A DNA stretch of 64,000 bases from Luteolibacter sp. (GTDB taxonomy: Bacteria; Verrucomicrobiota; Verrucomicrobiia; Verrucomicrobiales; Akkermansiaceae), in assembly GCA_030696085.1 (NCBI GenBank), contig JAUYNL010000044.1, forward strand, positions 1-64,000, read 5' to 3'. The notes below the pieces were generated by a model. It did no database searches. It saw nothing but the letters and a program-made list of their open reading frames with translations, and was not told the DNA's origin. Shown in pieces: positions 1-64,000 of this stretch (within the stretch, counting starts at the first letter, position 1; the number at the start of each line of letters is the position of its first letter). A program made the position numbers and the translations under genes.

Positions 1-78
1 TCATTGCTCCGCAAGACCACCGTCTGAGGTGCGGTGGCGATCATGTCGTCACTACCATGGCAAAATGAGCGGCTTTGT

Positions 79-522
79 CTATCCAAAATTGCGGAATCCC
101 TGACCATCAATGCCTACTCGATTTCCCGCCAATCGCCCTGAACAGGCAGGGGTGTGGGCGACGGGCTCGGGGGAGCGGAAAATTTTAGCATGCATCGCGA
201 GGCCGGTTCCGAAGGCCAGCCAACCGATGTTCATGACCACCAGTTTGATGATATGCCAGCCCAAGGCCGCAGCGGCGCTGCCTTGGTAGTGGAGCCGTGT
301 GGAAGAATACATTTCGAGCACTCCCGCCTCGTATAGCGGCAGCAACAGCGAGTAGCCGAAGGCGAGCAACAAGGCTCCGGCCAGCAGGATCCTCGCGGTC
401 CAGGCATCCGAAGTCCTGGACATGCGCCATGCGATCAGCAGCAGAAAAACGCCCATCACGATTAGAAACACAGGCCGAATCGCCTCAATCGAAGCCAGTG
501 TTGAAAATCCTCCGTCGTTCAT
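79..522 (-). CDS. Hypothetical small integral membrane protein
   Basis: 147 aa. Three to four hydrophobic stretches are visible: a first segment near residues 15-33 (PVFLIVMGVFLLLIAW), a second near 44-64 (ILLAGALLLAFGYSLLL) and a third near 88-108 (IIKLVVMNIGWLAFGTGLAM). The short C-terminal tail is polar. I do not recognise a family. It is transcribed away from lysS and has no operon partner inside the window. The start is the ATG nearest the predicted first membrane helix. Confidence rests only on the coherent membrane pattern and ORF length. Confidence 0.6.
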   Translation of the reverse strand: MNDGGFSTLASIEAIRPVFLIVMGVFLLLIAWRMSRTSDAWTARILLAGALLLAFGYSLLLPLYEAGVLEMYSSTRLHYQGSAAAALGWHIIKLVVMNIGWLAFGTGLAMHAKIFRSPEPVAHTPACSGRLAGNRVGIDGQGFRNFG

Positions 523-859
523 GTGCTGATAGAGCTACGCGTTCGTAACTCATTGAGCAACAATAATTAACATAGGATTACTTGGATATAAGACAAGCCG
601 AATTATTCTGCTTGGTTGATTGATCGCGCCTCTCAAAAGCTCAGGCTTTCCTAGGTTTTTAGAGGAATTATTGATTGTGAGTGCTTTAGGCATCTGGAAA
701 ATTATTAAGAAAAGCATGAAGCCAACGCCACAAGTCGACCTTCAAAATGGCGCGACTCTCAACATGATCGTAAAAAAAGTTCATTGGAATGAGATTTCTC
801 GAGCTCCGCAGGTTTCGACTCTTGCGGGTGGAGCCGCCGCCGCCTAAGCCATCCGCGCC
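523..859. other. Intergenic region upstream of lysS
   Basis: 337 bases without a convincing gene. The stretch is clearly more AT-rich than its surroundings from about 540 to 790, as expected between divergent promoters. A 75-codon open frame at 620-847 has no family resemblance, no good start context and ends in an Ala run caused by the GC-rich lysS leader, so it was not called. The only supported element is the putative lysS promoter at its right end. Confidence 0.5.
822..850 (+). promoter_or_regulatory. Putative lysS promoter, very short leader
   Basis: A -35 like TTGCGG (822-827), a 17-base spacer and a -10 like TAAGCC (845-850) end only nine bases before the lysS ATG at 860. If transcription starts about seven bases after the -10 the mRNA is essentially leaderless. 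The same arrangement recurs before other genes here (2557, 24614, 34797), which is why I call it. Confidence 0.4.
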
Positions 860-2341
860 ATGTCCGAAGCCGCCACGCCGCAGCAAGTCCAGTCCACCGA
901 AGCCGAACTCATCGCCGTGCGCCGCGAGAAACTTGCGAAACTGCGTGATCTCGGCATCGATCCCTTTGGTGCCCGCTACGAGGTTTCCATCACTCCCGCC
1001 GAACTGCGCGCCAACTTCGAGGAGGCCAGGCAGGTGAAGATCGCCGGCCGCATCACCGCCCTGCGCGACATGGGCAAATCCGTTTTCTTTCAACTCGGTG
1101 ACGTGCTCGGCTCGATCCAGGGCTTCATCGGAATCAAGAATCTCAGCGAGGAACAGGCCGCCGCCTGGAAGTGCCTCGACCGCGGAGATTGGATCGGCAT
1201 CGAGGGCGAGACCTTCCTCACCCGCACCGGCGAACCGACCGTGAAAGTGCAGGATTTCACCGTGCTCTCGAAAGCCCTGCGCCCGATGCCAGACAAGTTC
1301 CACGGTCTCGCCGACCGCGAGACGAAGTACCGCAAGCGCCACCTCGATCTGATGGGCAATCCGGACAGCGCCACGCTCTTCGTCACCCGCTCTCTGATGC
1401 TCGCGGAAATCCGGCGTTTCCTCCAGGACCGCGGTTTTCTCGAAGTGGAAACGCCGATGCTTCAGGACATTCCCGGCGGCGCGGCGGCCCGTCCGTTCGA
1501 GACCCATCACAACGCGCTTGGCATGCCGCTCACGCTGCGCATCGCGCCGGAGCTGTTCCTCAAGAGATTGTTAGTCGGCGGCTTCACCAAAATCTTCGAA
1601 CTCAACCGGAACTTCCGCAACGAGGGAATCTCGCGCCGCCACAATCCGGAGTTCACCATGTTGGAAGCCTACTGGGCCTTTTCCGACTTCGAGGAAATGG
1701 CCAATCTCGTGGAAGAACTCACCTGCCATCTCGCGGAGAAATTCCGCGGCGGCCTCAAGATCCAACACAAGGACGAAGAGGGCAACATCACCCGGACCAT
1801 CGATTTAACGAGACCATGGCGGCGTGCCAACTACCACGATCTCATCAAGGGCGTGGCCGGCGATGATTTCTTCGACATCACACCCGCCGGGCGCCGCGCG
1901 AAATGCGATGATCTCGGCGTGCAGCTCTCGGACGCCATGGAGGACCACGAAGTCATCCAGCAGGTCTTCGAGAAGAAAGTCGAAGAGCACACCTTCGATC
2001 CCTGCTTCGTCACCCGCGTCGCGGCGGAACTCGTGCCGCTTGCCAAAGTCACTCCCGGTGGCAAAACCGTGGAGGTTTACGAACTCATCATCAATGGCCA
2101 GGAAATCTCGCCCGGCTACTCCGAACTCAACGACCCCGACGTCCAGCGCCAGCGCCTCGAACACCAGGCCGGCGGCGAGGAGGAGCAGAAGGTGGACTAT
2201 GATTTCATCGAAACGTTGGAACACGGAATGCCTCCGGCCGGCGGCATTGGCATCGGCATCGACCGCCTGGTCATGATGCTAACCGGTGCGCCGACGATCC
2301 GCGATGTGGTGTTGTTCCCGCTTTTGAAGCGCAAGGAGTGA
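860..2341 (+). CDS. lysS: Lysyl-tRNA synthetase, class II
   Basis: 493 aa, the usual size for bacterial LysRS. It charges tRNA-Lys with lysine in the cytoplasm. The N-terminal OB fold (about residues 55-160, anticodon binding) is followed by the class II catalytic core. Motif 2 is visible as FRNEGISRRHNPEFTMLE and motif 3 as GIGIGIDRLVMMLTG near the C-terminus. The ATG at 860 sits nine bases after a promoter-like TAAGCC, giving an almost leaderless transcript. It stands alone: Fur follows 215 bases later with its own promoter. Identification is secure. Confidence 0.97.
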   Translation: MSEAATPQQVQSTEAELIAVRREKLAKLRDLGIDPFGARYEVSITPAELRANFEEARQVKIAGRITALRDMGKSVFFQLGDVLGSIQGFIGIKNLSEEQAAAWKCLDRGDWIGIEGETFLTRTGEPTVKVQDFTVLSKALRPMPDKFHGLADRETKYRKRHLDLMGNPDSATLFVTRSLMLAEIRRFLQDRGFLEVETPMLQDIPGGAAARPFETHHNALGMPLTLRIAPELFLKRLLVGGFTKIFELNRNFRNEGISRRHNPEFTMLEAYWAFSDFEEMANLVEELTCHLAEKFRGGLKIQHKDEEGNITRTIDLTRPWRRANYHDLIKGVAGDDFFDITPAGRRAKCDDLGVQLSDAMEDHEVIQQVFEKKVEEHTFDPCFVTRVAAELVPLAKVTPGGKTVEVYELIINGQEISPGYSELNDPDVQRQRLEHQAGGEEEQKVDYDFIETLEHGMPPAGGIGIGIDRLVMMLTGAPTIRDVVLFPLLKRKE

Positions 2342-2403
2342 ACCGTGGCGGGAACCCAATTTCGAGTCCTTCGCCACTCCATTCATGATCCCCCGCCACG
2401 CAG
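2342..2403. repeat. Inverted repeat downstream of lysS
   Basis: CGTGGCGGG (about 2344-2352) is matched by CCCGCCACG about 40 bases further on. The loop is long and no T-run follows, so a classical rho-independent terminator is doubtful. The same CGTGGCGGG word recurs near 50699 (reverse orientation) and 54951, where it forms a tighter hairpin, which suggests a dispersed palindromic repeat family. Confidence 0.35.
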
Positions 2404-2521
2404 CACTTCGGCGTGTTGGTTTGTCTGGAGGAGTCACCGTCGCAACGCCCGGAAAGTGAGTGGAAGGAAGCGGCAAGGCAGCCATCACCGCTTGATTTCC
2501 GATCATGCGCGATGTTTCCGC

Positions 2522-2550
2522 TTCCAGCGGCAGCGGATAGTTTCTAGGCT
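2522..2550 (+). promoter_or_regulatory. Putative fur promoter
   Basis: TTCCAG (2522-2527), 17-base spacer, TAGGCT (2545-2550), then only six bases to the ATG at 2557. The -35 is weak; the -10 and spacing fit the pattern TAGnnT seen before several genes in this window. Confidence 0.35.
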
Positions 2551-2556
2551 CCGGCC

Positions 2557-3054
2557 ATGGAATCCGGGATTCAGGAGAGGCTGGCGGAATTTATCCGGCG
2601 CAAGGGCTTGCGGCGGACCGGTCAGCGCGACTTCATCATCAAGTCCGCGTTTTCCAAGGACGAGCATTTCACCGCCGAGGAGCTCTTCGACCGGGTGCGA
2701 AAATCCAGCTCGGACATTTCGCGGGCCACGGTTTACCGCACGCTGGCGTTGTTGGTGGAGGCGGACCTCCTGCGTGAGATTGATCTCGGCGACAATCAAA
2801 CCACCTACGATCCCAACTTTCTCGAAAAACCTTCGCACAACCACCTGGTCTGCATCGATTGCGGCCGCGTGGTCGAATTCGAGGACGCGCACATCGATCT
2901 GCTCAACGACTGCGTGACGCGGCGGCTCGGATTCCGGCCGGTCCGGCAAACGCTAAAGATCGAGGCGAGCTGCGAGCAACTCCGGCTCAACGGTCGTTGT
3001 CCGAATCTGATCGCCTCCCGGCTCAGCGGCAAACGGCTGCGCAGAAAACGTTAG
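2557..3054 (+). CDS. fur: Fur-family metal-responsive repressor
   Basis: 165 aa. The N-terminal winged helix (about residues 10-90) includes the family signature around SRATVYRTLALLVEADLL. The dimerisation and metal-binding half begins with HNHLVCIDCG, which supplies regulatory His residues and a structural CxxC; a second Cys pair, CEQLRLNGRC, lies near residue 135. It should bind DNA with Fe(II) or a related metal as corepressor. Whether it is Fur, Zur or PerR cannot be fixed from sequence alone; the HNHLVCxxCG pattern fits Fur or Zur best. The C-terminal tail is basic. The start is the ATG six bases after the putative -10 box, so the mRNA is probably leaderless. Confidence 0.9.
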   Translation: MESGIQERLAEFIRRKGLRRTGQRDFIIKSAFSKDEHFTAEELFDRVRKSSSDISRATVYRTLALLVEADLLREIDLGDNQTTYDPNFLEKPSHNHLVCIDCGRVVEFEDAHIDLLNDCVTRRLGFRPVRQTLKIEASCEQLRLNGRCPNLIASRLSGKRLRRKR

Positions 3055-3074
3055 GTTCTCTGATATCCGGGGTC

Positions 3075-4148
3075 TCAGCCGGTGGTGTGAAGCTCGCCGA
3101 AGGCCATTATTCCGCCCGCCGTCTGAAGAGTGCTCACCACGATCACCTCCACGCTCGCGCCGATTTTGGCCACAGCGTGATTGACCACTATCATCGTGCC
3201 ATCCGGCATGTAGCCGACACCCTGGTGCTCTTCCTTGCCGGTCCGGACCAGTGCGATGCGCAGCCGCTGCCCGACGGCCACCGTGGGTTTCAGGGCTTCA
3301 TCGAGTTCCTGGATGTTGAGCACGTCCACCCCTTGGAGCCTGGCGACCTTGGCCAGGTTGTCATCAGCCGTCATCAGGCGCGCGCCGAGCAGGCGCGCGG
3401 TCTCGATGAGACGTGCGTTGAGGGTGTCCGCCTGCGGTGAGATCGGGCCATCGTGGATGGTGATCTGGATGTCGCGCGCCTTTTGCATGGCATCGAGGCA
3501 GTCCAGCCCGCGTTGGCCGCGCTGGCGGTTGCTGTTGGAACCGGCGTCCGCCATGACTTGCAGCTCATCGAGCACGTAACGCGGTACGATCAGCCGTCCA
3601 TGCAGAAATCCGGAGTGCAGGATGCCCGGCACGCGACCGTCGATCACTCCATCCGGATCGAGCACCACCGGCTGGCCGGAGGAGGCGTCCTGGCGGAAGC
3701 GCACATAAGGAATGATGAAGGCGAAATCGTCGCGATTGCCGCGCAGCGATAGCACGGCCCCGAGGAAACCGAGGCTAGCGAACAAGGCGACATCGATGGC
3801 CAGGCGCAGCACGTTGACCAGCACCTCGCTGTTTTCCGCAGATTCGAGACGGTCCCGGAAGGCAACCTCCAGCAGATTGGAAATCTGTACGCGAGTGAGC
3901 AGCCAGGCGCAGAGCAGTCCCACGGCGAGACCGAAGGTGGCGGTCGAGAATCCGCGCAGGGTGAAACCCTTCATCAAGGTCTCGATCCAGATGAAAAGCC
4001 CGGCCACTCCGAGTCCCCCGATGAGGCCGGTGGACAGGGGCACCTCGAACATCGTGCCCTTGGTGCTCAGGGCGATGGCCACTCCCGCCGCCTCGCACAC
4101 GAGCAGATAGGTGAGACGCGCGACATTGACGGATGGAGGGGAACCCAT
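3075..4148 (-). CDS. PIN/TRAM domain membrane protein (YacL-like)
   Basis: 357 aa, matching the Bacillus YacL family in length and order: several N-terminal transmembrane helices (about residues 8-150), a PIN nuclease-like domain (about 165-285, starting VVLDPDGVIDGRVPGIL and including a conserved DELQ and a TADDNLAKVA segment), and a C-terminal TRAM domain (about 290-350) with an RNA-binding beta-barrel pattern. The usual DTSxIIDGR is changed to DPDGVIDGR, but the first Asp and the DGR are kept. The family is thought to act as a membrane-anchored RNase, though substrates are unknown. It converges on fur with only 20 bases between stops. Confidence 0.88.
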   Translation of the reverse strand: MGSPPSVNVARLTYLLVCEAAGVAIALSTKGTMFEVPLSTGLIGGLGVAGLFIWIETLMKGFTLRGFSTATFGLAVGLLCAWLLTRVQISNLLEVAFRDRLESAENSEVLVNVLRLAIDVALFASLGFLGAVLSLRGNRDDFAFIIPYVRFRQDASSGQPVVLDPDGVIDGRVPGILHSGFLHGRLIVPRYVLDELQVMADAGSNSNRQRGQRGLDCLDAMQKARDIQITIHDGPISPQADTLNARLIETARLLGARLMTADDNLAKVARLQGVDVLNIQELDEALKPTVAVGQRLRIALVRTGKEEHQGVGYMPDGTMIVVNHAVAKIGASVEVIVVSTLQTAGGIMAFGELHTTG

Positions 4149-4229
4149 GGGAAATGATCTACGCGCCCACTGTTTCCGACATGCCCTGCCGCCGCAAGAC
4201 GAATTCCTCCCGCATCGGCTTGGAAAAAA

Positions 4230-4700
4230 TCAGCTCAAGGGCCTTGCAATTGTCACCGCATTGCCGCCGCGCACGCGGCCGGTGGCGGTCTCGGTGTACA
4301 ACTTGAAGGCCGAAGTTTCCGAACCTCTCCGGCGGTTCGGCGGGCTGGAAGGACTGAACGATCACCTCATCCTCCGCGTGATAGTCCGAGCCCGAGCAGC
4401 CGCGGAGTTGGAGCCGGGTCACATGCGGATCCTTCACCAACGGCCAGCCGAGGCGCGCGCCGCCCCGCTCCGCATCATAAGCGCCGGAAAGCTCCAGCCT
4501 GTCACAAGCCACTTGCCCGCGCCGATGGCCACCTGGAAATCCCGGACCCCCAGCCCGAACCGCCCCCTCACCCGGAAAACAGCTTCGTTCCACCCTCACG
4601 ATCCGCCGCCCATCCCAGCCCGGCACCCGACCGGATTCCCATGCCCTGGCGTCCGCCTGACTCAAAACCTGCCATCCATCCGAAATGCTCCGATTCCTAA
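4230..4700 (-). pseudogene. Degenerate coding remnant, family not recognised
   Basis: On the minus strand protein-like sequence is spread over two frames. One frame gives WQVLSQADARAWESGRVPG and, further on, LELSGAYDAERGGARLGW and EDEVIVQSFQPAEPPERFGN. After about position 4310 the sensible reading switches frame to FKLYTETATGRVRGGNAVTI and ends at a TGA at 4232-4230. The switch points to at least one frameshift. The intact-looking 225-codon frame covering this region becomes Arg/Cys-rich nonsense after the switch. I infer a decayed gene, perhaps secreted, but cannot name it. Confidence 0.35.
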
Positions 4701-5233
4701 GGTGATCTGATTCCTGGGCGTCGGTAAAGTAAGGCGACACTAATACTGAGAACGAGCAGCGCGGTCGTTGTGGGTTCAGGAACCAAATAGGTTTGTTGAT
4801 AGTAGTTGCTGTCGAGTCCCTTGATGGTGATCTCAATTGATTCTACGGCAAGGGAGCCGGTCAGCATCTCAATGCGTAGCATTCCGTCACGGTCGGCCCG
4901 CCACGGGGCGACTCCGCTTGAGTCGGTTATGGTGCGGCTAAAACCGGGAATCGGGCCACGGGAACTGCCGACCAGCAGGTTCGTATCGAAGCGTGTCGGT
5001 GATTCGACGTCCTCATAGAGCGACAGTCTGAAAGAATCATTCTCTTCCTGAAGGTCGATGCTGCTGAACGTGAGCCTTACTCGCAGGTCAAATGCGAACA
5101 CCCCGGCGGTGGGTGCGGGGTTATCGAAAGCAAAGGAAAATATCTCTCCAGTGGATAGCGTAAGCGCCGCTCCCGCCCGAAGGGACAAGACCGAGCAGAG
5201 TGCCGCTATCAGAAATAGTGATCGTATATCCAT
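4697..5233 (-). CDS. PEP-CTERM sorting domain protein
   Basis: 178 aa from the internal ATG (MDIRSLFLIAALC), which gives a clean Sec signal peptide; an in-frame ATG 21 bases upstream is less likely. The mature part (residues 25-150) is a beta-rich extracellular domain resembling discoidin/PEP-CTERM paralogues, with no catalytic motif seen. The C-terminus has VPEPTTTALLVLSISVALL followed by RR, the exact PEP motif, hydrophobic helix and basic tail recognised by an exosortase. The product is therefore probably exported, cleaved and placed on the surface or in exopolysaccharide. No exosortase gene is in the window. Confidence 0.85.
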   Translation of the reverse strand: MDIRSLFLIAALCSVLSLRAGAALTLSTGEIFSFAFDNPAPTAGVFAFDLRVRLTFSSIDLQEENDSFRLSLYEDVESPTRFDTNLLVGSSRGPIPGFSRTITDSSGVAPWRADRDGMLRIEMLTGSLAVESIEITIKGLDSNYYQQTYLVPEPTTTALLVLSISVALLYRRPGIRSP

Positions 5234-5459
5234 AAACAGCGGAGGGGGGGGCATGGTGTCATACGCCTAACAATATTGGTTCGCCCACTTGCATATCGAT
5301 ATGCTCCGAAATGTCACTGGCGCTTATGGGCAGGATTGGGGCGCATGCACCATTGCAAGTCAAAGGAATTCCTTGCGAAGGCGGCGGGGATTTCATGGCG
5401 TTTGCAAAGCGCCGCAGTTTCGTGTTCCTGTGAGACGCTTCTTTTGCTTTCATCCCTCC

Positions 5460-6053
5460 ATGACCTTCGCCAGCAAGATCACCATCACCCGCATCCTGAT
5501 GGTGCCGGTGTTCGCGTGGCTGGCGCTGGCCTACGGCCATTCGGTGGATTCCGGCACGCCGGATGAGTCGCTGCGCTGGTGGGCGCTGGGGGTTTTCGTG
5601 ACCGCCGCGTGCAGTGATGGCGTCGATGGCTGGGTGGCGCGCCATTTCAACCAGATGTCGGAATTCGGAGCGTTCATCGATCCGATCGCGGACAAGGCGC
5701 TGCTGCTCACCGGCGTGGTCACGCTTTCGCTGGTGGATTGGGGCGCGCCCGGCTGGCGGCTGCCGCTGTGGTTCGCCGCCATCGTGGTGCTGCGGGATTG
5801 CATCATCATCGGCGGGATCCGGATCCTTTGGAACCACCGCCGCAAGGTCAGATTCGCGCCGCACTGGACTGGCAAGGCGACCACCGTCGCCCAGATGTTC
5901 GCGCTGGGCTGGGTGATGCTCCGGGTGGTGGACATTCCGCCCACCTGGCCCTGCGTCGTGGCGGGCTCCTTCACGCTGTGGTCCACGGTAGAATACATCC
6001 GCCATGGCCTCCGAGTCCTGCGCGGGCAGGCAGCGGAATCGGTGCCGCCGTAA
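5460..6053 (+). CDS. pgsA: CDP-alcohol phosphatidyltransferase (PgsA-like)
   Basis: 197 aa from the ATG at 5460; the open frame runs upstream to 5289 but that extension is not membrane-like. Transfers a phosphatidyl group from CDP-diacylglycerol to an alcohol, probably glycerol-3-phosphate. The complete family signature is seen near residues 53-80: SDGVDGWVARHFNQMSEFGA followed by FIDPIADK, which fits DGx2ARx8Gx3Dx3D. Five to six membrane helices surround it. Length and opening (ITITRILMVPVFAW) are typical of phosphatidylglycerophosphate synthase. The exact alcohol is inferred. Confidence 0.88.
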   Translation: MTFASKITITRILMVPVFAWLALAYGHSVDSGTPDESLRWWALGVFVTAACSDGVDGWVARHFNQMSEFGAFIDPIADKALLLTGVVTLSLVDWGAPGWRLPLWFAAIVVLRDCIIIGGIRILWNHRRKVRFAPHWTGKATTVAQMFALGWVMLRVVDIPPTWPCVVAGSFTLWSTVEYIRHGLRVLRGQAAESVPP

Positions 6054-6080
6054 CATATCGGACTGGCACGCGCGCACTTC

Positions 6081-6773
6081 TCAAAGCCCCAGAAATTGAA
6101 TCATGAGGCCGGCGATGGCGATGGTCCCGCCGGCAAACACGTGATTGTAACGTGCGAGTCGCCGGGCTGGCAGCCACTCCAGGCCAAAGCGGGCGGCGAG
6201 CACCAGAACCATCATCGAAGCGACCGTCACCACCGCGAAGGCGGCGCTCACCAGCCAGGCACCCGCCCAGCCGCTGGTCGCCGCCGGATAGATGAAGAGC
6301 GGAATCAACGGTTCACAGGGACCGAAAACAAAAATGGCAAACAGGATCCACGGCGTGAGGCTGATCTCCGCGCCGGTCTTCGGATCATGGATGTGATCAT
6401 GGGAATGCAGGCGGATCAAATGATCATGGCTGTGCCCGTCCGGCCCCTTGCGTTTCAAGCGCCACAAGCCCCAGGCCGCGTAGAGCGCCCCGAAAATGAT
6501 CAGCGCCCATGCCGCGATCCCGCCGCGAAACGACTCGATCCATTCGAGATGCCTCAGGCTTGCACCCACCGCAAAGCCCGCCATGCCCAGAATCACGGAG
6601 CTGGCGACGTGACCGATGCCACAGGCAAGCGTGATCATCGCGGTCCGCATGAAGGACCAGTTGCGCGCCTTGGACATCACGATGAAGGGCACATAATGAT
6701 CCGGGCCGATCACCGTGTGGATGAAGGCCACCGCCATGGCATTGAAGGTGAGAATGGTGATGTCGGTTGTCAT
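6081..6773 (-). CDS. UreH/NicO-type nickel permease-like protein
   Basis: 230 aa membrane protein with about six helices. The first helix pair contains FIHTVIGPDHYVPF, resembling the GxDH metal-selectivity motif of NiCoT/NicO and UreH-like permeases. A His-rich cytoplasmic or periplasmic loop at residues 118-138 (HSHDHLIRLHSHDHIHD) fits Ni(II) binding. Its ATG overlaps the stop of the hydrogenase protease gene by four bases, so the two are translationally coupled as the last genes of the hydrogenase operon. I infer that it supplies nickel for the hydrogenase. A TauE/SafE-type transporter annotation is the main alternative. Confidence 0.75.
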   Translation of the reverse strand: MTTDITILTFNAMAVAFIHTVIGPDHYVPFIVMSKARNWSFMRTAMITLACGIGHVASSVILGMAGFAVGASLRHLEWIESFRGGIAAWALIIFGALYAAWGLWRLKRKGPDGHSHDHLIRLHSHDHIHDPKTGAEISLTPWILFAIFVFGPCEPLIPLFIYPAATSGWAGAWLVSAAFAVVTVASMMVLVLAARFGLEWLPARRLARYNHVFAGGTIAIAGLMIQFLGL

Positions 6774-7300
6774 TTGGAAATCAATTTGCACGCAAGCGAG
6801 CGCACCGCGCCCGCCACATCCGGGACCGCCGCCGCCACCGCGGGAGATAACTCCATGCACATCGGCCGGATTTCCTCCACCGAGATGGTATAAAGATGGA
6901 TGGATGGGAGCTCGCCCAAAAGCGCGGAAACCGCAAACAGATCCTTCAAGCCGAAATCGTGCGCTCCCAGTCCGCGCGGCAGCTCGCAGGCATCACTTGG
7001 TTGGAGAAAGCTGACTGTGCCCGCCGGATTGCCGTCACGTGTGGCATCGATCAGCACGATGTCGCGAACCCCTTCGAACTCCCGCAGCAGGTTGATGCCA
7101 CCGGTTCCGCCATCGAGCATGCGCACTCCCACAGGTGTCACGCCCTTCTCCAACAGACGCAGCACATGCACGCCCACGCCTTCGTCTCCCATCAACAGAT
7201 TGCCCACGCCGAGGATGAGCACCCCCGCCGTGGGCATGGCGGTCTCCGACCGCGCGACATGGGCTTCGCCCACCAGCGTGTTGTCGAGCAGGCCGTTCAT
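6770..7300 (-). CDS. hyaD: Hydrogenase maturation endopeptidase
   Basis: 176 aa. Removes the C-terminal peptide of the large subunit after nickel insertion. The fold starts at VLILGVGNLLMGDEGVGVHV (residues 29-48), including the metal-binding Glu/Asp of GDEGVG. A second Asp region (MLDGGTGGINL) and the His segment LGAHDFGLKDL are in the usual places. The start at MNGLLDN leaves a short N-terminal extension; ATG at MPTAGV is possible. It begins four bases after the cytochrome subunit stops and overlaps the nickel permease start by ATGA. Confidence 0.93.
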   Translation of the reverse strand: MNGLLDNTLVGEAHVARSETAMPTAGVLILGVGNLLMGDEGVGVHVLRLLEKGVTPVGVRMLDGGTGGINLLREFEGVRDIVLIDATRDGNPAGTVSFLQPSDACELPRGLGAHDFGLKDLFAVSALLGELPSIHLYTISVEEIRPMCMELSPAVAAAVPDVAGAVRSLACKLISK

Positions 7301-7304
7301 TGGA

Positions 7305-8075
7305 TCATTCCTTCGCTGACACGACGCCTGCTGGCGCGGGTTTGGAATTTTTCCGGTGGCGGCGGGGCAGTCCTGAGATACCGGAGGCTTCCTCGGCCTC
7401 GATCTTTTCCTTCTCCATGAATTTCCAGCCGCCGACCATCGACGAGAGCACGCCGTGGCCCTCGATGTAGTCATGATAGAAAACCAGATAGACATGGATC
7501 AGTGTGAAGATCGCGAACAGCCACAGCACCGCGTAGTGGAAGATCCGCAGGTTCTGCTCGCTGCCGAAAATCGGCACCACCCAATCGAACAGATGAGGAA
7601 ACCAGAAATCAGTCATCGGCGCGTAAAGCGCGAAACCGGTGATCACCTGGAAAACCGTGAGAAGTCCGGTGCCCATGTAGGTGAAGTAAGCCACCGAGTT
7701 ATGCCCGAGCGTGTGCACCGGCTGGTCGCTCGACTGGAAGACATCCACCTTGAGCACCGCCCACACTTCGCGCAGCTGGCGCTTCGAGATCGGGAAGAAA
7801 TTGCGCCAATGCGTGTATTTGTTTCCCGCTCCCGCCCAGTAGAGGCGGAACAGGAAGTTCGCAAGAAACACATAGGCCGTGACAAAATGTGCAAAGCGCA
7901 GTTTCCCGAACCAATAACCGAATGAGGCCTCGTTTGCGCTCATGAAGGCCGGCGGATGCGCGATGAGATAACCTGTCACGCCGAGCACGATGACACACAG
8001 CGCATTGATCCAGTGGAACCAGCGCACCGGTTGTTCCCAGACGTAAACCCGTTTGAAATCATGTGACGCTTGCAT
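7305..8075 (-). CDS. hyaC: Ni/Fe-hydrogenase b-type cytochrome subunit
   Basis: 256 aa integral membrane protein that anchors the hydrogenase and passes electrons from the small subunit to quinone. Four transmembrane helices are apparent. Candidate haem ligands are His in WFHWINALC (helix 1), FAHFVTAYVF (helix 2), and IFHYAVLWLFAIFTLIHVYLVF split across the last helix pair. Sequence order and length match the HyaC/HupC/HoxZ family. It lies twelve bases downstream of the large subunit gene. Confidence 0.95.
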   Translation of the reverse strand: MQASHDFKRVYVWEQPVRWFHWINALCVIVLGVTGYLIAHPPAFMSANEASFGYWFGKLRFAHFVTAYVFLANFLFRLYWAGAGNKYTHWRNFFPISKRQLREVWAVLKVDVFQSSDQPVHTLGHNSVAYFTYMGTGLLTVFQVITGFALYAPMTDFWFPHLFDWVVPIFGSEQNLRIFHYAVLWLFAIFTLIHVYLVFYHDYIEGHGVLSSMVGGWKFMEKEKIEAEEASGISGLPRRHRKNSKPAPAGVVSAKE

Positions 8076-8087
8076 GGCGACCGGGGT

Positions 8088-9803
8088 TTATTTCACCAGC
8101 AATTCGTGCCGGGCGATTTCCTTGTTGTCCTCATAGAGGTGGACGGCGCAGGCGAGACAGGGATCGAACGAGTGAATCGTGCGGATGATCTCGAGTGGCT
8201 GTTGCGGATCGTGCACGGGAGTGCCGATGAGCGATGCCTCGTAGGCCGAGCGCTGGCCCTTGCCATCGCGCGGCGAGGCGTTCCATGTGCTCGGAACCAC
8301 CAGTTGATAGTTCTCGATCTTCTTGTCCTTGATGACCAGCCAGTGGGCCAGCGCGCCGCGCGGCGCCTCGCTGCAGCCAACACCGCGGGCTTCGGACGGC
8401 CAGGTGGACGGTTCCCAGCGCTCCTTGTTGAAGGTGCGCGTGTCGCCCGCCTTGATGTTGGCGAGGAGTTGATCAAAAAACTCCAGCCCCCAGCGCGCGG
8501 CGAGTTTCGATTCGATCGCGCGCGCGGCCGTGCGGCCGAGAGTGGAGAACAGGACTTCCGGCCCGGCTTTGAGCGCGGCGAGCGCCTCGGTCACCGCTTC
8601 CTTGATCTCCGACTGTCCGGACGCATAACCGACGAGCATTCGCGCCAGCGGCCCGACCTCCATGGCATGGCCCTTCCAGCGCGGCGTCTTGAGCCAACTG
8701 TATTTCGCATCCACATCAAGGTGCTCATACGGTGGTTTCGGACCGGAATACTTGAGCTTGGTTTCACCCTGCCATGGATGTTTGCCGCCCTCGCCGGAGT
8801 ATTCGTACCATGAATGATCGATAAACTCCCGCACGCCGGTGTCGTCCTTCGGATCCACCTCGTGAACCTTGGAAAGGTCGCGGCCGAGGATGGCACCGCG
8901 CGGGAACTTGAAGCTGCCGATGTCGGAAAAACCATTGCTCGGCAGATCGCCGTAGCAGAGGTAGTTTTCCAAGCCGCCGCCGATGCCCGCCCAATCGAGA
9001 TAGAACGGTGCCACGGCGAGCACGTCGGGAATGTAAACCTGCTCCACGAATTCAAGCCCGCGCTGTAGCGCCTGGCCAACGAAGGCGAGGCGCTCGGCGT
9101 TGATGGCGTTGGCCTCATCAAGATTGATCGAACACGGCGCTCCGCCGACCAGATAGTTCGGGTGCGGGTTCTTGCCGCCGAAGATCGTGTGGATCCTGAC
9201 GATTTCCTTCTGCCACTCGAGCGCTTCCAGATAGTGCGCAACCGCCATCAGGTTTGCCTCGGGCGGAAGTTTGTATGCCGGATGGCCCCAGTAGCCGTTC
9301 GCGAAGATTCCCAACTGGCCGCTCTCCACGAATTTCGTCAGGCGCTTCCGCACCTCGGCGAAATAATTCGGCGAGCTCTTCGGATACTTCGAGAGCTTCT
9401 GTGCGAGTTGCGAGGTGGCCGCCGGGTCCGCCTTGAGCGCGCTGACCACATCCACCCAGTCAAGCGCGTGGAGATGATAGAAGTGCACCACGTGGTCGTG
9501 GATGTATTGGGTGCAGAACATGATGTTGCGGATCAGTTCGGCATTCGGCGGGATTTTGATATCCAGCGCGTCCTCGACCGAGCGCACCGATGCCAGCGCG
9601 TGCACCGTGGTGCAGACGCCGCAGACGCGCTCCGCGAAGGCCCAGGCATCACGCGGGTCGCGTCCCTTGAGGATGATTTCAAGTCCGCGCACCATCGTTC
9701 CGGCACTCCAGGCATCGATGATTTTTCCGTCCTTCACCTCGGCCTCGATGCGCAGGTGCCCTTCAATGCGGGTGACGGGGTCCACTACAATTCGCTCACT
9801 CAT
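8088..9803 (-). CDS. hyaB: Group 1 [NiFe]-hydrogenase large subunit
   Basis: 571 aa. Holds the NiFe(CN)2CO active site. The N-terminal ligand motif is [12 protein letters not shown] (Cys61, Cys64) and the C-terminal motif is DPCLACAVH (Cys549, Cys552). Sixteen residues follow His555, ending RHELLVK, which is the peptide that HyaD should cut off. Internal segments such as [18 protein letters not shown] are typical of membrane-bound uptake hydrogenases. The gene sits eleven bases after the small subunit, so the pair is co-transcribed. Function: H2 oxidation at the periplasmic face. Confidence 0.97.
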
Positions 9804-9814
9804 GGCAGTAGAAG

Positions 9815-10966
9815 TCAGGGGTTATCTTCGGGTTTTTCGGCCTGTTCAATGCTTTCGCCAGCCTGTTCGCCGATGTCGTGGCGTTTGCGGAAATTGGTCA
9901 TGACCGCGTGCGCGGCGGCACCCGCCGCGGCCGCTCCGAGCACGGCCACGCCCACCGTATCGGCCGTGGATTCGATGCCGAAGCCCGGGAAATTCGGCAG
10001 CCGTTGATAGAACGGACCGTTGTCCCAGAAGTTCGCCTCCGAGCAGCCAATGCAGCCGTGGCCGGACTGGATGGGAAAGCTCACGCCGCCATTCCAGCGG
10101 ATTGTGCCGCAGGAGTTGTAGGTGCTCGGCCCGCGACAGCCGACTTTATACAAACAATAACCTTTGCGCGCGTTTTCATCGTCAAAGGATTCGACGAACA
10201 AGCCCGCGTCATAGTTCGGACGGCGGTAGCAGGTGTCATGCACGCGGCGCGAGTAGAACGCCTTCGGGCGGCCCAGCGAATCGAGCTGCGGGATGCGGTC
10301 GAAGGTGAGGATGTGCACCAGCACGCCGGCCATCACTTCCGCGATCGGCGGGCAGCCCTGCACGTTGATGATGGGTATGCCGGAAATGATCTTGTGGATC
10401 GGCGTGGCCTGCGTGGGATTGGGTTTCGCCGCCTGCACGCAGCCAGCGGAGGCGCAGTTTCCCCATGCGATGATGGCTTTCGCGTCCTTGGCGACGTCCT
10501 CGACGATCTGCAGCGCCGTCTTTCCGCCGATGCAGCAGTAAACGCCCTCATCGCCGAGTGGCACCGAGCCCTCGATGCAAAGCACATATTCACCTTTGTA
10601 TTTTTGGATCGTGTCGTGCAGGCAGGCTTCCGCCTGATGCCCCGAGGCGGCCATCAGCGTCTCGGTGTAGTCGAGTGAAAGCTTGTCGAGCAGGATGTCC
10701 GCAACGATCGGGTGAGAGGAGCGGATGAACGACTCGCTGCAGCAGGTGCATTCCTGGAAGTGCATCCAGACCACCGGCAGGCGGCGTTTGCTTTCCAGCG
10801 CCTCCACCACTTGGGCCACACCTTCCGGGCCGATGCCGATGCAGGCGCTCATCCAGGTGCAGAATTTGAGGAATTCCCGCCGGGGAACGCCCCGGGAAAG
10901 GATTTGCTGATAAACCGTCACGCTGTCGCGCGGGTCCGGGGTGGGGGGGGCGGCCATGGTTTCCAT
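9815..10966 (-). CDS. hyaA: [NiFe]-hydrogenase small subunit, six-cysteine O2-tolerant type
   Basis: 383 aa from METMAAPP; the much longer open frame upstream overlaps hypA and hypB and is not used. A Tat signal ([18 protein letters not shown], residues 30-47) exports the folded heterodimer. Around the proximal cluster all six cysteines of the [4Fe-3S] type are present: Cys73, Cys75, Cys76 (ECTCCSESF), Cys171 and Cys176 (GNCASAGC) and Cys205 (QGCPP). The spacings equal those of Cys17/19/20/115/120/149 in oxygen-tolerant membrane-bound hydrogenases. Medial and distal cluster ligands lie in [18 protein letters not shown] and [10 protein letters not shown]-terminal hydrophobic anchor ([18 protein letters not shown]) follows. 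Confidence 0.97.
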
Positions 10967-11146
10967 AAGCTCGGTGCCGCTGGGTGGCGCGGCGGTTTTG
11001 TGGTTTCTAACTGAAACAGCAGTGTTGCACCTTAATCCGTGATTCCAGTTCCGCACTATGCATATCCTCTTACATGCCGCGCGTTTTTTGCCCGCTTCAT
11101 GAACCTGTCTCGACGCAGCGCGCGGCCTGTGCTTTCCACTCACAAC

Positions 11147-11494
11147 GTGCACGAAGTCGGCATCATGGAATCCGCGCTTGCGCTGGTGGCGCGGCACGCC
11201 GCCGGTCACGGCGATCGGCGGGTGAGCCGCGTGGTGCTGCGGATCGGCGCGCTGGCCGGGGTGGAAATCGAATCGCTGTGCTTCGCATTCGGCGTGGTTT
11301 CGCGCGGCACTGTGGCGGAGGGTGCGGATTTCGAAATTGAAGAGGTGCCGGTGGCGGTTTATTGCCATGGATGCCATTTGGAGTTCGCCGTGGAAACCGG
11401 CGGCTTCATTTTCACCTGCCCGAACTGCGGCGATCTCTGCGGCGAGATCCGGCGCGGACGCGAACTCGAACTCAGCCGCATTGAAATGACCTGA
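11147..11494 (+). CDS. hypA: Hydrogenase nickel incorporation protein HypA
   Basis: 115 aa using the GTG at 11147, giving (M)HEVGIMESALAL, the normal HypA N-terminus in which His2 binds nickel. Upstream ATGs would add an unrelated extension. The zinc finger is visible as YCHGCHLEF and TCPNCGDLC in the C-terminal half. HypA hands nickel with HypB to the large subunit. First gene of hypABFCD, divergent from hyaA; the 180-base gap between must contain both promoters. hypB starts four bases after its stop. Confidence 0.93.
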   Translation: MHEVGIMESALALVARHAAGHGDRRVSRVVLRIGALAGVEIESLCFAFGVVSRGTVAEGADFEIEEVPVAVYCHGCHLEFAVETGGFIFTCPNCGDLCGEIRRGRELELSRIEMT

Positions 11495-11498
11495 TCCC

Positions 11499-12248
11499 AT
11501 GTGCCTCGAATGCGGCTGCAACCACCCTGTCCCCTTCGGGGTGAAGGTCCTCAGCGTGATCGCGCCCGGCCTGCTCAAGCCGCGCGTGCCGGACGGGCCA
11601 CACACCATCGAGGTGCATGCGTCGTTGCTGGCGCAAAACGACGATGCGGCGGCCCGCAACCGCGCGCGTTTCGCAAGCCACGGCATGCTCGCGCTCAACC
11701 TGCTTTCATCGCCCGGCGCCGGCAAGACGACGCTGCTTTCGCGCACCGTCGATGTGTTCGGCCATGAACAGCGCTGCGCGGTGCTCGTCGGTGATCTGGA
11801 AACCGACAACGACGCCCGCCGGATCCATCGGCCGCATTTGCCGGTGGTGCAAATCACCACCGGCACCGCCTGCCATCTCGATGCCGAAATGATCGCACGC
11901 GGCCTGGACACGCTGTCACTCGACGGGGTGCGCGTGATGTTCATCGAAAACGTCGGCAACCTCGTCTGCCCGGCCGCCTTCGATCTCGGCGAAACAAAGC
12001 GTGTGGTCCTTCTTTCCGCCACCGAGGGCGAGGACAAGCCACTCAAATACCCGCCGATTTTCAAATCCGCCGACCTCGTATTGCTCACCAAGATCGACGT
12101 CGCGGACGCGCTCGGTTTCGACATCGCCACCGCGGTGGAAAACATCCGCCGCATCGCGCCGCAAGCGGAGTTGATACAACTCTCCGCCCGCAGCGGCGAG
12201 GGCATGGACGAGTGGCATGACTTCCTGCGCCATCACCTGCCCGTATGA
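11499..12248 (+). CDS. hypB: Hydrogenase nickel incorporation GTPase HypB
   Basis: 249 aa. The N-terminus MCLECGCN carries the CxxCxC high-affinity nickel site. The P-loop is LLSSPGAGKTTLL (about residues 67-79), followed by DLETDNDARR, ENVGNLVCP (metal-binding Cys at the dimer interface) and LTKIDV (the G4-like NKxD element). No polyhistidine stretch is present, unlike rhizobial HypB. It couples GTP hydrolysis to nickel delivery. Its stop overlaps the hypF start by four bases. Confidence 0.97.
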   Translation: MCLECGCNHPVPFGVKVLSVIAPGLLKPRVPDGPHTIEVHASLLAQNDDAAARNRARFASHGMLALNLLSSPGAGKTTLLSRTVDVFGHEQRCAVLVGDLETDNDARRIHRPHLPVVQITTGTACHLDAEMIARGLDTLSLDGVRVMFIENVGNLVCPAAFDLGETKRVVLLSATEGEDKPLKYPPIFKSADLVLLTKIDVADALGFDIATAVENIRRIAPQAELIQLSARSGEGMDEWHDFLRHHLPV

Positions 12249-14719
12249 AACCCGCGAGTCCGCCGCTTGACCGCATGTTGCGCGTGCGCGGCACGGTGCA
12301 GGGCGTCGGCTTCCGGCCATTCGTGCTGCGCCTCGCCAGCGAGCTGGGCGTGCGCGGCTGGGTGCGCAACGATGCCGAAGGCGTGCTGATCCGCGCGCTC
12401 GGCGATACGAAGCAGTTGGATCAACTCGCCCTGCAAGTCGTTAGCAAGGCCCCTGCAGCCGCGCGCGTCACCAGCGTCGAGTGGCTTGACCAAGGAGGGG
12501 CGGAATCCGTCCGCCCATGCGGATGGGAAGCCGATGAACAGTCAAAAGGGGCTATGCATCGTCACTTCATCCGCACGGCGAACGGATTTCGCAGCTCCTT
12601 GTTTTCTAGGATCGGCATCGCGCCCGATCCGTCGATGGAGGATAAGTTTTCGCCTGTCAGTTTCACCATTATCGAAAGCGGCGCCCCGTCCGGAGAAATC
12701 AAGACCAGCGCCCCGGTCGATCTCGCGCCGTGCGATGACTGCCGCCGCGAGTTGAATGATCCCGCCGACCGGCGACATGGTTATCCATTCATCAACTGCA
12801 CGCAGTGCGGTCCGCGCTATACCATCATCGAGCACCTGCCTTACGACCGTCCGCAGACGACGATGGCGGCATTCACCATGTGTCCGGCCTGCCAGCGCGA
12901 ATATGAAAACCCGGCCGATCGCCGGTTTCATGCCGAGCCGAATGCCTGCCCAGTCTGCGGCCCTCAGTTGTGTCTCACAAATCCAGATGGAAACGCGCTG
13001 GCGGAAGGCCCCGCCGCATTGGAACGCGCGGTTTCCGCGCTGAAGCACGGCGGCATCGTCGCCGTCAAGGGCGTGGGCGGATTCCATCTGATGACGGATG
13101 CGGCCGCCGAATCCGCAGTCGCCGAACTCCGCCGCCGCAAGCACCGTGAGGAAAAACCCTTCGCCGTGATGTTCCGCGATGTCGCCATGCTGCGGGAATG
13201 GGCTGAGGTTTCTTCCGCTGCGGAAACATTGCTGAAATCACCGCAACGCCCGATCGTGCTGGTGCCGAAACACCCGGAACGCACGCTGGCAGCTGCCGTG
13301 GCTCCGAACAACCCCTGGCTTGGAGCCATGCTGCCATCGTCGCCACTACACCTTCTTTTGTTAGATAGCGCAAATCGCCCGCTCATCGCCACCAGCGCCA
13401 ACCTCTCCGACGAGCCGCTCTGCACCGATGATGACGAGGCCCGCGAGCGTCTCACCGGCATCGCGGACCTGTTCCTCGGCCACAACCGCGCCATCGCCCG
13501 GCCGGTGGATGATTCCATCGCGCGCTTCACTCCCGGTGGCGCGGCCATCGTGCTGCGCCGCGCGCGCGCCCATGCGCCATCGCCGCTGGAACTGCCCGCA
13601 GCTCTGCAACAAGCGATCATTTGTGTGGGAGCCCAGATGAAAAACACAGTCGCCGTGGCATCCGGCCGCAGGCTGGTGCTCAGCCCGCACATCGGCGACC
13701 TCGGCGGCAGCGCCACTCACCGCGTCTTCGCCCGCACCATCGGGGCGCTTTCCTCGCTGCTCGCCGCCAAGTCCGCCGCGGTGGTTTGCGACAAGCATCC
13801 GGATTACCACTCGACGCGCTTCGCCATCGACAGCGGTCTGCCACGCATCGCCGTGCAACATCATCTGGCACATGTGCTTGCCGTTTTGTTAGAGCATCGG
13901 CATCCCGCCGACGGGGTGCTCGGCGTGGCCTGGGACGGCACCGGTTATGGCGAGGACGGCACCGTATGGGGCGGCGAATTCATCCTGCTGCGAAGTGGCC
14001 GCGCCATCCGTTTCGCGCACTTGAAACCGTTCCGGTTGCCGGGTGGCGAGGCCGCCGTGCGCGATGCGCGCCGGGTGGCGGTGGCCATGGCTGGAGAACA
14101 GGGCGGCGATGTGGCGGAGCGCTTCGGTTTCAGCAAAAACGAAGCAGCCACCCTGCAAGCGATGATGGCTCAACATATCAACTCGCCCGTATGCACCAGC
14201 GCGGGACGCTTGTTCGATGGCTTCGGTGCGCTGCTCGGCCTTGGCGCGCGCAATTTCTTCGAAGGTCAGATTCCGCTGGCCGTGGAGGCCGCCGCATTCG
14301 GAGCATCGCCGGATGGCGAGGCACTTCCATTCCCCGTTGTCCAAGCCGCTGAAGGCGCCAACTGGGAAATCGACTGGAGCCCGCCGCTCGCACACTTGTT
14401 AGATAATCCTCTGCGCGACGTGCCCGGCATGGCCGCGGCATTTCACCGCGGGCTGGCAGACGCCATCGTCGAAGTTTCCCGCCTGGCCGATGTTTCCAGC
14501 GTAGCGCTCTCCGGCGGATGTTTTCAGAATGCCCTGCTGCGCCATGTTGCGGAAGCCCGCCTGTCAGCCGCGGGCTTCAAAGTGCTCGCCGCGCGCGAAT
14601 TGCCGCCGCATGATGGGGCCATCGCCGCGGGTCAGGCGCTCGCCGCCTTGTGGAATCTCACCACTGTCGAAAACCCAAACCCCATCATCCCATGTGCCTC
14701 GCCGTTCCCGGAAAAGTAA
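12245..14719 (+). CDS. hypF: Carbamoyltransferase HypF, with in-frame insert
   Basis: 824 aa, longer than the usual 750-780. It makes thiocarbamoyl-HypE, the cyanide-ligand precursor. Domains in order: acylphosphatase (residues 8-95, GTVQGVGFRPFVLRLA), two zinc fingers (CDDCRREL...CTQCGPRY and CPACQREY...CPVCGP, about 160-245), a YrdC-like domain (about 260-440) and the Kae1-like carbamoyltransferase (about 460-810, with VQHHLAHVLAV and AWDGTGYGEDG). Between the acylphosphatase and zinc fingers lies an extra segment of roughly 50 residues, about 82-133, that begins in a GC-rich palindrome and looks like inserted repeat DNA. All catalytic motifs remain. Confidence 0.96.
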   Translation: MKPASPPLDRMLRVRGTVQGVGFRPFVLRLASELGVRGWVRNDAEGVLIRALGDTKQLDQLALQVVSKAPAAARVTSVEWLDQGGAESVRPCGWEADEQSKGAMHRHFIRTANGFRSSLFSRIGIAPDPSMEDKFSPVSFTIIESGAPSGEIKTSAPVDLAPCDDCRRELNDPADRRHGYPFINCTQCGPRYTIIEHLPYDRPQTTMAAFTMCPACQREYENPADRRFHAEPNACPVCGPQLCLTNPDGNALAEGPAALERAVSALKHGGIVAVKGVGGFHLMTDAAAESAVAELRRRKHREEKPFAVMFRDVAMLREWAEVSSAAETLLKSPQRPIVLVPKHPERTLAAAVAPNNPWLGAMLPSSPLHLLLLDSANRPLIATSANLSDEPLCTDDDEARERLTGIADLFLGHNRAIARPVDDSIARFTPGGAAIVLRRARAHAPSPLELPAALQQAIICVGAQMKNTVAVASGRRLVLSPHIGDLGGSATHRVFARTIGALSSLLAAKSAAVVCDKHPDYHSTRFAIDSGLPRIAVQHHLAHVLAVLLEHRHPADGVLGVAWDGTGYGEDGTVWGGEFILLRSGRAIRFAHLKPFRLPGGEAAVRDARRVAVAMAGEQGGDVAERFGFSKNEAATLQAMMAQHINSPVCTSAGRLFDGFGALLGLGARNFFEGQIPLAVEAAAFGASPDGEALPFPVVQAAEGANWEIDWSPPLAHLLDNPLRDVPGMAAAFHRGLADAIVEVSRLADVSSVALSGGCFQNALLRHVAEARLSAAGFKVLAARELPPHDGAIAAGQALAALWNLTTVENPNPIIPCASPFPEK
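12498..12516. repeat. Palindromic repeat inside hypF
   Basis: GGGCGGA (12498-12504) and TCCGCCC (12510-12516) form a perfect seven-base stem with loop ATCCG. It lies at the left edge of the segment in HypF that has no counterpart in normal family members, so I take it as part of an inserted element read in-frame. Confidence 0.5.
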
Positions 14720-14955
14720 TTGATATCATCGGTGACGATCCGCTCCTGCGCAGCGCGCGCGTGAGCTTCGCCGGCGTAATCAAGGAAGTCAGCCTCACCT
14801 GTGCGCCCGAGGCGAAACCCGGCGACTACGTGCTCGTCCACGTCGGCGTGGCCATCAGCGTGGTTGACGAAAAGGAGGCCGCGGAAACCATGTCATATCT
14901 CCAACAGATGGGCGAACTCGACGGCCTCGAACTACCCGATTCCGCCGCAACATGA
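14692..14955 (+). CDS. hypC: Hydrogenase assembly chaperone HypC
   Basis: 87 aa starting [12 protein letters not shown], the invariant HypC opening whose Cys2 binds the iron centre together with HypD. The start overlaps the 3' end of hypF by 28 bases in another frame, and its stop overlaps the hypD ATG, so translation of hypF-hypC-hypD is tightly linked. HypC also escorts the precursor large subunit. Length is normal. Confidence 0.95.
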
Positions 14956-16049
14956 AATACGTCGATGAATACCGCGACGCGGCGCTCGTCCACAAACTCG
15001 CCGCCGCCATCGACCGCATCACCACGCGGCCGTGGACGATCATGGAAATCTGCGGCGGCCAGACACACGCCATCGTCAAGTTCGGCCTCGATGAATTGCT
15101 GCCGGAAAACATCACGCTCGTTCACGGACCCGGCTGCCCGGTGTGCGTGACCAGCGCCGGGTTGATCGACCAGGCCGTCGAGCTGGCATTGGAATACGGC
15201 GCGATCCTCTGCTCCTTCGGCGACATGCTGCGGGTGCCCGGCAACACCATCGACCTGCTCACCGCCAAAGCCCGCGGCGGCGACGTGCGCGTCGTTTATT
15301 CGCCGCTCGACGCCCTGGCCATCGCGCGGGAAAACCCTGGAAAACAAGTGGTTTTCTTCGCCGTGGGATTCGAAACCACCGCACCCGCGAATGGCATGGC
15401 TGTGTTGCAAGCGGAGCACACCGGCGTGAAAAATTTCTCCATCCTCACCTCGCAAGTGCTGGTGCCACCGGCGATGCGCGCCATCCTCGGCGCGGCGGAC
15501 AACCGCGTGGAGGGATTCCTCGCCGCCGGCCATGTCTGCACCATCATGGGCACCGCCGACTACGGCCCGATCGCCCGCGAATACAATGCGCCAATCATCA
15601 TCACCGGCTTCGAGCCCGTGGACATCCTCGGAGGGATTTACTTATGTGTGAAACAACTCGAGGAAGGCCGCGCCGAAGTCGAGAACGCCTACGCCCGCGC
15701 CGTCAGGGACGAGGGCAATTTCCACGCCCGCCGGATTGTCGAACAGGTCTTTGAAATCACCGACCGCGATTGGCGCGGCATCGGCGTGATTCCACAAAGC
15801 GGCTTGTCGGTTAGAAAATCCCATGCAGCCTACGATGCGAACCTGCGCTTCACTTTGAAGTCCGCGGCAGACACCGGTGCCGGCGAGTGCATCAGTGGCG
15901 AAATCATGCGCGGCGTGAAAAAACCGCACGACTGCACGGCCTTCGGCACCCGCTGCCAGCCGGAGCACCCGCTCGGCGCGCCGATGGTTTCCAGCGAAGG
16001 TGCCTGCGCCGCTTACTTCCGCTACCGAGGGCGGGGTGGATGCCAGTAA
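14952..16049 (+). CDS. hypD: Hydrogenase Fe(CN)2CO assembly protein HypD, C-terminus replaced
   Basis: 365 aa iron-sulfur scaffold that assembles the Fe(CN)2CO unit with HypC and HypE. Signatures: [46 protein letters not shown] and the C-terminal [19 protein letters not shown] region that supplies cluster Cys. The last residues read [11 protein letters not shown] second copy of the final 62 bases lies at 18743-18804 and ends FRYRRHADR. The native gene evidently continued there before DNA was inserted at the 3' end. The protein should remain functional because only the last few residues differ. Confidence 0.95.
15966..16027 (+). repeat. hypD 3'-end repeat, left copy
   Basis: Sixty-two bases encoding [20 protein letters not shown] plus one partial codon. 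They match 18743-18804 at 58 positions. All four mismatches are synonymous third-base changes (GTT/GTC, GAA/GAG, GCT/GCG, TAC/TAT). Together the two copies bracket the 2.7 kb insert. Confidence 0.85.
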
Positions 16050-16055
16050 CTCGAT

Positions 16056-16301
16056 TCAGGAAACCTTGGCACCTCGGCGCTTCTTCGGGGAAGGAAACGT
16101 GTCATGCGGCGCTCCCTCAAGTTCCCATCCAGCCGCCTTCTTGTTCCGGCCGCCCCATTGCTTGAAGAAAAACGCCACATCTTGCTTCTCGCACTGGTCG
16201 CGGATCGAAGTAGCCCACTCCGGCTTCATCGGTCGCGGGCTGGCTCCGCTTTCGCCGCCGACGATTAGCCAGTCGATTCCCTTGAGGTTCAACTTGAGCA
16301 A
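16056..16301 (-). pseudogene. Truncated phage Gp37/Gp68 (DUF5131) family remnant
   Basis: About 81 codons match the C-terminal third of DUF5131 proteins: LKGIDWLIVGGESGASPRPM, then PEWATSIRDQCEKQDVAFFFKQWGGRNKK. The family is normally about 250 aa and radical-SAM-like with N-terminal Cys motifs; none of that is present. The frame is closed by a stop just upstream of 16313 and no ATG is available, so the piece is a relic. It abuts the left hypD repeat junction, as expected for a breakpoint. Confidence 0.7.
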
Positions 16302-16369
16302 AGGGTCCGCTCAGGGGCTCACAAGAATGACCTATTGTAAAAACCTGACTCATGCCATGATTTCGGCAA

Positions 16370-16996
16370 TCAATCAAAATTCAGAGCAGCGATTTCATCG
16401 TAGAGTGTTTTCGCCGACGACAAACTGAGCAAAGTTTCCCAATCCTCAAAAAAATCCGGGATGCGTGCTCGTTGTGCGGAAAAGTTGATTTTTTTTCTTC
16501 GCCGTCCGGAACGACCGCTAGCAGAGACAAGGAGGTTTTGCAGAACCACTTTGGGATCAGGAATTGTTTCGAGATCACGCCAAGGTGGAAGCTGGAGAGG
16601 GATGCGACCATTCGGGTTTCCGGATGCGCTGCGCAAGGCGCTCTCGGACACCAGTAACCACGCCTCGGTCATGCGTACGGGAATCACCGGGACCCAATGG
16701 CGTGCGGGACTTTCCCTTAACGAATCTATTGCATCGGAGATTTCCCTCCTTCTGTTGGAAGGAGACTCGCGGTCCGAATCGCGGTGAATGAAGATGACAT
16801 CAGCAGGAAACAACTCGGATGCAGTGGCGATCTTTTGCGGTAATAACCGCGGTGGTCTGGGGAGTTCGTGGAGATCCGCAGTCTGGCCCATCCATTCGAA
16901 TCCTGGATGGTGACGCAGGAGCATCCAGCGCAGTATTGGAATCAGAACCCTGTCGGATGTGCCCTCAGCGACCAATGTGAAGCGGAGAGTCGTCAT
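16370..16996 (-). CDS. DUF4276 family TOPRIM-like protein
   Basis: 208 aa. The N-terminal TLVAEGTSDRVLIPIL contains Glu11 and Asp15, and FIHRDSDRES gives Asp73 and Asp75, together the acidic pattern of OLD-type TOPRIM nucleases. PVRMTEAWLL is a further hallmark of DUF4276. It overlaps the upstream ATPase gene by four bases (ATGA), so the two are co-translated. Such AAA15/TOPRIM pairs resemble PARIS (AriA plus AriB), although AriB carries DUF4435. I infer an effector nuclease released or activated by the ATPase on phage infection; the sequence alone does not prove it. Confidence 0.75.
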   Translation of the reverse strand: MTTLRFTLVAEGTSDRVLIPILRWMLLRHHPGFEWMGQTADLHELPRPPRLLPQKIATASELFPADVIFIHRDSDRESPSNRRREISDAIDSLRESPARHWVPVIPVRMTEAWLLVSESALRSASGNPNGRIPLQLPPWRDLETIPDPKVVLQNLLVSASGRSGRRRKKINFSAQRARIPDFFEDWETLLSLSSAKTLYDEIAALNFD

Positions 16997-18444
16997 TTTA
17001 CGGTGTTCTCAAGTTGTGGCAAAAGCATTTGTAGGTCCTCGCGGTCCACAACACGACCCGGATTGCGCTGATCCTGCTGTTTGACCCTGATCGGATTCAA
17101 ATACGGTATTAACAATCCCCGGGCGACAGATTCGCCCGAAACCCGCTCGCGCCAAGTATTGGGCAAGCCGAGAAAACTTGGTGTATGCACCAAACGATCT
17201 TGATAGTAAGCCGTGCGGTCCACCGCTATCACGAGACTAACATCAGGTACCTCTGCGACGACCGATGGCGAATGGGTATTGATGATGATCTGTCGAAGCG
17301 GGTTGTCGTCTCCGCAGGGTTCTTGTGTATCGACTGCAATTTCCTTCAGTAGAGCGATCATCGCAGGCAAGCGTTTGGGATGGATGCCGTTTTCGGGCTC
17401 CTCCAGGCAAATGACGCCAGTAACGAGCGGATCCTGTTCCAGAATCGCCAGTGCCAGGAAACGTAATGTTCCATCAGATAGACCACGAGCCGGCATCTCA
17501 TTGCCGGAGTGATCAGCTATCAGGATGCTATAAGCCCGCCGCACTGGATCGGGATCGACGCGAATCCCTCTCACATTCTCGATCAATTCCGTGAGGCGCT
17601 GGGCGATGCTATCACCTACAATTGGTCCCAACCCATCTGTTTGCATGAGCCGGTGCAAGGTGGCTGGCATGTGGCGTCCGTGAGAATCCATGATACTAGG
17701 TCCATTGAAATCATCCGGTGCCCGCAAGCTGGATGCTTCAAGCGCGAGAAAGCGCCAAGACTCCATTTCACGCTTCGCACAAAGTGCGGTTGGCGATTCC
17801 GTTGCGTTGGCGATGGAGAGAACTGTCCGTGGAAGATTGGAGGCGAGGTAGGGATATGGCTTGCCACTGCTGCCACCGTCCTGATGGCGTTGGATGACCG
17901 TCTTGCCTTCCTCCGTCTTGGTGGATATGAAGAAATCACGCCGTCCACCCTTAGGTTCCTGCTTCAAGCTGTATCGCCATGCTGTTGTATGCTCGAATGG
18001 CAATAGATTGGCGGCTTTTGACCATGGATGATAAGCTAGGTTCTCTTTGATAATTTCCAATCCGGACTCGCCGTTACCGGTCGCTCGTTCCATGAGCGAA
18101 AGCTCGTAAGTAAGGAATGTGAACGTGGCCCGCGCTTGTTGATTCAGATCGTCATAAGCGATCTTGGGCACAATCATATCCACCAAGAAGTCGATCCTTC
18201 TGGAACCCGAAGGATTGTCGAAGCAGAATATATGCGCGGGGTCGGACGACATTGCACCGTCCGCACGGATGGCCAGCGCGGCTTCCAGAAGTGTCTTCGA
18301 TGCGGTCAGGCTGAGAAACTGAATAGCGTCGAAAAGATTGGATTTTCCGGCACCATTCGGCCCGGCAATGCAGGTGAACTCGCTGAAATGCAGGTCCACA
18401 TCCCGCAGATTCTTGAAACCGTTGACTCTCAGGCGCGTGATCAT
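16993..18444 (-). CDS. AAA15-family (RecF/SMC-like) ATPase
   Basis: 483 aa from MITRLRVNGFKNLRDV; the longer frame upstream is out-of-frame DNA of the preceding ORF. Walker A is GPNGAGKS (residues 28-35). The ABC-like signature is RGLSDGTLRFLALAIL, Walker B is GVICLEEPENGIHP, and the switch His is in IINTHSPSVV, all near residues 335-420. The middle (about 60-300) is the variable insertion. The arrangement is that of AAA_15/AAA_21 ATPases found in OLD, Gabija, PARIS and related systems. It is coupled by ATGA overlaps to genes on both sides. Confidence 0.85.
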   Translation of the reverse strand: MITRLRVNGFKNLRDVDLHFSEFTCIAGPNGAGKSNLFDAIQFLSLTASKTLLEAALAIRADGAMSSDPAHIFCFDNPSGSRRIDFLVDMIVPKIAYDDLNQQARATFTFLTYELSLMERATGNGESGLEIIKENLAYHPWSKAANLLPFEHTTAWRYSLKQEPKGGRRDFFISTKTEEGKTVIQRHQDGGSSGKPYPYLASNLPRTVLSIANATESPTALCAKREMESWRFLALEASSLRAPDDFNGPSIMDSHGRHMPATLHRLMQTDGLGPIVGDSIAQRLTELIENVRGIRVDPDPVRRAYSILIADHSGNEMPARGLSDGTLRFLALAILEQDPLVTGVICLEEPENGIHPKRLPAMIALLKEIAVDTQEPCGDDNPLRQIIINTHSPSVVAEVPDVSLVIAVDRTAYYQDRLVHTPSFLGLPNTWRERVSGESVARGLLIPYLNPIRVKQQDQRNPGRVVDREDLQMLLPQLENTVK

Positions 18445-18641
18445 GATGAGGATTCTACAGAAATATCGAGACCCGGCAACCCCGCCACAATCCGATTCGT
18501 CTCCAACCCCAGCGTGACCACCCGCAGGAACATTTCCAGCGGATACTTGGCGTTGCCCATGGTCTCGGTGGCCCAGAGGTTGGCGTCGTTGGTGATGCCG
18601 CTGTCTCTGTCGGTGGTGAGGATCTTCTGAAGCGGGGTCAT
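18441..18641 (-). pseudogene. Fragment resembling the C-terminal tail of a type ISP enzyme
   Basis: 66 codons. The segment DRDSGITNDANLWATE followed by RVVTLGLETNRIVAGLP resembles from memory the C-terminal end of type ISP restriction-modification or related helicase-methylase proteins (pattern SGIVNDPNxW...RVVTVSxETxKIVxxLP). The parent is over 1000 aa, so if this is right nearly all of it is missing. The stop overlaps the ATPase start by four bases, which implies that the ATPase once followed a complete type ISP gene. An independent small protein remains possible. Confidence 0.45.
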
Positions 18642-18742
18642 GGAATGCAGGGAGGCTATCGAAACGGCGATGGAGTGGAAGAAATATCCTGTGGCCCTGC
18701 CGCCAAGACATCATGCGGTAACGCGGGAATCCGGCGTCTCGA

Positions 18743-18823
18743 CACCCGCTCGGCGCGCCGATGGTCTCCAGCGAGGGTGCCTGCGCCGCGTATTTCCGCT
18801 ACCGCAGGCACGCCGACCGCTGA
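18743..18823 (+). pseudogene. Displaced hypD 3' end, right copy
   Basis: Reads in-frame [20 protein letters not shown] then RRHADR and a TGA at 18821-18823, two bases before the hypE stop. It matches 15966-16027 at 58 of 62 bases. Since hypD and hypE converge, this was probably the original hypD terminus beside hypE. No start codon is present and it should not be translated. Confidence 0.85.
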
Positions 18824-18824
18824 C

Positions 18825-19817
18825 CTAACATATCCGCGGCAGTTGTTCGCCGCTGAGGCGGTCCACGATGCGTTCCGCGCCGATCACGCTGCGCTGGGTG
18901 ACCTGCCCGGCCGGGCCGGATTTCACCGATCCGATGATGACCGGAAGGCCGGCCGGCACCGTGCGGCTGAGGATTTCCAACGCCTGCTCCGCCTGCGCCT
19001 CGGGCAGGATGCAGACGAAGCGCCCCTCGTTGGCCACGTAGAGCGGGTCCAGCCCGAGGATTTCGCAGGCACCGCCGACCTCTTCGATGACCGGCACCTT
19101 GGCGGCATCGATTGCGAGTGCCAGGCCGGATGCCTCGGCCAGCTCGACCAGCGAGCTGGCGAGTCCGCCGCGCGTGAGGTCGCGCAGGCAGTGGATTTCC
19201 ATGCCGGCATCCAACAAGGCCCGCACCGGCGCAACGAGCGGTGCGCAGTCGCTCTCGATGTCGCTCTCAAAAGACAAGCCGGCGCGCGTGGCCATGATCG
19301 CCATGCCGTGGCGGCCGATGTCGCCGCTGAGGATGATCGTGTCGCCGGCACGCATGCCGGTCGGTGCGATGGTGAGATGAGTTTCGATCACGCCCACGCC
19401 GGAGGTGGTGACATAGAGCCCGTCGCCCTTGCCGCGCTCCACCACCTTGGTATCGCCGGCGACGATGGCGACACCTGCCGCATCGGCGGCGGCTTTCATC
19501 GAACGCACGATGGTTTCCAAGGTTTCGATAGAAAAACCCTCCTCCAGGATGAAGCCGGCGCTGATCCACAGCGGCCGCGCGCCGCACATGCAGAGATCAT
19601 TGACGGTGCCGTTGATGGCAATTTTACCGATGTCTCCGCCCGGAAAAAACAAGGGGCTCACCACATGCGAATCGGTGGTGAAAGCGAGACGGCCGCCGCC
19701 GGGAAACGCCAGCATCGCGGAGTCGTGCTGCGCATCCAGTACTGCGTTGGCGAATGCCGGGCGGAAGATCCGGTTGATCAGATCCTGGGTGAGGCGCCCG
19801 CCGCCGCCATGGCCCAT
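18825..19817 (-). CDS. hypE: Hydrogenase maturation protein HypE
   Basis: 330 aa from [14 protein letters not shown], the standard HypE opening; the open frame extends far upstream without homology. A PurM-like ATP-binding fold dehydrates the carbamoyl group on the terminal Cys to thiocyanate, donating CN to HypD. The protein ends LPRIC, with the reactive Cys last. [18 protein letters not shown] and [18 protein letters not shown] are recognisable. It is encoded opposite to the other hyp genes and therefore has its own promoter. Confidence 0.96.
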
Positions 19818-19975
19818 GGTGATCTCCGTCTTGTGAAAAAACGGAACGGGGCAGGAGGAAAATGTCGATGCGGAAGCGCTGGTGGACACGCCTGCGGTGG
19901 ATAGCAGAAACCCTGCGGCGTTCCGAGGAAAAAGAGTCTTCGACAAGCGCGCAACGCGGTGCCCGCACGCACATC

Positions 19976-20521
19976 TCAGGTCGGCTGCTCGCCACGGGCC
20001 ATCACGACCTTGCCGGTGCGCACGGTCTCGATGATGTTGAACTGCGAGAACATCGCCACCGCGGCATCGATCTTCGGACTGTCGCCGTTGATCATGACGA
20101 TCATCGATGTGGGCGTGAGATCGACGGTTTTGCCGTTGAAGTGTTCGGCGATTTGCAGGGCCATCGAGCGCTCGGTGGGCGAGCACTGGATCTTGATGAG
20201 GATCATCTCCTTGGTCACCGAGTTTTCCGAGGTGTGCTCGAAGCAATGGATCACATCGATGAGCTTGCCCACCTGCATGATGATCTGGGAAAGGCCTTCC
20301 GGATCGCCGGAAACGCCGATGGTCATGCGTGAGAAGTTCGCGTTTCTGCCCTCGGAAACGACGAGCGAGTCGATGTTGAAACCACGGCGCGAGAACACCT
20401 GGCAGATGCGCATCAGCACGCCGGGTTGGTTGCTGACGAGGATGGACAGAGTGCTGGTGGGACCGCGGGTGATCAAGGGAGCTTCCACGGGCGTTTCGGA
20501 AGTCACGATTTGGTGGGACAT
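19976..20521 (-). CDS. ilvH: Acetolactate synthase small (regulatory) subunit
   Basis: 181 aa. The N-terminal ACT domain begins [28 protein letters not shown]-like ([18 protein letters not shown] here) and confers valine feedback on the catalytic subunit. The C-terminal half has the ALS_ss_C pattern around [20 protein letters not shown]. Second gene after ilvB, 50 bases downstream; the spacer contains an AT-rich repeat (TTCTAAATTTTAAATTCT). Together with ilvC at 30.2 kb it covers the first two common steps of branched-chain amino acid synthesis. Confidence 0.95.
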
Positions 20522-20571
20522 GAGTCTGAAATTCTAAATTTTAAATTCTAAACCAAGAGAAGAGCGGCGGC

Positions 20572-22299
20572 TCACGTGGAACCGACGGGTTTTGCCATTT
20601 TCTGTTTGGGAGCCTCGGTGATCATGTCCTCCAGCGCCGCGCCGGCGGGGATCATGGGGAAGACGTTGTCGGTCTTCACGCACTCTGCGTGGATCAGGAA
20701 GGGGCCGTCATTGTAGGCGAGGGCTTTTTCCAACATGCGCGTCACGTCCGCCGGTCGCTTGATGTGGACGGACGGGATGCCGTATGCGTCTGCTAGTTTG
20801 CAGAAATCCGGGTTGCCGATGAGATCCACGCCGGAGGTGCGGTCATCGTAAAACAACTCCTGCCACTGGCGGACCATGCCGAGGTAGTGGTTGTTGAGCA
20901 CCACGATCTTGATGGGCAGCTTGTGGAGCGCCGCGGTGGCGAGCTCGAACAAGGTCATCTGGAATCCGCCGTCCCCGGAAATCGAGATGACTGTGCTGTC
21001 CGGGCAGGCGAACTGCGCACCGATGGCGGCCGGCATGCCGAAACCCATCGTTCCCGCGCCGCCGGAGGAGAGCCAGTGGTAGGACTCGTCGTTCTTGTAG
21101 AACTGCGCCGCCCACATCTGGTGCTGGCCCACGTCTGTGGCGACGATCGCCTTGCCGCCGGTGAGTTGATAGAGCTCGTCGATCACCTGCTGCATGCGCA
21201 GGCCGCCCTGCTTCTTGTAGGTGAGCGGGTATTTTTTCTTATAACCATCGAGTTTCGCCAGCCAGTCGCCGGTTTCCAGGGGGGCGACGCGCGGCAGGAT
21301 GGCGTTGATCGCGGCTTTCGCGTCGCCGACGATCTGCACGTCCGGCACGATCATCTTGCCCATTTCGGCGGGATCGATGTCGATGTGGATGATCGGGGCG
21401 TCCTTGCAGAACTTCGCGGGCTGGCCGATGATGCGGTCGTCGAAACGAGAGCCGATGTTGAGCAGCAGGTCGCACTCGACCATCGCCTTGTTGGCGTAGG
21501 CGGTGCCGTGCATGCCGAGCATGCCGAGCGAAAGCGGGTGGGTCTCCGGGAACACACCCTTGCCGAGCAGCGTGGTGGTGACGGGAGCCTTGAGTTTTTC
21601 CGCCAGCGCGAGCAGTTCCTTGTCGGCGCGGGAGATCATGCAGCCCTGGCCGGCGAGGATCACGGGTCGCCTGGCCTTGGAAATCAGGTCTGCGGCTTTC
21701 GTGGCGGCGCTTTCGTCGATTTCCATGCAGGATTCCGGATGGTAGCCGGGAATCTCGAAGGATTCGTTCAGATCACCGGTGAAGGGGCCTTGGGAAATGT
21801 TTTTCGGCACATCGATGAGCACCGGGCCGGGCCGGCCGGTGGTGGCGATGTGAAACGCCTCCCTCGCGATGCGGGGCAGGGAGTTGGTGTCCTTGCAAAG
21901 GTAGTTGTGCTTCACCACCGGAATGGTGATGCCGAAGATGTCGGCTTCCTGGAACGCGTCCTTGCCAAGCATCCAGGTCACGGTCTGGCCGCAGATCACG
22001 AGCATGGGCACGGAGTCCATCATCGCGGTCATCAGGCCGGTCACCGTATTGCCCGCACCCGGGCCGGATGTCACCAGCACCGCGGCCGGCCTGCCGGTGG
22101 CGCGGGCGTATCCATCCGCCATGTGCACCGCTCCCTGCTCGTGGCGGACCAGGATGAATTTCATCTTGGTCTTGACCGTTTCGAGTGCGTCGAAAATCGG
22201 AATCGCGGCACCGCCGGAATATCCGAAGATGTATTCGATGCCCAATTCATCAAGAGTCTTGATGAGTGCCTGTGCGCCGTCCATTTGCTCTTTGCTCAT
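20572..22299 (-). CDS. ilvB: Acetolactate synthase large subunit
   Basis: 575 aa from [15 protein letters not shown] ThDP enzyme that condenses pyruvate to acetolactate, or with 2-oxobutyrate to acetohydroxybutyrate. The catalytic Glu lies in [20 protein letters not shown], and the ThDP-binding motif [15 protein letters not shown] with a downstream NN ([15 protein letters not shown]) is clear. Three domains in the normal order. An upstream in-frame ATG (MCNSHPQQ) adds 17 non-conserved residues. It is divergent from asd across a 262-base gap. Confidence 0.97.
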
Positions 22300-22561
22300 A
22301 AAAATTGGCTGTTGCGGGTGTGAATTACACATATGACCGCGATGAGGCAATCAAAAATTAGCGATTATTGGGTCATTTCTTATTTTTTTAGATCCGAGTC
22401 ATCTGAAAATTGTCGTTTTTTGATCGAATCGCTCATTTCTGCGCCGGGATCTTCATGAAACCGCCGCCTTTCGAAGCGTTCATGCGGAATGAATAGGTTG
22501 CCAGCGGGCGACAAAGCGTTATTGTCCGCGCCCCGGTCTGGAAAAACCGGCCTTTTAAACC

Positions 22562-23560
22562 ATGAATCAACCTCATGTAGCGATTGTTGGCGCGACGGGT
22601 GCCGTCGGCGTGGAAATGCTCCTTTGCCTCGAACAGCGGAATTTTCCGCTCGGAAAGCTCAAACTCCTGGCTTCGTCGCGCTCCGCAGGCAAACGCATGA
22701 AATTCCGCGGGGAGGACCTCGTGGTCGAGGAGCTCACGCATGATTCGTTCAAGGACGTGGACATCGCCCTCTTCAGCGCGGGCGGCGGTATTTCCAAGGA
22801 ATTCGGCCCCTCCGCCGCCGCCGCCGGTGCCGTGGTGATCGATAATTCATCGGCCTTCCGGATGGATGCGGACGTGCCGCTAGTTGTCCCGGAAATCAAC
22901 CCGCAGGCCGCGCAAAACCATCCGCGCAATATCATCGCGAATCCAAACTGCACGACGATCATCTCGTTGATGGCGCTTTCGCCGTTGAACGAAAAGTTCG
23001 GTCTGAAGTCGATCATCGCCTCCAGTTACCAGGCGGTGTCCGGTTCCGGCGCACAAGGCATCATCGAGCTCGAAGAGCAGGTAAAGGCCATCGCCACCGG
23101 CCAGCCGTTCACGCCGAGCGTCTATCCGCGCCAGATCGCGTTCAACGTGATTCCGCAGGTGGACGCCTTCACCGAGAGCGGCTACACCAAGGAAGAACTC
23201 AAGATGCTCAACGAAGGCCGCAAGATCCTCGATCTGCCGGAGCTGAAAGTTTCCTGCACCTGTGTGCGCGTGCCGGTCTATCGCTCGCACTCGGTCTCCA
23301 TCACCGCCGTGTTCGACAAGCCTGTGGATGTGGAATCCGCGCGCGCCGCCTACGCCGGGAAACCCGGCATCCAGGTGATCGACGATCCGGCGAACAAAAT
23401 CTTCCCGGTGCCGCTCGATACCACCGGCAAGGACGACTGCCTCGTCGGCCGCATCCGCAAGAACCCGGTGCTCGAAAACGCACTCGACCTCTGGGTCGTC
23501 GGCGATCAGGTCCGCAAGGGAGCCGCGCTCAACGCCGTGCAAATCGCGGAGATCCTGTAG
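22562..23560 (+). CDS. asd: Aspartate-semialdehyde dehydrogenase
   Basis: 332 aa. Reduces aspartyl phosphate to aspartate semialdehyde for lysine, threonine, methionine and diaminopimelate. The NADP-binding start is VAIVGATGAVGVEML, and the catalytic Cys130 lies in NPNCTTI. The SSYQAVSGSGAQG segment and the substrate-binding CVRVPVYRSHS region are conserved. The upstream gap (22300-22561) is AT-rich around 22350-22410; no riboswitch or attenuator was recognised. hom, the next pathway enzyme, is at 53.6 kb. Confidence 0.97.
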   Translation: MNQPHVAIVGATGAVGVEMLLCLEQRNFPLGKLKLLASSRSAGKRMKFRGEDLVVEELTHDSFKDVDIALFSAGGGISKEFGPSAAAAGAVVIDNSSAFRMDADVPLVVPEINPQAAQNHPRNIIANPNCTTIISLMALSPLNEKFGLKSIIASSYQAVSGSGAQGIIELEEQVKAIATGQPFTPSVYPRQIAFNVIPQVDAFTESGYTKEELKMLNEGRKILDLPELKVSCTCVRVPVYRSHSVSITAVFDKPVDVESARAAYAGKPGIQVIDDPANKIFPVPLDTTGKDDCLVGRIRKNPVLENALDLWVVGDQVRKGAALNAVQIAEIL

Positions 23561-23648
23561 CACGGAGCTGAAAACGGAGAGTAAGGAGATGGAGCGTGCG
23601 AAGCACCTCTTCTCCAACTCTCCGCACTACGTTCCAAGCCCCAAGCAC

Positions 23649-24530
23649 ATGCCCCTCAAAGCCTACCTCGCCGCCAGCGCCGCTGAAGTGGATGCGGCGA
23701 TGGATGCGTTTTTGCCGAAGGCCAAGCAACGCCCGGCGGCCATTCATGAGGCCATGCGCTACGCGGTCTTCGCCGGTGGCAAGCGCCTGCGGCCGGTGCT
23801 CTGCCTCGCCGCCGCCGAAGCTTGCGGCGGCACGTTTTCCGCAGCCCTCGCTCCGGCCTGTGCGGTGGAGTTGATGCACACTTACTCGCTCGTTCACGAC
23901 GACCTGCCCGCCATGGACGATGACGACCTCCGCCGCGGTCGCCCCACCTGCCACAAGGTCTATGGCGAGGGCATGGCCGTGCTTTGCGGCGACGCCTTGC
24001 TCACCGAGGCATTCATCGTGCTCGCGAAAACCCCGGCCACGAAACGCTACGGCGTGCGCGAATACATCGCCGAACTCGCGGAAACCGGTGGCAGTAAAAA
24101 ACTCATTGGCGGCCAGGTGATGGATCTGGAAGGCGAAGGCAAAAAACTCACCAAGCGCGATCTCGTCCGCATCCACGAGGCGAAAACCGCCGCCCTGCTC
24201 ATCACATCGCTGCGCCTCGGCGCCATGAGCGCCAACGCCACTCCCGCGAAACTCGATGCGCTCACGAAATTCGGCCACAACCTCGGCCTCGCCTTCCAGA
24301 TCATCGACGACATCCTCGACGTCACCCAAAGCACTGCGGTGTTGGGCAAGACCGCCGGCAAGGATCAGGCCGTCGGAAAAGCCACCTATCCCGCTGTCAT
24401 CGGCCTTGCCGCCTCTCGTAAGGAAGCCGCCAAACTGACCCGCTCCGCAATGAAGTCCCTCAAGCCGTTCGGCAGAAAATCCATACGTCTTGAGGAAATT
24501 GCCAACCATTTGCTCCAACGTAAGTATTGA
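23649..24530 (+). CDS. ispA: Farnesyl/geranylgeranyl diphosphate synthase
   Basis: 293 aa from MPLKAYLAASAAEVD; an in-frame upstream ATG at 23589 has no homology. Elongates allylic diphosphates with isopentenyl diphosphate. The first Asp-rich motif is DDLPAMDDDDLRRG (with two residues between paired Asp, the short-chain bacterial type) and the second is IIDDILD, with GKRLRPVL near residue 40. Length and the first motif fit FPP/GGPP synthases. Product chain length is inferred. Confidence 0.93.
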   Translation: MPLKAYLAASAAEVDAAMDAFLPKAKQRPAAIHEAMRYAVFAGGKRLRPVLCLAAAEACGGTFSAALAPACAVELMHTYSLVHDDLPAMDDDDLRRGRPTCHKVYGEGMAVLCGDALLTEAFIVLAKTPATKRYGVREYIAELAETGGSKKLIGGQVMDLEGEGKKLTKRDLVRIHEAKTAALLITSLRLGAMSANATPAKLDALTKFGHNLGLAFQIIDDILDVTQSTAVLGKTAGKDQAVGKATYPAVIGLAASRKEAAKLTRSAMKSLKPFGRKSIRLEEIANHLLQRKY

Positions 24531-24576
24531 TCATCAATCAGATGCAAACTTTATGGAATGAGAATTGGAATTATTC

Positions 24577-24604
24577 TTGATTCCGCGCCGGCCCCGCCTA
24601 GCTT
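24577..24604 (+). promoter_or_regulatory. Putative promoter of the suf-associated Fur-like gene
   Basis: TTGATT (24577-24582), 16-base spacer, TAGCTT (24599-24604), nine bases before the ATG at 24614. It is one of the clearest examples of the short-leader promoter pattern in this window. Confidence 0.45.
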
Positions 24605-24613
24605 GCCGCCGCG

Positions 24614-25042
24614 ATGGTAAGCAAAACTCCAGATCAGCCAATTGTTGCAGAGATTCCCGAGGAAATCTCCGGGCTGCGCATGACGCGGCAGCGCCAGGAA
24701 ATCTACCGCATCCTCATCGAGCAGCGTGATCACCCTACCGCCAACGAGGTCTTCATGCGCGCCAAGGACCGCCTGCCGAATCTCTCGCTCGCCACGGTTT
24801 ACAACTGCCTCGAAGCGCTCGTGCAACACGGGATCATCCGCCAGGTCAATTTCGAGCGCGAATCCTCCCGCTACTGTCCGAATCTATCCGAACACGGGCA
24901 TTTTCACGACGCGGCGACCGGTGGCATCCACGATGTGGATTTCAAACCCGGTTTCAATCTGGCCGACGTGCTCGAACTCCCCCCCGGTGCCGTTATTCAC
25001 GACGTCGAAATCACCCTCCGCGGCAAACTCCCCAGCCCTTGA
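24614..25042 (+). CDS. Fur-like regulator heading the suf operon, no CxxC zinc motif
   Basis: 142 aa. The winged-helix half is clear: RMTRQRQEIYRILIEQRDHP, then ANEVFMRAKDRLPNLSLATV and YNCLEALVQHGII. The expected HHHxxCxxCG is replaced by HGHFHDAATGGIHDVDF, so structural Zn cysteines are absent while His residues remain. Irr-type and some PerR-like proteins also lack them. It lies 45 bases upstream of sufC on the same strand, so I infer that it senses iron or haem status and controls Fe-S assembly. The target operator was not identified. Confidence 0.8.
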   Translation: MVSKTPDQPIVAEIPEEISGLRMTRQRQEIYRILIEQRDHPTANEVFMRAKDRLPNLSLATVYNCLEALVQHGIIRQVNFERESSRYCPNLSEHGHFHDAATGGIHDVDFKPGFNLADVLELPPGAVIHDVEITLRGKLPSP

Positions 25043-25045
25043 ATC

Positions 25046-25072
25046 CATCATTCAATATTCAATATTCAAAGT
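25046..25072. repeat. AT-rich direct repeat upstream of sufC
   Basis: CATTCAATATTCAATATTCAAAG: the unit ATTCAAT is repeated in direct order between the regulator stop and sufC. Related words occur after ilvH (about 20529-20548) and inside the U32 gene (about 41171-41200 and 41327-41347). Confidence 0.45.
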
Positions 25073-25087
25073 TTTCTTCCCATCACC

Positions 25088-25840
25088 ATGAGCCTGCACA
25101 TCCAAGACCTCCACGCCACCCTCGAAGACGGAACCGAAATCCTCAAGGGCGTCACCCTCGACATCCCCCAAGGTGAAGTTCACGCCATCATGGGCCCTAA
25201 CGGATCTGGAAAATCGACGCTCTCCAAAGTCATCGCCGGCCACGAAGGCTACCTCGTCTCCGGCGGTACCGTCACCCTCGATGGCGGCGAAATCTTCGAC
25301 ATGTCCATCGACGAGCGCTCCCGCGCCGGCATCTTCCTGGCCTTCCAATACCCGTCCGAAGTCCCCGGCGTCTCCAACGCCAACTTCATCCGCGCCGCCC
25401 TCCAGGCCCGTCTGCCGAAGGGCGGGGAAATCGATGCCGTCACCTACTACAAGAATCTTTACGCGAAAATGGACCTGTTGGAAATGGACCGCAAGTTCAC
25501 CGCGCGCGCCGTCAACGAAGGCTTCTCCGGCGGTGAGAAAAAACGCAATGAGATCCTCCAGATGATGATGCTCGAACCGAAATACTGCATCCTCGACGAA
25601 ACCGACTCCGGCCTCGACATCGATGCCCTCAAGATCGTCGCCAAGGGCGTCAACGCCATGCGCTCGCCGGAGCGCGGCATGTTGCTCATCACCCACTACC
25701 AGCGCCTGCTCGACTACATCAAGCCCGACCGGGTCCACGTCATGGCGGAGGGCCGCATCGTCCGCTCCGGCGGACCGGAACTCGCCCTCGAACTCGAAAA
25801 ACACGGCTACGATTTCCTCAAGGAAACCGCCCTCGCCTGA
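25088..25840 (+). CDS. sufC: Fe-S cluster assembly ATPase SufC
   Basis: 250 aa ABC-type ATPase that powers the SufBCD scaffold. Walker [10 protein letters not shown] (about residues 35-43), the SufC-type signature [15 protein letters not shown], Walker [14 protein letters not shown] and the switch His in [12 protein letters not shown] are all present. [19 protein letters not shown] is typical of SufC. First structural gene of sufC-sufB-sufD; no sufS or sufE/U follows, so the cysteine desulfurase must be encoded elsewhere. Confidence 0.97.
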
Positions 25841-25887
25841 TCCACTGTTTTCATCCCAGAAAACTGAACTCTAGCAAACTTCTTCCC

Positions 25888-27327
25888 ATGTCCTACGAAC
25901 CCGCCACCGCCGTTCTCGACGAGGAAACCCACGAAGCGATCAACATCGACCGCACCAAGGGCGACTTCACCTTCCCGGAGCGCCATAAATTCGACGCCGG
26001 CCGCGGACTGACGGAAAAGACCATCGACTACATCTGCGACGTCAAAAAAGATCCGGACTGGGTCCGTGAGTTCCGCCACAAGGCGCTCAAGGTCTTTCTC
26101 GAAAAACCCACTCCCACCCACTGGGCGACCAAGGACCTGGAAAACATCAACTTCGACGAAATTCGCTACTATCTATCCGATGGCGAGAAGCCGAAACGTT
26201 CCTGGGACGATGTGCCCGCGGACGTGCTCAAAACCTTCGAGCGCCTCGGCATCCCCGAGCAGGAGCGCGCCTTCCTCGCCGGCGTAGAGGCGCAGTATGA
26301 CTCGGAGGCCGCATACTCGAACATGAAGGAGGAGCTCACCAAGCTGGGTGTCATCTTCGTCAACTCCGCCGAAGGCCTGCGCGAGCATGAGGAGATCTTC
26401 CGCCCGTGGTTCGGCAAGGTGATTCCCACCGGAGATAACAAATACTCCGCGCTCAACAGCGCCGTCTTTTCCGGCGGATCGTTCATCTACATACCGAAGG
26501 GCGTGAAGCTGAAACAACCGCTGCAGGCGTATTTCCGCATCAACTCGGAAAACTTCGGCCAGTTCGAACGCACGCTGATCATCGCCGACGAAGGTGCCGA
26601 GTTGATGTACATGGAAGGCTGCACCGCGCCGAAATTCGAAACCGCCACCCTGCACTCCGCCGTGGTCGAACTCGTCGCCCTCAAGGGCGCGAAAATCCAA
26701 TACGTCACAGTACAGAACTGGAGCAGCAATGTCTTCAATCTCGTCACCAAGCGCGGAGTCGCCATGGAGGACGCGGAGGTCCGCTGGATCGATTGCAACA
26801 TCGGTTCCCGCCTGACGATGAAATACCCCGGCGTCGTGATGAAGGGCGAACGCGCGCGCGGCGAGGTGATCTCCATCGCGCTGGCCAATACCGGCCAGCA
26901 CCAGGACACCGGTGCCAAGATGATCCACGCCGCCAACAACACCACCTCCAACGTGGTTTCCAAATCCATCTCCGTCGGCGAGGGCCGCGCCACCTACCGC
27001 GGCCAGGTCCACATCCCGAAGCACCTCAAAGGTTGCAGGAACAACACCGAGTGCGACGCCCTGCTCATCAACAGCCACTCGCGCACCGACACATACCCGG
27101 CCATCACCGTCAAGGGCAATCAACACGCCACCCAGCACGAGGCCTCCGTCTCGCAGGTCTCCGAGGACATGCTTTTCTACATGCAGCAGCGCGGCCTCAA
27201 CGAAGGCCAGGCCATGTCCCTCGCCGTGAATGGTTTCATCAACGACCTCGTCCGCGAATTCCCGATGGAATACTCGGTGGAACTGAAGAGGTTGATCGAC
27301 CTGGAGATGGAAGGCTCGGTTGGCTGA
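25888..27327 (+). CDS. sufB: Fe-S cluster scaffold SufB
   Basis: 479 aa, normal length. SufB forms the scaffold with SufC and SufD. Conserved elements include [38 protein letters not shown], the Cys-containing [10 protein letters not shown] and the C-terminal [22 protein letters not shown]-type block (seen as [20 protein letters not shown]). It begins 47 bases after sufC and is separated from sufD by a tandem repeat. Confidence 0.97.
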
Positions 27328-27331
27328 ACAT

Positions 27332-27367
27332 ATAAGACTTATAGGACCTATTCGACCTATTCTCCAT
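27332..27367. repeat. Degenerate 9-bp tandem repeat between sufB and sufD
   Basis: Four successive nonamers can be aligned: ATAAGACTT (27332-27340), ATAGGACCT (27341-27349), ATTCGACCT (27350-27358) and ATTCTCCAT (27359-27367), the last running into the sufD start codon. The array fills nearly the whole spacer. Confidence 0.6.
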
Positions 27368-28646
27368 GACCACTACCGCCCCGCAAACACCCGCCGTTTT
27401 TCCCGCATGGTTCGCCGCGCGCCAGCATGATGCCTGGGAACGCTACCTCGCCACCCCCGCTCCGAAGCGTGGTGATGAAAGCTGGCGTTTTTCAAATCTC
27501 AAACAACTCGACTTCGAGGGCTTCTCAAGGAACGCGGGCGTCTCGCCCGCTTCCGATCTCATCTCCCGCTCGACCGGCCTCAAGAAGACCGCCGCGAAAT
27601 TCATCTTCTCGAATGACGAGTTGGTCCACTCCGAGTCCAGTCTTCCTCAAGGCGTCATCTGCCTTCCTCTCGCCGAGGCCCTCGTTTCCCACGGCGATCT
27701 CGTCGCCGCGCATTTCATGAAGCAGGAAACGCGCCTCGGCTCCGCCAAGTTCGCCGCATGGCACGAAGCATCCGTTTCCAACGGACTCTTCGTCCACACC
27801 GGCGAAAACGCCGAAATCGAAGGCGCCATCGAGGTCCATCACTGGATTTCCGGTGCGAACACCGTCATCTTTCCGCACACGCTCATCATTACCGGGAAAA
27901 ACTCGAAAGTCCGCGTGATCGACATCTTCCGCTCGGCGGACGACATCACGCCCGGCCTCGCCATCGCCTTCAACGATCTATCCGCCGGGCCAAACTCGCA
28001 GCTCGACTACATCGCCATCCAGGCGCTCAACGAAGTCACGCGCATCATCCACATCAACGAGACCTCGACCGCCCGCGACGCCTCCGCGAAGGGCTTCATC
28101 CTCAACATCGGCGCCTCCTGGGCGCGCAACGAATGCCTCTCCCGCCTCGAAGGCGCGGGCTCCCGCTCTGACATGCTTTCCGTTTCGGTCCCCGCCCGCG
28201 AGCAGGAATACGACCAGCGCACTTTCCAGCATCACGTTTCCGAAGGCGCCTACTCGGACCTGCTTTATAAGAACTCCCTTTATGACAACTCCAGGACCAT
28301 CTTCTCCGGCCTGATCTTCGTGGACAGGGACGCGCACCACACCGACGCCTATCAGACCTGCCGCAACCTGCTCATGAGCGACACCTGCGAGGCGAACTCC
28401 ATGCCCGGCCTGGAAATCAACGCCGATCAGGTGAAGTGCTCGCACGGCTCCACTTCCTCGCAGATCCACGATGAGGAAATCTTCTATCTCCAGGCCCGCG
28501 GCATCGATCCCACAAGCGCCCGCCAGCTCATCGCCCGCGGCTTCTCGGTGGAAGCCGTCGAACGCCTTGGTGACGAAGCCACCGAGGAATTCGTGCTGGG
28601 TTTCATCGACGACAAGTTCTCCCACATCGCCAGCGGCGGAGCGTGA
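27366..28646 (+). CDS. sufD: Fe-S cluster assembly protein SufD
   Basis: 426 aa, paralogue of SufB that completes the SufBC2D complex. The beta-helix core and C-terminal signature are clear: DRDAHHTDAYQTCRNLLMSD, then ADQVKCSHGSTSSQI with the conserved Cys and His. Residues about 56-65 (RNAGVSPASD) are encoded by a perfect GC-rich hairpin and look like an in-frame repeat insertion into the variable N-terminal domain. The gene is last in the suf operon; 230 bases of non-coding DNA follow. Confidence 0.95.
   Translation: MTTTAPQTPAVFPAWFAARQHDAWERYLATPAPKRGDESWRFSNLKQLDFEGFSRNAGVSPASDLISRSTGLKKTAAKFIFSNDELVHSESSLPQGVICLPLAEALVSHGDLVAAHFMKQETRLGSAKFAAWHEASVSNGLFVHTGENAEIEGAIEVHHWISGANTVIFPHTLIITGKNSKVRVIDIFRSADDITPGLAIAFNDLSAGPNSQLDYIAIQALNEVTRIIHINETSTARDASAKGFILNIGASWARNECLSRLEGAGSRSDMLSVSVPAREQEYDQRTFQHHVSEGAYSDLLYKNSLYDNSRTIFSGLIFVDRDAHHTDAYQTCRNLLMSDTCEANSMPGLEINADQVKCSHGSTSSQIHDEEIFYLQARGIDPTSARQLIARGFSVEAVERLGDEATEEFVLGFIDDKFSHIASGGA
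27534..27550. repeat. Palindromic repeat inside sufD
   Basis: GCGGGCG (27534-27540), loop TCT, CGCCCGC (27544-27550): a perfect seven-base stem read in-frame as part of NAGVSPAS. It sits in the poorly conserved N-terminal domain of SufD. Confidence 0.55.
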
Positions 28647-28876
28647 CCGTGGCGGCAAGCGCGCAACCCTCGCCTGTCTCGCATGGAACGAAGGCATCAA
28701 GGACGCAACCATCAAGCTGCCGAAGTAGCATGTGAAGCGCGGGCAAAGGCGCTCTCGACGGATCAGGAGGGTGATGCTATCCTCCCGCGCGTTGGCCGCC
28801 GCCAACATCGCCTGGCATCTCGAGGCTTTTCGAGGCTTTTCGAGGGCTCGCGCTGGATTCCATCCCTGTTCATCCG

Positions 28877-30037
28877 ATGTTCCGCATTCCATTCATTCTG
28901 CTCATCCTCGCGGTGTTGCCGGCAAGCGGCCAGCAGCCCGGGCCGCTTTTCGTCAATCGCCCGGTGCTCAAGGCCCTGCCGCTCGGCGGTGATGGCGATC
29001 CCGCCTCCCGACCGCTCCCCAATGCTCCGGCACCTCCCGGCGCGGAAACGCCCACACCCATCGAAACGGTTTCCCCACCCAGCCCGCTGGATGCGAAACC
29101 AAGCGGCGACGATGCCGTGCGCCTGCAGATTTTCCTCGATGAGGCGAATTTCGGCCCCGGCGTGATCGATGGAAAACCCGGCCTTTTCACCGAGCTCGCC
29201 GTGCGTTCATGGAACGAAGTGAACGGCCATCCGGTGGACGACTGGATCGCGGTGAACACCGCCGCCCGCAAGGCGGTGGACAATCCCTTCGCCGTCGCCC
29301 TGGTGCCGGAAATCGCGCAGCCATGGGTCGATCCCGAGCTGCCCTCCAAGCGTTCCCTGCAAGCGAAGAAAAAGCGCATGAGCTACCGCAGTGTGGCCGA
29401 ATTCATGTCGGAAAGATATCATTGCGATGTGCCCTATCTCGCCCTGCTCAACACCTGGCCGAAGATCAACGCGCTCAAGCCGCATGATTCAATCATCGTG
29501 CCGAACGTCACCCCCTTCCACGTCGAGAAACTCACCGGCGCGAGATATGAGGCGGACCCCGCGCTCAGCCAGCGCCATGTGGTGGTGGATACGAAAAAGA
29601 ACCAGGTCCGGATCTTTGAAGCCGCACCCGCCGCCCTGATCATCGCGGAGCCGGGAGCCGGGGCGGTCCAGCCCGTCACCCGCGCCAACCGCGGACTCGT
29701 CGCCTCCTTTCCCATCACTCCCGGCCAGCCGAAATTCATCAAGTTCGGCACCTGGGAGCTGCGCAACATGGTCGAGCTGCCGTGGTGGCGCTACGACCAG
29801 CAGCTTCTCGATACCGGGAAACGCGGCGACAACGCCCTCAACATCCCGCCCGGTCCTAACAGCCCGGTGGGGATCATCTGGAACGGCACCAGCAAGCCCG
29901 GCATCGGCATGCACGGCACCTCCGATCCGGAAACCATCGGCCGCGCCCGCAGCTCCGGCTGCATCCGCCTCGCCAACTGGGACGCCATCCGCCTGCCCAA
30001 CATCATTCGCCCCGGCGCGACGGTGGAGATTCGTTAG
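28877..30037 (+). CDS. L,D-transpeptidase (YkuD family), secreted
   Basis: 386 aa. A Sec signal peptide (residues 1-19, FILLILAVLPASGQQ) is followed by a Pro-rich linker, a peptidoglycan-binding-like helical segment (about 80-125), a LysM-like stretch (about 165-215, YLALLNTWPKINALKPHDSI) and the catalytic YkuD domain (about 235-386). The active site reads HGTSDPETIGRARSSGCIRL, with catalytic Cys in SSGCIRL. It should form 3-3 crosslinks or attach proteins to peptidoglycan in the periplasm. The preceding 230-base gap holds a 10-base tandem (CGAGGCTTTT twice near 28820) and no gene. Confidence 0.92.
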   Translation: MFRIPFILLILAVLPASGQQPGPLFVNRPVLKALPLGGDGDPASRPLPNAPAPPGAETPTPIETVSPPSPLDAKPSGDDAVRLQIFLDEANFGPGVIDGKPGLFTELAVRSWNEVNGHPVDDWIAVNTAARKAVDNPFAVALVPEIAQPWVDPELPSKRSLQAKKKRMSYRSVAEFMSERYHCDVPYLALLNTWPKINALKPHDSIIVPNVTPFHVEKLTGARYEADPALSQRHVVVDTKKNQVRIFEAAPAALIIAEPGAGAVQPVTRANRGLVASFPITPGQPKFIKFGTWELRNMVELPWWRYDQQLLDTGKRGDNALNIPPGPNSPVGIIWNGTSKPGIGMHGTSDPETIGRARSSGCIRLANWDAIRLPNIIRPGATVEIR

Positions 30038-30180
30038 ACCGCGATCAACCTGGAATCCGCAGTTGGAAAGAGAATGGGATGCGCAAGCGCTTATTCGCGG
30101 TTCATTGGCTTTTCTTGCGCATCGGCGAACCCGTTTCGCCGCTCCTTGGACAAAAATGCGTGACACGTTGGAGTCTCACA

Positions 30181-30216
30181 AAAACGCCCGCTCTCCGGTG
30201 AGGGAGGCGGGCGTTT
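30181..30216. terminator. Bidirectional rho-independent terminator
   Basis: AAAACGCCCGC and GCGGGCGTTT form a long GC-rich stem with CTCC/GGAG extending it and loop GGTGAG-like sequence between. A-run on one side and T-run on the other suit termination in both directions. It lies between the convergent L,D-transpeptidase and ilvC genes, exactly where such a structure is expected. Confidence 0.8.
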
Positions 30217-30235
30217 CCGGTGTCGATTGCGCGGA

Positions 30236-31282
30236 TTACTTCGAGGTGGAAGTGAAGCTCGCCTGGCTGGCTCCCTTCTTGATCTTGCTCGACTTGATCC
30301 AGCTCATGGTGGAGCGGAGCTTCTCACCGACCTTTTCGATCTGATGGGAGGCCTCGGCCTTGCGGATGGCGTTGAAGTTCTTGTTGCCGGTGTTGTACTC
30401 GTGGGTCCACTCCTTGGCGAACTTGCCGTTTTCGATGTCCTTGAGCTGCTTTTGCATCCGTTTCTTGACGGAGGAATCGATGATCTTCGGACCGACTGTG
30501 ACGTCGCCATATTCGGCGGTCTCGGAGATTGAGAAACGCATGCCGGCGATGCCCTGCTCGTTCATGAGGTCCACGATGAGCTTGAGCTCGTGGAGGCACT
30601 CGAAGTAGGCCATCTCGGGTTGGTAACCGGCTTCGACGAGCGTTTCAAATCCGGCCTTCACAAGAGCGGAAGCGCCGCCACAAAGGACGCACTGTTCGCC
30701 GAAGAGATCGGTCACGGTTTCCTCGCGGAAGTTGGTTTCAAAGACGCCCGCGCGGGCGCAACCGATGCCGCCGGCCCATGCGAGCGCGGTTTGCTTGGCC
30801 TTCCCGGACACGTCCTGATGGATGGCGATGAGGCCGGGAACGCCTTTGCCGGCGACGAACTGCGAGCGCACGGTGTGGCCCGGGCCCTTTGGAGCGACGA
30901 GGATCACATCGATGTCCTTCGGCAGCTTGATGGTCTTGAAGTGGACGGCGAAGCCGTGGGAGAAGAGCAGGGTTTTGCCCTTGGAGAGGTTTGGCGCGAT
31001 GTCCTTTTCGTAAACCGAGGGAATCACGGTGTCCGGAGTGGCGACGAAGATCACGTCGGCCGCCTTGACTGCTTCCGCGGTGTCCATGACCTCGAAGCCG
31101 AGTTTTTTGGCGACTTCGCGGGACTTCGACTTCTTATAGAGGCCGATGATGACCTTGAGGCCACTGTCCTTGAGGTTGAGCGCGTGGGCATGGCCTTGTG
31201 AGCCAAAGCCGATCACGGCGAGGGTTTTCTTCTTGAGCGGAGCGATCGGGGCGTCCTTGGTGGTGTAGATCTTCGCGGCCAT
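30236..31282 (-). CDS. ilvC: Ketol-acid reductoisomerase, class I
   Basis: 348 aa from [12 protein letters not shown]; upstream in-frame ATG adds 23 unrelated residues. Catalyses the second step of valine/isoleucine synthesis using NADPH and Mg. The NAD(P)-binding [17 protein letters not shown] is followed by [11 protein letters not shown] and the acidic metal ligands in [10 protein letters not shown] and [14 protein letters not shown]. The single C-terminal knotted domain identifies class I. It stands apart from ilvBH and has its own promoter in the 125-base upstream gap. Confidence 0.96.
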
Positions 31283-31407
31283 GGCGGATCGGTAGGTTAG
31301 GTTCGGTGTGGGGCACACTGCGGCCATCAGGGCCGGAGCGGGGCGGCACACTGCCCGGGCGCCGCCACGGGGTCAAGCCACAACCGCAATGGGATTCGAT
31401 CCGATTC

Positions 31408-32226
31408 TCAGCGAGTCAGTGATTTCTCGCCCAGCACCTTGATCGGCTGCGGAGTGCGCTTCCGCCGCAGTCCGAACTGCCGCACGGCGTGCCGCTGGAG
31501 GTGCGCCGCCGCGTCCTCCACATCGTCGGTGAAAAAGATCAAATCAGGATCGTCCGGACTGATCATTCCCTCCTCGGCCATGCGGTGGACGAAATCCATC
31601 AGCGGCTGCCAATAGTCCCTGCCCATCAGGATGATGGGAAATCCCTTGAGCTTTCCGGTCTGGATGAGGGTCATGGTTTCAAACATCTCGTCCAAGGTGC
31701 CGGCGCCGCCTGGCATGACGATGAAGGCGTAGGAATACTTCACCAACACCACCTTGCGGGTGAAGAAATAGCGCATGGTGATGGCCCGCTGGACGTAGGG
31801 ATTGAGCTCCTGCTCGAAGGGCAGCTCAATGTTGATGCCGATCGAGCGGCCGCCGATCTCGTAGGCCCCCTGGTTGCCGGCCTGCATGATGCCGGGGCCG
31901 CCGCCGGTCATCACGGTGAATCCCAGTTTCGCGCAGGCTGCCCCCATTTGCCGCGCCATCTCGTAGTAGCGGGTGCCCGGCGCGGTCCGGGCGGAGCCGA
32001 AGATCGTTACGCAGGGACCGGCGAAATGCAGCGCACGGAAGGCGGTGAGCAGATCCTTGGACACGCGTAACAAGGTCATGAGATTGCGCAGACGCGAGGT
32101 AGGGCCGGATAGAAGCGTGCGGTCGTCGGTTTCCAGCTCGAAGAGTTCCAGTTTGCGGGCCTCTTCCTCGGTGATTTGCGGTTCCTCCTCGGGTTGCGGC
32201 AATTGCGGGCATTCGGGCGATGTCAC
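31408..32226 (-). CDS. LOG family protein (TIGR00730-like)
   Basis: 272 aa. The Rossmann-type LOG fold shows GGGPGIMQAGNQGAYEIGG and the family signature MPGGAGTLDEMFE. Plant and bacterial LOG proteins release cytokinin bases or hydrolyse nucleotide 5'-monophosphates; a PpnN-like nucleotide nucleosidase activity is possible. An N-terminal extension of about 50 residues, rich in Glu (EEEPQITEEEARKLELFE), precedes the domain. Physiological substrate cannot be stated from sequence. Confidence 0.88.
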   Translation of the reverse strand: MTSPECPQLPQPEEEPQITEEEARKLELFELETDDRTLLSGPTSRLRNLMTLLRVSKDLLTAFRALHFAGPCVTIFGSARTAPGTRYYEMARQMGAACAKLGFTVMTGGGPGIMQAGNQGAYEIGGRSIGINIELPFEQELNPYVQRAITMRYFFTRKVVLVKYSYAFIVMPGGAGTLDEMFETMTLIQTGKLKGFPIILMGRDYWQPLMDFVHRMAEEGMISPDDPDLIFFTDDVEDAAAHLQRHAVRQFGLRRKRTPQPIKVLGEKSLTR

Positions 32227-32405
32227 GCGACGCTTGTATCACGCGGGACGCCGCATTGGAAAACCGAAATTCCGCGCGAGCATCAGAACTTGCGTTTCAC
32301 TTTCTTGCGGTGCCGGCACTCGCGCTGGCCGCCATCAGAAAAATCACCGTGCGCATCGAGTCTGACGAGGAAACGGCGAAGGTGATGGAGGTTTGAAGAG
32401 CACTA

Positions 32406-34019
32406 TCAGAAGCGCCGGATCACCGTGTCCGTGCGATAGCTCACAAGCGTCTCGGGATGGTCGAGCGTGTAGTGCAGGCCGCGGGATTCCTTGCGGCGCA
32501 GCGCGCACTCGACGATCAGGCTGGCGGTGGAGACGAGGTTGCGCAGTTCGAGGATATCTGGATTCACGCGGTGGCCCCAGTAGAACTCGCGCACCTCCTT
32601 CTTGAGGTTTTTCAGGCGGGCGGCGGCGCGGCGCAGCCGGTTGTCGGTGCGGACGATGGATACATAGTCCCACATCAGGCGGCGGATCTCGTCCCAATTG
32701 TGATAGATGACGACCAGTTCGTCAGGCTCGGCGGTATCACCATATTCCCATTCGGGGATTTCCGGCGGATTGAGCTCATTCCTGCCGGGCGGATAGAGGC
32801 GCATCATTTCGTCCAGTGCGCGGCGGGCCAGCACGTTGCCCTCCAGCAGCGAGTTGGAGGCCAGGCGGTTGGCTCCGTGCAGGCCTGTGCAGCCGGCCTC
32901 ACCTACCGCGAAGAGTCCGCGAATGGTGGTTTTGCCATTCACGTCGGTGAGCACGCCGCCGCACTGATAGTGTGCGGCCGGCACCACGGGGATGGGCTGG
33001 GTTTCGCAATCAAGGCCGAATTTCAGCAGGTTGCCGTAAATATATGGAAACCGCTCTTTCATGAAGCCCTTCGGCTTGTGCGTCACATCCAGATAGACGC
33101 ATGCCGCGCCGGTGCGCTTGAGCTCGCGGTCGATCGCCCGCGCCACGATGTCGCGCGGCGCGAGCGACCCGCGAGGGTCGATTTTTTGGGTGAAATCCTC
33201 GCCCTTGGCATTGATCAGGATGCCGCCCTCTCCGCGCACCGCCTCGCTGACGAGGAATGAACGTGCCTCCGGGCCGGTCGCTGCGGGATTGTACCAGCAT
33301 GTGGGATGGAACTGAATGAACTCCATGTTGGCAATGGACGCGCCGGCCCGCCAGCCGAGCGCCACGCCATCGCCGGTGGCTGAGTCCGGATTGGTGGTAT
33401 ATAGATAGACTTTTCCGCAGCCGCCGGCCGCCAGGACCACCCGGTCCGCGCGGAACACGCGGACCTCGCCGGTTTTTGTTTTCAGCACGTAAGCGCCGAG
33501 CACCCGGTCCTCCGCCACAGCGCCGAGTTTCTCGGAGGTGATCAGATCGATGACGAAATGATGTTCCAGCAAGGTGAGGTTGGGTGTCTTGCGGGCGGTT
33601 TCGATCAGGGCGCGGGCCACCTCGCGGCCGGTCGTGTCCTTGGCGTGGAGAATCCTGCGGTGAGAGTGCCCCCCCTCCTTGCCTAACAGAAAATGATGGT
33701 CGGCGCGGTCGAAGGAAACACCGTAGTCGGTCAGATCGCGGATGGCCGCGGCGCCCTCGCCGATGATCGTGCGCACCGCGGCCTCCTTGCAGAGACCGGC
33801 ACCGGCGTCGAGCGTGTCGGCCACATGGTTTTCCGCCGTATCGCCGGCATCGCGCTGGTCGTCTGGCAGCACCGAGGCGATTCCGCCCTGTGCCCAGGCC
33901 GTGTTGGATTCGTAGGCATCACCTTTCGTCACCACGATCACCGATCCGTGACGGGCCGCCCGCAATGCGAAGGACAAGCCGGCTATGCCGGCACCGATCA
34001 CCAGGAAATCCGCTGTCAT
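32406..34019 (-). CDS. nadB: L-aspartate oxidase
   Basis: 537 aa from MTADFLVIGAGIAGLSFALR, placing the FAD-binding GxGxxG at the N-terminus as in family members; the longer frame is rejected. Oxidises aspartate to iminoaspartate for NAD synthesis. SNTAWAQGGIASVL, GREVARALIETA, FIQFHPTCWYNP and HQCGG-like AHYQCGGVLTDVNGKT are family marks. nadA and nadC are not in the window. It is divergent from bioD with 95 bases between. Confidence 0.95.
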   Translation of the reverse strand: MTADFLVIGAGIAGLSFALRAARHGSVIVVTKGDAYESNTAWAQGGIASVLPDDQRDAGDTAENHVADTLDAGAGLCKEAAVRTIIGEGAAAIRDLTDYGVSFDRADHHFLLGKEGGHSHRRILHAKDTTGREVARALIETARKTPNLTLLEHHFVIDLITSEKLGAVAEDRVLGAYVLKTKTGEVRVFRADRVVLAAGGCGKVYLYTTNPDSATGDGVALGWRAGASIANMEFIQFHPTCWYNPAATGPEARSFLVSEAVRGEGGILINAKGEDFTQKIDPRGSLAPRDIVARAIDRELKRTGAACVYLDVTHKPKGFMKERFPYIYGNLLKFGLDCETQPIPVVPAAHYQCGGVLTDVNGKTTIRGLFAVGEAGCTGLHGANRLASNSLLEGNVLARRALDEMMRLYPPGRNELNPPEIPEWEYGDTAEPDELVVIYHNWDEIRRLMWDYVSIVRTDNRLRRAAARLKNLKKEVREFYWGHRVNPDILELRNLVSTASLIVECALRRKESRGLHYTLDHPETLVSYRTDTVIRRF

Positions 34020-34114
34020 GCGCGGCCACCATGGACAGCGATGGACGGCCGCGAAAGGGAAATTTGTCATTTCCCCGGCTTGACCGGTCAACTGCCGGAA
34101 GCCACCACTTGGGC

Positions 34115-34750
34115 GTGAGCTTTTTCATAACAGGAACGGATACCGGCGTCGGCAAAACCCATGTTACGCGCCTGATTCTGGAGGGGCTTCGCAAAACCGG
34201 CATCGATGCCGTGGGCTACAAGCCGCTGGCCTGTGGTGACCGCGATGACGCGCGGATTCTCGCCGAAGCCTCGGGCGGCCTGCCGTTGGATGAGGTGAAC
34301 CCGGTGTTTCTCAAAAGCGCCGTGGCTCCCTACGTCGCAGGTCTGTTGGAAAACCGCAGCGTGAAGCCCGCCGAACTGGTTGCGGGATTTCAGAGTCTCG
34401 CGGCGGCGCATCCGTTGGTCGTCGTCGAGGGAGCTGGCGGCTGGGAAGTGCCAGTCGCCGCGAACTATCGGATCGCGGATCTTGCCTGCGACCTCGGTCT
34501 GCCCGTGGTGCTCGTGGCGGGCAACCGCCTTGGCGCGTTGAATCACATTCTGCTCACCCTCGGCGCCATCCGCGCGCGCGGCCTCATCTGTGCCGGCATC
34601 TTCCTCAACCAGCTCGATGACGAACTGGACACCGCCATGATCACCAACAAGGGCGTGATCGAGGATCTCACCGGCGTGCCGCTGCTGGAGCACCTCATCC
34701 ATGGCCAGGATTTCCTCGATGAGGAGGTGCTTGGAAAACTTCCCGGCTGA
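34115..34750 (+). CDS. bioD: Dethiobiotin synthetase
   Basis: 211 aa from a GTG at 34115, giving (M)SFFITGTDTGVGKTHVT, the typical opening with the P-loop at residues 6-16. Closes the ureido ring of dethiobiotin with ATP and CO2. YKPLACGDRDDARIL and EGAGGWEVP are the substrate and Mg-binding motifs. Other biotin genes are not nearby. An upstream ATG would place coding sequence inside the nadB promoter. Confidence 0.94.
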   Translation: MSFFITGTDTGVGKTHVTRLILEGLRKTGIDAVGYKPLACGDRDDARILAEASGGLPLDEVNPVFLKSAVAPYVAGLLENRSVKPAELVAGFQSLAAAHPLVVVEGAGGWEVPVAANYRIADLACDLGLPVVLVAGNRLGALNHILLTLGAIRARGLICAGIFLNQLDDELDTAMITNKGVIEDLTGVPLLEHLIHGQDFLDEEVLGKLPG

Positions 34751-34758
34751 CTTTGCGG

Positions 34759-34787
34759 TTTCCGGGCGGGCGTGAATCCGCTAGGGT
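34759..34787 (+). promoter_or_regulatory. Putative promoter of the GT9 gene
   Basis: TTTCCG (34759-34764), 17-base spacer, TAGGGT (34782-34787), nine bases before the ATG at 34797. It starts within ten bases of the bioD stop, so the glycosyltransferase need not rely on bioD transcription. Confidence 0.35.
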
Positions 34788-34796
34788 GCGGGCGTG

Positions 34797-35744
34797 ATGG
34801 CACAAGGAGGGGACATGTTGGTGGCTGCGCCGGAGCGCTGGGACGAGGCGTGTTTCGCCGTGCCGGCGTTGCGGGCCTTGATGGCGTCCGGATTGCGGGT
34901 CGGGGTATTGTGTCGGCCGGAACAGCGGGTTTTTTGGGAGACGCTGGGGGGGGTGGAGGTGATTGAATTTCCCCGGAAAGCGAAGGAACTGGCGCAGGGG
35001 ATCGCAGGGAAGTGGCAGGCTGCGCTGCTGTGGGAGGCGGGATTTGCGGCGGATGCGGCCACGCTGGCCGGAGTGCCGCGGCGCTTGGGCCCGGCACTGC
35101 GCGCCCTGGCCGGAAAGCTCACTCATCCGCTGGCTTTTGCGGAAAACCCTTTGGACCACCGAGTGCGGTTTTATCTCTCGGCGATCGAGGAAATGGGGAT
35201 CGCCACCGGCCAGCCGGCGTTTTTCGCGCCGGCAGACATCGGGATCGTGCCGGTTCCGGGGGCGGTGCTGCTGAGTCCGGAATCGGATTTCGGAGCGAGT
35301 CACGAGTGGCTGCCGGATCGCTGGCTGGAGATCGGTCGCGGCCTGCAGGATGGCGGTTATCGCGTGACCGTGGCCGGAGTGGATGGTCGGCGGCAGGGTC
35401 CGGCGGAAATCCTCGCACGGGAACTGGGTGGTGGGCTTGAGTTTTTCCGGGCCTCGCCGCTGGCCGGCGCCCTGCCCTTGCTGGCGGTACATGGCCTGGT
35501 CGTCGCGGCGGACGGATCGCTGCCGCATCTGGCGGCGCATGTGGGCGCGACCTGCATCACGCTGTTCGGCCCGAATGATCCGCAGTGGAAACGCCCGCTC
35601 GGCAGGCGGCACGCGGTGGTGCGGCGCCATGTGGAGTGTGCGCCCTGTTTGCTGGCCAGGTGCCCGCTGGATCTGCGCTGCCAGTTCGAACTGGAAGTCG
35701 CGCGAGTCCGTGCGGCGGTGGCCGCGAAGCTGCATCAGATTTGA
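34797..35744 (+). CDS. Glycosyltransferase family 9 (heptosyltransferase-like)
   Basis: 315 aa (a GTG one codon upstream is also possible). GT9 enzymes add heptose or related sugars to the lipopolysaccharide core from ADP-sugars in the cytoplasm. The N-terminal Rossmann domain shows CFAVPALRALMASGLRVGVL, and the C-terminal donor domain has LVVAADGSLPHLAAHVGATC with the GPNDPQWKRP loop, a recognisable GT9 pattern. A short Cys-rich tail (CAPCLLARCPLDLRC) occurs in many family members. Exact sugar unknown. Confidence 0.88.
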   Translation: MAQGGDMLVAAPERWDEACFAVPALRALMASGLRVGVLCRPEQRVFWETLGGVEVIEFPRKAKELAQGIAGKWQAALLWEAGFAADAATLAGVPRRLGPALRALAGKLTHPLAFAENPLDHRVRFYLSAIEEMGIATGQPAFFAPADIGIVPVPGAVLLSPESDFGASHEWLPDRWLEIGRGLQDGGYRVTVAGVDGRRQGPAEILARELGGGLEFFRASPLAGALPLLAVHGLVVAADGSLPHLAAHVGATCITLFGPNDPQWKRPLGRRHAVVRRHVECAPCLLARCPLDLRCQFELEVARVRAAVAAKLHQI

Positions 35745-35916
35745 AGTCGGCCATCCGGCCAAGCCTGGTTGCAACGGATGGAACCGGCAGGCGCTCGCCA
35801 AGTGTGGAAGGATTCCGTTTGCGGAATTGGAGACGGGGCATCTGTTAGCAGCGAAAACATGGACTTCAGAGCTGATGAGGAGATGCTTGCAAGAGCCTCG
35901 GGAAATCCAAATCACC

Positions 35917-36168
35917 TTACTCCGGCCTCGCCAAGGTCTTGTGGGAGCCGTCGCAGAGCGGGGGATTTCCGGTGTGTTTGCATTGGCACCACCAGACGGT
36001 TTTTTTCTCGGCGAGTTCGTATTTCACCGGTTGGAGGCCGGTGCCTTTGTGGGAGCCATCGCAGAACGGCGGGTGGGCGGAACGTCCGCAGGAGCACCAC
36101 CAATGGATGCCGGCTTCGACTTCAAGGGCCAGCGGTTTTGTATCGCAGATATGGGGTTTCTCAGCCAT
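35917..36168 (-). CDS. Twin CDGSH iron-sulfur domain protein
   Basis: 83 aa with two tandem CDGSH modules: WWCSCGRSAHPPFCDGSHKG and WWCQCKHTGNPPLCDGSHKT. Each has the CxCx(n)CDGSH three-Cys-one-His ligand set for a [2Fe-2S] cluster. Such twin proteins belong to the MitoNEET-like bacterial group; roles in electron transfer or iron handling are suggested but unproven. It is 27 bases downstream of a small exported-protein gene on the same strand. The 172 bases between the GT9 stop and this stop hold no convincing gene. Confidence 0.92.
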   Translation of the reverse strand: MAEKPHICDTKPLALEVEAGIHWWCSCGRSAHPPFCDGSHKGTGLQPVKYELAEKKTVWWCQCKHTGNPPLCDGSHKTLARPE

Positions 36169-36195
36169 GGGCGCGACCCTGCACGCTGCCGCGCC

Positions 36196-36399
36196 TCAAT
36201 GCGAGACGGAAACCTGCAAAACCGCGGGATCGGCTGCGTGTGGGGTGGCTTCGGTGTTTTCCGGCGCGGCGCGGCGGCCGGTCGTAGGATACTTGTCGAG
36301 CTTGGGATACCGCTGGGCGGGCACCTGATGAACGAATGTGACCGCAAGCCAAACCAGGAGGACGGCTGCCGAAGCACTGACAAATTGCCGGAGTTTCAT
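36196..36399 (-). CDS. Small membrane-anchored or exported protein, unknown
   Basis: 67 aa. An N-terminal hydrophobic helix (residues 8-24, SASAAVLLVWLAVTFVH) is followed by a polar tail with no known motif. It is the likely first gene of a two-gene unit with the CDGSH protein. Not recognised as a family. The start ATG is preceded by an AT-rich stretch (GATTATTTAGGAAATG on the opposite strand) that could hold its promoter. Confidence 0.55.
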   Translation of the reverse strand: MKLRQFVSASAAVLLVWLAVTFVHQVPAQRYPKLDKYPTTGRRAAPENTEATPHAADPAVLQVSVSH

Positions 36400-36504
36400 C
36401 GATTATTTAGGAAATGCTTACCATTCCTGCTGGCGGGTTTTGTGACTGATCGGCGCAAAAAGCAACCCCAAAGATCGGACAGATGCCGCTTGCTCAAAAG
36501 GAGG

Positions 36505-36533
36505 TTGTCGCGGCTCCCGGCCATCGCTAGGTT
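36505..36533 (+). promoter_or_regulatory. Putative accD promoter
   Basis: TTGTCG (36505-36510), 17-base spacer, TAGGTT (36528-36533). Transcription would begin about 55 bases before the accD ATG at 36596. Confidence 0.4.
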
Positions 36534-36595
36534 ACCGCCCGTGACCGTGCCGCCTCGACGCAGCGGCCCCAAATCACCTCACACCACATTCTCCC

Positions 36596-37432
36596 ATGGG
36601 CATTTTCAGCAAACCCCGCCTGCGCAGCCACGACCGCCGTGAAGACATGCCGGAAGGTCTATGGAACAAGTGTCCCGATTGCGGGGCGATGATCCACAAT
36701 CTGGAGCTCCAGCAGAATTTCCAAGTCTGCCCGCATTGCACACACCACTTCCTGATCGATTCCCGTGATCGGATCCTGATGCTGGCGGACTCGGGATCGT
36801 TCGAAGAAACGGATGCCGGTCTCGTTTCCGCGAATCCGCTGGGATTTCAGGGCTATGCGGAAAAAACCGCGATTCTGAGCGAGAAAACCGGCCTCGACGA
36901 TGCGGTGGTGTCCGGTCGCCTGGCCCTCGGCGGCCACAAGGCTATGATCGCCGTGATGGATTTCAAGTTTTTCGCCGGATCAATGGGCTCGGTGGTCGGG
37001 GAGAAAATCACCCGCGCGATCGAGACGGCCATCGCCGAAAAACGCGGTGTGATCATCGTTTCCGCCTCGTCTGGCGCACGCATGCAGGAGGGCATGCTCT
37101 CGCTGATGCAGATGGCGAAAACCTGCGGCGCGCTCGCCCGCCTGTCGGAGGCGCGGCTGCCTTACATTTCCCTGATGACCCATCCCACTACGGGCGGCGT
37201 GACCGCCTCGTTCGCGACCATTGGCGACGTCAACCTGGCCGAACCCAAGTGCATGATTGGCTTTGCCGGCCCGCGGGTGGTCAAGGAAACGACCCACCAG
37301 AACCTGCCGCCCGGTTTTCAGACGGCGGAGTTCATGCTCGAGCATGGCCTGATCGACGCGATCATGCCGCGTGTCCAGTTGCGCGAGCGCTTGATCAGCC
37401 TGTTGGGCTACATGATGCCGGGCGGAAATTAG
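36596..37432 (+). CDS. accD: Acetyl-CoA carboxylase carboxyltransferase beta subunit
   Basis: 278 aa. Forms the transcarboxylase with AccA in fatty acid synthesis. The N-terminal zinc finger is complete (Cys26, Cys29, Cys45, Cys48: CPDCGAM...CPHCTHH). The crotonase-like core follows, with SGARMQEGMLSLMQMAKT, LPYISLMTHPTTGGVTASFA and GFAGPRVVKETTHQNLPPGFQ. Length is normal. folC, often downstream elsewhere, is absent here; a Lys/Ala-rich protein follows. Confidence 0.97.
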   Translation: MGIFSKPRLRSHDRREDMPEGLWNKCPDCGAMIHNLELQQNFQVCPHCTHHFLIDSRDRILMLADSGSFEETDAGLVSANPLGFQGYAEKTAILSEKTGLDDAVVSGRLALGGHKAMIAVMDFKFFAGSMGSVVGEKITRAIETAIAEKRGVIIVSASSGARMQEGMLSLMQMAKTCGALARLSEARLPYISLMTHPTTGGVTASFATIGDVNLAEPKCMIGFAGPRVVKETTHQNLPPGFQTAEFMLEHGLIDAIMPRVQLRERLISLLGYMMPGGN

Positions 37433-37493
37433 CAGAAATGCGGGGTTTTCAGAGGCTATTTCGGCAGTGGATGGCCCGGGTGAAGATTTCCTC

Positions 37494-37522
37494 TTGATTC
37501 CGTGGGACTTAGTCCCTAGCCA
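37494..37522 (+). promoter_or_regulatory. Putative promoter of the Lys/Ala-rich protein gene
   Basis: TTGATT (37494-37499), 17-base spacer, TAGCCA (37517-37522), followed by an ATG at once (37523, wrong frame) and the real ATG at 37536. Confidence 0.4.
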
Positions 37523-37535
37523 ATGGGCACCAACC

Positions 37536-37859
37536 ATGGGCCAACAATCGAAAAAAATCATCAAACGCCGCCGTCGCGCCGACTACTTGAAGCGCAAAAA
37601 AGAGCAGGCGAAACTCGGCGGCATCGTGAAGAAGCCAGCCGTCAAGCAAGCTGCGGCAGCGCCCGCCAAGAAGGCACCCGCCAAGAAAACCGCCGCCAAG
37701 AAAGCGCCCGCCAAGAAGGTTGCCAAAAAGGCGGCCGCTGCAATTGAGGAAGTTCCTGCCGAAGCGGTGGAAACCGCAAGCCCCGTGGCTGTGGAAGTCG
37801 CCGCTCCCGAAGCTGCCGAAGAGGCTGCCCCCGAGAGCCCCAAGGCTGAGGACGCTTGA
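37536..37859 (+). CDS. Lys/Ala-rich histone H1-like protein
   Basis: 107 aa. A basic N-terminus (KKIIKRRRRADYLKRKKEQ) is followed by AKKAPAKKTAAKKAPAKK repeats (about residues 45-70), then an acidic Ala/Glu/Pro/Val tail (EEVPAEAVETASPVAVEV onwards). Lys/Ala repeats of this kind occur in bacterial histone H1 homologues and in C-terminal tails of some HU proteins, so nucleoid binding is likely. The acidic tail is a distinct feature. Start chosen for the MGQQSKKIIKRRRR context; another ATG at 37523 is in a different frame. Confidence 0.75.
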   Translation: MGQQSKKIIKRRRRADYLKRKKEQAKLGGIVKKPAVKQAAAAPAKKAPAKKTAAKKAPAKKVAKKAAAAIEEVPAEAVETASPVAVEVAAPEAAEEAAPESPKAEDA

Positions 37860-37949
37860 TCGCATCCACCTCGGATTTCGGGGTGGAGGAATTGATTCCT
37901 TTCCTGAGCAGGCTCAGCCCGCATTGAACCCTCGAACCCTTTTTCCGAG

Positions 37950-38789
37950 ATGGCGCACCATCCTCAGTTATGGATCTGCCTGGGCCTGTTGACTTTGGCC
38001 GCGTGCAAACAGTCGGACACATCGGATTCGGCGGCGGTCAAGGATTCTCCTGCCGACAAGAGACCGGCATCCACCAAGTCGAGCCAGTCCGGACGCGATG
38101 AGCGGCCGGATCCCCGCAAAAATCTGCGCGAGGCCGCAGCCAGGGCGGAAAAGATCGAGGAAATCCGGGCGCGGGAGAAGGCTCTTGCGGAAGTGGCGTG
38201 GAATGCGCTGGAGCTGGATCCCGAATTCGCCATGGAGATGTTCGAGCGCCTTAGCGCCGATGGCCCGGAGAGAATTCTGCTGATCCAGCATTTCGCAATG
38301 CGCATGGCGAATGAAGATCCTGACGCGGCGCTGGAGTGGGCGGAGGTATTGGGAACGGAGCGGGAAACCGCGGCAGCGCAGGCTAGGATCGCGCTGGTGA
38401 TCGCCGATTCCGATCCGCGGCGGGCGGCGAATTTGTTGTCGGAATCGGGAATCTCCAGCCGTGAGTTCGATGTGGCAATTGTGCAGGTTTTACAGAGCTG
38501 GGCCGGGCAAAATGCGCCGGAAGCGGCGGCATGGGTGGTGATGTTCCCGCCGGGCGGATTTCGCAAGGCGGGAGTCGAGGCGGTAGTGACCGAATGGGCG
38601 CAAAGCGACGCCCCTGCGGCATTCTCGTGGCTGGCAGGTTTGAATGATGTGGCCGTCCGCAACGAGGCCACGCACGCCATGGCGGCGGCCTGGCGGCAGC
38701 AAGAGCCGGAGCTTCAAGAGTCCTGGCTGAGGGCCGCCGATGCCCGCACGCGGGATATCATTCTAAAAACGGCGGATGCCCTCAAGTAA
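37950..38789 (+). CDS. Lipoprotein with helical DPxxAxxW-type repeats
   Basis: 279 aa. The signal peptide ends in a lipobox, LLTLAAC (Cys at residue 19), so the mature protein is lipid-anchored. A Lys/Asp/Ser-rich linker (about 20-65) is followed by repeating helical units around ANEDPDAALEWAEVLGTERE, IADSDPRRAANLLSESG and SDAPAAFSWLAGLNDVAVRN. Such DPxxAxxW repeats are common in Verrucomicrobia proteins of unknown function and are probably TPR-like. No catalytic motif seen. Independent unit. Confidence 0.75.
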   Translation: MAHHPQLWICLGLLTLAACKQSDTSDSAAVKDSPADKRPASTKSSQSGRDERPDPRKNLREAAARAEKIEEIRAREKALAEVAWNALELDPEFAMEMFERLSADGPERILLIQHFAMRMANEDPDAALEWAEVLGTERETAAAQARIALVIADSDPRRAANLLSESGISSREFDVAIVQVLQSWAGQNAPEAAAWVVMFPPGGFRKAGVEAVVTEWAQSDAPAAFSWLAGLNDVAVRNEATHAMAAAWRQQEPELQESWLRAADARTRDIILKTADALK

Positions 38790-38827
38790 TCACCCGACGC
38801 TTCGTTTCAAGAGGAGAAAATCCGGCA

Positions 38828-39745
38828 TCAGGCAATGCGACCGAGTTCGCGCGCGACGATCATCAGGGTTTCGCGGACACCGGGGGCATAGCTGCCATCG
38901 GTCTGCACGGCCAGGAGCACCGGACCCTCGCGGATGAACTCCAGAGGCGTCGAGCCCGTGTAGAGCTTGAGCGGGCCACCGTGAAAGCCGAGATCGGTGA
39001 GGAGGTGCTTGAGTCCCTCGACGGTGACCATTTCGCGGGGACCGACCCGTGCGAGCCCGCGGATACCGGGCAGTGCCCGTGCGCGTTGCAGGATTTCGTC
39101 AGCGCTCAATTCGCGATCCACGCCGAAAATCGCCCGCAGTTCAAGCTGGCGGATGGATGAGGAGTCGGATTGGAAATCATGTGCGGCAGCCTGGGTGGTG
39201 ACGGCAGCCTGTGGTGCCGCCGGAGCGGGCGCAAAGGCCGAGGGGATGTGAGCCGGCGTGGCGGCAGGTGCCTGAGCCGGGCTGGCAGCGGATTCGTGCC
39301 AAGGCTTGAAAGCGGAATCGGCAGGAGTTTCAAAGGAAGATGCTGCTGGCTGGGCCTCCACGGAGAAAGGTGATGCCGCAAGCGGCTGCACCGGAGTCGA
39401 AAGCGGCGGGTAGGCAGGAAAGGCGGCGGCGGCCTCGAAGGGGCTGGCTGCGGGCGCGGGAGTGGCGGCCTCAAAACCGAATCCTTCGGAGGGCTCCGCC
39501 ACCTGGAACGGCGAATCCACCTTGCGACGCTCCGGAATTTTCACGGGTTTGCCAAATTCGGTCGATTTCGAGTCCGCGCCCTCATCCACTACGGTGAACG
39601 GGGAGCTCGGCCGTTCGGAGGCGACGGTAAAGGGACTTTCCTTGATGGCCGCCTGCTCGGTTTCCGCTGCCACGCTGAAGGGCGAGTCCTGGCGACCCGC
39701 CGCCTGGTTTGGAAAACTGTCGAAGATGCCTCGGTTCGTATTCAT
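38828..39745 (-). CDS. Disordered SPFxV-repeat protein with globular C-terminus
   Basis: 305 aa from MNTNRGIFDSFPNQ. The first 200 residues are Ala/Pro/Ser-rich and carry the motif SPF[S/T/Q/E][V/A] at residues 21, 37, 48, 78, 101 and 125. The last 95 residues form a normal-looking alpha/beta domain (LRAIFGVDRELSADEIL, GIRGLARVGPREMVTVEGLK, GPVLLAVQTDGSYAPGVRETL) that resembles a Roadblock/longin fold by pattern, though weakly. No signal peptide. I do not recognise the family. The motif array suggests a scaffold bound repeatedly by one partner. Confidence 0.65.
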   Translation of the reverse strand: MNTNRGIFDSFPNQAAGRQDSPFSVAAETEQAAIKESPFTVASERPSSPFTVVDEGADSKSTEFGKPVKIPERRKVDSPFQVAEPSEGFGFEAATPAPAASPFEAAAAFPAYPPLSTPVQPLAASPFSVEAQPAASSFETPADSAFKPWHESAASPAQAPAATPAHIPSAFAPAPAAPQAAVTTQAAAHDFQSDSSSIRQLELRAIFGVDRELSADEILQRARALPGIRGLARVGPREMVTVEGLKHLLTDLGFHGGPLKLYTGSTPLEFIREGPVLLAVQTDGSYAPGVRETLMIVARELGRIA

Positions 39746-39848
39746 AATGGAAATCGATGTGGAAGTGAAGGTGTGCGCTTCGTTAGCGTCACGACCGAAG
39801 CAAAAAAGCGTGATGGCGGCCGAAAGTCGAGCCCGACCCGGAAAAAAA

Positions 39849-40406
39849 TCACGCGTATTGATTTTCCTCAAGCAGGCGCTTGAGACGGTTTTTCATCGAA
39901 ACCTTGCCCACCGCAGGCAGGCGGTCCACGAAAAGCACGCCGTTGAGGTGGTCGATTTCGTGTTGCAACGCCCGCGCGAGCAGGCCGTCGGTCTCGATTT
40001 CGAGCACGGATCCATCGAGTTGGGGAAGGGTGGCAATGACCGCCGCCGGCCGCCTCACTTCGGCGCGGATGCCGCGGATGCTCAGGCAGCCTTCCATGCC
40101 GCTTTCCTTTTCCTGGCTGAAAGTGAGTTCCGGATTGATGAAGACCAGCGGCATGATCGATGTGAGCTCCGTGTCCTCGCCGTTCACCTTGAGCATCGAA
40201 ACGCAGTCCGGATCATGCGAGACATCGATCACCGCCAGCCGGAGGTCCTCGCCCACCTGCGGGGCGGCCAGGCCCACGCCATTGGCGTCCACCATCGTAT
40301 CGAGCATGTCGGCGACAAGATCCAAAAGCATTTCATCCACCGCGGTGACCGGGCGGCACTTCTGGCGGAGGACGGGATGGCCGTATTGGACGATATCGCG
40401 GATCAT
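39849..40406 (-). CDS. def: Peptide deformylase
   Basis: 185 aa from MIRDIVQYGHPVLRQKC. Removes the formyl group from nascent N-terminal Met. The three motifs are GVGLAAPQVG, EGCLSIRG (metal Cys) and LQHEIDHLNGVLF (metal His pair with catalytic Glu). Length is standard. fmt is not adjacent. It is transcribed with U32 peptidase upstream, 62 bases away, on the same strand. Confidence 0.96.
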   Translation of the reverse strand: MIRDIVQYGHPVLRQKCRPVTAVDEMLLDLVADMLDTMVDANGVGLAAPQVGEDLRLAVIDVSHDPDCVSMLKVNGEDTELTSIMPLVFINPELTFSQEKESGMEGCLSIRGIRAEVRRPAAVIATLPQLDGSVLEIETDGLLARALQHEIDHLNGVLFVDRLPAVGKVSMKNRLKRLLEENQYA

Positions 40407-40467
40407 GGGCGGTGTGGAGAAAACCTTTAACAAGGCGTTTCCGAAAGGTCAAATCCGGGAATTTCGC

Positions 40468-42969
40468 TCATTTCTCCGCCAGCGTGCCTTCCGTGACGCC
40501 GAGTTTCTCAAGAGCCTGGACCTGGTTCAACAAGCCGGGCGTGTCCGACGCTCCGGACAGCAGATCCTGATAGGCGCGGATGGTTTGGGCGGCGGTGGCC
40601 GCATCCTCATCGAGCAGCTCCACCCGGAAACGCGAAAGTCCGGCGCCGCGCAGGGCCTGATAGAAACGCGCGCCGGTCTGCGCCTTGCCGTTGAAGAGCG
40701 TGTTGCGGCAGCCGACATCCGCCTGCAGCCGGTGGAGCTGGCCGACGCGGTCGCGCAGGTGGACGACATGCTTCTCGCAGGGCCGGCCGCAGTCCTTGTA
40801 GGTCGTCCCCTCGCTGAGGAAGACGCAGAACACGCAGTGCTCCATGTGAAACATCGGCATGTGCTGGTGCAGCGTGAGCTCGAACCAGTCCGGCGGCGCC
40901 TTTTCCAGCAAATCCAGCACCTGGCGGATGTTGAGGTCGTAGGATGCTGTTAGATGATCGGGTCCCGCGTTTTCCATCAGCAGCCGCGCGGTGACGGGGT
41001 TGGAGACGTTGAGGGAAAAATCGCCGATTTTGATGAGATCGCCGCGGTCCTTGTAATGGTGGAGCGCCGCGAGATTGCGTAGGAGTAGCCCGTCGGGAGC
41101 GGCCTTTTCGATGAGCTTGAGGTAGCCGGTTTCGCCGGGTTTGAGGATGCGCGGGGTGGCGAGGAGGATTTTGAATGTTGGATTTTGAATGTTGGATTTG
41201 AAGATGGAGACGGCGTCCTTGTAGCGGCGCGGGTCTTCGAAATCGCAGTAGATGGTTTCAACGCCGCATTCGATGGCGGTGTGGAGTTGATCGAAGTTCC
41301 GGCAGAGGACGGATAATTTCGGATTATGAATTGTGAATGTTGGATTTTCAGGAAGAAGATCGAGGAAGGTGGTGGTGATGACGGGGGGCGGGCCGGCGGA
41401 AGCCGGCGCTCCGCTTTCGAGTTTTGCGATGAGATCGCGGCGGAGCTGGTTGAGCGCGGAGAGCGGGAAGTGGCAGTCGCCTTCGAGCTGGTTGTCGAGC
41501 GAGGCGAGTTCGAACGAGGTCTCTCCGAGGCGGCCGAGCTGTGCGGCGAGGGTGTCCGTGTCGAGCGGGCGCTTGGCGGCGGGCTGGAGCGGAATGGTTG
41601 AAGTTATTTTTGCGTCCCTTTCGCTTCGGCGGTCACAGACCGCCGCTACAGTTAGGTTTTCGCCGGGTTTTCCTGATGCGGTTAGGTGGAGCGGAGTTTT
41701 CTTTTCCGCGGGGCGTGTGTTCTGCCAGAAGCGGCGGAGCTCGGAATCCAGCTTGGGATCGGAGGTCTTGTAAACCGTGTGGCCGGGCTGGATGCGCTCG
41801 AAGTTGATGCCGCTGAAGGTCTTGTGGAAGATGATGCGGCCGCCCTCGATTTTCCAGATGCGCGCGCCTTGTTCGAGATCACGGTTTTCCCCGGCGTCGA
41901 AGACCACGCCGTCGCCCGCATTGATGGGAACGCCGGTGGTTTTCCCCAGTTTGATCCAGCCGGGGCCGCAATCGGCGATCTCACCTAACAAGGGCCCGCG
42001 TTTCTTGCCGAAGCGGCCGTGCGTGAGATAGGGATGATCGGTGCCCGCCAGCCAGCCGGTGGTGAGGCCGCGGGAAAATGTCATTTCAAGCGCATAGCGG
42101 TCATCCGGCGTGACCGGGGATTGGGCACGGGCGATGGCGGCATCGAGCGCCTTGCGATAGACGCGGGTGACGGCGGTGACGTATTCGGGGGACTTGAGGC
42201 GGCCCTCGATCTTGAACGACTTCACGCCGGCCATGACCAGATCCGGGATCAGATCGACGGCGGCGAGATCCTGCGGGCTGAGCAGGTAGCGGACCTCGCC
42301 GAGTTCGCGGGTTTCGCCATCGACGAGAATTTCGTAGGGCATGCGGCAGGCTTGCGCGCACTCGCCGCGGTTGGCGCTGCGCTGGCCGAGTGACTCGCTG
42401 GTGAGGCATTGGCCGGAGTAGGCGACGCACAGCGCGCCGTGGACGAAGACTTCCAACGGGGTTTTGGGGCCGAAGGTCTGGAAGCGCTCGATTTCCCTAA
42501 CGGATAGTTCGCGGGCAAGCACGGCGCGTTCGAGCGGAAACAAGGACTCGATGAACGAAAGACCCTCGGGAGAGGTGATCGTCATCTGAGTGGAGGCATG
42601 GAGCTCCACATTTGGAGCCACCGCGCGGGCGAGTTTCGCCAGCCCGAGATCCTGGATGATGAGCGCATCCACGCCGGCGGCGGCGATTTTCCGCAGTTGC
42701 GTCTCAGCGGCCTCCAGCTCGCGGGTGAAGATGAGCGTGTTCATCGTCACGAAGCCTTTCACGCCGTGGCGGTGGAGGAATTCCATGAGCTCCTCCAGAT
42801 CGGCATCGATGAAATTATCGGCGCGCAGCCGCGCGTTGAACTTGGGCAGACCGAAGTAGATCGCATCCGCCCCGGCAGCCACCGCGGCGCGGGCGCAGTC
42901 CCAGTTTCCCGCGGGGGACAGCAGCTCGGGGGTGGAATCGATGGGACGGACGTTCACAGGCGGAATCAA
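40468..42969 (-). CDS. Peptidase U32 family protein, with repeat insertions
   Basis: 833 aa. The N-terminal U32 domain (residues 12-300) has ELLSPAGNWDCARAAVAAGA and the signature EVFVHGALCVAYSGQCLTS, with a cluster-binding Cys set near RGECAQACRMPYEI. U32 proteins of this class (RlhA/TrhP-like) hydroxylate RNA rather than cleave peptides. A C-terminal collagenase-like second domain follows, with CVFCVFLSEGTTYKDCGRPCE. The middle, about residues 440-590, contains three low-complexity inserts coded by palindromic or AT-rich repeats (AVCDRRS, GAPASAG, SNIQNPTFKI). Function inferred from family. Confidence 0.85.
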   Translation of the reverse strand: MIPPVNVRPIDSTPELLSPAGNWDCARAAVAAGADAIYFGLPKFNARLRADNFIDADLEELMEFLHRHGVKGFVTMNTLIFTRELEAAETQLRKIAAAGVDALIIQDLGLAKLARAVAPNVELHASTQMTITSPEGLSFIESLFPLERAVLARELSVREIERFQTFGPKTPLEVFVHGALCVAYSGQCLTSESLGQRSANRGECAQACRMPYEILVDGETRELGEVRYLLSPQDLAAVDLIPDLVMAGVKSFKIEGRLKSPEYVTAVTRVYRKALDAAIARAQSPVTPDDRYALEMTFSRGLTTGWLAGTDHPYLTHGRFGKKRGPLLGEIADCGPGWIKLGKTTGVPINAGDGVVFDAGENRDLEQGARIWKIEGGRIIFHKTFSGINFERIQPGHTVYKTSDPKLDSELRRFWQNTRPAEKKTPLHLTASGKPGENLTVAAVCDRRSERDAKITSTIPLQPAAKRPLDTDTLAAQLGRLGETSFELASLDNQLEGDCHFPLSALNQLRRDLIAKLESGAPASAGPPPVITTTFLDLLPENPTFTIHNPKLSVLCRNFDQLHTAIECGVETIYCDFEDPRRYKDAVSIFKSNIQNPTFKILLATPRILKPGETGYLKLIEKAAPDGLLLRNLAALHHYKDRGDLIKIGDFSLNVSNPVTARLLMENAGPDHLTASYDLNIRQVLDLLEKAPPDWFELTLHQHMPMFHMEHCVFCVFLSEGTTYKDCGRPCEKHVVHLRDRVGQLHRLQADVGCRNTLFNGKAQTGARFYQALRGAGLSRFRVELLDEDAATAAQTIRAYQDLLSGASDTPGLLNQVQALEKLGVTEGTLAEK
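41392..41407. repeat. Palindromic repeat inside the U32 gene (GC-rich)
   Basis: GCCGGC-GGAA-GCCGGC at 41392-41407, flanked by GGGC and GCTCC. On the coding strand it reads in-frame SGAPASAGPP. It is located in the variable linker of the U32 protein. Confidence 0.45.
41627..41645. repeat. Palindromic repeat inside the U32 gene
   Basis: CGGCGGTC (41627-41634), loop ACA, GACCGCCG (41638-41645): a perfect eight-base stem. On the coding strand it gives VAAVCDRRSERD in-frame. The hairpin looks like a repeat insertion rather than conserved protein sequence. Confidence 0.6.
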
Positions 42970-43052
42970 GCACGGGCGGCCATGAATGGACAGGGGGATT
43001 CTGTCGGGGTCAGAAACGAGTCAACCCGTGGTCATTCGACGCTTGCAGGACC

Positions 43053-43337
43053 ATGAGAAAATGGGAATGTGCTTTTGTGCGCACGACCATTGAACTCCCT
43101 GATCCCTTATTTCGCGAAGTGAAAGCCACTGCGGCACGGCAAGGCATGCGCCTCAAGGACTACGTCACCGAGGCGCTACAGGATAAGTTGGCCAAACAAC
43201 CAAGTCCTGCGGAGAAGCCCTGGATGAAGTTCGCGGGGATCGCCGCCAATGACCCGGAGATGGTGGCGGAACTCAAGCGCATCGAGCAAATCGTGGACGA
43301 AAACTTCGAGCAAATCGATGAGGAGGAGTGGAAATGA
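43053..43337 (+). CDS. vapB: VapB-type antitoxin
   Basis: 94 aa from the ATG at 43053 (GCAGGACC precedes it); a GTG at 43077 would give the family-typical start (M)RTTIELPDPLF. The ribbon-helix-helix is RTTIELPDPLFREVKATAAR followed by GMRLKDYVTEALQDKL. The C-terminal part (about 55-94) is acidic and should wrap the toxin. Its stop overlaps the toxin start by ATGA, the standard toxin-antitoxin coupling, and the complex should repress its own promoter. Confidence 0.85.
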   Translation: MRKWECAFVRTTIELPDPLFREVKATAARQGMRLKDYVTEALQDKLAKQPSPAEKPWMKFAGIAANDPEMVAELKRIEQIVDENFEQIDEEEWK

Positions 43338-43711
43338 TCGTCGATACCAACGGCCTTTCCGCCTGGTGGATCAATGAACCGTCCTTCATCCGGCACATCG
43401 AGCACGCGGATCGCCTCTGCATACCAGTTCCGGCCTTGGCGGAATTCCGCTTCGGCATCCTGAAATCCCGGTTTCGGGAAAAGATGACGGCATGGCTGGA
43501 AGATGCGCTCGCCACCACCACGGTCCTCGTGGCTGACGACGCGACGACCCGCCACTATGCGGAAATCCGTCTCCAACTCGCGTCCGCAGGCACCCCCATT
43601 CCAATGAATGATCTGTGGATCGCCGCCATCGCCCGCCAACACAAACTGCCGGTCATCAGCCGCGATGCCCATTTCGATCATGTTGCAGGACTTACCCGCA
43701 TCGGCTGGTGA
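43334..43711 (+). CDS. vapC: VapC-type PIN-domain toxin
   Basis: 125 aa. A PIN RNase with the acidic set visible: Asp4 (MIVDTNGLSAW), Glu near residue 38 (VPALAEFRFGIL), Asp near 95 (PIPMNDLWIAAIA) and Asp near 112 (VISRDAHFDHV). It should cleave tRNA or rRNA when released from VapB. It ends 32 bases before the restriction-methylase gene on the same strand, so the toxin-antitoxin pair and the restriction enzyme are probably inherited together. Confidence 0.93.
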   Translation: MIVDTNGLSAWWINEPSFIRHIEHADRLCIPVPALAEFRFGILKSRFREKMTAWLEDALATTTVLVADDATTRHYAEIRLQLASAGTPIPMNDLWIAAIARQHKLPVISRDAHFDHVAGLTRIGW

Positions 43712-43743
43712 ACGAACATCGGTAATTTCATTTGATCCCCACC

Positions 43744-46700
43744 ATGCCCGCCCCCGACTCCGTCCTCAAACTCTGCGAAACCTTCGCCGAACACCGCGAA
43801 CATTTCAGATCGGGAAATTACAACGAGTTCCAGCTCCGCAAACAGTTCCTCGATCCGCTGTTCGAAGCGCTGGGCTGGGACATGGCGAACTCGCAGGGCC
43901 TCGCCCCGCAATACCGCGATGTCATCCACGAGGACGCCATCAAGATCGGGCCGCATGTGAAGGCTCCGGACTATGCCTTCACCCTGCACGGCCAGCGGAA
44001 ATTCTTCCTCGAAGCGAAAAAGCCGTCCGTGAATATCAAGGGCGACGTCGCCCCAGCCTACCAGCTCCGGCGTTACGCATGGTCGGCCAAGCTCCCGCTT
44101 TCGATCCTCTCGGACTTCGAGGAATTCGCCATCTACGACACCCGCATCAAGCCCGCGCCTGGCGATCCCTCGTCCAAGGCCCGCGTCTTTTACTGCACCT
44201 GCGATCAATACGCGGAGAAGTGGGACGAGATCGCCGCCATCTTCTCACGCGATGCCATCCTCAAAGGCTCGTTCGACAAATACGCCGACTCCGCGAAGAA
44301 GAAAAAAGGCACCGCCGAGGTGGACACCGCCTTTCTGGAGGAAATCGAGCGCTGGCGCGACCTGCTCGCCCGCAACTTCGCCCTGCGCAATCCTTCGCTC
44401 AACGTCCGCGACCTGAATTTCGCCGTTCAGAAAACCATCGACCGCCTGGTCTTCCTCCGCATCTGCGAGGATCGCGGCACCGAGGATTACGGACGGCTCC
44501 GGACCGTCGCCAACGGCACCCAAACCTATCCGCGCCTGCTGGAACTCTTCCGCGCCGCTGATGCCCGCTACAATTCCGGCCTCTTCCACTTCTCCAAGGA
44601 AAAGGGGCAGGCCGAGGAACCGGACACGCTCACGCCAAATCTCGCGCTCGATGACAAGACCCTCAAGGACATCATCGCCCACCTTTATTACCCGGACAGC
44701 CCCTACGAGTTCTCCGTCCTGCCCGCAGACATCCTCGGCTCCGTCTATGAGCGCTTCCTCGGCAAAACCATCCGCCTCACCGACGGACATCAGGCGAAGA
44801 TCGAGGAGAAACCCGAAGTTCGCAAAGCGGGTGGCGTCTATTACACGCCGTCCTACATCGTCGATTACATCGTCGAGAACACGCTCGGCAAACTCCTCAC
44901 GCCGGAGACGGAAAACCCCATCTCTCTGCCGGAAGCCGCGAAGCTCAAGGTCGTCGATCCCGCCTGCGGCTCCGGCTCTTTCCTGATCGTCGCCTATCAA
45001 TTCCTGCTCGACTGGCACCGCGACCGCTACGCCGAGAACCCGGAAAAATGGAGCAAGGGCAAAACCGCCACGCTCTATCAGGCCAAGGGCGGCGAATGGC
45101 GGCTCACCACCGCCGAGAAAAAGCGCATCCTCCTCAACAACATCCACGGCGTGGACATCGACGCCGCCGCTGTGGAAGTCACCAAACTTTCCCTGCTGCT
45201 CAAAGTCCTCGAAGGCGAAACCGGCGAAATTGCCCAGCGCGATTTCCTCAAGGAACGCGAACGCATCCTGCCCGACCTCGCCAACAACATCAAATGCGGC
45301 AACTCGCTGATTGGATCGGACTTCTACGACCAGCCCGAAATGGACCTGCTCGACGATGAGGCGCGGTTCCGTGTCAATGTCTTCGATTGGAAAAGCTGTT
45401 TCCCAGAGGTGTTCAAGCAAGGCGGTTTCGATTGTGTGATTGGGAACCCGCCGTATGTGCGCATTCAGGCAATGAAGGAATGGGCTCCTCTCGAAGTGGA
45501 AGTGTATAAGAAAGCCTATCACTCCGCCGCCTCTGGCAATTATGACATCTACGTCGTGTTTGTCGAAAAGGCACTTCAACTGCTGAACGCGAAAGGCCGA
45601 TCCGGCTACATTCTGCCGCACAAGTTCTTCAACGCGCAATACGGCCGTAATCTCCGCGAGTTGATCGCCAAGGGTCGTCATTTATCGGAAATCGTCCACT
45701 TCGGCGATCAACAGGTGTTCTCCGGCGCGACTACCTACACATGTCTCCTGTTTCTTGATCGCGAATACAAGGTGACGTGCCCCTTCATTAAGGTTCACGA
45801 TCTGGAAGCATGGAAGACCCGTCATGAAGAGACGCGGAAACTGGTGACTCAAAACGGCTCGAAGGTTTCGGATGATCAGGCGATCTATCGAATCCAACGG
45901 CCAAGCATCGACGAAGTCGTGACCGCAGGCGACATCCCGCTCGCGCAACTCGGTGGCGATGATTGGAACTTCGGGGTCGGCGGACTTGCCAAGCTGATGC
46001 AGAAAATTCAGATGCATCCGATCAAACTCGGCCATATTGCGAGATTGTTTGTTGGAGTCCAGACTGATGGTGATGCGATATTCATTCTGCATGATGGAGT
46101 TTGCGGTTTACAGACAACCGAAGCTTATTCGAAGGCGCTCGACTCGCGGGTGACCATCGAAAACACGCTCTTGCGCCCACTGCTCAAAGGATCGGTAAAT
46201 CTTGATCGCTACGACATCCGCGACGATGGCAAGCGCCTGTTGTTTCCCTATTCCCCGGAATCTCCCAACCAGATTGTCCCCTTCCATCAAATCGCGCGGA
46301 ATCAGCCAAAAGCCGCTGAATATTTCAAGGTGCTTGAGCGCGTTCTGAAAAAACGAGGCAAGGGGAAGTTGGGGGATTCCTGGTATGGCTATGTCTATAA
46401 GAAGAACCACAGTCGTCTGGCAGGCCCCAAGATTCTTTGCCCGGCCATAGCCCGAGGTGCTGCGTTCGCATACGACTCGGATGGTGCGTTCTTTTTTACG
46501 GGAAGCGGAAGCGGTGGTGGTGGGGCCTATGGAATTCGGCTCAACGATGACCAAAAAATGGATCTGACGTATCTGCTTGGCCTCCTCAACTCCAAGTTGG
46601 CGGATGGTTTTTTCAAATTGAACAGCACACCATTCCGAGGTGGGTGGATTGCGCTGACCAAGCAGCACATCGAGTTTCTCCCCATCCGCTCCATCGACTT

Positions 46701-46914
46701 CACCAACCCCACCGACGTCGAGAAACACGACCGCATGGTTTCTCTCGTGGAAAGAATGCTCGCCCTCGTTCCCAAGCGCCGCGCCGAAGCCAACCCGCAG
46801 GCCGCCGCGCAACTGGACGCCCAGATCTCCGCCACCGACCGCCAGATCGACCGCCTCGTCCATGATCTCTATGGACTGACCGAAGAGGAAATCGCGTTGG
46901 TCGAAGGCGCTTGA
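43744..46914 (+). CDS. Type IIG restriction enzyme/adenine methyltransferase
   Basis: 1056 aa from the ATG at 43744. One polypeptide combines cleavage and methylation. N-terminal nuclease (residues 1-150): PDYAFTLHGQRKFFLEAKK gives the PD-(D/E)xK set with Asp76, Glu90 and Lys92. A helical connector follows. SAM motif I is DPACGSGSF (405-413) and the catalytic N6-adenine motif is NPPY (568-571). The C-terminal 350 residues form the TaqI-type target recognition domain. Eco57I-like organisation. No separate specificity or methylase gene is adjacent. BREX PglX is an alternative, but the N-terminal nuclease argues for type IIG. Confidence 0.9.
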   Translation: MPAPDSVLKLCETFAEHREHFRSGNYNEFQLRKQFLDPLFEALGWDMANSQGLAPQYRDVIHEDAIKIGPHVKAPDYAFTLHGQRKFFLEAKKPSVNIKGDVAPAYQLRRYAWSAKLPLSILSDFEEFAIYDTRIKPAPGDPSSKARVFYCTCDQYAEKWDEIAAIFSRDAILKGSFDKYADSAKKKKGTAEVDTAFLEEIERWRDLLARNFALRNPSLNVRDLNFAVQKTIDRLVFLRICEDRGTEDYGRLRTVANGTQTYPRLLELFRAADARYNSGLFHFSKEKGQAEEPDTLTPNLALDDKTLKDIIAHLYYPDSPYEFSVLPADILGSVYERFLGKTIRLTDGHQAKIEEKPEVRKAGGVYYTPSYIVDYIVENTLGKLLTPETENPISLPEAAKLKVVDPACGSGSFLIVAYQFLLDWHRDRYAENPEKWSKGKTATLYQAKGGEWRLTTAEKKRILLNNIHGVDIDAAAVEVTKLSLLLKVLEGETGEIAQRDFLKERERILPDLANNIKCGNSLIGSDFYDQPEMDLLDDEARFRVNVFDWKSCFPEVFKQGGFDCVIGNPPYVRIQAMKEWAPLEVEVYKKAYHSAASGNYDIYVVFVEKALQLLNAKGRSGYILPHKFFNAQYGRNLRELIAKGRHLSEIVHFGDQQVFSGATTYTCLLFLDREYKVTCPFIKVHDLEAWKTRHEETRKLVTQNGSKVSDDQAIYRIQRPSIDEVVTAGDIPLAQLGGDDWNFGVGGLAKLMQKIQMHPIKLGHIARLFVGVQTDGDAIFILHDGVCGLQTTEAYSKALDSRVTIENTLLRPLLKGSVNLDRYDIRDDGKRLLFPYSPESPNQIVPFHQIARNQPKAAEYFKVLERVLKKRGKGKLGDSWYGYVYKKNHSRLAGPKILCPAIARGAAFAYDSDGAFFFTGSGSGGGGAYGIRLNDDQKMDLTYLLGLLNSKLADGFFKLNSTPFRGGWIALTKQHIEFLPIRSIDFTNPTDVEKHDRMVSLVERMLALVPKRRAEANPQAAAQLDAQISATDRQIDRLVHDLYGLTEEEIALVEGA

Positions 46915-46945
46915 TCAAAGAACACCAACAAAGAACACTTGCATT

Positions 46946-47920
46946 ATGAATCCGCTGGGCATGCTCGAATCCGTCAACATCCGCGACGTCTGGCAAGGCG
47001 AGGCTTCCCATTTCACACCGTGGCTGGCTGAGCCGGACAACCTTGAGCGCTTGGGCGAGGCTCTGGCGATGAGACTTGAACCGGTGTCCACAGAAACACC
47101 CGTCGGACCGTTTTACGCGGACATCGTGTGCAGCAATCTCAATGACGCTTCCACGGTGTTGATTGAAAACCAACTGGAGCGCACAGATCACCGCCACCTT
47201 GGCCAAATTTTCACCTACGCCGCCGGCCTCGATGCTGTGACAATCATCTGGATTTCGCCGCTGTTCACGGAAGAGCACCGTGCCGCCATCGACTGGCTGA
47301 ACCGGATCACATTGGACAAGTTTTCCTTCTTCGGAGTTGAAATCGAACTTTGGCGCATCGGCAATTCACCGCCAGCGCCCAAGTTCAACATCGTAGCCAA
47401 ACCCAACGACTGGACGCGAGCGATGCGCAGAAAGCGGCCCGATGTCGGAGCGGACGGCACACAGGTCGCGTCAACGGACCTTCGCCTCAATCAAATCGCA
47501 TTCTGGGAAGGATTTCAGGATTATCTGGCAAAGGCAAAGAGCCCATACACCTGCCAAACGCCAGGCCCCCGGCATTGGATGTGGCATTCCATCGGGAGAG
47601 CAGGAGTGGCTCTTTGCTCCATCATCACCTCAGCCACCAAAGGTTCAGGGAGTGAGATCCGGGCGGAACTCGTCATTCATGACGACTTCTCCGGAGCGCG
47701 CATGGAAGCCCTACGCAAGTATGAGGAGGAATTGCGTGTCACGACCGGTGATGAGGTGTTTTTCGAGTCCAATGCGGATTCGGCAAATCGTTCCAAGCTC
47801 TATGTGCGGAGAGAGGGAGACTGGGCCAAGCCAGAGAACCAGCAGGAGATTTACCAGTGGCTCGACACCAAGCACAAGGCGTTACTAAAGGTGGTTCAGC
47901 CCATGTTGCAAAAAATCTGA
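46946..47920 (+). CDS. DUF4268 domain protein
   Basis: 324 aa. N-terminal part (about 20-130) resembles a PD-(D/E)xK nuclease core: YADIVCSNLNDASTVLIENQ with Asp and Glu-x-Gln, then HLGQIFTYAAGLDAVTIIW. The C-terminal DUF4268 region (about 185-320) shows FWEGFQDYLAKA and LVIHDDFSGARMEALRKYEE. DUF4268 proteins are frequently found beside restriction systems. It starts 31 bases after the type IIG gene, and that spacer contains CAAAGAACAC twice. Likely part of the same defence unit; activity unproven. Confidence 0.75.
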   Translation: MNPLGMLESVNIRDVWQGEASHFTPWLAEPDNLERLGEALAMRLEPVSTETPVGPFYADIVCSNLNDASTVLIENQLERTDHRHLGQIFTYAAGLDAVTIIWISPLFTEEHRAAIDWLNRITLDKFSFFGVEIELWRIGNSPPAPKFNIVAKPNDWTRAMRRKRPDVGADGTQVASTDLRLNQIAFWEGFQDYLAKAKSPYTCQTPGPRHWMWHSIGRAGVALCSIITSATKGSGSEIRAELVIHDDFSGARMEALRKYEEELRVTTGDEVFFESNADSANRSKLYVRREGDWAKPENQQEIYQWLDTKHKALLKVVQPMLQKI

Positions 47921-47945
47921 TTCATTCGAACTCAAGATTCAGCTC

Positions 47946-48293
47946 ATGGCCTTCACGACAGAACAAACCGCCGCCATCGAGTCCTCCATGGTGGATTTTC
48001 TAACCAGACGTCGCCCGCCTGAGGAGATTCGCGACAAGCTGGATCTGGGATGGCGCATCGAAGGACAAAGCGTGGTGATTTATTCCATCCGTCCCTCTTG
48101 GCGGGACGAGAGCCAGAAGATCGAGGAACCGGCAGCCAAGGCGACGTTTGTTCACAAGACGAACCGCTGGAGAATCTATTGGATGCGGGCAGACCTCAAA
48201 TGGCACTCCTATCCACCGCATCCGGAAGCGGTGTTTTTCGATGAGTTCCTCGCCCTGGTGGACGAGGACGAGAACTGCTGTTTCTGGGGCTGA
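47946..48293 (+). CDS. DUF3024 family protein
   Basis: 115 aa. The family pattern is clear in the second half: FVHKTNRWRIYWMRADLKWH, then YPPHPEAVFFDEFLALVDED and a terminal CCFWG. The N-terminal LGWRIEGQSVVIYSIRPSW is also typical. Function unknown for the whole family. Lies 25 bases after the DUF4268 gene on the same strand and ends the presumed operon. Confidence 0.8.
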   Translation: MAFTTEQTAAIESSMVDFLTRRRPPEEIRDKLDLGWRIEGQSVVIYSIRPSWRDESQKIEEPAAKATFVHKTNRWRIYWMRADLKWHSYPPHPEAVFFDEFLALVDEDENCCFWG

Positions 48294-48333
48294 GACCCGC
48301 CACTTTGCGGAGTGCATTTGCCCGACGGGCTTT

Positions 48334-49224
48334 TCAGAACAAGGCCGCGAGCTTGCGGACATCGGTGGTGCCGATGAGGATGAAGACGTGGTTTTCATCC
48401 TCCCAGCGGGCGGCGGACCAGTGGCCTTGCCGGGCGAAGGACGGGTGGGCGCGGGTCGGCAAGTCACCGCTAACGTCCTCGCGGCGGAAAATGATCAAAT
48501 GGACGATGCCGGTCTCGCTTTCATCGAAGCAGACGAGCGAGCCTCGCTTGCCATCAATGGCGAGTTCGCGGCAGCCGATGCTTTTCACGCCGACCAGGCC
48601 GGGCGGCAGGCAGCCGGGACAGGGAAGCTTGCGGGATTTTAGGTGGCTAATGAGCTCCCGATGTTCCTCGCGTTTCTCATCCAGACTGAAAAGCGGCGAT
48701 TCGTAGGTGCGGATGAAGCCCGCCTGGACGACATCCACAGGCAGCGGCCCGGCGCTGACCAGGGTGGGTGTTGTCACGTTTTGTTTGGTGAAGAAAAACG
48801 CGAAGGTCACACCAGCCGCGGCGGCCATCGGCAGCGCCAGGCGCCGCCAGAGCGATTTGCGAGGAAAGGCGACGGTCGTGCTGCGGTCCATGGCGGTGAG
48901 GATATTGTCACGCAGATTTCCGGGTGGATGGATCGAGGCGAAAGCGCCGATCAATGCGGCATCGAGCGCGTCTTCGGCCTGCGGGAAATCCCCGCGTTCG
49001 CCGGCGAGGCAGCCGAGAATGTCATTCCGCAGGGTTTCCGGGAGCTCCACGGTGGCCAGGGCCATGGCGAAGGCGGCATCAAAGGCGCGTTCTTCCGCCA
49101 GCCATTCGCCGAGTTCGCGGTTTTCCATGGCGAGTGCGAGCGCCTCGGCGAAATCGCAGTCGTCCACATCCGCGCCATCGGGCCGGAAGCTGCGCAGAAC
49201 GAATCGTGCCTGCTCCTTATCCAT
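48334..49224 (-). CDS. Anti-sigma factor-like membrane protein
   Basis: 296 aa. The cytoplasmic N-terminal half (residues 1-125) is helical and acidic, with two similar segments (LPETLRNDILGCLAGER and HPPGNLRDNILTAMDRS). One transmembrane helix lies near residues 130-150 (RLALPMAAAAGVTFAFFF). The C-terminal half is periplasmic and contains a Cys pair (LPCPGCLPP). Its start overlaps the sigma factor stop by eight bases, which is the main reason to call it an anti-sigma factor. No zinc-binding HxxxCxxC is seen, so it is not a ZAS-type protein. Confidence 0.75.
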   Translation of the reverse strand: MDKEQARFVLRSFRPDGADVDDCDFAEALALAMENRELGEWLAEERAFDAAFAMALATVELPETLRNDILGCLAGERGDFPQAEDALDAALIGAFASIHPPGNLRDNILTAMDRSTTVAFPRKSLWRRLALPMAAAAGVTFAFFFTKQNVTTPTLVSAGPLPVDVVQAGFIRTYESPLFSLDEKREEHRELISHLKSRKLPCPGCLPPGLVGVKSIGCRELAIDGKRGSLVCFDESETGIVHLIIFRREDVSGDLPTRAHPSFARQGHWSAARWEDENHVFILIGTTDVRKLAALF

Positions 49225-49765
49225 GGTGTTGTATGCTCCCTCCGTTTTGAATTTGCAGGATGTTTTTGGGAGCGCTGGAAGGCTCCACCATCATCTTGCG
49301 GCGCAGCATTTCCTTGCCGCGCGAAAGCCGCGACATCACCGTGCCGATGGGCACATCCAGGATCTCCGCGATGTCCTTGTAACTGTGCTGCTGGAGGTAG
49401 AAGAGGGCGAGGGGCGCACGGTAGGTTTCATCCAGTGCTCCTAACAACTCAAGCGCGCGCTGGCCGTCCATCTGCCGGTCCGCGTCGTCCTGCGGGGCCG
49501 TTACCGCCTCGGCGGCGGCCTCGTCGAGCGGTTCGTCCGAGAATCTCGAAGCCCGCCGGCGGAGGTTGAGGAACTCACGGTGAAGGGTGGTGAAAAGCCA
49601 GGTTTTCGCCTTCGAGCGGTCGCGGAGCTGGTCGCCCTTGGCAGCCCAGATGCAGAAGGTTTCCTGCACCAGGTCCGAAGCGGTGGCTGCATCACGCGCC
49701 AGCGACATTCCGAAACGGAACAGCGCCTGGTAATGGGCATCGACCAGTTCTTCAAACTCACTCAT
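49217..49765 (-). CDS. ECF-type RNA polymerase sigma factor
   Basis: 182 aa. Region 2 (about 10-80) shows ALFRFGMSLARDAATASDLV, QETFCIWAAKGDQLRDRS and KTWLFTTLHREFLNLRR. Region 4 (about 118-170) has LALFYLQQHSYKDIAEILDV with a helix-turn-helix and GTVMSRLSRGKEMLRRKM. Translationally coupled to the anti-sigma gene, so the pair forms a transmembrane signalling unit. Signal and regulon are unknown. Confidence 0.92.
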   Translation of the reverse strand: MSEFEELVDAHYQALFRFGMSLARDAATASDLVQETFCIWAAKGDQLRDRSKAKTWLFTTLHREFLNLRRRASRFSDEPLDEAAAEAVTAPQDDADRQMDGQRALELLGALDETYRAPLALFYLQQHSYKDIAEILDVPIGTVMSRLSRGKEMLRRKMMVEPSSAPKNILQIQNGGSIQHHG

Positions 49766-49808
49766 GGACGGGGATGGGAGGATATGAGCGGCGCTTTATT
49801 CCGGAAAT

Positions 49809-50582
49809 TCAGGGATGTGGCATTTCGGCATAAAGCACTTGCTGAAGATAGAGTCCGTCGGCTGGAGCGCAATTCGGTGATTTTCCGAGAGGCAATCCGG
49901 GCGCTTGGTCGAGCAGCGCGGCGAGGTCATCCATGCGCATGCGGCCTTGCGCGGCATGGACGGCGGCACCGGTGAGCAGGCGCGCCATTTTGTAGAGGAA
50001 CCCGTCGCCGACGTAGGTGATGCGGTAGCCGTCGGCGAGTGTTTCGAGGTCCGCGCGGTGGATCGTGCGGGCCCAATCCATCTGCGGGGTTTCGTTTCCG
50101 CGGTAGGCGGCGAAGGCGTGGAAGTCATGCCTGCCGCAAAACAAGCCGAGCGCCTGCGCCAGCACATCCGCATCCAGCAAGCGTGGCAGATGCCACGCGA
50201 GGCCCGCTTTCAAGGGTGGCAGGACCGGATCGGTGCAGAGGTCGTAGTGATAGATTTTCCCGGTCGCGGAAAAGCGGCTGTGGAAATCCGCGGGCACCTC
50301 CTCGCAGGCCATGATGCGGATGGCGGCGGGCAGCTTGCAATTGAGGGCGGGCACCCAGTTGAAGGGATTCATCGAGAGCCCGGGCGGCGGATCGAAATGC
50401 GCGATCTGCCCGAGCGCATGCACGCCGGTGTCGGTGCGGCCGGAGCCCTGTAGTTTCACCGCTTGCTTCGCCACCTCCTCCAGGGCGCGCAGGATGAAGT
50501 CCTGCACCGTGTTGCCGCAGGCCTGCGATTGCCAGCCGTTGTAGGGCCGCCCGTCATAGGCGATGGTGAGTTTCAAGCGCAT
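49809..50582 (-). CDS. truA: tRNA pseudouridine(38-40) synthase
   Basis: 257 aa from MRLKLTIAYDGRPYNGWQ. The catalytic Asp is in GSGRTDTGVHALGQ (about residue 51). LPAAIRIMACEEVPADFHSR and GDGFLYKMARLLTGAAV are conserved substrate-binding parts. The longer open frame upstream adds 20 residues with no homology. Independent gene; the adjacent sigma factor is 43 bases upstream-of-stop on the same strand order. Confidence 0.95.
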   Translation of the reverse strand: MRLKLTIAYDGRPYNGWQSQACGNTVQDFILRALEEVAKQAVKLQGSGRTDTGVHALGQIAHFDPPPGLSMNPFNWVPALNCKLPAAIRIMACEEVPADFHSRFSATGKIYHYDLCTDPVLPPLKAGLAWHLPRLLDADVLAQALGLFCGRHDFHAFAAYRGNETPQMDWARTIHRADLETLADGYRITYVGDGFLYKMARLLTGAAVHAAQGRMRMDDLAALLDQAPGLPLGKSPNCAPADGLYLQQVLYAEMPHP

Positions 50583-50669
50583 GCGGCGGCCAGAATGCGG
50601 CCTGGTGGGATGGATCGCAAGCCCGGCGCCAAGCGGATCCACGTTCCTTCGATTGCCGCGTCTTGTGGC

Positions 50670-50698
50670 TTGCCGCTTTCAAAATCGCCTCCTAGATT
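50670..50698 (+). promoter_or_regulatory. Putative acs promoter
   Basis: TTGCCG (50670-50675), 17-base spacer, TAGATT (50693-50698). The best match in the window to the TTGnnn-N17-TAGnnT pattern. Leader to the ATG at 50747 is about 40 bases. The -10 is followed at once by TCCCGCCACG, the dispersed repeat word. Confidence 0.5.
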
Positions 50699-50746
50699 CC
50701 CGCCACGCTGCACGATTTTCAGCAGATTCCCTCCCAATCACCCGAA

Positions 50747-52702
50747 ATGATGAGCTCCAAGAAATCCAATTCAAACCACGATCACGACACGGTCCACCTG
50801 GCGTCGAAGGAGTTTTCCGCCAAGGCTCGGATCCCGTCGCTCTCGGCCTACAAAAAACTCTACAAGGCATCCATCGCCAAGCCCGGGGAGTTCTGGGCCA
50901 AGGAGGCCAAGGAGCTCGTCTGGCGGAAAAAGTGGAACAAGGTCCTCGACTGGAAAGCGCCCTTCGCCAAGTGGTTTGATGGTGGAAAACTCAATGTCTG
51001 CGAAAACTGCGTGGATCGCCATGCCGAGGGCCCGCGGCACAACAAGGCGGCCATCATCTGGGAGGGCGAGCCGGGCGACAAGCGCGTGCTCACATACGGC
51101 CAGCTCCAACGCGAGGTCTGCCGCTTCGCCAACGTGCTCGAAAAGAAAGGTGTCAAATCCGGGGACCGCGTGCTCATTTACATGCCGATGATCCCGGAGG
51201 CGGCCATCGCCATGCTCGCCTGCGCGCGCATCGGGGCCGTCCACAACGTGGTCTTCGGAGGATTCGCAGCGGAAGCCATCGTGGATCGCCTGGAAGACTC
51301 CGGAGCCACCACCGTCATCACTGCGGATGGCGGATGGCGGCGCGGGAAAATCGTCGCGCTCAAGCCGGTGGTCGATGAGGCGCTGCTGAAGTACAAACAC
51401 GTCCGGCATGTGCTCGTGGTGAAGCGTTGCGCCAATGAGGTGGCCATGGAAGCTCCCCGTGATGCGTGGTGGCACGAGGAGGTCGCGCTGGTTTCCGCGA
51501 AACACAAAGCCAAGGCCTTCGATTCCGAGCACCCGCTCTTCGTGCTTTACACCTCCGGCTCCACCGGAAAACCCAAAGGAATCCTCCACACTTCCGGCGG
51601 CTACCTCACCGGCACCTACTCCACCTGCAAGTATATCTTCGATATGCGCGACGAGGATGTTTACTGGTGCACGGCGGATGTCGGCTGGATCACCGGTCAT
51701 TCCTACATCGTCTATGGCCCGCTGGCCAACGGCGTGACCCAGGTGATGTATGAAGGTGCGCCGAATCACCCGGATTTCGGCCGTTTCTGGAAAATGGTCG
51801 AGGAATATGGCGTGACCATCTTCTACACCGCGCCCACCGCGATCCGCGCCTTCATCAAGGCGGGCGATCACTTCCCGGCGGCTTCGGATCTTTCCTCGCT
51901 GCGGCTGTTAGGATCTGTCGGTGAACCGATCAACCCCGAGGCATGGAACTGGTACCATAAACACATCGGCGGCGGCAAGTGCCCGATCGTCGATACCTGG
52001 TGGCAGACAGAGACCGGCGCGATCCTCATTTCCCCGCTGCCCGGGGCGACTCCCTGCAAGGCGGGAACCGCGACCCTGCCATTCTTCGGCATCGATGCCG
52101 CCATTCTTGACGATGCCGGCAAGGAGTGCAAAGCCGATCAGGACGGCCGCCTCGTGATCCGCAAGCCGTGGCCCTCCATGATCCGCACGATCCATGGCGA
52201 TAAGGAACGCTACAAGAAAACCTACTGGTCCGATTATCCCGGCCTCTACATCGCCGGTGACGGCGCGCGCCGCGACAAGGATGGGAATTTCTGGATCATC
52301 GGCCGCCTTGACGACGTGCTCAATGTTTCCGGCCACCGCCTCGGCACGGCCGAAATCGAAAGCGCGCTGGTTTCCCACCCGGCAGTGGCCGAGGCCGCCG
52401 TGGTCGGCAGGCCGGATGAGATGAAAGGCCAGGCCGTCTCCGCGTTTGTCACCCTGAAGGGAAATTTCGCCGAATCCGAGGAACTGCGCGAGGAGCTGCG
52501 CGGCCACGTCGGCAAGGTGATTGGAGCCATCGCCAAGCCCGACGACCTGCATTTCGCTCCGGGCTTGCCCAAAACGCGATCCGGCAAGATCATGCGCCGT
52601 CTGCTCAAGGAATTGGTCTGCACCGGCACGGTGTCCGGCAACGTGACCACTCTTGAGGACTTCTCGGTGATTGAAAATCTACAGCGGAAAATCTCGCAAT
52701 AA
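50747..52702 (+). CDS. acs: Acetyl-CoA synthetase
   Basis: 651 aa. Activates acetate to acetyl-CoA via acetyl-AMP. ATP-binding [12 protein letters not shown], the WWQTETGAI segment and hinge region [20 protein letters not shown] are clear. The C-terminal [13 protein letters not shown] contains the Lys that is acetylated to switch the enzyme off in other bacteria. Normal length. A coiled-coil protein gene starts six bases after its stop and may be co-transcribed. Confidence 0.97.
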
Positions 52703-52708
52703 TCCTCC

Positions 52709-53578
52709 ATGACCTCCTCCCGCTATCTAGTCGCCCGCGTTGCCCAGGCCTTCGGCTACATCCGCCGAAGCCAGCGCATGGCGGATGCCGCCAGCGAGAT
52801 GCACCTGCTGCGCGAGGCGGAGGCTTATCTTGGCGCTGCCATCTGGGAGAAGGTCGAAAACATCGAAGCGCTCTCCGTCGAATATTGGAACCTGCGCAAA
52901 CTTATCAAGGATCTTGACGAGGTCCTGGTCAGGCTCACTGCATGCCAGGAGAAACTCAACCTCGCCCATGAGGAGCGCTCCGCCCTGCTCAACAGCACTC
53001 CCGAGGTCAATCAGGAACTGCTCGACAAGCGCGTGGAGCTGCTCACCATGCTTGAAGACCTCGCCCATCAGCGCGATCAAATCGTCGCCGATGCCCGTGA
53101 GGTTCGCCGGTCCTATGTCGGCCTCAAGATGAAACTCGAAGTGCTCACCAATGAGTCCGGGAAACAGGCGGAAATCGAGAAGGTCAAAGCCCGCCTCATC
53201 GAGCTCAAGATGAAATTTTCCGAGCTTAAAAAAGAGCGCATCCGCATCGGTGCGCTCATCGAAGAGGGCGACGCCAAAGTCGATGCCGTCGATGAAGAGC
53301 TCAAGGAAGATCGGCGGGACCGCCGTTTGCAGGCCTCCGATGCCTTTCATGTGATCGGCGATGGCAACAAGGAACTATCCATCCTGCGTGCCGAAAGCGG
53401 CCTGCTCGACACCCGGATGCGGCAGTTGTATGCCGAGATCGGCCGCTATGTGAGCCGCCATGCCAGCATGGACCCAGCCTGCGCCGCGGCGGCCGCCTCG
53501 CATCAGGGGCTCGTCGATGTGATGCGCGCGCTGCGCCGTTCCGTCGCGCTGAATCACCGCCTTGCCGGATACGCCTGA
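52709..53578 (+). CDS. Coiled-coil protein of unknown function
   Basis: 289 aa. No signal peptide or membrane helix. Residues 35-230 are almost wholly heptad-like helix (for example LIKDLDEVLVRLTACQEKLN, KRVELLTMLEDLAHQRDQIV, KVKARLIELKMKFSELKKER). The final 60 residues are Ala-rich helical. The overall pattern is PspA/IM30-like in length and helix content but lacks a clear family motif. It begins six bases after acs, so an acs-linked operon is likely, but a functional connection is not evident. Confidence 0.65.
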   Translation: MTSSRYLVARVAQAFGYIRRSQRMADAASEMHLLREAEAYLGAAIWEKVENIEALSVEYWNLRKLIKDLDEVLVRLTACQEKLNLAHEERSALLNSTPEVNQELLDKRVELLTMLEDLAHQRDQIVADAREVRRSYVGLKMKLEVLTNESGKQAEIEKVKARLIELKMKFSELKKERIRIGALIEEGDAKVDAVDEELKEDRRDRRLQASDAFHVIGDGNKELSILRAESGLLDTRMRQLYAEIGRYVSRHASMDPACAAAAASHQGLVDVMRALRRSVALNHRLAGYA

Positions 53579-53594
53579 TTTCCCGCCGCGCGAA

Positions 53595-54905
53595 TCACGC
53601 GAGCTCTTCCTTGCGCAGATTGATGATCGGGGCGAGCACGGTGGGCAGCGCCTGCATTTTGGCGAGTGCCTCGCGCATCGGACCTTCCATCGTTTCGTGC
53701 GTCAGGATGATCAAATCGGTCTGGCTTTCGCCTTCCTCGGATTCGCGCTGCAACACGGCATCGATCGAAATGTCCCCCTCGGCCAGGATCCGCGTGATGG
53801 CGGCGAGCACGCCTTTTTGATCGGCCACCCGCAGGCGCAGGTAAAACGCGGTGTTCACCTCGTTGATCGGCAGCACCGGCGTGGCGTGCAGCTCGTCGGG
53901 TTGGAAAGCCAGGTGCGGAACGCGATTGCCGGGATCCGCCGTGTGCAGGCGCGCGATGTCCACCAGATCGGCGATCACAGAGGATGCCGTCGGCTCGCTG
54001 CCCGCTCCCTTGCCATAATAAAGCGTGGTTCCCACCGCATCGGCATGGACCATCACCGCGTTCATCGCGCCCTCGACATTGGCGATCAGGCGCTTGGCGG
54101 GCACCAGCGTGGGATGCACCCGCAGCTCGATGCCGGAGGAGCGCCGCCGCGTGATTCCTAACAGCTTGATCCGGTATCCGAGTTGTTCGGCATAACGGAT
54201 ATCCACCGCCTGCAGGCCCTTGATGCCCTCGATGTGCGCATTGTCGAACTGCACCGGCACGCCGAACGCGATGGCGCTCATCAGGGTGATCTTGTGCGCG
54301 GCATCGATGCCCTCGATGTCGAAGGTCGGATCCGCCTCGGCGTAACCGAGACGTTGCGCGTCAGCCAGGGCCTCATCGAAGTCGAGCCCCTGGTCGCGCA
54401 TTTCGGAGAGGATGAAATTGGTGGTGCCGTTGATGATGCCGGCGATCCACTCGATGCGGTTCGCGGTGAGCCCCTCGCGCAGCGCCTTGATGATCGGGAT
54501 GCCGCCCGCCACCGCCGCCTCGAAGGCGACCATCACGCCCTTGTCGCGTGCGGCTGCGAAAATTTCCCCGCCATGCACGGCGAGCAGCGCCTTGTTGGCT
54601 GTCACCACATGTTTGCCGGCGGCGATGGCCTCCAAAACCAGTGTGCGGGCGATCCCATAGCCGCCGATCAATTCCACGACGATATCAATCTCCGGATTGG
54701 CGATCACCTCGCGCGCATCGCCCACGATCCGGGCGCGATCCCCCACGAGGGCGCGCGCTCGCTCGACATCCAGATCCGCGACCATGGTGATCTCGATGCC
54801 GCGGCCGGCGCGGCGGCGGATTTCCTCCTGATTGCGTGCCAGCACCTCGAAAGTGCCGCTTCCGACCGTGCCAATGCCCAATAGACCGACTTGAATGGGT
54901 TCCAT
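53595..54905 (-). CDS. hom: Homoserine dehydrogenase
   Basis: 436 aa, the monofunctional type with C-terminal ACT domain. Reduces aspartate semialdehyde to homoserine. NAD(P)-binding VGLLGIGTVGSGTFEVL at the N-terminus, catalytic-domain block AGIINGTTNFILSEM and EADPTFDIEGIDAAHKITLM are clear, and the ACT region (about 350-430, VADQKGVLAAITRILAEGDI) provides threonine feedback. Follows the asd step encoded at 22.5 kb. Divergent from yebC over a 235-base gap. Confidence 0.97.
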   Translation of the reverse strand: MEPIQVGLLGIGTVGSGTFEVLARNQEEIRRRAGRGIEITMVADLDVERARALVGDRARIVGDAREVIANPEIDIVVELIGGYGIARTLVLEAIAAGKHVVTANKALLAVHGGEIFAAARDKGVMVAFEAAVAGGIPIIKALREGLTANRIEWIAGIINGTTNFILSEMRDQGLDFDEALADAQRLGYAEADPTFDIEGIDAAHKITLMSAIAFGVPVQFDNAHIEGIKGLQAVDIRYAEQLGYRIKLLGITRRRSSGIELRVHPTLVPAKRLIANVEGAMNAVMVHADAVGTTLYYGKGAGSEPTASSVIADLVDIARLHTADPGNRVPHLAFQPDELHATPVLPINEVNTAFYLRLRVADQKGVLAAITRILAEGDISIDAVLQRESEEGESQTDLIILTHETMEGPMREALAKMQALPTVLAPIINLRKEELA

Positions 54906-54950
54906 GAATGAAGAGTTTCAGGTATGATTGAAAAACAGAGGAAATCCACC

Positions 54951-54972
54951 GTGGCGGGACGATTCCCGCCGG
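54951..54972. repeat. Palindrome upstream of hom
   Basis: GTGGCGGGA and TCCCGCCGGA near 54953-54972 form a stem GGCGGGA/TCCCGCC with loop CGAT. It carries the CGTGGCGGG word found at 2344 and near 50699. Too close to the hom promoter to be its terminator; it may be a dispersed repeat or a regulatory hairpin. Confidence 0.4.
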
Positions 54973-55140
54973 AGATCCGCAGCGACTTTTGATCCTGCGC
55001 CGCCGCGGATCAATGCCAATTCACGCCAATCGCCCCGGGAACTCCGCTTGGCGGCGACATCTGCTATTGAGCTTCCGCCCGGGCCTGCTTGAATCCGCTT
55101 CCCGGCCATTCCGCCGCCGGCAAATCAAACCGAACACACC

Positions 55141-55851
55141 ATGGGAAGAGCCTTCGAATGCCGCCGCCGTGCCAAGGAATCGCGCTGGGCCACGATGTCC
55201 AAAGTGTTTCCGAAACTCGCGAAATCCATCACGCTAGCCGCGAAAAACGGCGGCCCGGATCCCGAATCCAACGCCCCCCTGCGCGTGGCGATCAACAACG
55301 CCAAGGCGCAGAACCTCTCGCGCGAAAACATCGAGGCCGCCATCAAACGCGCCGCCGGCAAGGACGCCTCCGAGATTTCCGAAGTGACCTACGAAGCCAA
55401 AGGCCCCCACGGATCCTTGTTTTTCATCGAGTGCGCCACCGACAACTCGAACCGCTCGGTCACCAACATCAAAACCATTTTCAACAAAAACGGCGGCCAA
55501 CTCGCCAATTCCGGTGCGCTCGATTTCATGTTCTCCCGCAAGACCGTGATCGAATTCCCCGTGCCCGAAGGCAAAAACCTCGAGGAAATCGAATTGGAAC
55601 TCATCGACGCCGGTCTTGAGGAATTGTCCGTGGACGACGGCGTGGTCTCGGTGATCGGCGACTACACCGCCTTCGCCCCGCTTTCCCAGGCGGTCGAGGC
55701 GCTCGGCATCACCGCCACCAAGTCCGGCCTCCAACGCCTGCCGAACCAACCGATCGAACTCACCGAGGAGCAGATGATCGAGGTGGAAACCATCGTCGAT
55801 AAACTCGAGGATGACGATGACGTGCAGGCCGTTTCCACCAATCTCGCCTGA
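55141..55851 (+). CDS. yebC: YebC/PmpR family DNA-binding regulator
   Basis: 236 aa, full length. MGRAFECRRRAKESRWATMSK is the conserved N-terminus and NGGPDPESNAPLRVAINNAK, SRENIEAAIKRAAG and FNKNGGQLANSGALDFMF follow in order. The family binds DNA and modulates transcription; newer work links some members to translation of proline stretches. In other bacteria it sits near ruvC, which is not seen here. Start is the ATG that gives MGRAFE. Confidence 0.95.
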   Translation: MGRAFECRRRAKESRWATMSKVFPKLAKSITLAAKNGGPDPESNAPLRVAINNAKAQNLSRENIEAAIKRAAGKDASEISEVTYEAKGPHGSLFFIECATDNSNRSVTNIKTIFNKNGGQLANSGALDFMFSRKTVIEFPVPEGKNLEEIELELIDAGLEELSVDDGVVSVIGDYTAFAPLSQAVEALGITATKSGLQRLPNQPIELTEEQMIEVETIVDKLEDDDDVQAVSTNLA

Positions 55852-55859
55852 AACCCGCC

Positions 55860-56255
55860 ATGTCCCGCGTTCCCTGGCAGCAAATCCTCTCCTTCACGCC
55901 CGCCGATCTGGTGAAACTGCTCATCAGCGCGGCGATCATCGTGCTGGTCAACAAGGTCCAGCTTTTCAACGACCGCCTCTCCGCCCTGCTCATCGCGCTG
56001 CCGCTCACCTCACTGGTGGCCATGATCTGGATGCATCAGGGCGGCCAATCTCCGCAGCGGCTGGCCAACCACGCGGAGGGCACCTTCTGGTTTGTCCTGC
56101 CCACCCTGCCGATGTTCCTGATCCTGCCATGGATGTTTCGCCACGGCTGGGGCTTCTGGGCCGCGCTGGCCGTCAACTGCCTGCTCACCGTCGGCTTCTT
56201 CTGGCTCACCGTGATCGTGCTGCGCCGCTTCGGCATCGACCTGATGCCAAAATGA
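55860..56255 (+). CDS. DUF3147 family membrane protein
   Basis: 131 aa with four transmembrane helices (VKLLISAAIIVLVNKV, LIALPLTSLVAMIWMH, FWFVLPTLPMFLILPW and WAALAVNCLLTVGFFW). The LIALPLTSLVAMIWM block is typical of DUF3147. Function unknown. It begins nine bases after yebC and is likely co-transcribed with it. Confidence 0.75.
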   Translation: MSRVPWQQILSFTPADLVKLLISAAIIVLVNKVQLFNDRLSALLIALPLTSLVAMIWMHQGGQSPQRLANHAEGTFWFVLPTLPMFLILPWMFRHGWGFWAALAVNCLLTVGFFWLTVIVLRRFGIDLMPK

Positions 56256-56460
56256 CGGCCGCAAGCGGCAATTTTTCGTTTCGTTTCCAGATAAGGCTTG
56301 TCAGAAAGGCGGATCTCTGTTTTGACCACCGGCCCGGCAGCCATTCCGGGTCCACTCCTGCAATCCATCTGTTTTGAGCGAAAACCACCCGTCCCAGCTT
56401 CCCGCAAACGTCATCCCGTTCGAGGAAGCGAAGCCGGTTTCGCGATTTCCCGGTTCTACT

Positions 56461-56664
56461 ATGAAAAGCGATCTCCTCGACAAGGCCTCTGAAATCGTCA
56501 CCGACCCGCTCGTGTTGGTCAATCTGGTCTCCCAGCGGGTCCGCCAGTTGAACAGCGGTCGTTCGCCCCTCATCCCCATCCGCCCCAGCATGGGCGTGGC
56601 GGACATCGCCCTGACCGAGATCATCGAGGGCAAAATCAAGCTGGTTGTGAAGGCGGAGGCTTGA
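56461..56664 (+). CDS. rpoZ: RNA polymerase omega subunit
   Basis: 67 aa from ATG at 56461 (MKSDLLDKASEIVTDPLVLV). The open frame continues upstream to a TTG at 56374, giving 29 further residues without omega homology. NLVSQRVRQLNSGRSPLI and ADIALTEIIEGKIKL are the omega signature. Stabilises RNA polymerase assembly and takes part in ppGpp binding in some phyla. smpB starts 31 bases downstream. Confidence 0.88.
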   Translation: MKSDLLDKASEIVTDPLVLVNLVSQRVRQLNSGRSPLIPIRPSMGVADIALTEIIEGKIKLVVKAEA

Positions 56665-56695
56665 AACAGCATCCGCCGCATCGCCAAGCGTCGCC

Positions 56696-57154
56696 ATGAG
56701 CGCGGAAATCGCCACCAACCGGAAAGCCGGCCGCGATTTCCATATTCTGGATAAATTCGAGGCCGGCATCGAGCTCAAGGGCACCGAGGTGAAATCCATT
56801 CGTGCCGGCAAGATCAACGTCTCGGACGCCTTCGCCCGGGTGGAGAACAACCAGGTGTTTCTTTACGGCTGTGACATCCAGCCATGGCAGACCGCCGGCG
56901 AGTGGTTCCAGCATGTTTCCAAGCGCCCGCGCCGCCTGCTGCTCCATAAACGCGAGATTCTCAAGCTCGCTTCCGCCACCGCCATCAAGGGATGCTCCCT
57001 GCCGCTGCTGCGCATCTACTGGAAAAACCGCCGTGTGAAGGTGGAAATCGGCGTCGGCAAGGGGAAAACCCACTCGGATCAACGCCAGGACCTTAAAAAA
57101 CAGGTCGAACTGCGCGAAGCCCAGCGCGAAATGGCGCGCTTCAACCAACGCTGA
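56696..57154 (+). CDS. smpB: SsrA-binding protein
   Basis: 152 aa. Delivers tmRNA to stalled ribosomes. NRKAGRDFHILDKFEAGIEL, GTEVKSIRAGKINVSDAFAR and the basic C-terminal tail (GKGKTHSDQRQDLKKQVELR) match the family throughout. The tmRNA gene (ssrA) was not found nearby. Good length and position after rpoZ. Confidence 0.96.
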   Translation: MSAEIATNRKAGRDFHILDKFEAGIELKGTEVKSIRAGKINVSDAFARVENNQVFLYGCDIQPWQTAGEWFQHVSKRPRRLLLHKREILKLASATAIKGCSLPLLRIYWKNRRVKVEIGVGKGKTHSDQRQDLKKQVELREAQREMARFNQR

Positions 57155-57164
57155 GACCCACCTG

Positions 57165-57470
57165 CTAGGGCTTCGGTTTCGGTTCGCTGGGCGGACGTGC
57201 GATCACCGCGCCCGCGCCGGTGCGGCTTGGTGCGGTCGCTCCGGCATTCCGGAACTCCCCTTCCTCCGGCAAGCCGAGCATGTCTGGCAGGCGGATACCA
57301 TCGTCCGGCGTGCCGGGAACTGCGGGATCCGGCAAGGCGGCGCTTTCCTCCTTCTTCTCTGTTTTTGGAACCGGTGCCTCCAGCACGATGATCGCCTTGG
57401 GAGCCGCGCAGGACATCAGCATGAGTGGTGGTGCCAACCGGGCTAGAAATGCGAGCTTCGTTTTCAACAT
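57165..57470 (-). CDS. Small Pro-rich lipoprotein
   Basis: 101 aa from MLKTKLAFLARLAPP. A signal peptide ends in LMLMSCAAP, a lipobox-like LMSC with Cys near residue 21. The mature part is Pro/Ala/Glu-rich and unstructured, ending in PSEPKPKP. The much longer open frame upstream is the antisense of engB and is not coding. No known family. It converges on smpB. Confidence 0.6.
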   Translation of the reverse strand: MLKTKLAFLARLAPPLMLMSCAAPKAIIVLEAPVPKTEKKEESAALPDPAVPGTPDDGIRLPDMLGLPEEGEFRNAGATAPSRTGAGAVIARPPSEPKPKP

Positions 57471-57590
57471 GTGCGGTCCACGGGATGAGCCGCAGCGACC
57501 AAAGCGCTTTGCGGAGCACCGCGCAAGGGCGAAGCGTGTTGGGCAAATCAGGGATTGCCGCGGGCTTTCCGGCCCCCGAACCTCCGCCCC

Positions 57591-58178
57591 ATGCGAATCA
57601 AGTCCGCCGAGTTTGTCACCAGCGCCCGCAGTCTGGCGGAATGCCCGGATTGGGCGTATCCGGAATTCGCCTTCATCGGCCGCTCGAATGTCGGCAAATC
57701 CTCGCTGATCAACTTGCTCGCCAAACGCGACGCGCTGGCCAAGGTCTCCGCCACCCCCGGCAAGACGCGCCTGCTGAATTTTTTCCTGATGAACCAAGCG
57801 TGGGCGCTGGTGGACCTGCCCGGCTATGGCTTCGCGAAAGCCGCCAAGAGCGAGAAATTCGATTTCAACGAACGCGCCGGCGATTATCTCGAACACCGCC
57901 CGAACCTGCGCCGCGTGTTCGTGCTCATCGATTCGCGCCACGAGCCGCAACGCATCGATCTGGATTTCCTGGCCTGGCTCGGCGGCACCGGCGTGCCGTT
58001 TTCGCTCGTCTTCACCAAGACCGACAAACAATCGCCGTCCAAAACCCGGGCGAACACCGCCCTCTTCCTGGAAACCCTCGCGCCGCAAGTCCCCGCGCCG
58101 CCGCAAGTGCTCGCCAGCTCGGCGAAATCCGGTGATGGCCGCCTGGATATCCTCCGCGTGATCGGCGGCGAACCGTAG
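57591..58178 (+). CDS. engB: Ribosome biogenesis GTPase EngB/YsxC
   Basis: 195 aa from MRIKSAEFVTSAR; an upstream in-frame ATG adds 12 residues. TRAFAC GTPase for 50S subunit assembly. P-loop GRSNVGKSSLIN (G1), TPGKTRLLNFF (G2), DLPGYGFAKA (G3), FTKTDK (G4, with T-K-x-D) and SSAKSGDG (G5) are all present. Length is normal. Confidence 0.95.
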   Translation: MRIKSAEFVTSARSLAECPDWAYPEFAFIGRSNVGKSSLINLLAKRDALAKVSATPGKTRLLNFFLMNQAWALVDLPGYGFAKAAKSEKFDFNERAGDYLEHRPNLRRVFVLIDSRHEPQRIDLDFLAWLGGTGVPFSLVFTKTDKQSPSKTRANTALFLETLAPQVPAPPQVLASSAKSGDGRLDILRVIGGEP

Positions 58179-58227
58179 TCGCTTGGGGAATTGACCAACC
58201 CCCGCCGGTTTCCAAACATATGGAAGC

Positions 58228-60141
58228 GTGCGCTCCGCCATCCTCATTCCGCTGCTCGTCACCCTCTCCTTCACGGCGCATGCCCGGTCGTGGAGCGATG
58301 ATGTGATGTATTTCGTGATGACCGATCGATTCCACGATGCGGATCCCGCCAACAACCAGCCGCCGGGCTGCGATCCCGCGCTGAACGATCCGCAGCAGAA
58401 GGACATCAGCCGCTACCTCGGCGGCGATCTCCGCGGCCTCGAAAATGCCATCCAGGCCGGGTATTTCAACGACCTCGGCGTGACCGCCTTGTGGCTCACT
58501 CCCGTGGTGAAAAACGTCTGGCGCTCCGGCTACGATCTTGGCGGCTGGAAAACCGGATATCATGGGTATTGGGCGCAGGACTGGCTCGACATCGATCCGC
58601 ATCTCGCCAGCCGTGTTTCCCTAACCGGCGAGGCCTATCCGGCCGGCGCGGATGGCCGCATGGCGCATTACCGCGACTTCGTGAAACTCGCCCATTCCAA
58701 GGGCATCAAGATCATCCAGGACGTGGTGCTCAACCACGCGGGGCCGGTGTTTTTCTATGACATGAACGGCGACGGCCGCTTCGATGTGAAGGCCAGGGAC
58801 GAGTGGGTCCAGCCCTTCAAACAGGACGGCTTCCACGACAACGCCGTCTGGGCGGACCTGCCGCAGTGGAACGCGGCGAGAACCCAGCCCGACGGACCAC
58901 GCGAGTTGTTAGGAACCGCGATCGCCACCAGGGGCGTGCTGTCACAACTCGATAGTTATGGCCGCAAGGGCTTCTCCGGCGACAGCCTGGGCAAGAGCGA
59001 CGGCGAGGAAATGATGTGCGATTTCTTCTCGCTGCGCGATTTCTGGACCGCTCCGGACGGCGCGCATTTCGACGCGCTGGTCGATGAGTTCGTGGAGATC
59101 CATCATTTCTATCTGAACACCGTGGGCGTGGACGGACTGCGCGTGGACACGGTGAAACACGCGCACCACGAGTATTGGGACGCCTTCACCGCGCGGCTGC
59201 GCAAGCGGCTCGGCCCGGCGGCGGCGGACAAGCTGATCTTCGGCGAGATCTATGATGGCAGCCCCGCGGTGCTGGGAAGATATACCTGGCGCGCCGACTG
59301 GCCGCAGCACACGGAGCCCTCGCTCGATTCGGTGCTCGATTTCGATTTCTGCTTCAGCGCCCGCGAATACCTGCGCCACCCGGGAGACCGGTACGGTTCG
59401 CCCGCAGCGCTCGAAAAAGCCCTGCTCACCCGCACGGCAGACGCTCCGGACGGGCGCCCGTTTTACAATCCGAATCCCGGCGCGGATGGATTGAACGCGC
59501 GCCAGAAGATGATCACCTTCATCGAAAACCATGACGGCCTGAACCGCTTCCGGGTGAAGGGTGTTAGCGAGCTTCGCAACCGCCTCGCGCAGGGACTGGT
59601 GATGACGCTGCCGGGCATTCCCTGTTTGTATTACGGCACCGAGTTCGCACTGCCGGATCACGAGGCGGAGATCGGCTGGGACTGCGAAACCGGACGCATG
59701 ATGTTTTTTAAAAACAAGGGCGGACCAAGCGTGCGGGAAGTCAGGAACTCACACTCGTTTTCCGAGATCTCACAACTCGCCGCACTGCGCGCGAAACTGC
59801 CCGTGCTGCGCACCGGCAGCCTGATTCCCTTGTGGATGGACAGCGGCGAGGGTGATGAGGACGATGGCGTGTTCGCCTTCGCCCGGGCCGGCGAGGATGG
59901 CAGAGAGTTCGCGGTGGTCGTCATCAACGCCTCCGAAAAGCCGCGCGTCACGGGCATCGGCAGCCACGCGGCCCGGCTGCCCGCATCCCTGCAAAGCGCC
60001 GGCAGGATCCTGCGCCCGGTGCTGGTGATCGGCTCCGGCCCGCTGCCGGAAACGCCCGGCATCAACGCGGCCGAGGAACTGCGCCTGCCGGTCCCCGCCT
60101 CCAGCATGGTCGTCTATCAGGCGGTCCCCGTGGCGGAGTAG
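58228..60141 (+). CDS. Secreted alpha-amylase family (GH13) enzyme
   Basis: 637 aa from a GTG at 58228, giving a signal peptide (SAILIPLLVTLSFTAHA). The GH13 barrel starts at VMYFVMTDRFHDADPANNQP. Conserved region I is QDVVLNHAG, region II DGLRVDTVKH (nucleophile Asp), region III IFGEIYDG (acid/base Glu) and region IV FIENHDGLN (stabilising Asp). A C-terminal beta-sandwich follows from about residue 545. It should hydrolyse starch or glycogen-type alpha-glucans outside the cytoplasm. TTGACC at 58191-58196 may be its -35. Confidence 0.92.
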   Translation: MRSAILIPLLVTLSFTAHARSWSDDVMYFVMTDRFHDADPANNQPPGCDPALNDPQQKDISRYLGGDLRGLENAIQAGYFNDLGVTALWLTPVVKNVWRSGYDLGGWKTGYHGYWAQDWLDIDPHLASRVSLTGEAYPAGADGRMAHYRDFVKLAHSKGIKIIQDVVLNHAGPVFFYDMNGDGRFDVKARDEWVQPFKQDGFHDNAVWADLPQWNAARTQPDGPRELLGTAIATRGVLSQLDSYGRKGFSGDSLGKSDGEEMMCDFFSLRDFWTAPDGAHFDALVDEFVEIHHFYLNTVGVDGLRVDTVKHAHHEYWDAFTARLRKRLGPAAADKLIFGEIYDGSPAVLGRYTWRADWPQHTEPSLDSVLDFDFCFSAREYLRHPGDRYGSPAALEKALLTRTADAPDGRPFYNPNPGADGLNARQKMITFIENHDGLNRFRVKGVSELRNRLAQGLVMTLPGIPCLYYGTEFALPDHEAEIGWDCETGRMMFFKNKGGPSVREVRNSHSFSEISQLAALRAKLPVLRTGSLIPLWMDSGEGDEDDGVFAFARAGEDGREFAVVVINASEKPRVTGIGSHAARLPASLQSAGRILRPVLVIGSGPLPETPGINAAEELRLPVPASSMVVYQAVPVAE

Positions 60142-60245
60142 GCAAAAGTGCTGCCAGGGAATCCGCGGCAAGCCCGGACAAACTACCGTTGCTCCGATCA
60201 AGGCCTGGCGGGGTTCGCCTGCCGGACCTCCACGGCCCCTGACAG

Positions 60246-60276
60246 CGCCGGGAGCGAAACCCGGCGGCCCGTTTTC
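60246..60276 (+). terminator. Putative terminator after the amylase gene
   Basis: CGCCGGG (60246-60252), loop AGCGAAA, CCCGGCG (60260-60266), then GCCCGTTTT. A strong seven-base GC stem followed by a short T-run on the plus strand, about 105 bases after the amylase stop. Confidence 0.6.
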
Positions 60277-60316
60277 CGCAATCCCTATTTTTCCGGTAAC
60301 GGGCGGCGTCTTTTCA

Positions 60317-60333
60317 CAGGGCATTTGGTTTGA
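60317..60333 (+). repeat. Left terminal inverted repeat of the ISAs1 element
   Basis: CAGGGCATTTGGTTTGA. Starts with CAGGGC, as ISAs1-family ends do. Two mismatches against the right end. Confidence 0.8.
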
Positions 60334-60369
60334 AGTTCGGCAGTCCTTTTCGCTGTTGATTTCGAGATA

Positions 60370-62201
60370 GTGCTAGACAAAAGGGCACGAAAATGCTCGA
60401 TTAGGCTCGTGAGAACGAAATCCACTGCACTGGACGGCGAGGGGACAGCGTCCCCCGGAGTGTTGGAAATACGGGTCGCACGAGGCCCGGCGGACTGGGC
60501 CATCGCCCATCAAATGCTCGATGAGGAGCATCTGCTCGGCGCGGGCCGGGAGGCGGGTGAGCGCTTGTGCCAGTTCGTGCTGGAGGACGGCCAACCGGTC
60601 GCCGTGCTGGTATGGTGCGCTGCCGCGTGGCACCTCAAGGATCGTGACGAGCGGATCGGTTGGGACGCCGTGACCCGCTCGCAACGCCTCAAACTCGTCG
60701 TGCAACTGCGCCGTTTCCTGGTGCTCGAAGCCACCCGCCGCCCCAACCTCGCCTCCCAATGTCTCGGACTGGCCCTGCGCGGACTCTGTGCCGCATGGAG
60801 TTGCGAACACGGTTATCGGCCCTTGCTCGCCGAGAGTTTTAGTGATCCCGAAAGCCACGCGGGCACCGTTTACAAGGCCACCAACTGGACCTGCGCAGGC
60901 GACACCAAAGGCTTTTCGCAAGACCACACCGATTATTACATTCCTAACGAAAGGCCGAAAAAGCTCTGGCTCAAGCCCCTTGCCCCCAACGCGCTGGTCC
61001 TGATGTGCGCACCCCGACTGCCCGATGATTGCGTCGCCGCCGAGGTGGGCCGCGGCGGAGTGCGCAGCCCCTTGAAAACCAGCCAGCTCAAGAGCCTGCG
61101 CAACGCGTTTGAGTTGGTGGAAGACCCGCGCCGCGCCCAAAGCCGCCGCCACCCGCTCACCGCGATGCTCACCCTCATCGCCCTGGGGTTGCTCATGGGC
61201 GGACGCGACATGCTCAACATCTGGCGCAAGGTCGCCTGCCTCGACCAACGCCAGCGCGAAGCCATCGGCCTGCGCGTGCGCCACAAGGAGAGCGGACTGC
61301 TCAAAATGCCCGGCTACGACGCGCTCAACGACCTTTTTCACCTGCTGGATCCCGAAGCCTACGCCCGCGCTCTAACCGCCTGGCTCCAGGCCAACACCGG
61401 ACTCCTGCCGCGCAGCCTCGCCCTTGATGGCAAAAGCATCGGCGCCGGCAAATGCGGCATGATCATCACGCTCTGCCGCCATGAGGACGGCCGCCCCGTC
61501 GCCATGATCCCGGCCACCGGGAAAAAAGAAGACTGCGAGGTGAGCGAGGCCCGCTCCCTATTGGCTGATCCACAGGTCCGACTGGAAAACGCTCTGGTCA
61601 CCGCCGATCCGCTCCACAACAAGCAAGCCACCGTGCGCGTCATCGCCGAAAAAGGTGGCGACTACCTCGTCGGCACCAAGGATAACACCCCAAAGCGTCA
61701 TGAGGCGGCGGTCGAAGCCCTGCGTGGCACCCCCTTTTTGCAGTAAGCTGTGAAGCCGGGCACGGTCGCATCGACACCCGCACGGCGGCCATCGCCGCCA
61801 TCACCCCCGTGACCGCCGGGCTGCCATTCGCACGCAGCGCGGTGGTGGTGCGGCGCGTCTGGCAGATCAAAACCACACCGGAAGCGCAAGACAAGAGTCA
61901 TGTCCGGCACTTCCTAACCAGCCTCGACCCTGGCGAGAACCAACGCATCCCCGCAGCGGTCCGGGGCCACTGGAGCGTGGAGAACCTCAATCACTACAAA
62001 CGCGACACCTGCCTGTGGCAGGAGGACGACCATCGGCACCGGCGCGTCAACATCGCGCAGAATCTCGCACTGACCCGCAACGCGCTGCTGGCCATCATCC
62101 CCTTTGGCGCGAACGAGCCGCTATCAAGTTGGTTCGAGAACTACCAGCGCCACCCGGCCAAGGCCATCCAACTCATCCTTCACGCCGCCCCCGTCCAATG
62201 A
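60370..62201 (+). pseudogene. DruA (DUF4338)-ISAs1 transposase fusion, frameshifted
   Basis: Frame one (60370-61746, 458 codons, GTG start) holds a DUF4338 domain at residues 35-205 (RDERIGWD, NLASQCLGLALRGL, GYRPLLAESFSDPE, GTVYKATNW) and then an ISAs1 transposase from about 238, with DDE residues Asp352 (LDGKSI) and Asp412 (VTADPLHNK). A stop (TAA 61744-61746) follows a CCCCCTTTTT run. The -1 frame continues immediately as SCEAGHGRIDTRTAAI and carries the catalytic Glu in HWSVENLNHYKRDTCLW, ending at 62201. Either a mutation or programmed slippage. DruA is otherwise known from the Druantia anti-phage system. Confidence 0.85.
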
Positions 62202-62205
62202 CATC

Positions 62206-62222
62206 TCAAGCCAAACGCCCTG
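62206..62222 (-). repeat. Right terminal inverted repeat of the ISAs1 element
   Basis: Complement reads CAGGGCGTTTGGCTTGA. It starts five bases after the transposase stop. Confidence 0.8.
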
Positions 62223-62390
62223 GTTGGACTCGATGCAATGGAGCTTTGGCATTGCTGAGACGGTCATGGCTGGTCCACGATGATCGCGGAGCGCATGAGG
62301 CACAATCTCCAGGTGTCAGCGACTTCAACCATGATGAAAATCGTCCCGCACTGGAGCTGGCGGCTTGTTTCAAGGGATTATCCGGCCATT

Positions 62391-63515
62391 ATGTGCTTCA
62401 TGACAGCACCGGAAGCCACTCCTCCCCGCGCGCTTTGGCTGCGCGATGGCGGGCGGGTGCTGCTGGATTTGTCAGGCGAGTGGCGGCGCGGCGGCACGGA
62501 GCCGGTGATCGAGGGTGAAGCGGGGGACCGCTTGCCCGAGGCCTATGTGACCGACGGACTGGGGACTTTTGATTCCACACTGCCGGCTTTTCTTCTGGCC
62601 ATGATTCGCAGAATGGAAGCCGCTGAGCCCCCGCTCGAGGGTCTGCCGCCGAATTTGCATGGTTTGATGGAGCTGGCCCTGGCCGTTCCGGAGGAAATCG
62701 AGGCGCGCGGCGAGCCGGAAGAGTCCACGCCGATCAAGGTGCTGGGGGCCGCCTCGATGAACGTCTGGGCAGGCGTCCGCTCCATCAATGAGTTCACCGG
62801 GCAGTCGATGCTATCGCTCGGACGTTTCATGGCCGGCCGCGCCCGATTTCGCCCCCGTGATTTTTGGATGATTGTAGAGGACTGCGGTGCCAAGGCGCTG
62901 CCCATTGTTTCGTTGATCAGTTTTCTCATTGGTTTGATTCTCGCTTTCGTGGGAAACGTGCAGCTCGCAAACTTCGGTGCCAGTCTATACGTCGCGGATC
63001 TGGTGGGCATCGCGATGGTGCGCGAAATGGGAGTGGTGATGACGGCCATCATCATGAGCGGCCGCACCGGAGCGGCGTTCGCCGCGCATCTGGGAAGCAT
63101 GAAGGCCAATCAGGAAATCGACGCCCTGCGCACTTTTGGCTTCGATCCCTTCGACTTTCTGGTCCTGCCGCGCATGCTCGCGCTGGTTCTGATGATGCCC
63201 TTGCTGACAGTGTATTCGAATATCATCGGCATCCTCGGCGGCATGCTTGTCGGCGCGGCGGTGGGCATTCCGCCGATCCTTTATTGGAATGAAACCCTTA
63301 GCATCGTCACTTTGGAAAACGCGTTCCTCGGGGTGTTCAAGAGCGTGTTTTTCGGCATTGTGATCGCCATGTGCGGCTGCCTGCAGGGCATGCACGCGGG
63401 AAATTCCTCGGCTGCCGTCGGCCTCGCGACCACCCGCGCGGTGGTCGCCTCGATCTCCGCCATCATCGTTCTCGATTCCGCGTTCGCCGCGATTTTCACC
63501 ATTCTTGATATCTAA
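62391..63515 (+). CDS. mlaE: MlaE-type lipid ABC transporter permease with STAS-like N-terminus
   Basis: 374 aa if the ATG at 62391 is used (AGGGA lies 13 bases before it); ATG at 62400 is equally possible. The first 125 residues form a STAS-like or linker domain (ALWLRDGGRVLLDLSGEW, GLGTFDSTLPAFLLAMIRRM). The permease (about 130-374) has five membrane helices and MlaE hallmarks ALPIVSLISFLIGLILAF, VREMGVVMTAIIMSGRTGAA, FAAHLGSMKANQEIDALRTF. Inner-membrane channel of a phospholipid transporter that keeps the outer membrane asymmetric. The next gene starts four bases after its stop. Confidence 0.92.
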   Translation: MCFMTAPEATPPRALWLRDGGRVLLDLSGEWRRGGTEPVIEGEAGDRLPEAYVTDGLGTFDSTLPAFLLAMIRRMEAAEPPLEGLPPNLHGLMELALAVPEEIEARGEPEESTPIKVLGAASMNVWAGVRSINEFTGQSMLSLGRFMAGRARFRPRDFWMIVEDCGAKALPIVSLISFLIGLILAFVGNVQLANFGASLYVADLVGIAMVREMGVVMTAIIMSGRTGAAFAAHLGSMKANQEIDALRTFGFDPFDFLVLPRMLALVLMMPLLTVYSNIIGILGGMLVGAAVGIPPILYWNETLSIVTLENAFLGVFKSVFFGIVIAMCGCLQGMHAGNSSAAVGLATTRAVVASISAIIVLDSAFAAIFTILDI

Positions 63516-63518
63516 CAG

Positions 63519-64000
63519 ATGCCCGGTTCCACCAGCCATTCCCCGGCCAAGGCGAAGATCGCCGTGCGCGATCTGACGATGGCCTACGGTTCCTTCGTAG
63601 TGATGCGGGATTTGAATTTCGAGGTCGCGGAAAAGGACATTTTCGTGATTATGGGCGGCAGCGGTTGTGGCAAGAGCACGCTGTTACGCCATCTCATCGG
63701 CCTGCGGGAACCCGCCAAGGGAAGCATTCTGTTTGAAGGCGAGGATTTCACCGCCACCCCCGCCGCGGAGCGCGGGCGCTTCATCCGGCGCATGGGTGTG
63801 ATGTATCAATCGGGTGCCTTGTGGTCGTCGCTGACTCTGGCTGAAAACATCGCCATGCCGCTTGAGGAGCACACCCAGCTCCCTCCCGGGACGATCCGCG
63901 AGTTGGTTTCCTACAAGCTCGCGCTGGTCGGTCTATCCGGATATGAGGAATACTATCCGGCCCAGATCAGCGGGGGCATGAACAAGCGCGCCGGCATCGC
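63519..64000 (+). CDS. mlaF: MlaF-type ABC transporter ATP-binding protein (partial)
   Basis: At least 160 aa; the gene runs off the window. Walker A is GGSGCGKST, the Q-loop region MGVMYQSGALWSSLTLAENI is typical of MlaF, and the ABC signature begins at QISGGMNKRAGIA at the edge. Walker B lies beyond 64000. It pairs with MlaE directly upstream. mlaD should follow outside the window. Confidence 0.93.
   Translation, partial: MPGSTSHSPAKAKIAVRDLTMAYGSFVVMRDLNFEVAEKDIFVIMGGSGCGKSTLLRHLIGLREPAKGSILFEGEDFTATPAAERGRFIRRMGVMYQSGALWSSLTLAENIAMPLEEHTQLPPGTIRELVSYKLALVGLSGYEEYYPAQISGGMNKRAGI

What the first reader, a model, noticed from the sequence alone, without database searches (positions are those of the whole stretch)
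60370..62201. Transposase fused to the Druantia DruA (DUF4338) domain
The first 205 residues carry the full DUF4338 pattern (IGW, NLAS, PLLAESFSD, GTVYKATNW), followed without a break by an ISAs1 DDE transposase inside clear terminal repeats. DruA is known as an anti-phage component of unknown activity. A fusion to a transposase suggests that DUF4338 is a DNA-handling domain that entered defence systems from mobile elements, or the reverse.
Basis: partly seen in the sequence, partly recalled or inferred. Interest (0 to 1): 0.6.

Follow-up and report, generated by a model that had tools for sequence, protein, structure and literature searches.

The report
Frameshifted transposase carrying a DruA-like domain
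A jumping gene, present in at least nine places in this bacterium, carries at the front of its transposase a domain related to a phage-defence protein and to a phage DNA-modifying enzyme, and it appears able to make its full transposase only if the reading frame slips; the same domain accompanies several unrelated kinds of jumping gene.

Summary
The fusion is real, but it is not one unbroken reading frame. The element is a 1,906-bp insertion sequence (60317-62222) with CAGGGC inverted repeats. At least nine insertion sites are visible in the genome, and four left/right pairs show 10-bp target duplications. ORF1 (to 61746) holds a DUF4338/DruA domain and the first half of an ISAs1-type DDE transposase (both Asp). 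The catalytic Glu lies in the -1 frame, reached at a CCCCCTTTTT run (61730-61739). This split is conserved. In 25 of 26 distinct DruA-ISAs1 elements with intact ORF1, ORF2 is in another frame (14 in -1, 11 in +1). In all 25, the longest run of the element sits at the junction. Fourteen full-length DruA-less ISAs1 relatives are single-frame. Programmed frameshifting is therefore very likely, though not shown by experiment, and the elements are one lineage. DUF4338 is also fused to Tn5/IS4-type and DDE_5 transposases and precedes IS66 transposases, in several cases inside shared terminal repeats. Its predicted fold is GNAT, closest to phage Mu Mom. Druantia DruA forms a separate, distant clade, so the direction of transfer stays open. 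The domain's biochemical role is inferred only.

The parts
60317..62222 (+). Whole insertion sequence, 1,906 bp, ISAs1-related, DruA-carrying
   Evidence: Ends fixed by contigs of the same genome that stop inside the element and diverge outside it
60317..60333 (+). Left terminal inverted repeat CAGGGCATTTGGTTTGA
   Evidence: 15 of 17 match the right end read inward
62206..62222 (-). Right terminal inverted repeat, CAGGGCGTTTGGCTTGA read inward
60307..60316 (.). CGTCTTTTCA, left copy of a 10-bp target duplication; its partner is the right flank on contig C90, not the window's own right flank
   Evidence: L006 right flank CGTCTTTTCA
60370..61746 (+). ORF1 as the longest frame (458 aa); more likely start GTG 60409; DruA/DUF4338 + DDE_Tnp_1_assoc + first half of DDE, stop TAA 61744-61746
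   Evidence: start argued from stops in L020/L021
60460..61005 (+). DUF4338/DruA domain, GNAT fold predicted (model of 60460-61065, mean pLDDT 89)
61057..61734 (+). DDE_Tnp_1_assoc and first half of the DDE domain
61426..61428 (+). Codon of the first putative catalytic Asp (LALDGKS)
   Evidence: assignment as catalytic is by motif, recalled
61606..61608 (+). Codon of the second putative catalytic Asp (VTADPLH)
   Evidence: assignment as catalytic is by motif, recalled
61730..61739 (+). Slippery run CCCCCTTTTT, proposed -1 frameshift site
   Evidence: Longest such run of the element; same or similar in relatives
61704..62201 (+). ORF2 in the -1 frame (opens 61704, stop TGA 62199-62201): second half of DDE with the putative catalytic Glu
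   Evidence: (NF033564 240-313)
61980..61982 (+). Codon of the putative catalytic Glu (SVENLN)
   Evidence: by motif, recalled

Best explanation
It is an active or recently active insertion sequence of a distinct, DruA-carrying lineage related to ISAs1. Shown by sequence: terminal repeats, 10-bp target duplications, at least nine insertion sites, and two overlapping ORFs. Strongly inferred: translation of ORF1 alone gives a DUF4338-transposase fragment that lacks the catalytic Glu. A -1 slip on CCCCCTTTTT then joins ORF1 to ORF2 and makes the complete DDE transposase, which keeps transposition rare, as in IS1 and IS3. Weakly inferred: the DUF4338 domain is a Mom-like GNAT-fold domain that works in cis with the transposase on DNA (modification or recognition of the element's ends or target). 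It is a standing accessory module of several unrelated DDE transposons. The DruA subunit of Druantia is a distant relative of it.
For: Element ends and duplications. Frameshift: the window, L019/L049, L020/L051 and L048 share a C4-5T5-6 run and a zero-frame stop two codons after the TTG. Among 26 distinct elements with intact ORF1 and a detectable downstream half, 14 are -1, 11 are +1 and 1 is in frame. In 25 of 25 shifted ones the longest run of the 1.7-1.9 kb element is in the 63-101 bp junction window, against 0 of 14 DruA-less ISAs1 controls. The split elements recur as identical copies: four fetched copies in G158 and two Thiodictyon plasmid copies, both with 10-bp duplications. Slip direction follows the transposase tree, 4 changes over 27 rows. 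NG86 dN/dS is below 0.4 in all three parts, ORF2 included. Fold: Mom of phage Mu is first in Foldseek (E 9e-8) and VIA-align (Z 14.8, next 12.4); PHROG 1384 'Mom-like DNA modification protein', E 6e-8. Partners: Tn5/IS4 type, DDE_5, IS66, with shared repeats in L065, L067, L071, L070, L064.
Against: No expression or transposition data. In this genome only one internal copy is assembled, so the frame of the other copies is unseen. One intact element (L144) and three G635 copies are in frame, so the slip is not indispensable in every branch. The run lies in different codon phases, and the window-type site is not the canonical X XXY YYZ heptamer. RNA structure after the run is unremarkable (z -1.6). 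The G158 copies show no target duplication, and none was found for L065, L067, L070, L064 or L051. The DruA-ISAs1 lineage is one clade, so its link with frameshifting is a single evolutionary case. Mom is below the Pfam cut-off (17.7 against 27.1 bits) and 16-19% identical. The usual acetyl-CoA loop [RQ]xxGx[GA] is present in 1 of 79 domains, not in the window.
Confidence: 0.8

Rival explanations
1. The frame break is a decay mutation or a homopolymer assembly error in one copy; the true transposase is one ORF.
For: Only one internal copy is assembled in this draft genome, and contig C4 joins the two ends of different insertions. Some relatives are decayed (L020, L146, L147). A few relatives are in frame.
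Against: The break is at the same place, on the longest run of the element, in 25 of 26 distinct elements with intact ORF1. It is in identical multi-copy elements, including two plasmid records labelled complete sequence. It is absent from 14 of 14 full-length DruA-less relatives. ORF2 stays under purifying selection.
Confidence: 0.06
2. The full transposase is made by RNA polymerase slippage on the run, not by the ribosome.
For: Runs occur in all three codon phases and some are A8-A9 or T7-T9.
Against: C5T5 and T3C6 blocks are short for polymerase slippage (recalled, not tested). P-site re-pairing is possible at many sites (inference from the codons).
Confidence: 0.25
3. DUF4338 is a non-catalytic DNA-binding or target-choice domain of the transposase.
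For: Fused or adjacent to at least four DDE families; the canonical acetyl-CoA loop is absent in 78 of 79 domains.
Against: 16 invariant positions over 22 divergent rows and closest match to an enzyme, Mom, which suggest a kept active site.
Confidence: 0.35
4. DUF4338 is a defence gene captured as cargo that gives the host phage protection.
For: Homology to Druantia DruA and to a DruA1-SspF fusion.
Against: Fused in frame to the transposase; no frame over 637 aa, so no DruE-sized helicase, in 57000-64000; no PADLOC match; lacks the SSxYNRL stretch of the five Druantia-type rows; Druantia is a separate clade.
Confidence: 0.08

Closest known systems
ISAs1 family insertion sequences (NF033564)
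   Same: DDE_Tnp_1_assoc plus DDE core in the same order; CAGGG-type ends and 10-bp duplications (that these are usual for ISAs1 is recalled)
   Different: Extra N-terminal DUF4338; DDE split over two frames; separate clade from 14 ordinary ISAs1 elements of related genomes
IS1 / IS3 type frameshift control
   Same: Complete DDE only in the trans-frame product; works like it (principle described in passages of PMC3281130)
   Different: Different family; mostly C/T runs instead of A runs; both +1 and -1 members; accessory GNAT-fold domain in ORF1
Druantia type I DruA (PF14236)
   Same: Homologous core, RDxxIGWD-like motif
   Different: No druB-E seen nearby; no PADLOC match; C-terminal motif E[ST]F...GTxYxAxNW instead of SSxYNRL; distant clade
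Mom of phage Mu and Mom-like proteins (PF25680, PHROG 1384)
   Same: GNAT fold, best structural match; weak sequence match
   Different: 16-19% identity, below Pfam cut-off, fused to a transposase; activity untested
DUF4338 as a GNAT domain at the N-terminus of DndF (PMC10853773, passages)
   Same: Same domain called GNAT there
   Different: That context is phosphorothioate-linked defence; the passages found mention no transposase fusion

Membership tests
Insertion sequence (general) | Terminal inverted repeats | tested here: met
   15 of 17 bases
Insertion sequence (general) | Target site duplication | tested here: met
   Four left/right contig pairs with 10-bp duplications; the window copy's own two flanks do not match
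Insertion sequence (general) | Several copies at different sites | tested here: met
   5 left and 9 right ends, at least 9 sites
ISAs1 family | NF033564 transposase over its cut-off in one protein | tested here: inconclusive
   52.5 and 50.6 bits in two frames, cut-off 70; DDE_Tnp_1_assoc over its cut-off
ISAs1 family | Groups with ordinary ISAs1 transposases | tested here: inconclusive
   Split from 14 ordinary ISAs1 by one branch; no other IS family included as outgroup
Programmed frameshift IS | Conserved slippery run in the ORF overlap, catalytic site completed only by the shift | tested here: met
   (catalytic residues assigned by motif)
Programmed frameshift IS | Trans-frame protein detected | not testable with these tools
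   needs experiment
Druantia DruA | PADLOC DruA model match | tested here: not met
   No family up to E 1
Druantia DruA | druB-E with a large helicase as neighbours | tested here: not met
   No frame over 637 aa in 57000-64000 and the element itself ends at 62222; contig join at the element limits this
DUF4338/DruA domain (PF14236) | Score above gathering cut-off | tested here: met
   45.2 against 27 bits
Mom family (PF25680) | Score above gathering cut-off | tested here: not met
   17.7 against 27.1 bits
GNAT superfamily | GNAT fold | tested here: met
   330 PDB matches at E <= 0.001; the 50 listed are Mom or acetyltransferases; VIA-align
GNAT superfamily | Acetyl-CoA loop [RQ]xxGx[GA] after strand 4 (motif recalled) | tested here: not met
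   1 of 79 rows, not the window

The most novel reading that the evidence does not exclude
DUF4338 is a transposon-borne, Mom-like DNA-modifying enzyme that marks or shields transposon ends or fresh insertions. It has been recruited repeatedly by unrelated DDE transposons. Druantia DruA and the DruA-DndF fusions are defence-adapted relatives of it, so the unknown activity of DruA could be solved by assaying the transposon form.
Probability: 0.25. Interest if true: 0.88.

Novelty: new variant of a known kind. Interest (0 to 1): 0.68.

Why it matters
DruA is an anti-phage protein of unknown activity. Finding its domain as a regular partner of at least four kinds of DDE transposase, with Mom as the nearest fold, gives a small, testable system for its biochemistry and a concrete hypothesis (DNA modification). 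The element also adds a lineage with a conserved frameshift in which sister groups solve the same problem by +1 or by -1 slippage, useful for studying how slippery sites evolve. It warns annotators: such elements can appear as an 'ISAs1 family transposase' plus a 'hypothetical protein'.

Tried and rejected
Recent deletion joining two genes: rejected, since the fusion is one old clade. Frameshift as decay: rejected as the main reading. A downstream RNA stimulator: no support (z -1.6). L061 as a second, independent case of a split DruA-linked transposase: its frames do break, but at no slippery run that I could see, so it was not counted. Foldseek against viral models gave Mom first too, then mixed GNAT-named, uncharacterised and other proteins. 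Sequence search against solved structures found nothing with A2 and only three E 0.4-1 matches with A3. Phages: two ISAs1 records, matched without the DUF4338 part. Target duplications were looked for and not found in L065, L067, L070, L064 and L051 and in the G158 copies.

Rows left out of the frame count: L050 (deletion in ORF2), L099 and L100 (extra frame or stop defects), L113, L020/L039/L051, L139, L146 and L147/L164 (broken or partial ORF1), L038/L014/L169, L053 and L055 (A7-A8 site upstream; L055 is broken), L085 and L095 (T9 and T7 sites further upstream), L125 and other duplicates; L054 has an A8 run but no second half was found. With L050, L099 and L100 put back it would be 28 of 29. 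L108 was kept as +1, but it has a C10 run and may be a run-length variant or sequencing error. L133 and L104 were kept although their downstream match is shorter. The three in-frame G635 copies came from outside the junction table and are not in the 26. Among loci without a DruA hit I used the 14 full-length ones as controls. Four partial ones (L037, L075, L161, L165) are in frame. Two partial ones (L017, L152) are shifted -1: L152 is a truncated member of the DruA lineage (72% identical to L129) with CCCCTTTTTT at the junction, and L017 is a fragment that groups with the window type.

Literature: searches for DUF4338 + transposase, DruA + Druantia + structure, DUF4338, ISAs1 + frameshift, programmed frameshifting + IS + ISAs1, phage Mu Mom, PF14236 and IS66 + GNAT. 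In those listings I saw no description of this fusion or of ISAs1 frameshifting, but I looked inside few of the papers. Passages only were read in PMC10853773, PMC7251935, PMC6174562 and PMC3281130. PMC12458937 and PMC13192584 were searched by word only, with no DruA, transposase or acetyltransferase found. Most subscription papers are not in that library.

Full report
WHAT IS THERE. The window is the first 64 kb of a 98.7-kb contig (C4) of a 3.77-Mb, 110-contig draft genome. The closest named relatives of the protein lie in Verrucomicrobiota MAGs. At 60317-62222 lies a 1,906-bp insertion sequence. Its ends were fixed by other contigs of the same genome that run 138-140 bases into the element and stop, as a repeat does in short-read assembly. 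The ends are inverted repeats, CAGGGCATTTGGTTTGA and CAGGGCGTTTGGCTTGA, 15 of 17 alike. Exact end searches give five left and nine right ends, hence at least nine sites. Four left/right pairs share ten flanking bases: CGTCTTTTCA, CTAGTGTGTC, ACTTCACCCG and GAAATGCGGG. The window copy's left flank pairs with the right flank on contig C90, not with the window's own right flank, so contig C4 joins two insertions across the element, by assembly or by recombination.

READING FRAMES. ORF1 (longest form 60370-61746) carries DruA/DUF4338, DDE_Tnp_1_assoc and the first half of the DDE domain, with both Asp codons. It ends at TAA 61744. The rest of the domain, with the Glu codon at 61980, is in the -1 frame to 62201. 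The two frames overlap for 43 bases, and CCCCCTTTTT (61730-61739) lies in that overlap. The catalytic residues are named by motif.

IS THE BREAK A DEFECT? I collected relatives by protein search in the family (117 genomes, 20 with a match) and the class (384 genomes, 37 with a match at E <= 1e-20), by PF14236 in the phylum (387 genomes, 41 with a match), in GTDB contigs (28 loci) and in plasmids (65 records, 2 of them covering at least 80% of the query). I mapped three home-made profiles (DUF4338, first and second half of the transposase) onto all frames. Of 26 distinct elements with an intact ORF1 and a detectable second half, 14 have it in -1, 11 in +1 and one in the same frame. The rows dropped are listed under Tried and rejected; with the three partial ones put back it is 28 of 29. 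In 25 of 25 shifted elements the longest homopolymer or two-block C/T run of the whole element is inside the 63-101-base junction window: C-then-T runs in 12 of 14 of the -1 type and A8-A9 in the other two, T-then-C in 9 of 11 of the +1 type. In 14 of 14 full-length ISAs1 elements without DruA the frame is single, and in none is the longest run there. Two truncated loci without a DruA hit are shifted, but both belong to the DruA lineage by tree, one weakly. Four identical copies fetched from G158 share the break, though they show no target duplication. Two copies in Thiodictyon plasmids (records labelled complete sequence) lie in 2,057-bp elements with perfect 10-bp duplications; the records name the parts 'ISAs1 family transposase' and 'hypothetical protein'. 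L104 and L114 also have 10-bp duplications, L137 9-10 bp and L138 9 bp. On a transposase tree the slip direction needs only 4 changes over 27 DruA rows, and the two in-frame types sit inside the +1 groups. NG86 dN/dS among the window, L019 and L048 is 0.12-0.18 for DUF4338, 0.17-0.28 for the first half and 0.13-0.40 for the second. I conclude that the break is a kept feature, most simply programmed frameshifting. The limit is that DruA-ISAs1 elements are one clade, so the coupling of DruA and frameshifting is one evolutionary case.

WHAT DUF4338 IS. A model of the window domain built with 21 relatives has mean pLDDT 89. Its best match among solved structures is Mom of phage Mu, 8bv8 (Foldseek E 9e-8, TM 0.58; VIA-align Z 14.8, rmsd 3.5 over 158 residues, next 12.4), followed by ordinary GNAT acetyltransferases. 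Viral models also rank Mom first. By sequence, PHROG 1384 'Mom-like DNA modification protein' matches residues 102-181 (E 6e-8) and Pfam Mom weakly (17.7 bits; 26.1 bits in L080; cut-off 27.1). The domain has 16 invariant positions over 22 rows, but not the usual acetyl-CoA loop (1 of 79 rows). PMC10853773 (passages) already calls DUF4338 a GNAT domain, at the N-terminus of DndF. That Mom modifies adenine is recalled, not from a call.

WHERE ELSE IT OCCURS. DUF4338 is fused to Tn5/IS4-type transposases (Tnp_DNA_bind, DDE_Tnp_1, Dimer_Tnp_Tn5). L071 has shared terminal repeats and a duplication of about 9 bp (9-11 by where the end is set); L065 and L067 have shared repeats without a duplication found. 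No such repeats were found for L066, L069, L072 and L127, some of which are cut by a contig end. It is fused to DDE_5 in L080. As a separate gene it precedes an IS66 transposase in 8 of 10 loci whose next long frame I scanned (L060, L064, L070, L078, L082, L086, L154, L155), a DDE_5 transposase in one (L063) and nothing recognised in one (L062). L070 and L064 have common repeats around both genes; none were found by the same test for L078, L063, L082 and L155. In L061 an ISAs1-like gene follows, and repeats with a 9-bp duplication enclose both. In 50 loci taken (30 laid by the tool, 20 chosen by me, so not a random sample and with copies), 42 places had a profile hit and either a transposase or at least 600 bp downstream. 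Of these, 38 showed one of the three main transposase types; two of the other four have DDE_5 or DDE_Tnp_1. Six more places end too early and three loci gave no profile hit.

RELATION TO DRUANTIA. Druantia DruA proteins near a DEAD/DEAH helicase (P. putida L172, Nitrosococcus L173, Meiothermus L175), a Roseivivax DruA (L174) and a DruA1-SspF fusion (L116, PADLOC E 5e-108) align over the GNAT core with RDxxIGWD-like motifs. All five have SSxYNRL where transposon forms have E[ST]F...GTxYxAxNW. They form one clade (100/99) on a long branch. All 42 ISAs1-fused rows lie in a clade of 48 (100/97), with two broken rows and four in which no transposase was seen; the ISAs1-adjacent L061 lies outside it. 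Twelve of 13 Tn5-type rows form a third clade with one unassigned row (100/98). Nothing roots this tree, so descent in either direction remains possible.

MECHANISM. Shown: mobility signature, split frames, conserved run. Strongly inferred: rare slippage makes the complete DDE transposase, and the common ORF1 product, lacking Glu, cannot cut and may hold transposition down. Weakly inferred: the DUF4338 part acts in cis on DNA. I give roughly one chance in four to base modification as the main function, and somewhat more to recognition without catalysis.

Noticed in passing
window 60307-62232: Contig C4 joins the left flank of one insertion to the right flank of another across the element, so genes left and right of it in the window may not be true neighbours.
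   Followed up: partly
L116 78-3737 (-): A 1,220-aa protein in a Verrucomicrobiota genome joins a DruA1-type protein (PADLOC E 5e-108) to an SspF/nSTAND3-like ATPase part; a DruA-DndF type fusion.
   Followed up: partly
L038 1-2498 (= G000:C35): The same genome holds a second, about 54% identical DruA-ISAs1 element type whose frame changes at an A-run upstream of the window-type site.
   Followed up: partly
L171 5369-11354: In Thiodictyon pTs485 a DUF4338 gene, a site-specific integrase with an IS91 transposase, and an IS4 transposase lie between two DUF2235 genes, perhaps an IS4-type element with DUF4338 inserted in one DUF2235 gene.
   Followed up: partly
L085 about 1530 and L095 about 2530 (- strand frame): Two relatives change frame at T9 and T7 runs at a third site, upstream of the window-type site.
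   Followed up: no
L176, L177, L178 (G635): A single-contig genome has many candidates for this protein (73 in the first look); three DruA-ISAs1 copies read are in one frame.
   Followed up: partly
L144 2660-2830: In-frame DruA-ISAs1 element that still has a T7C3 run at the usual place.
   Followed up: no
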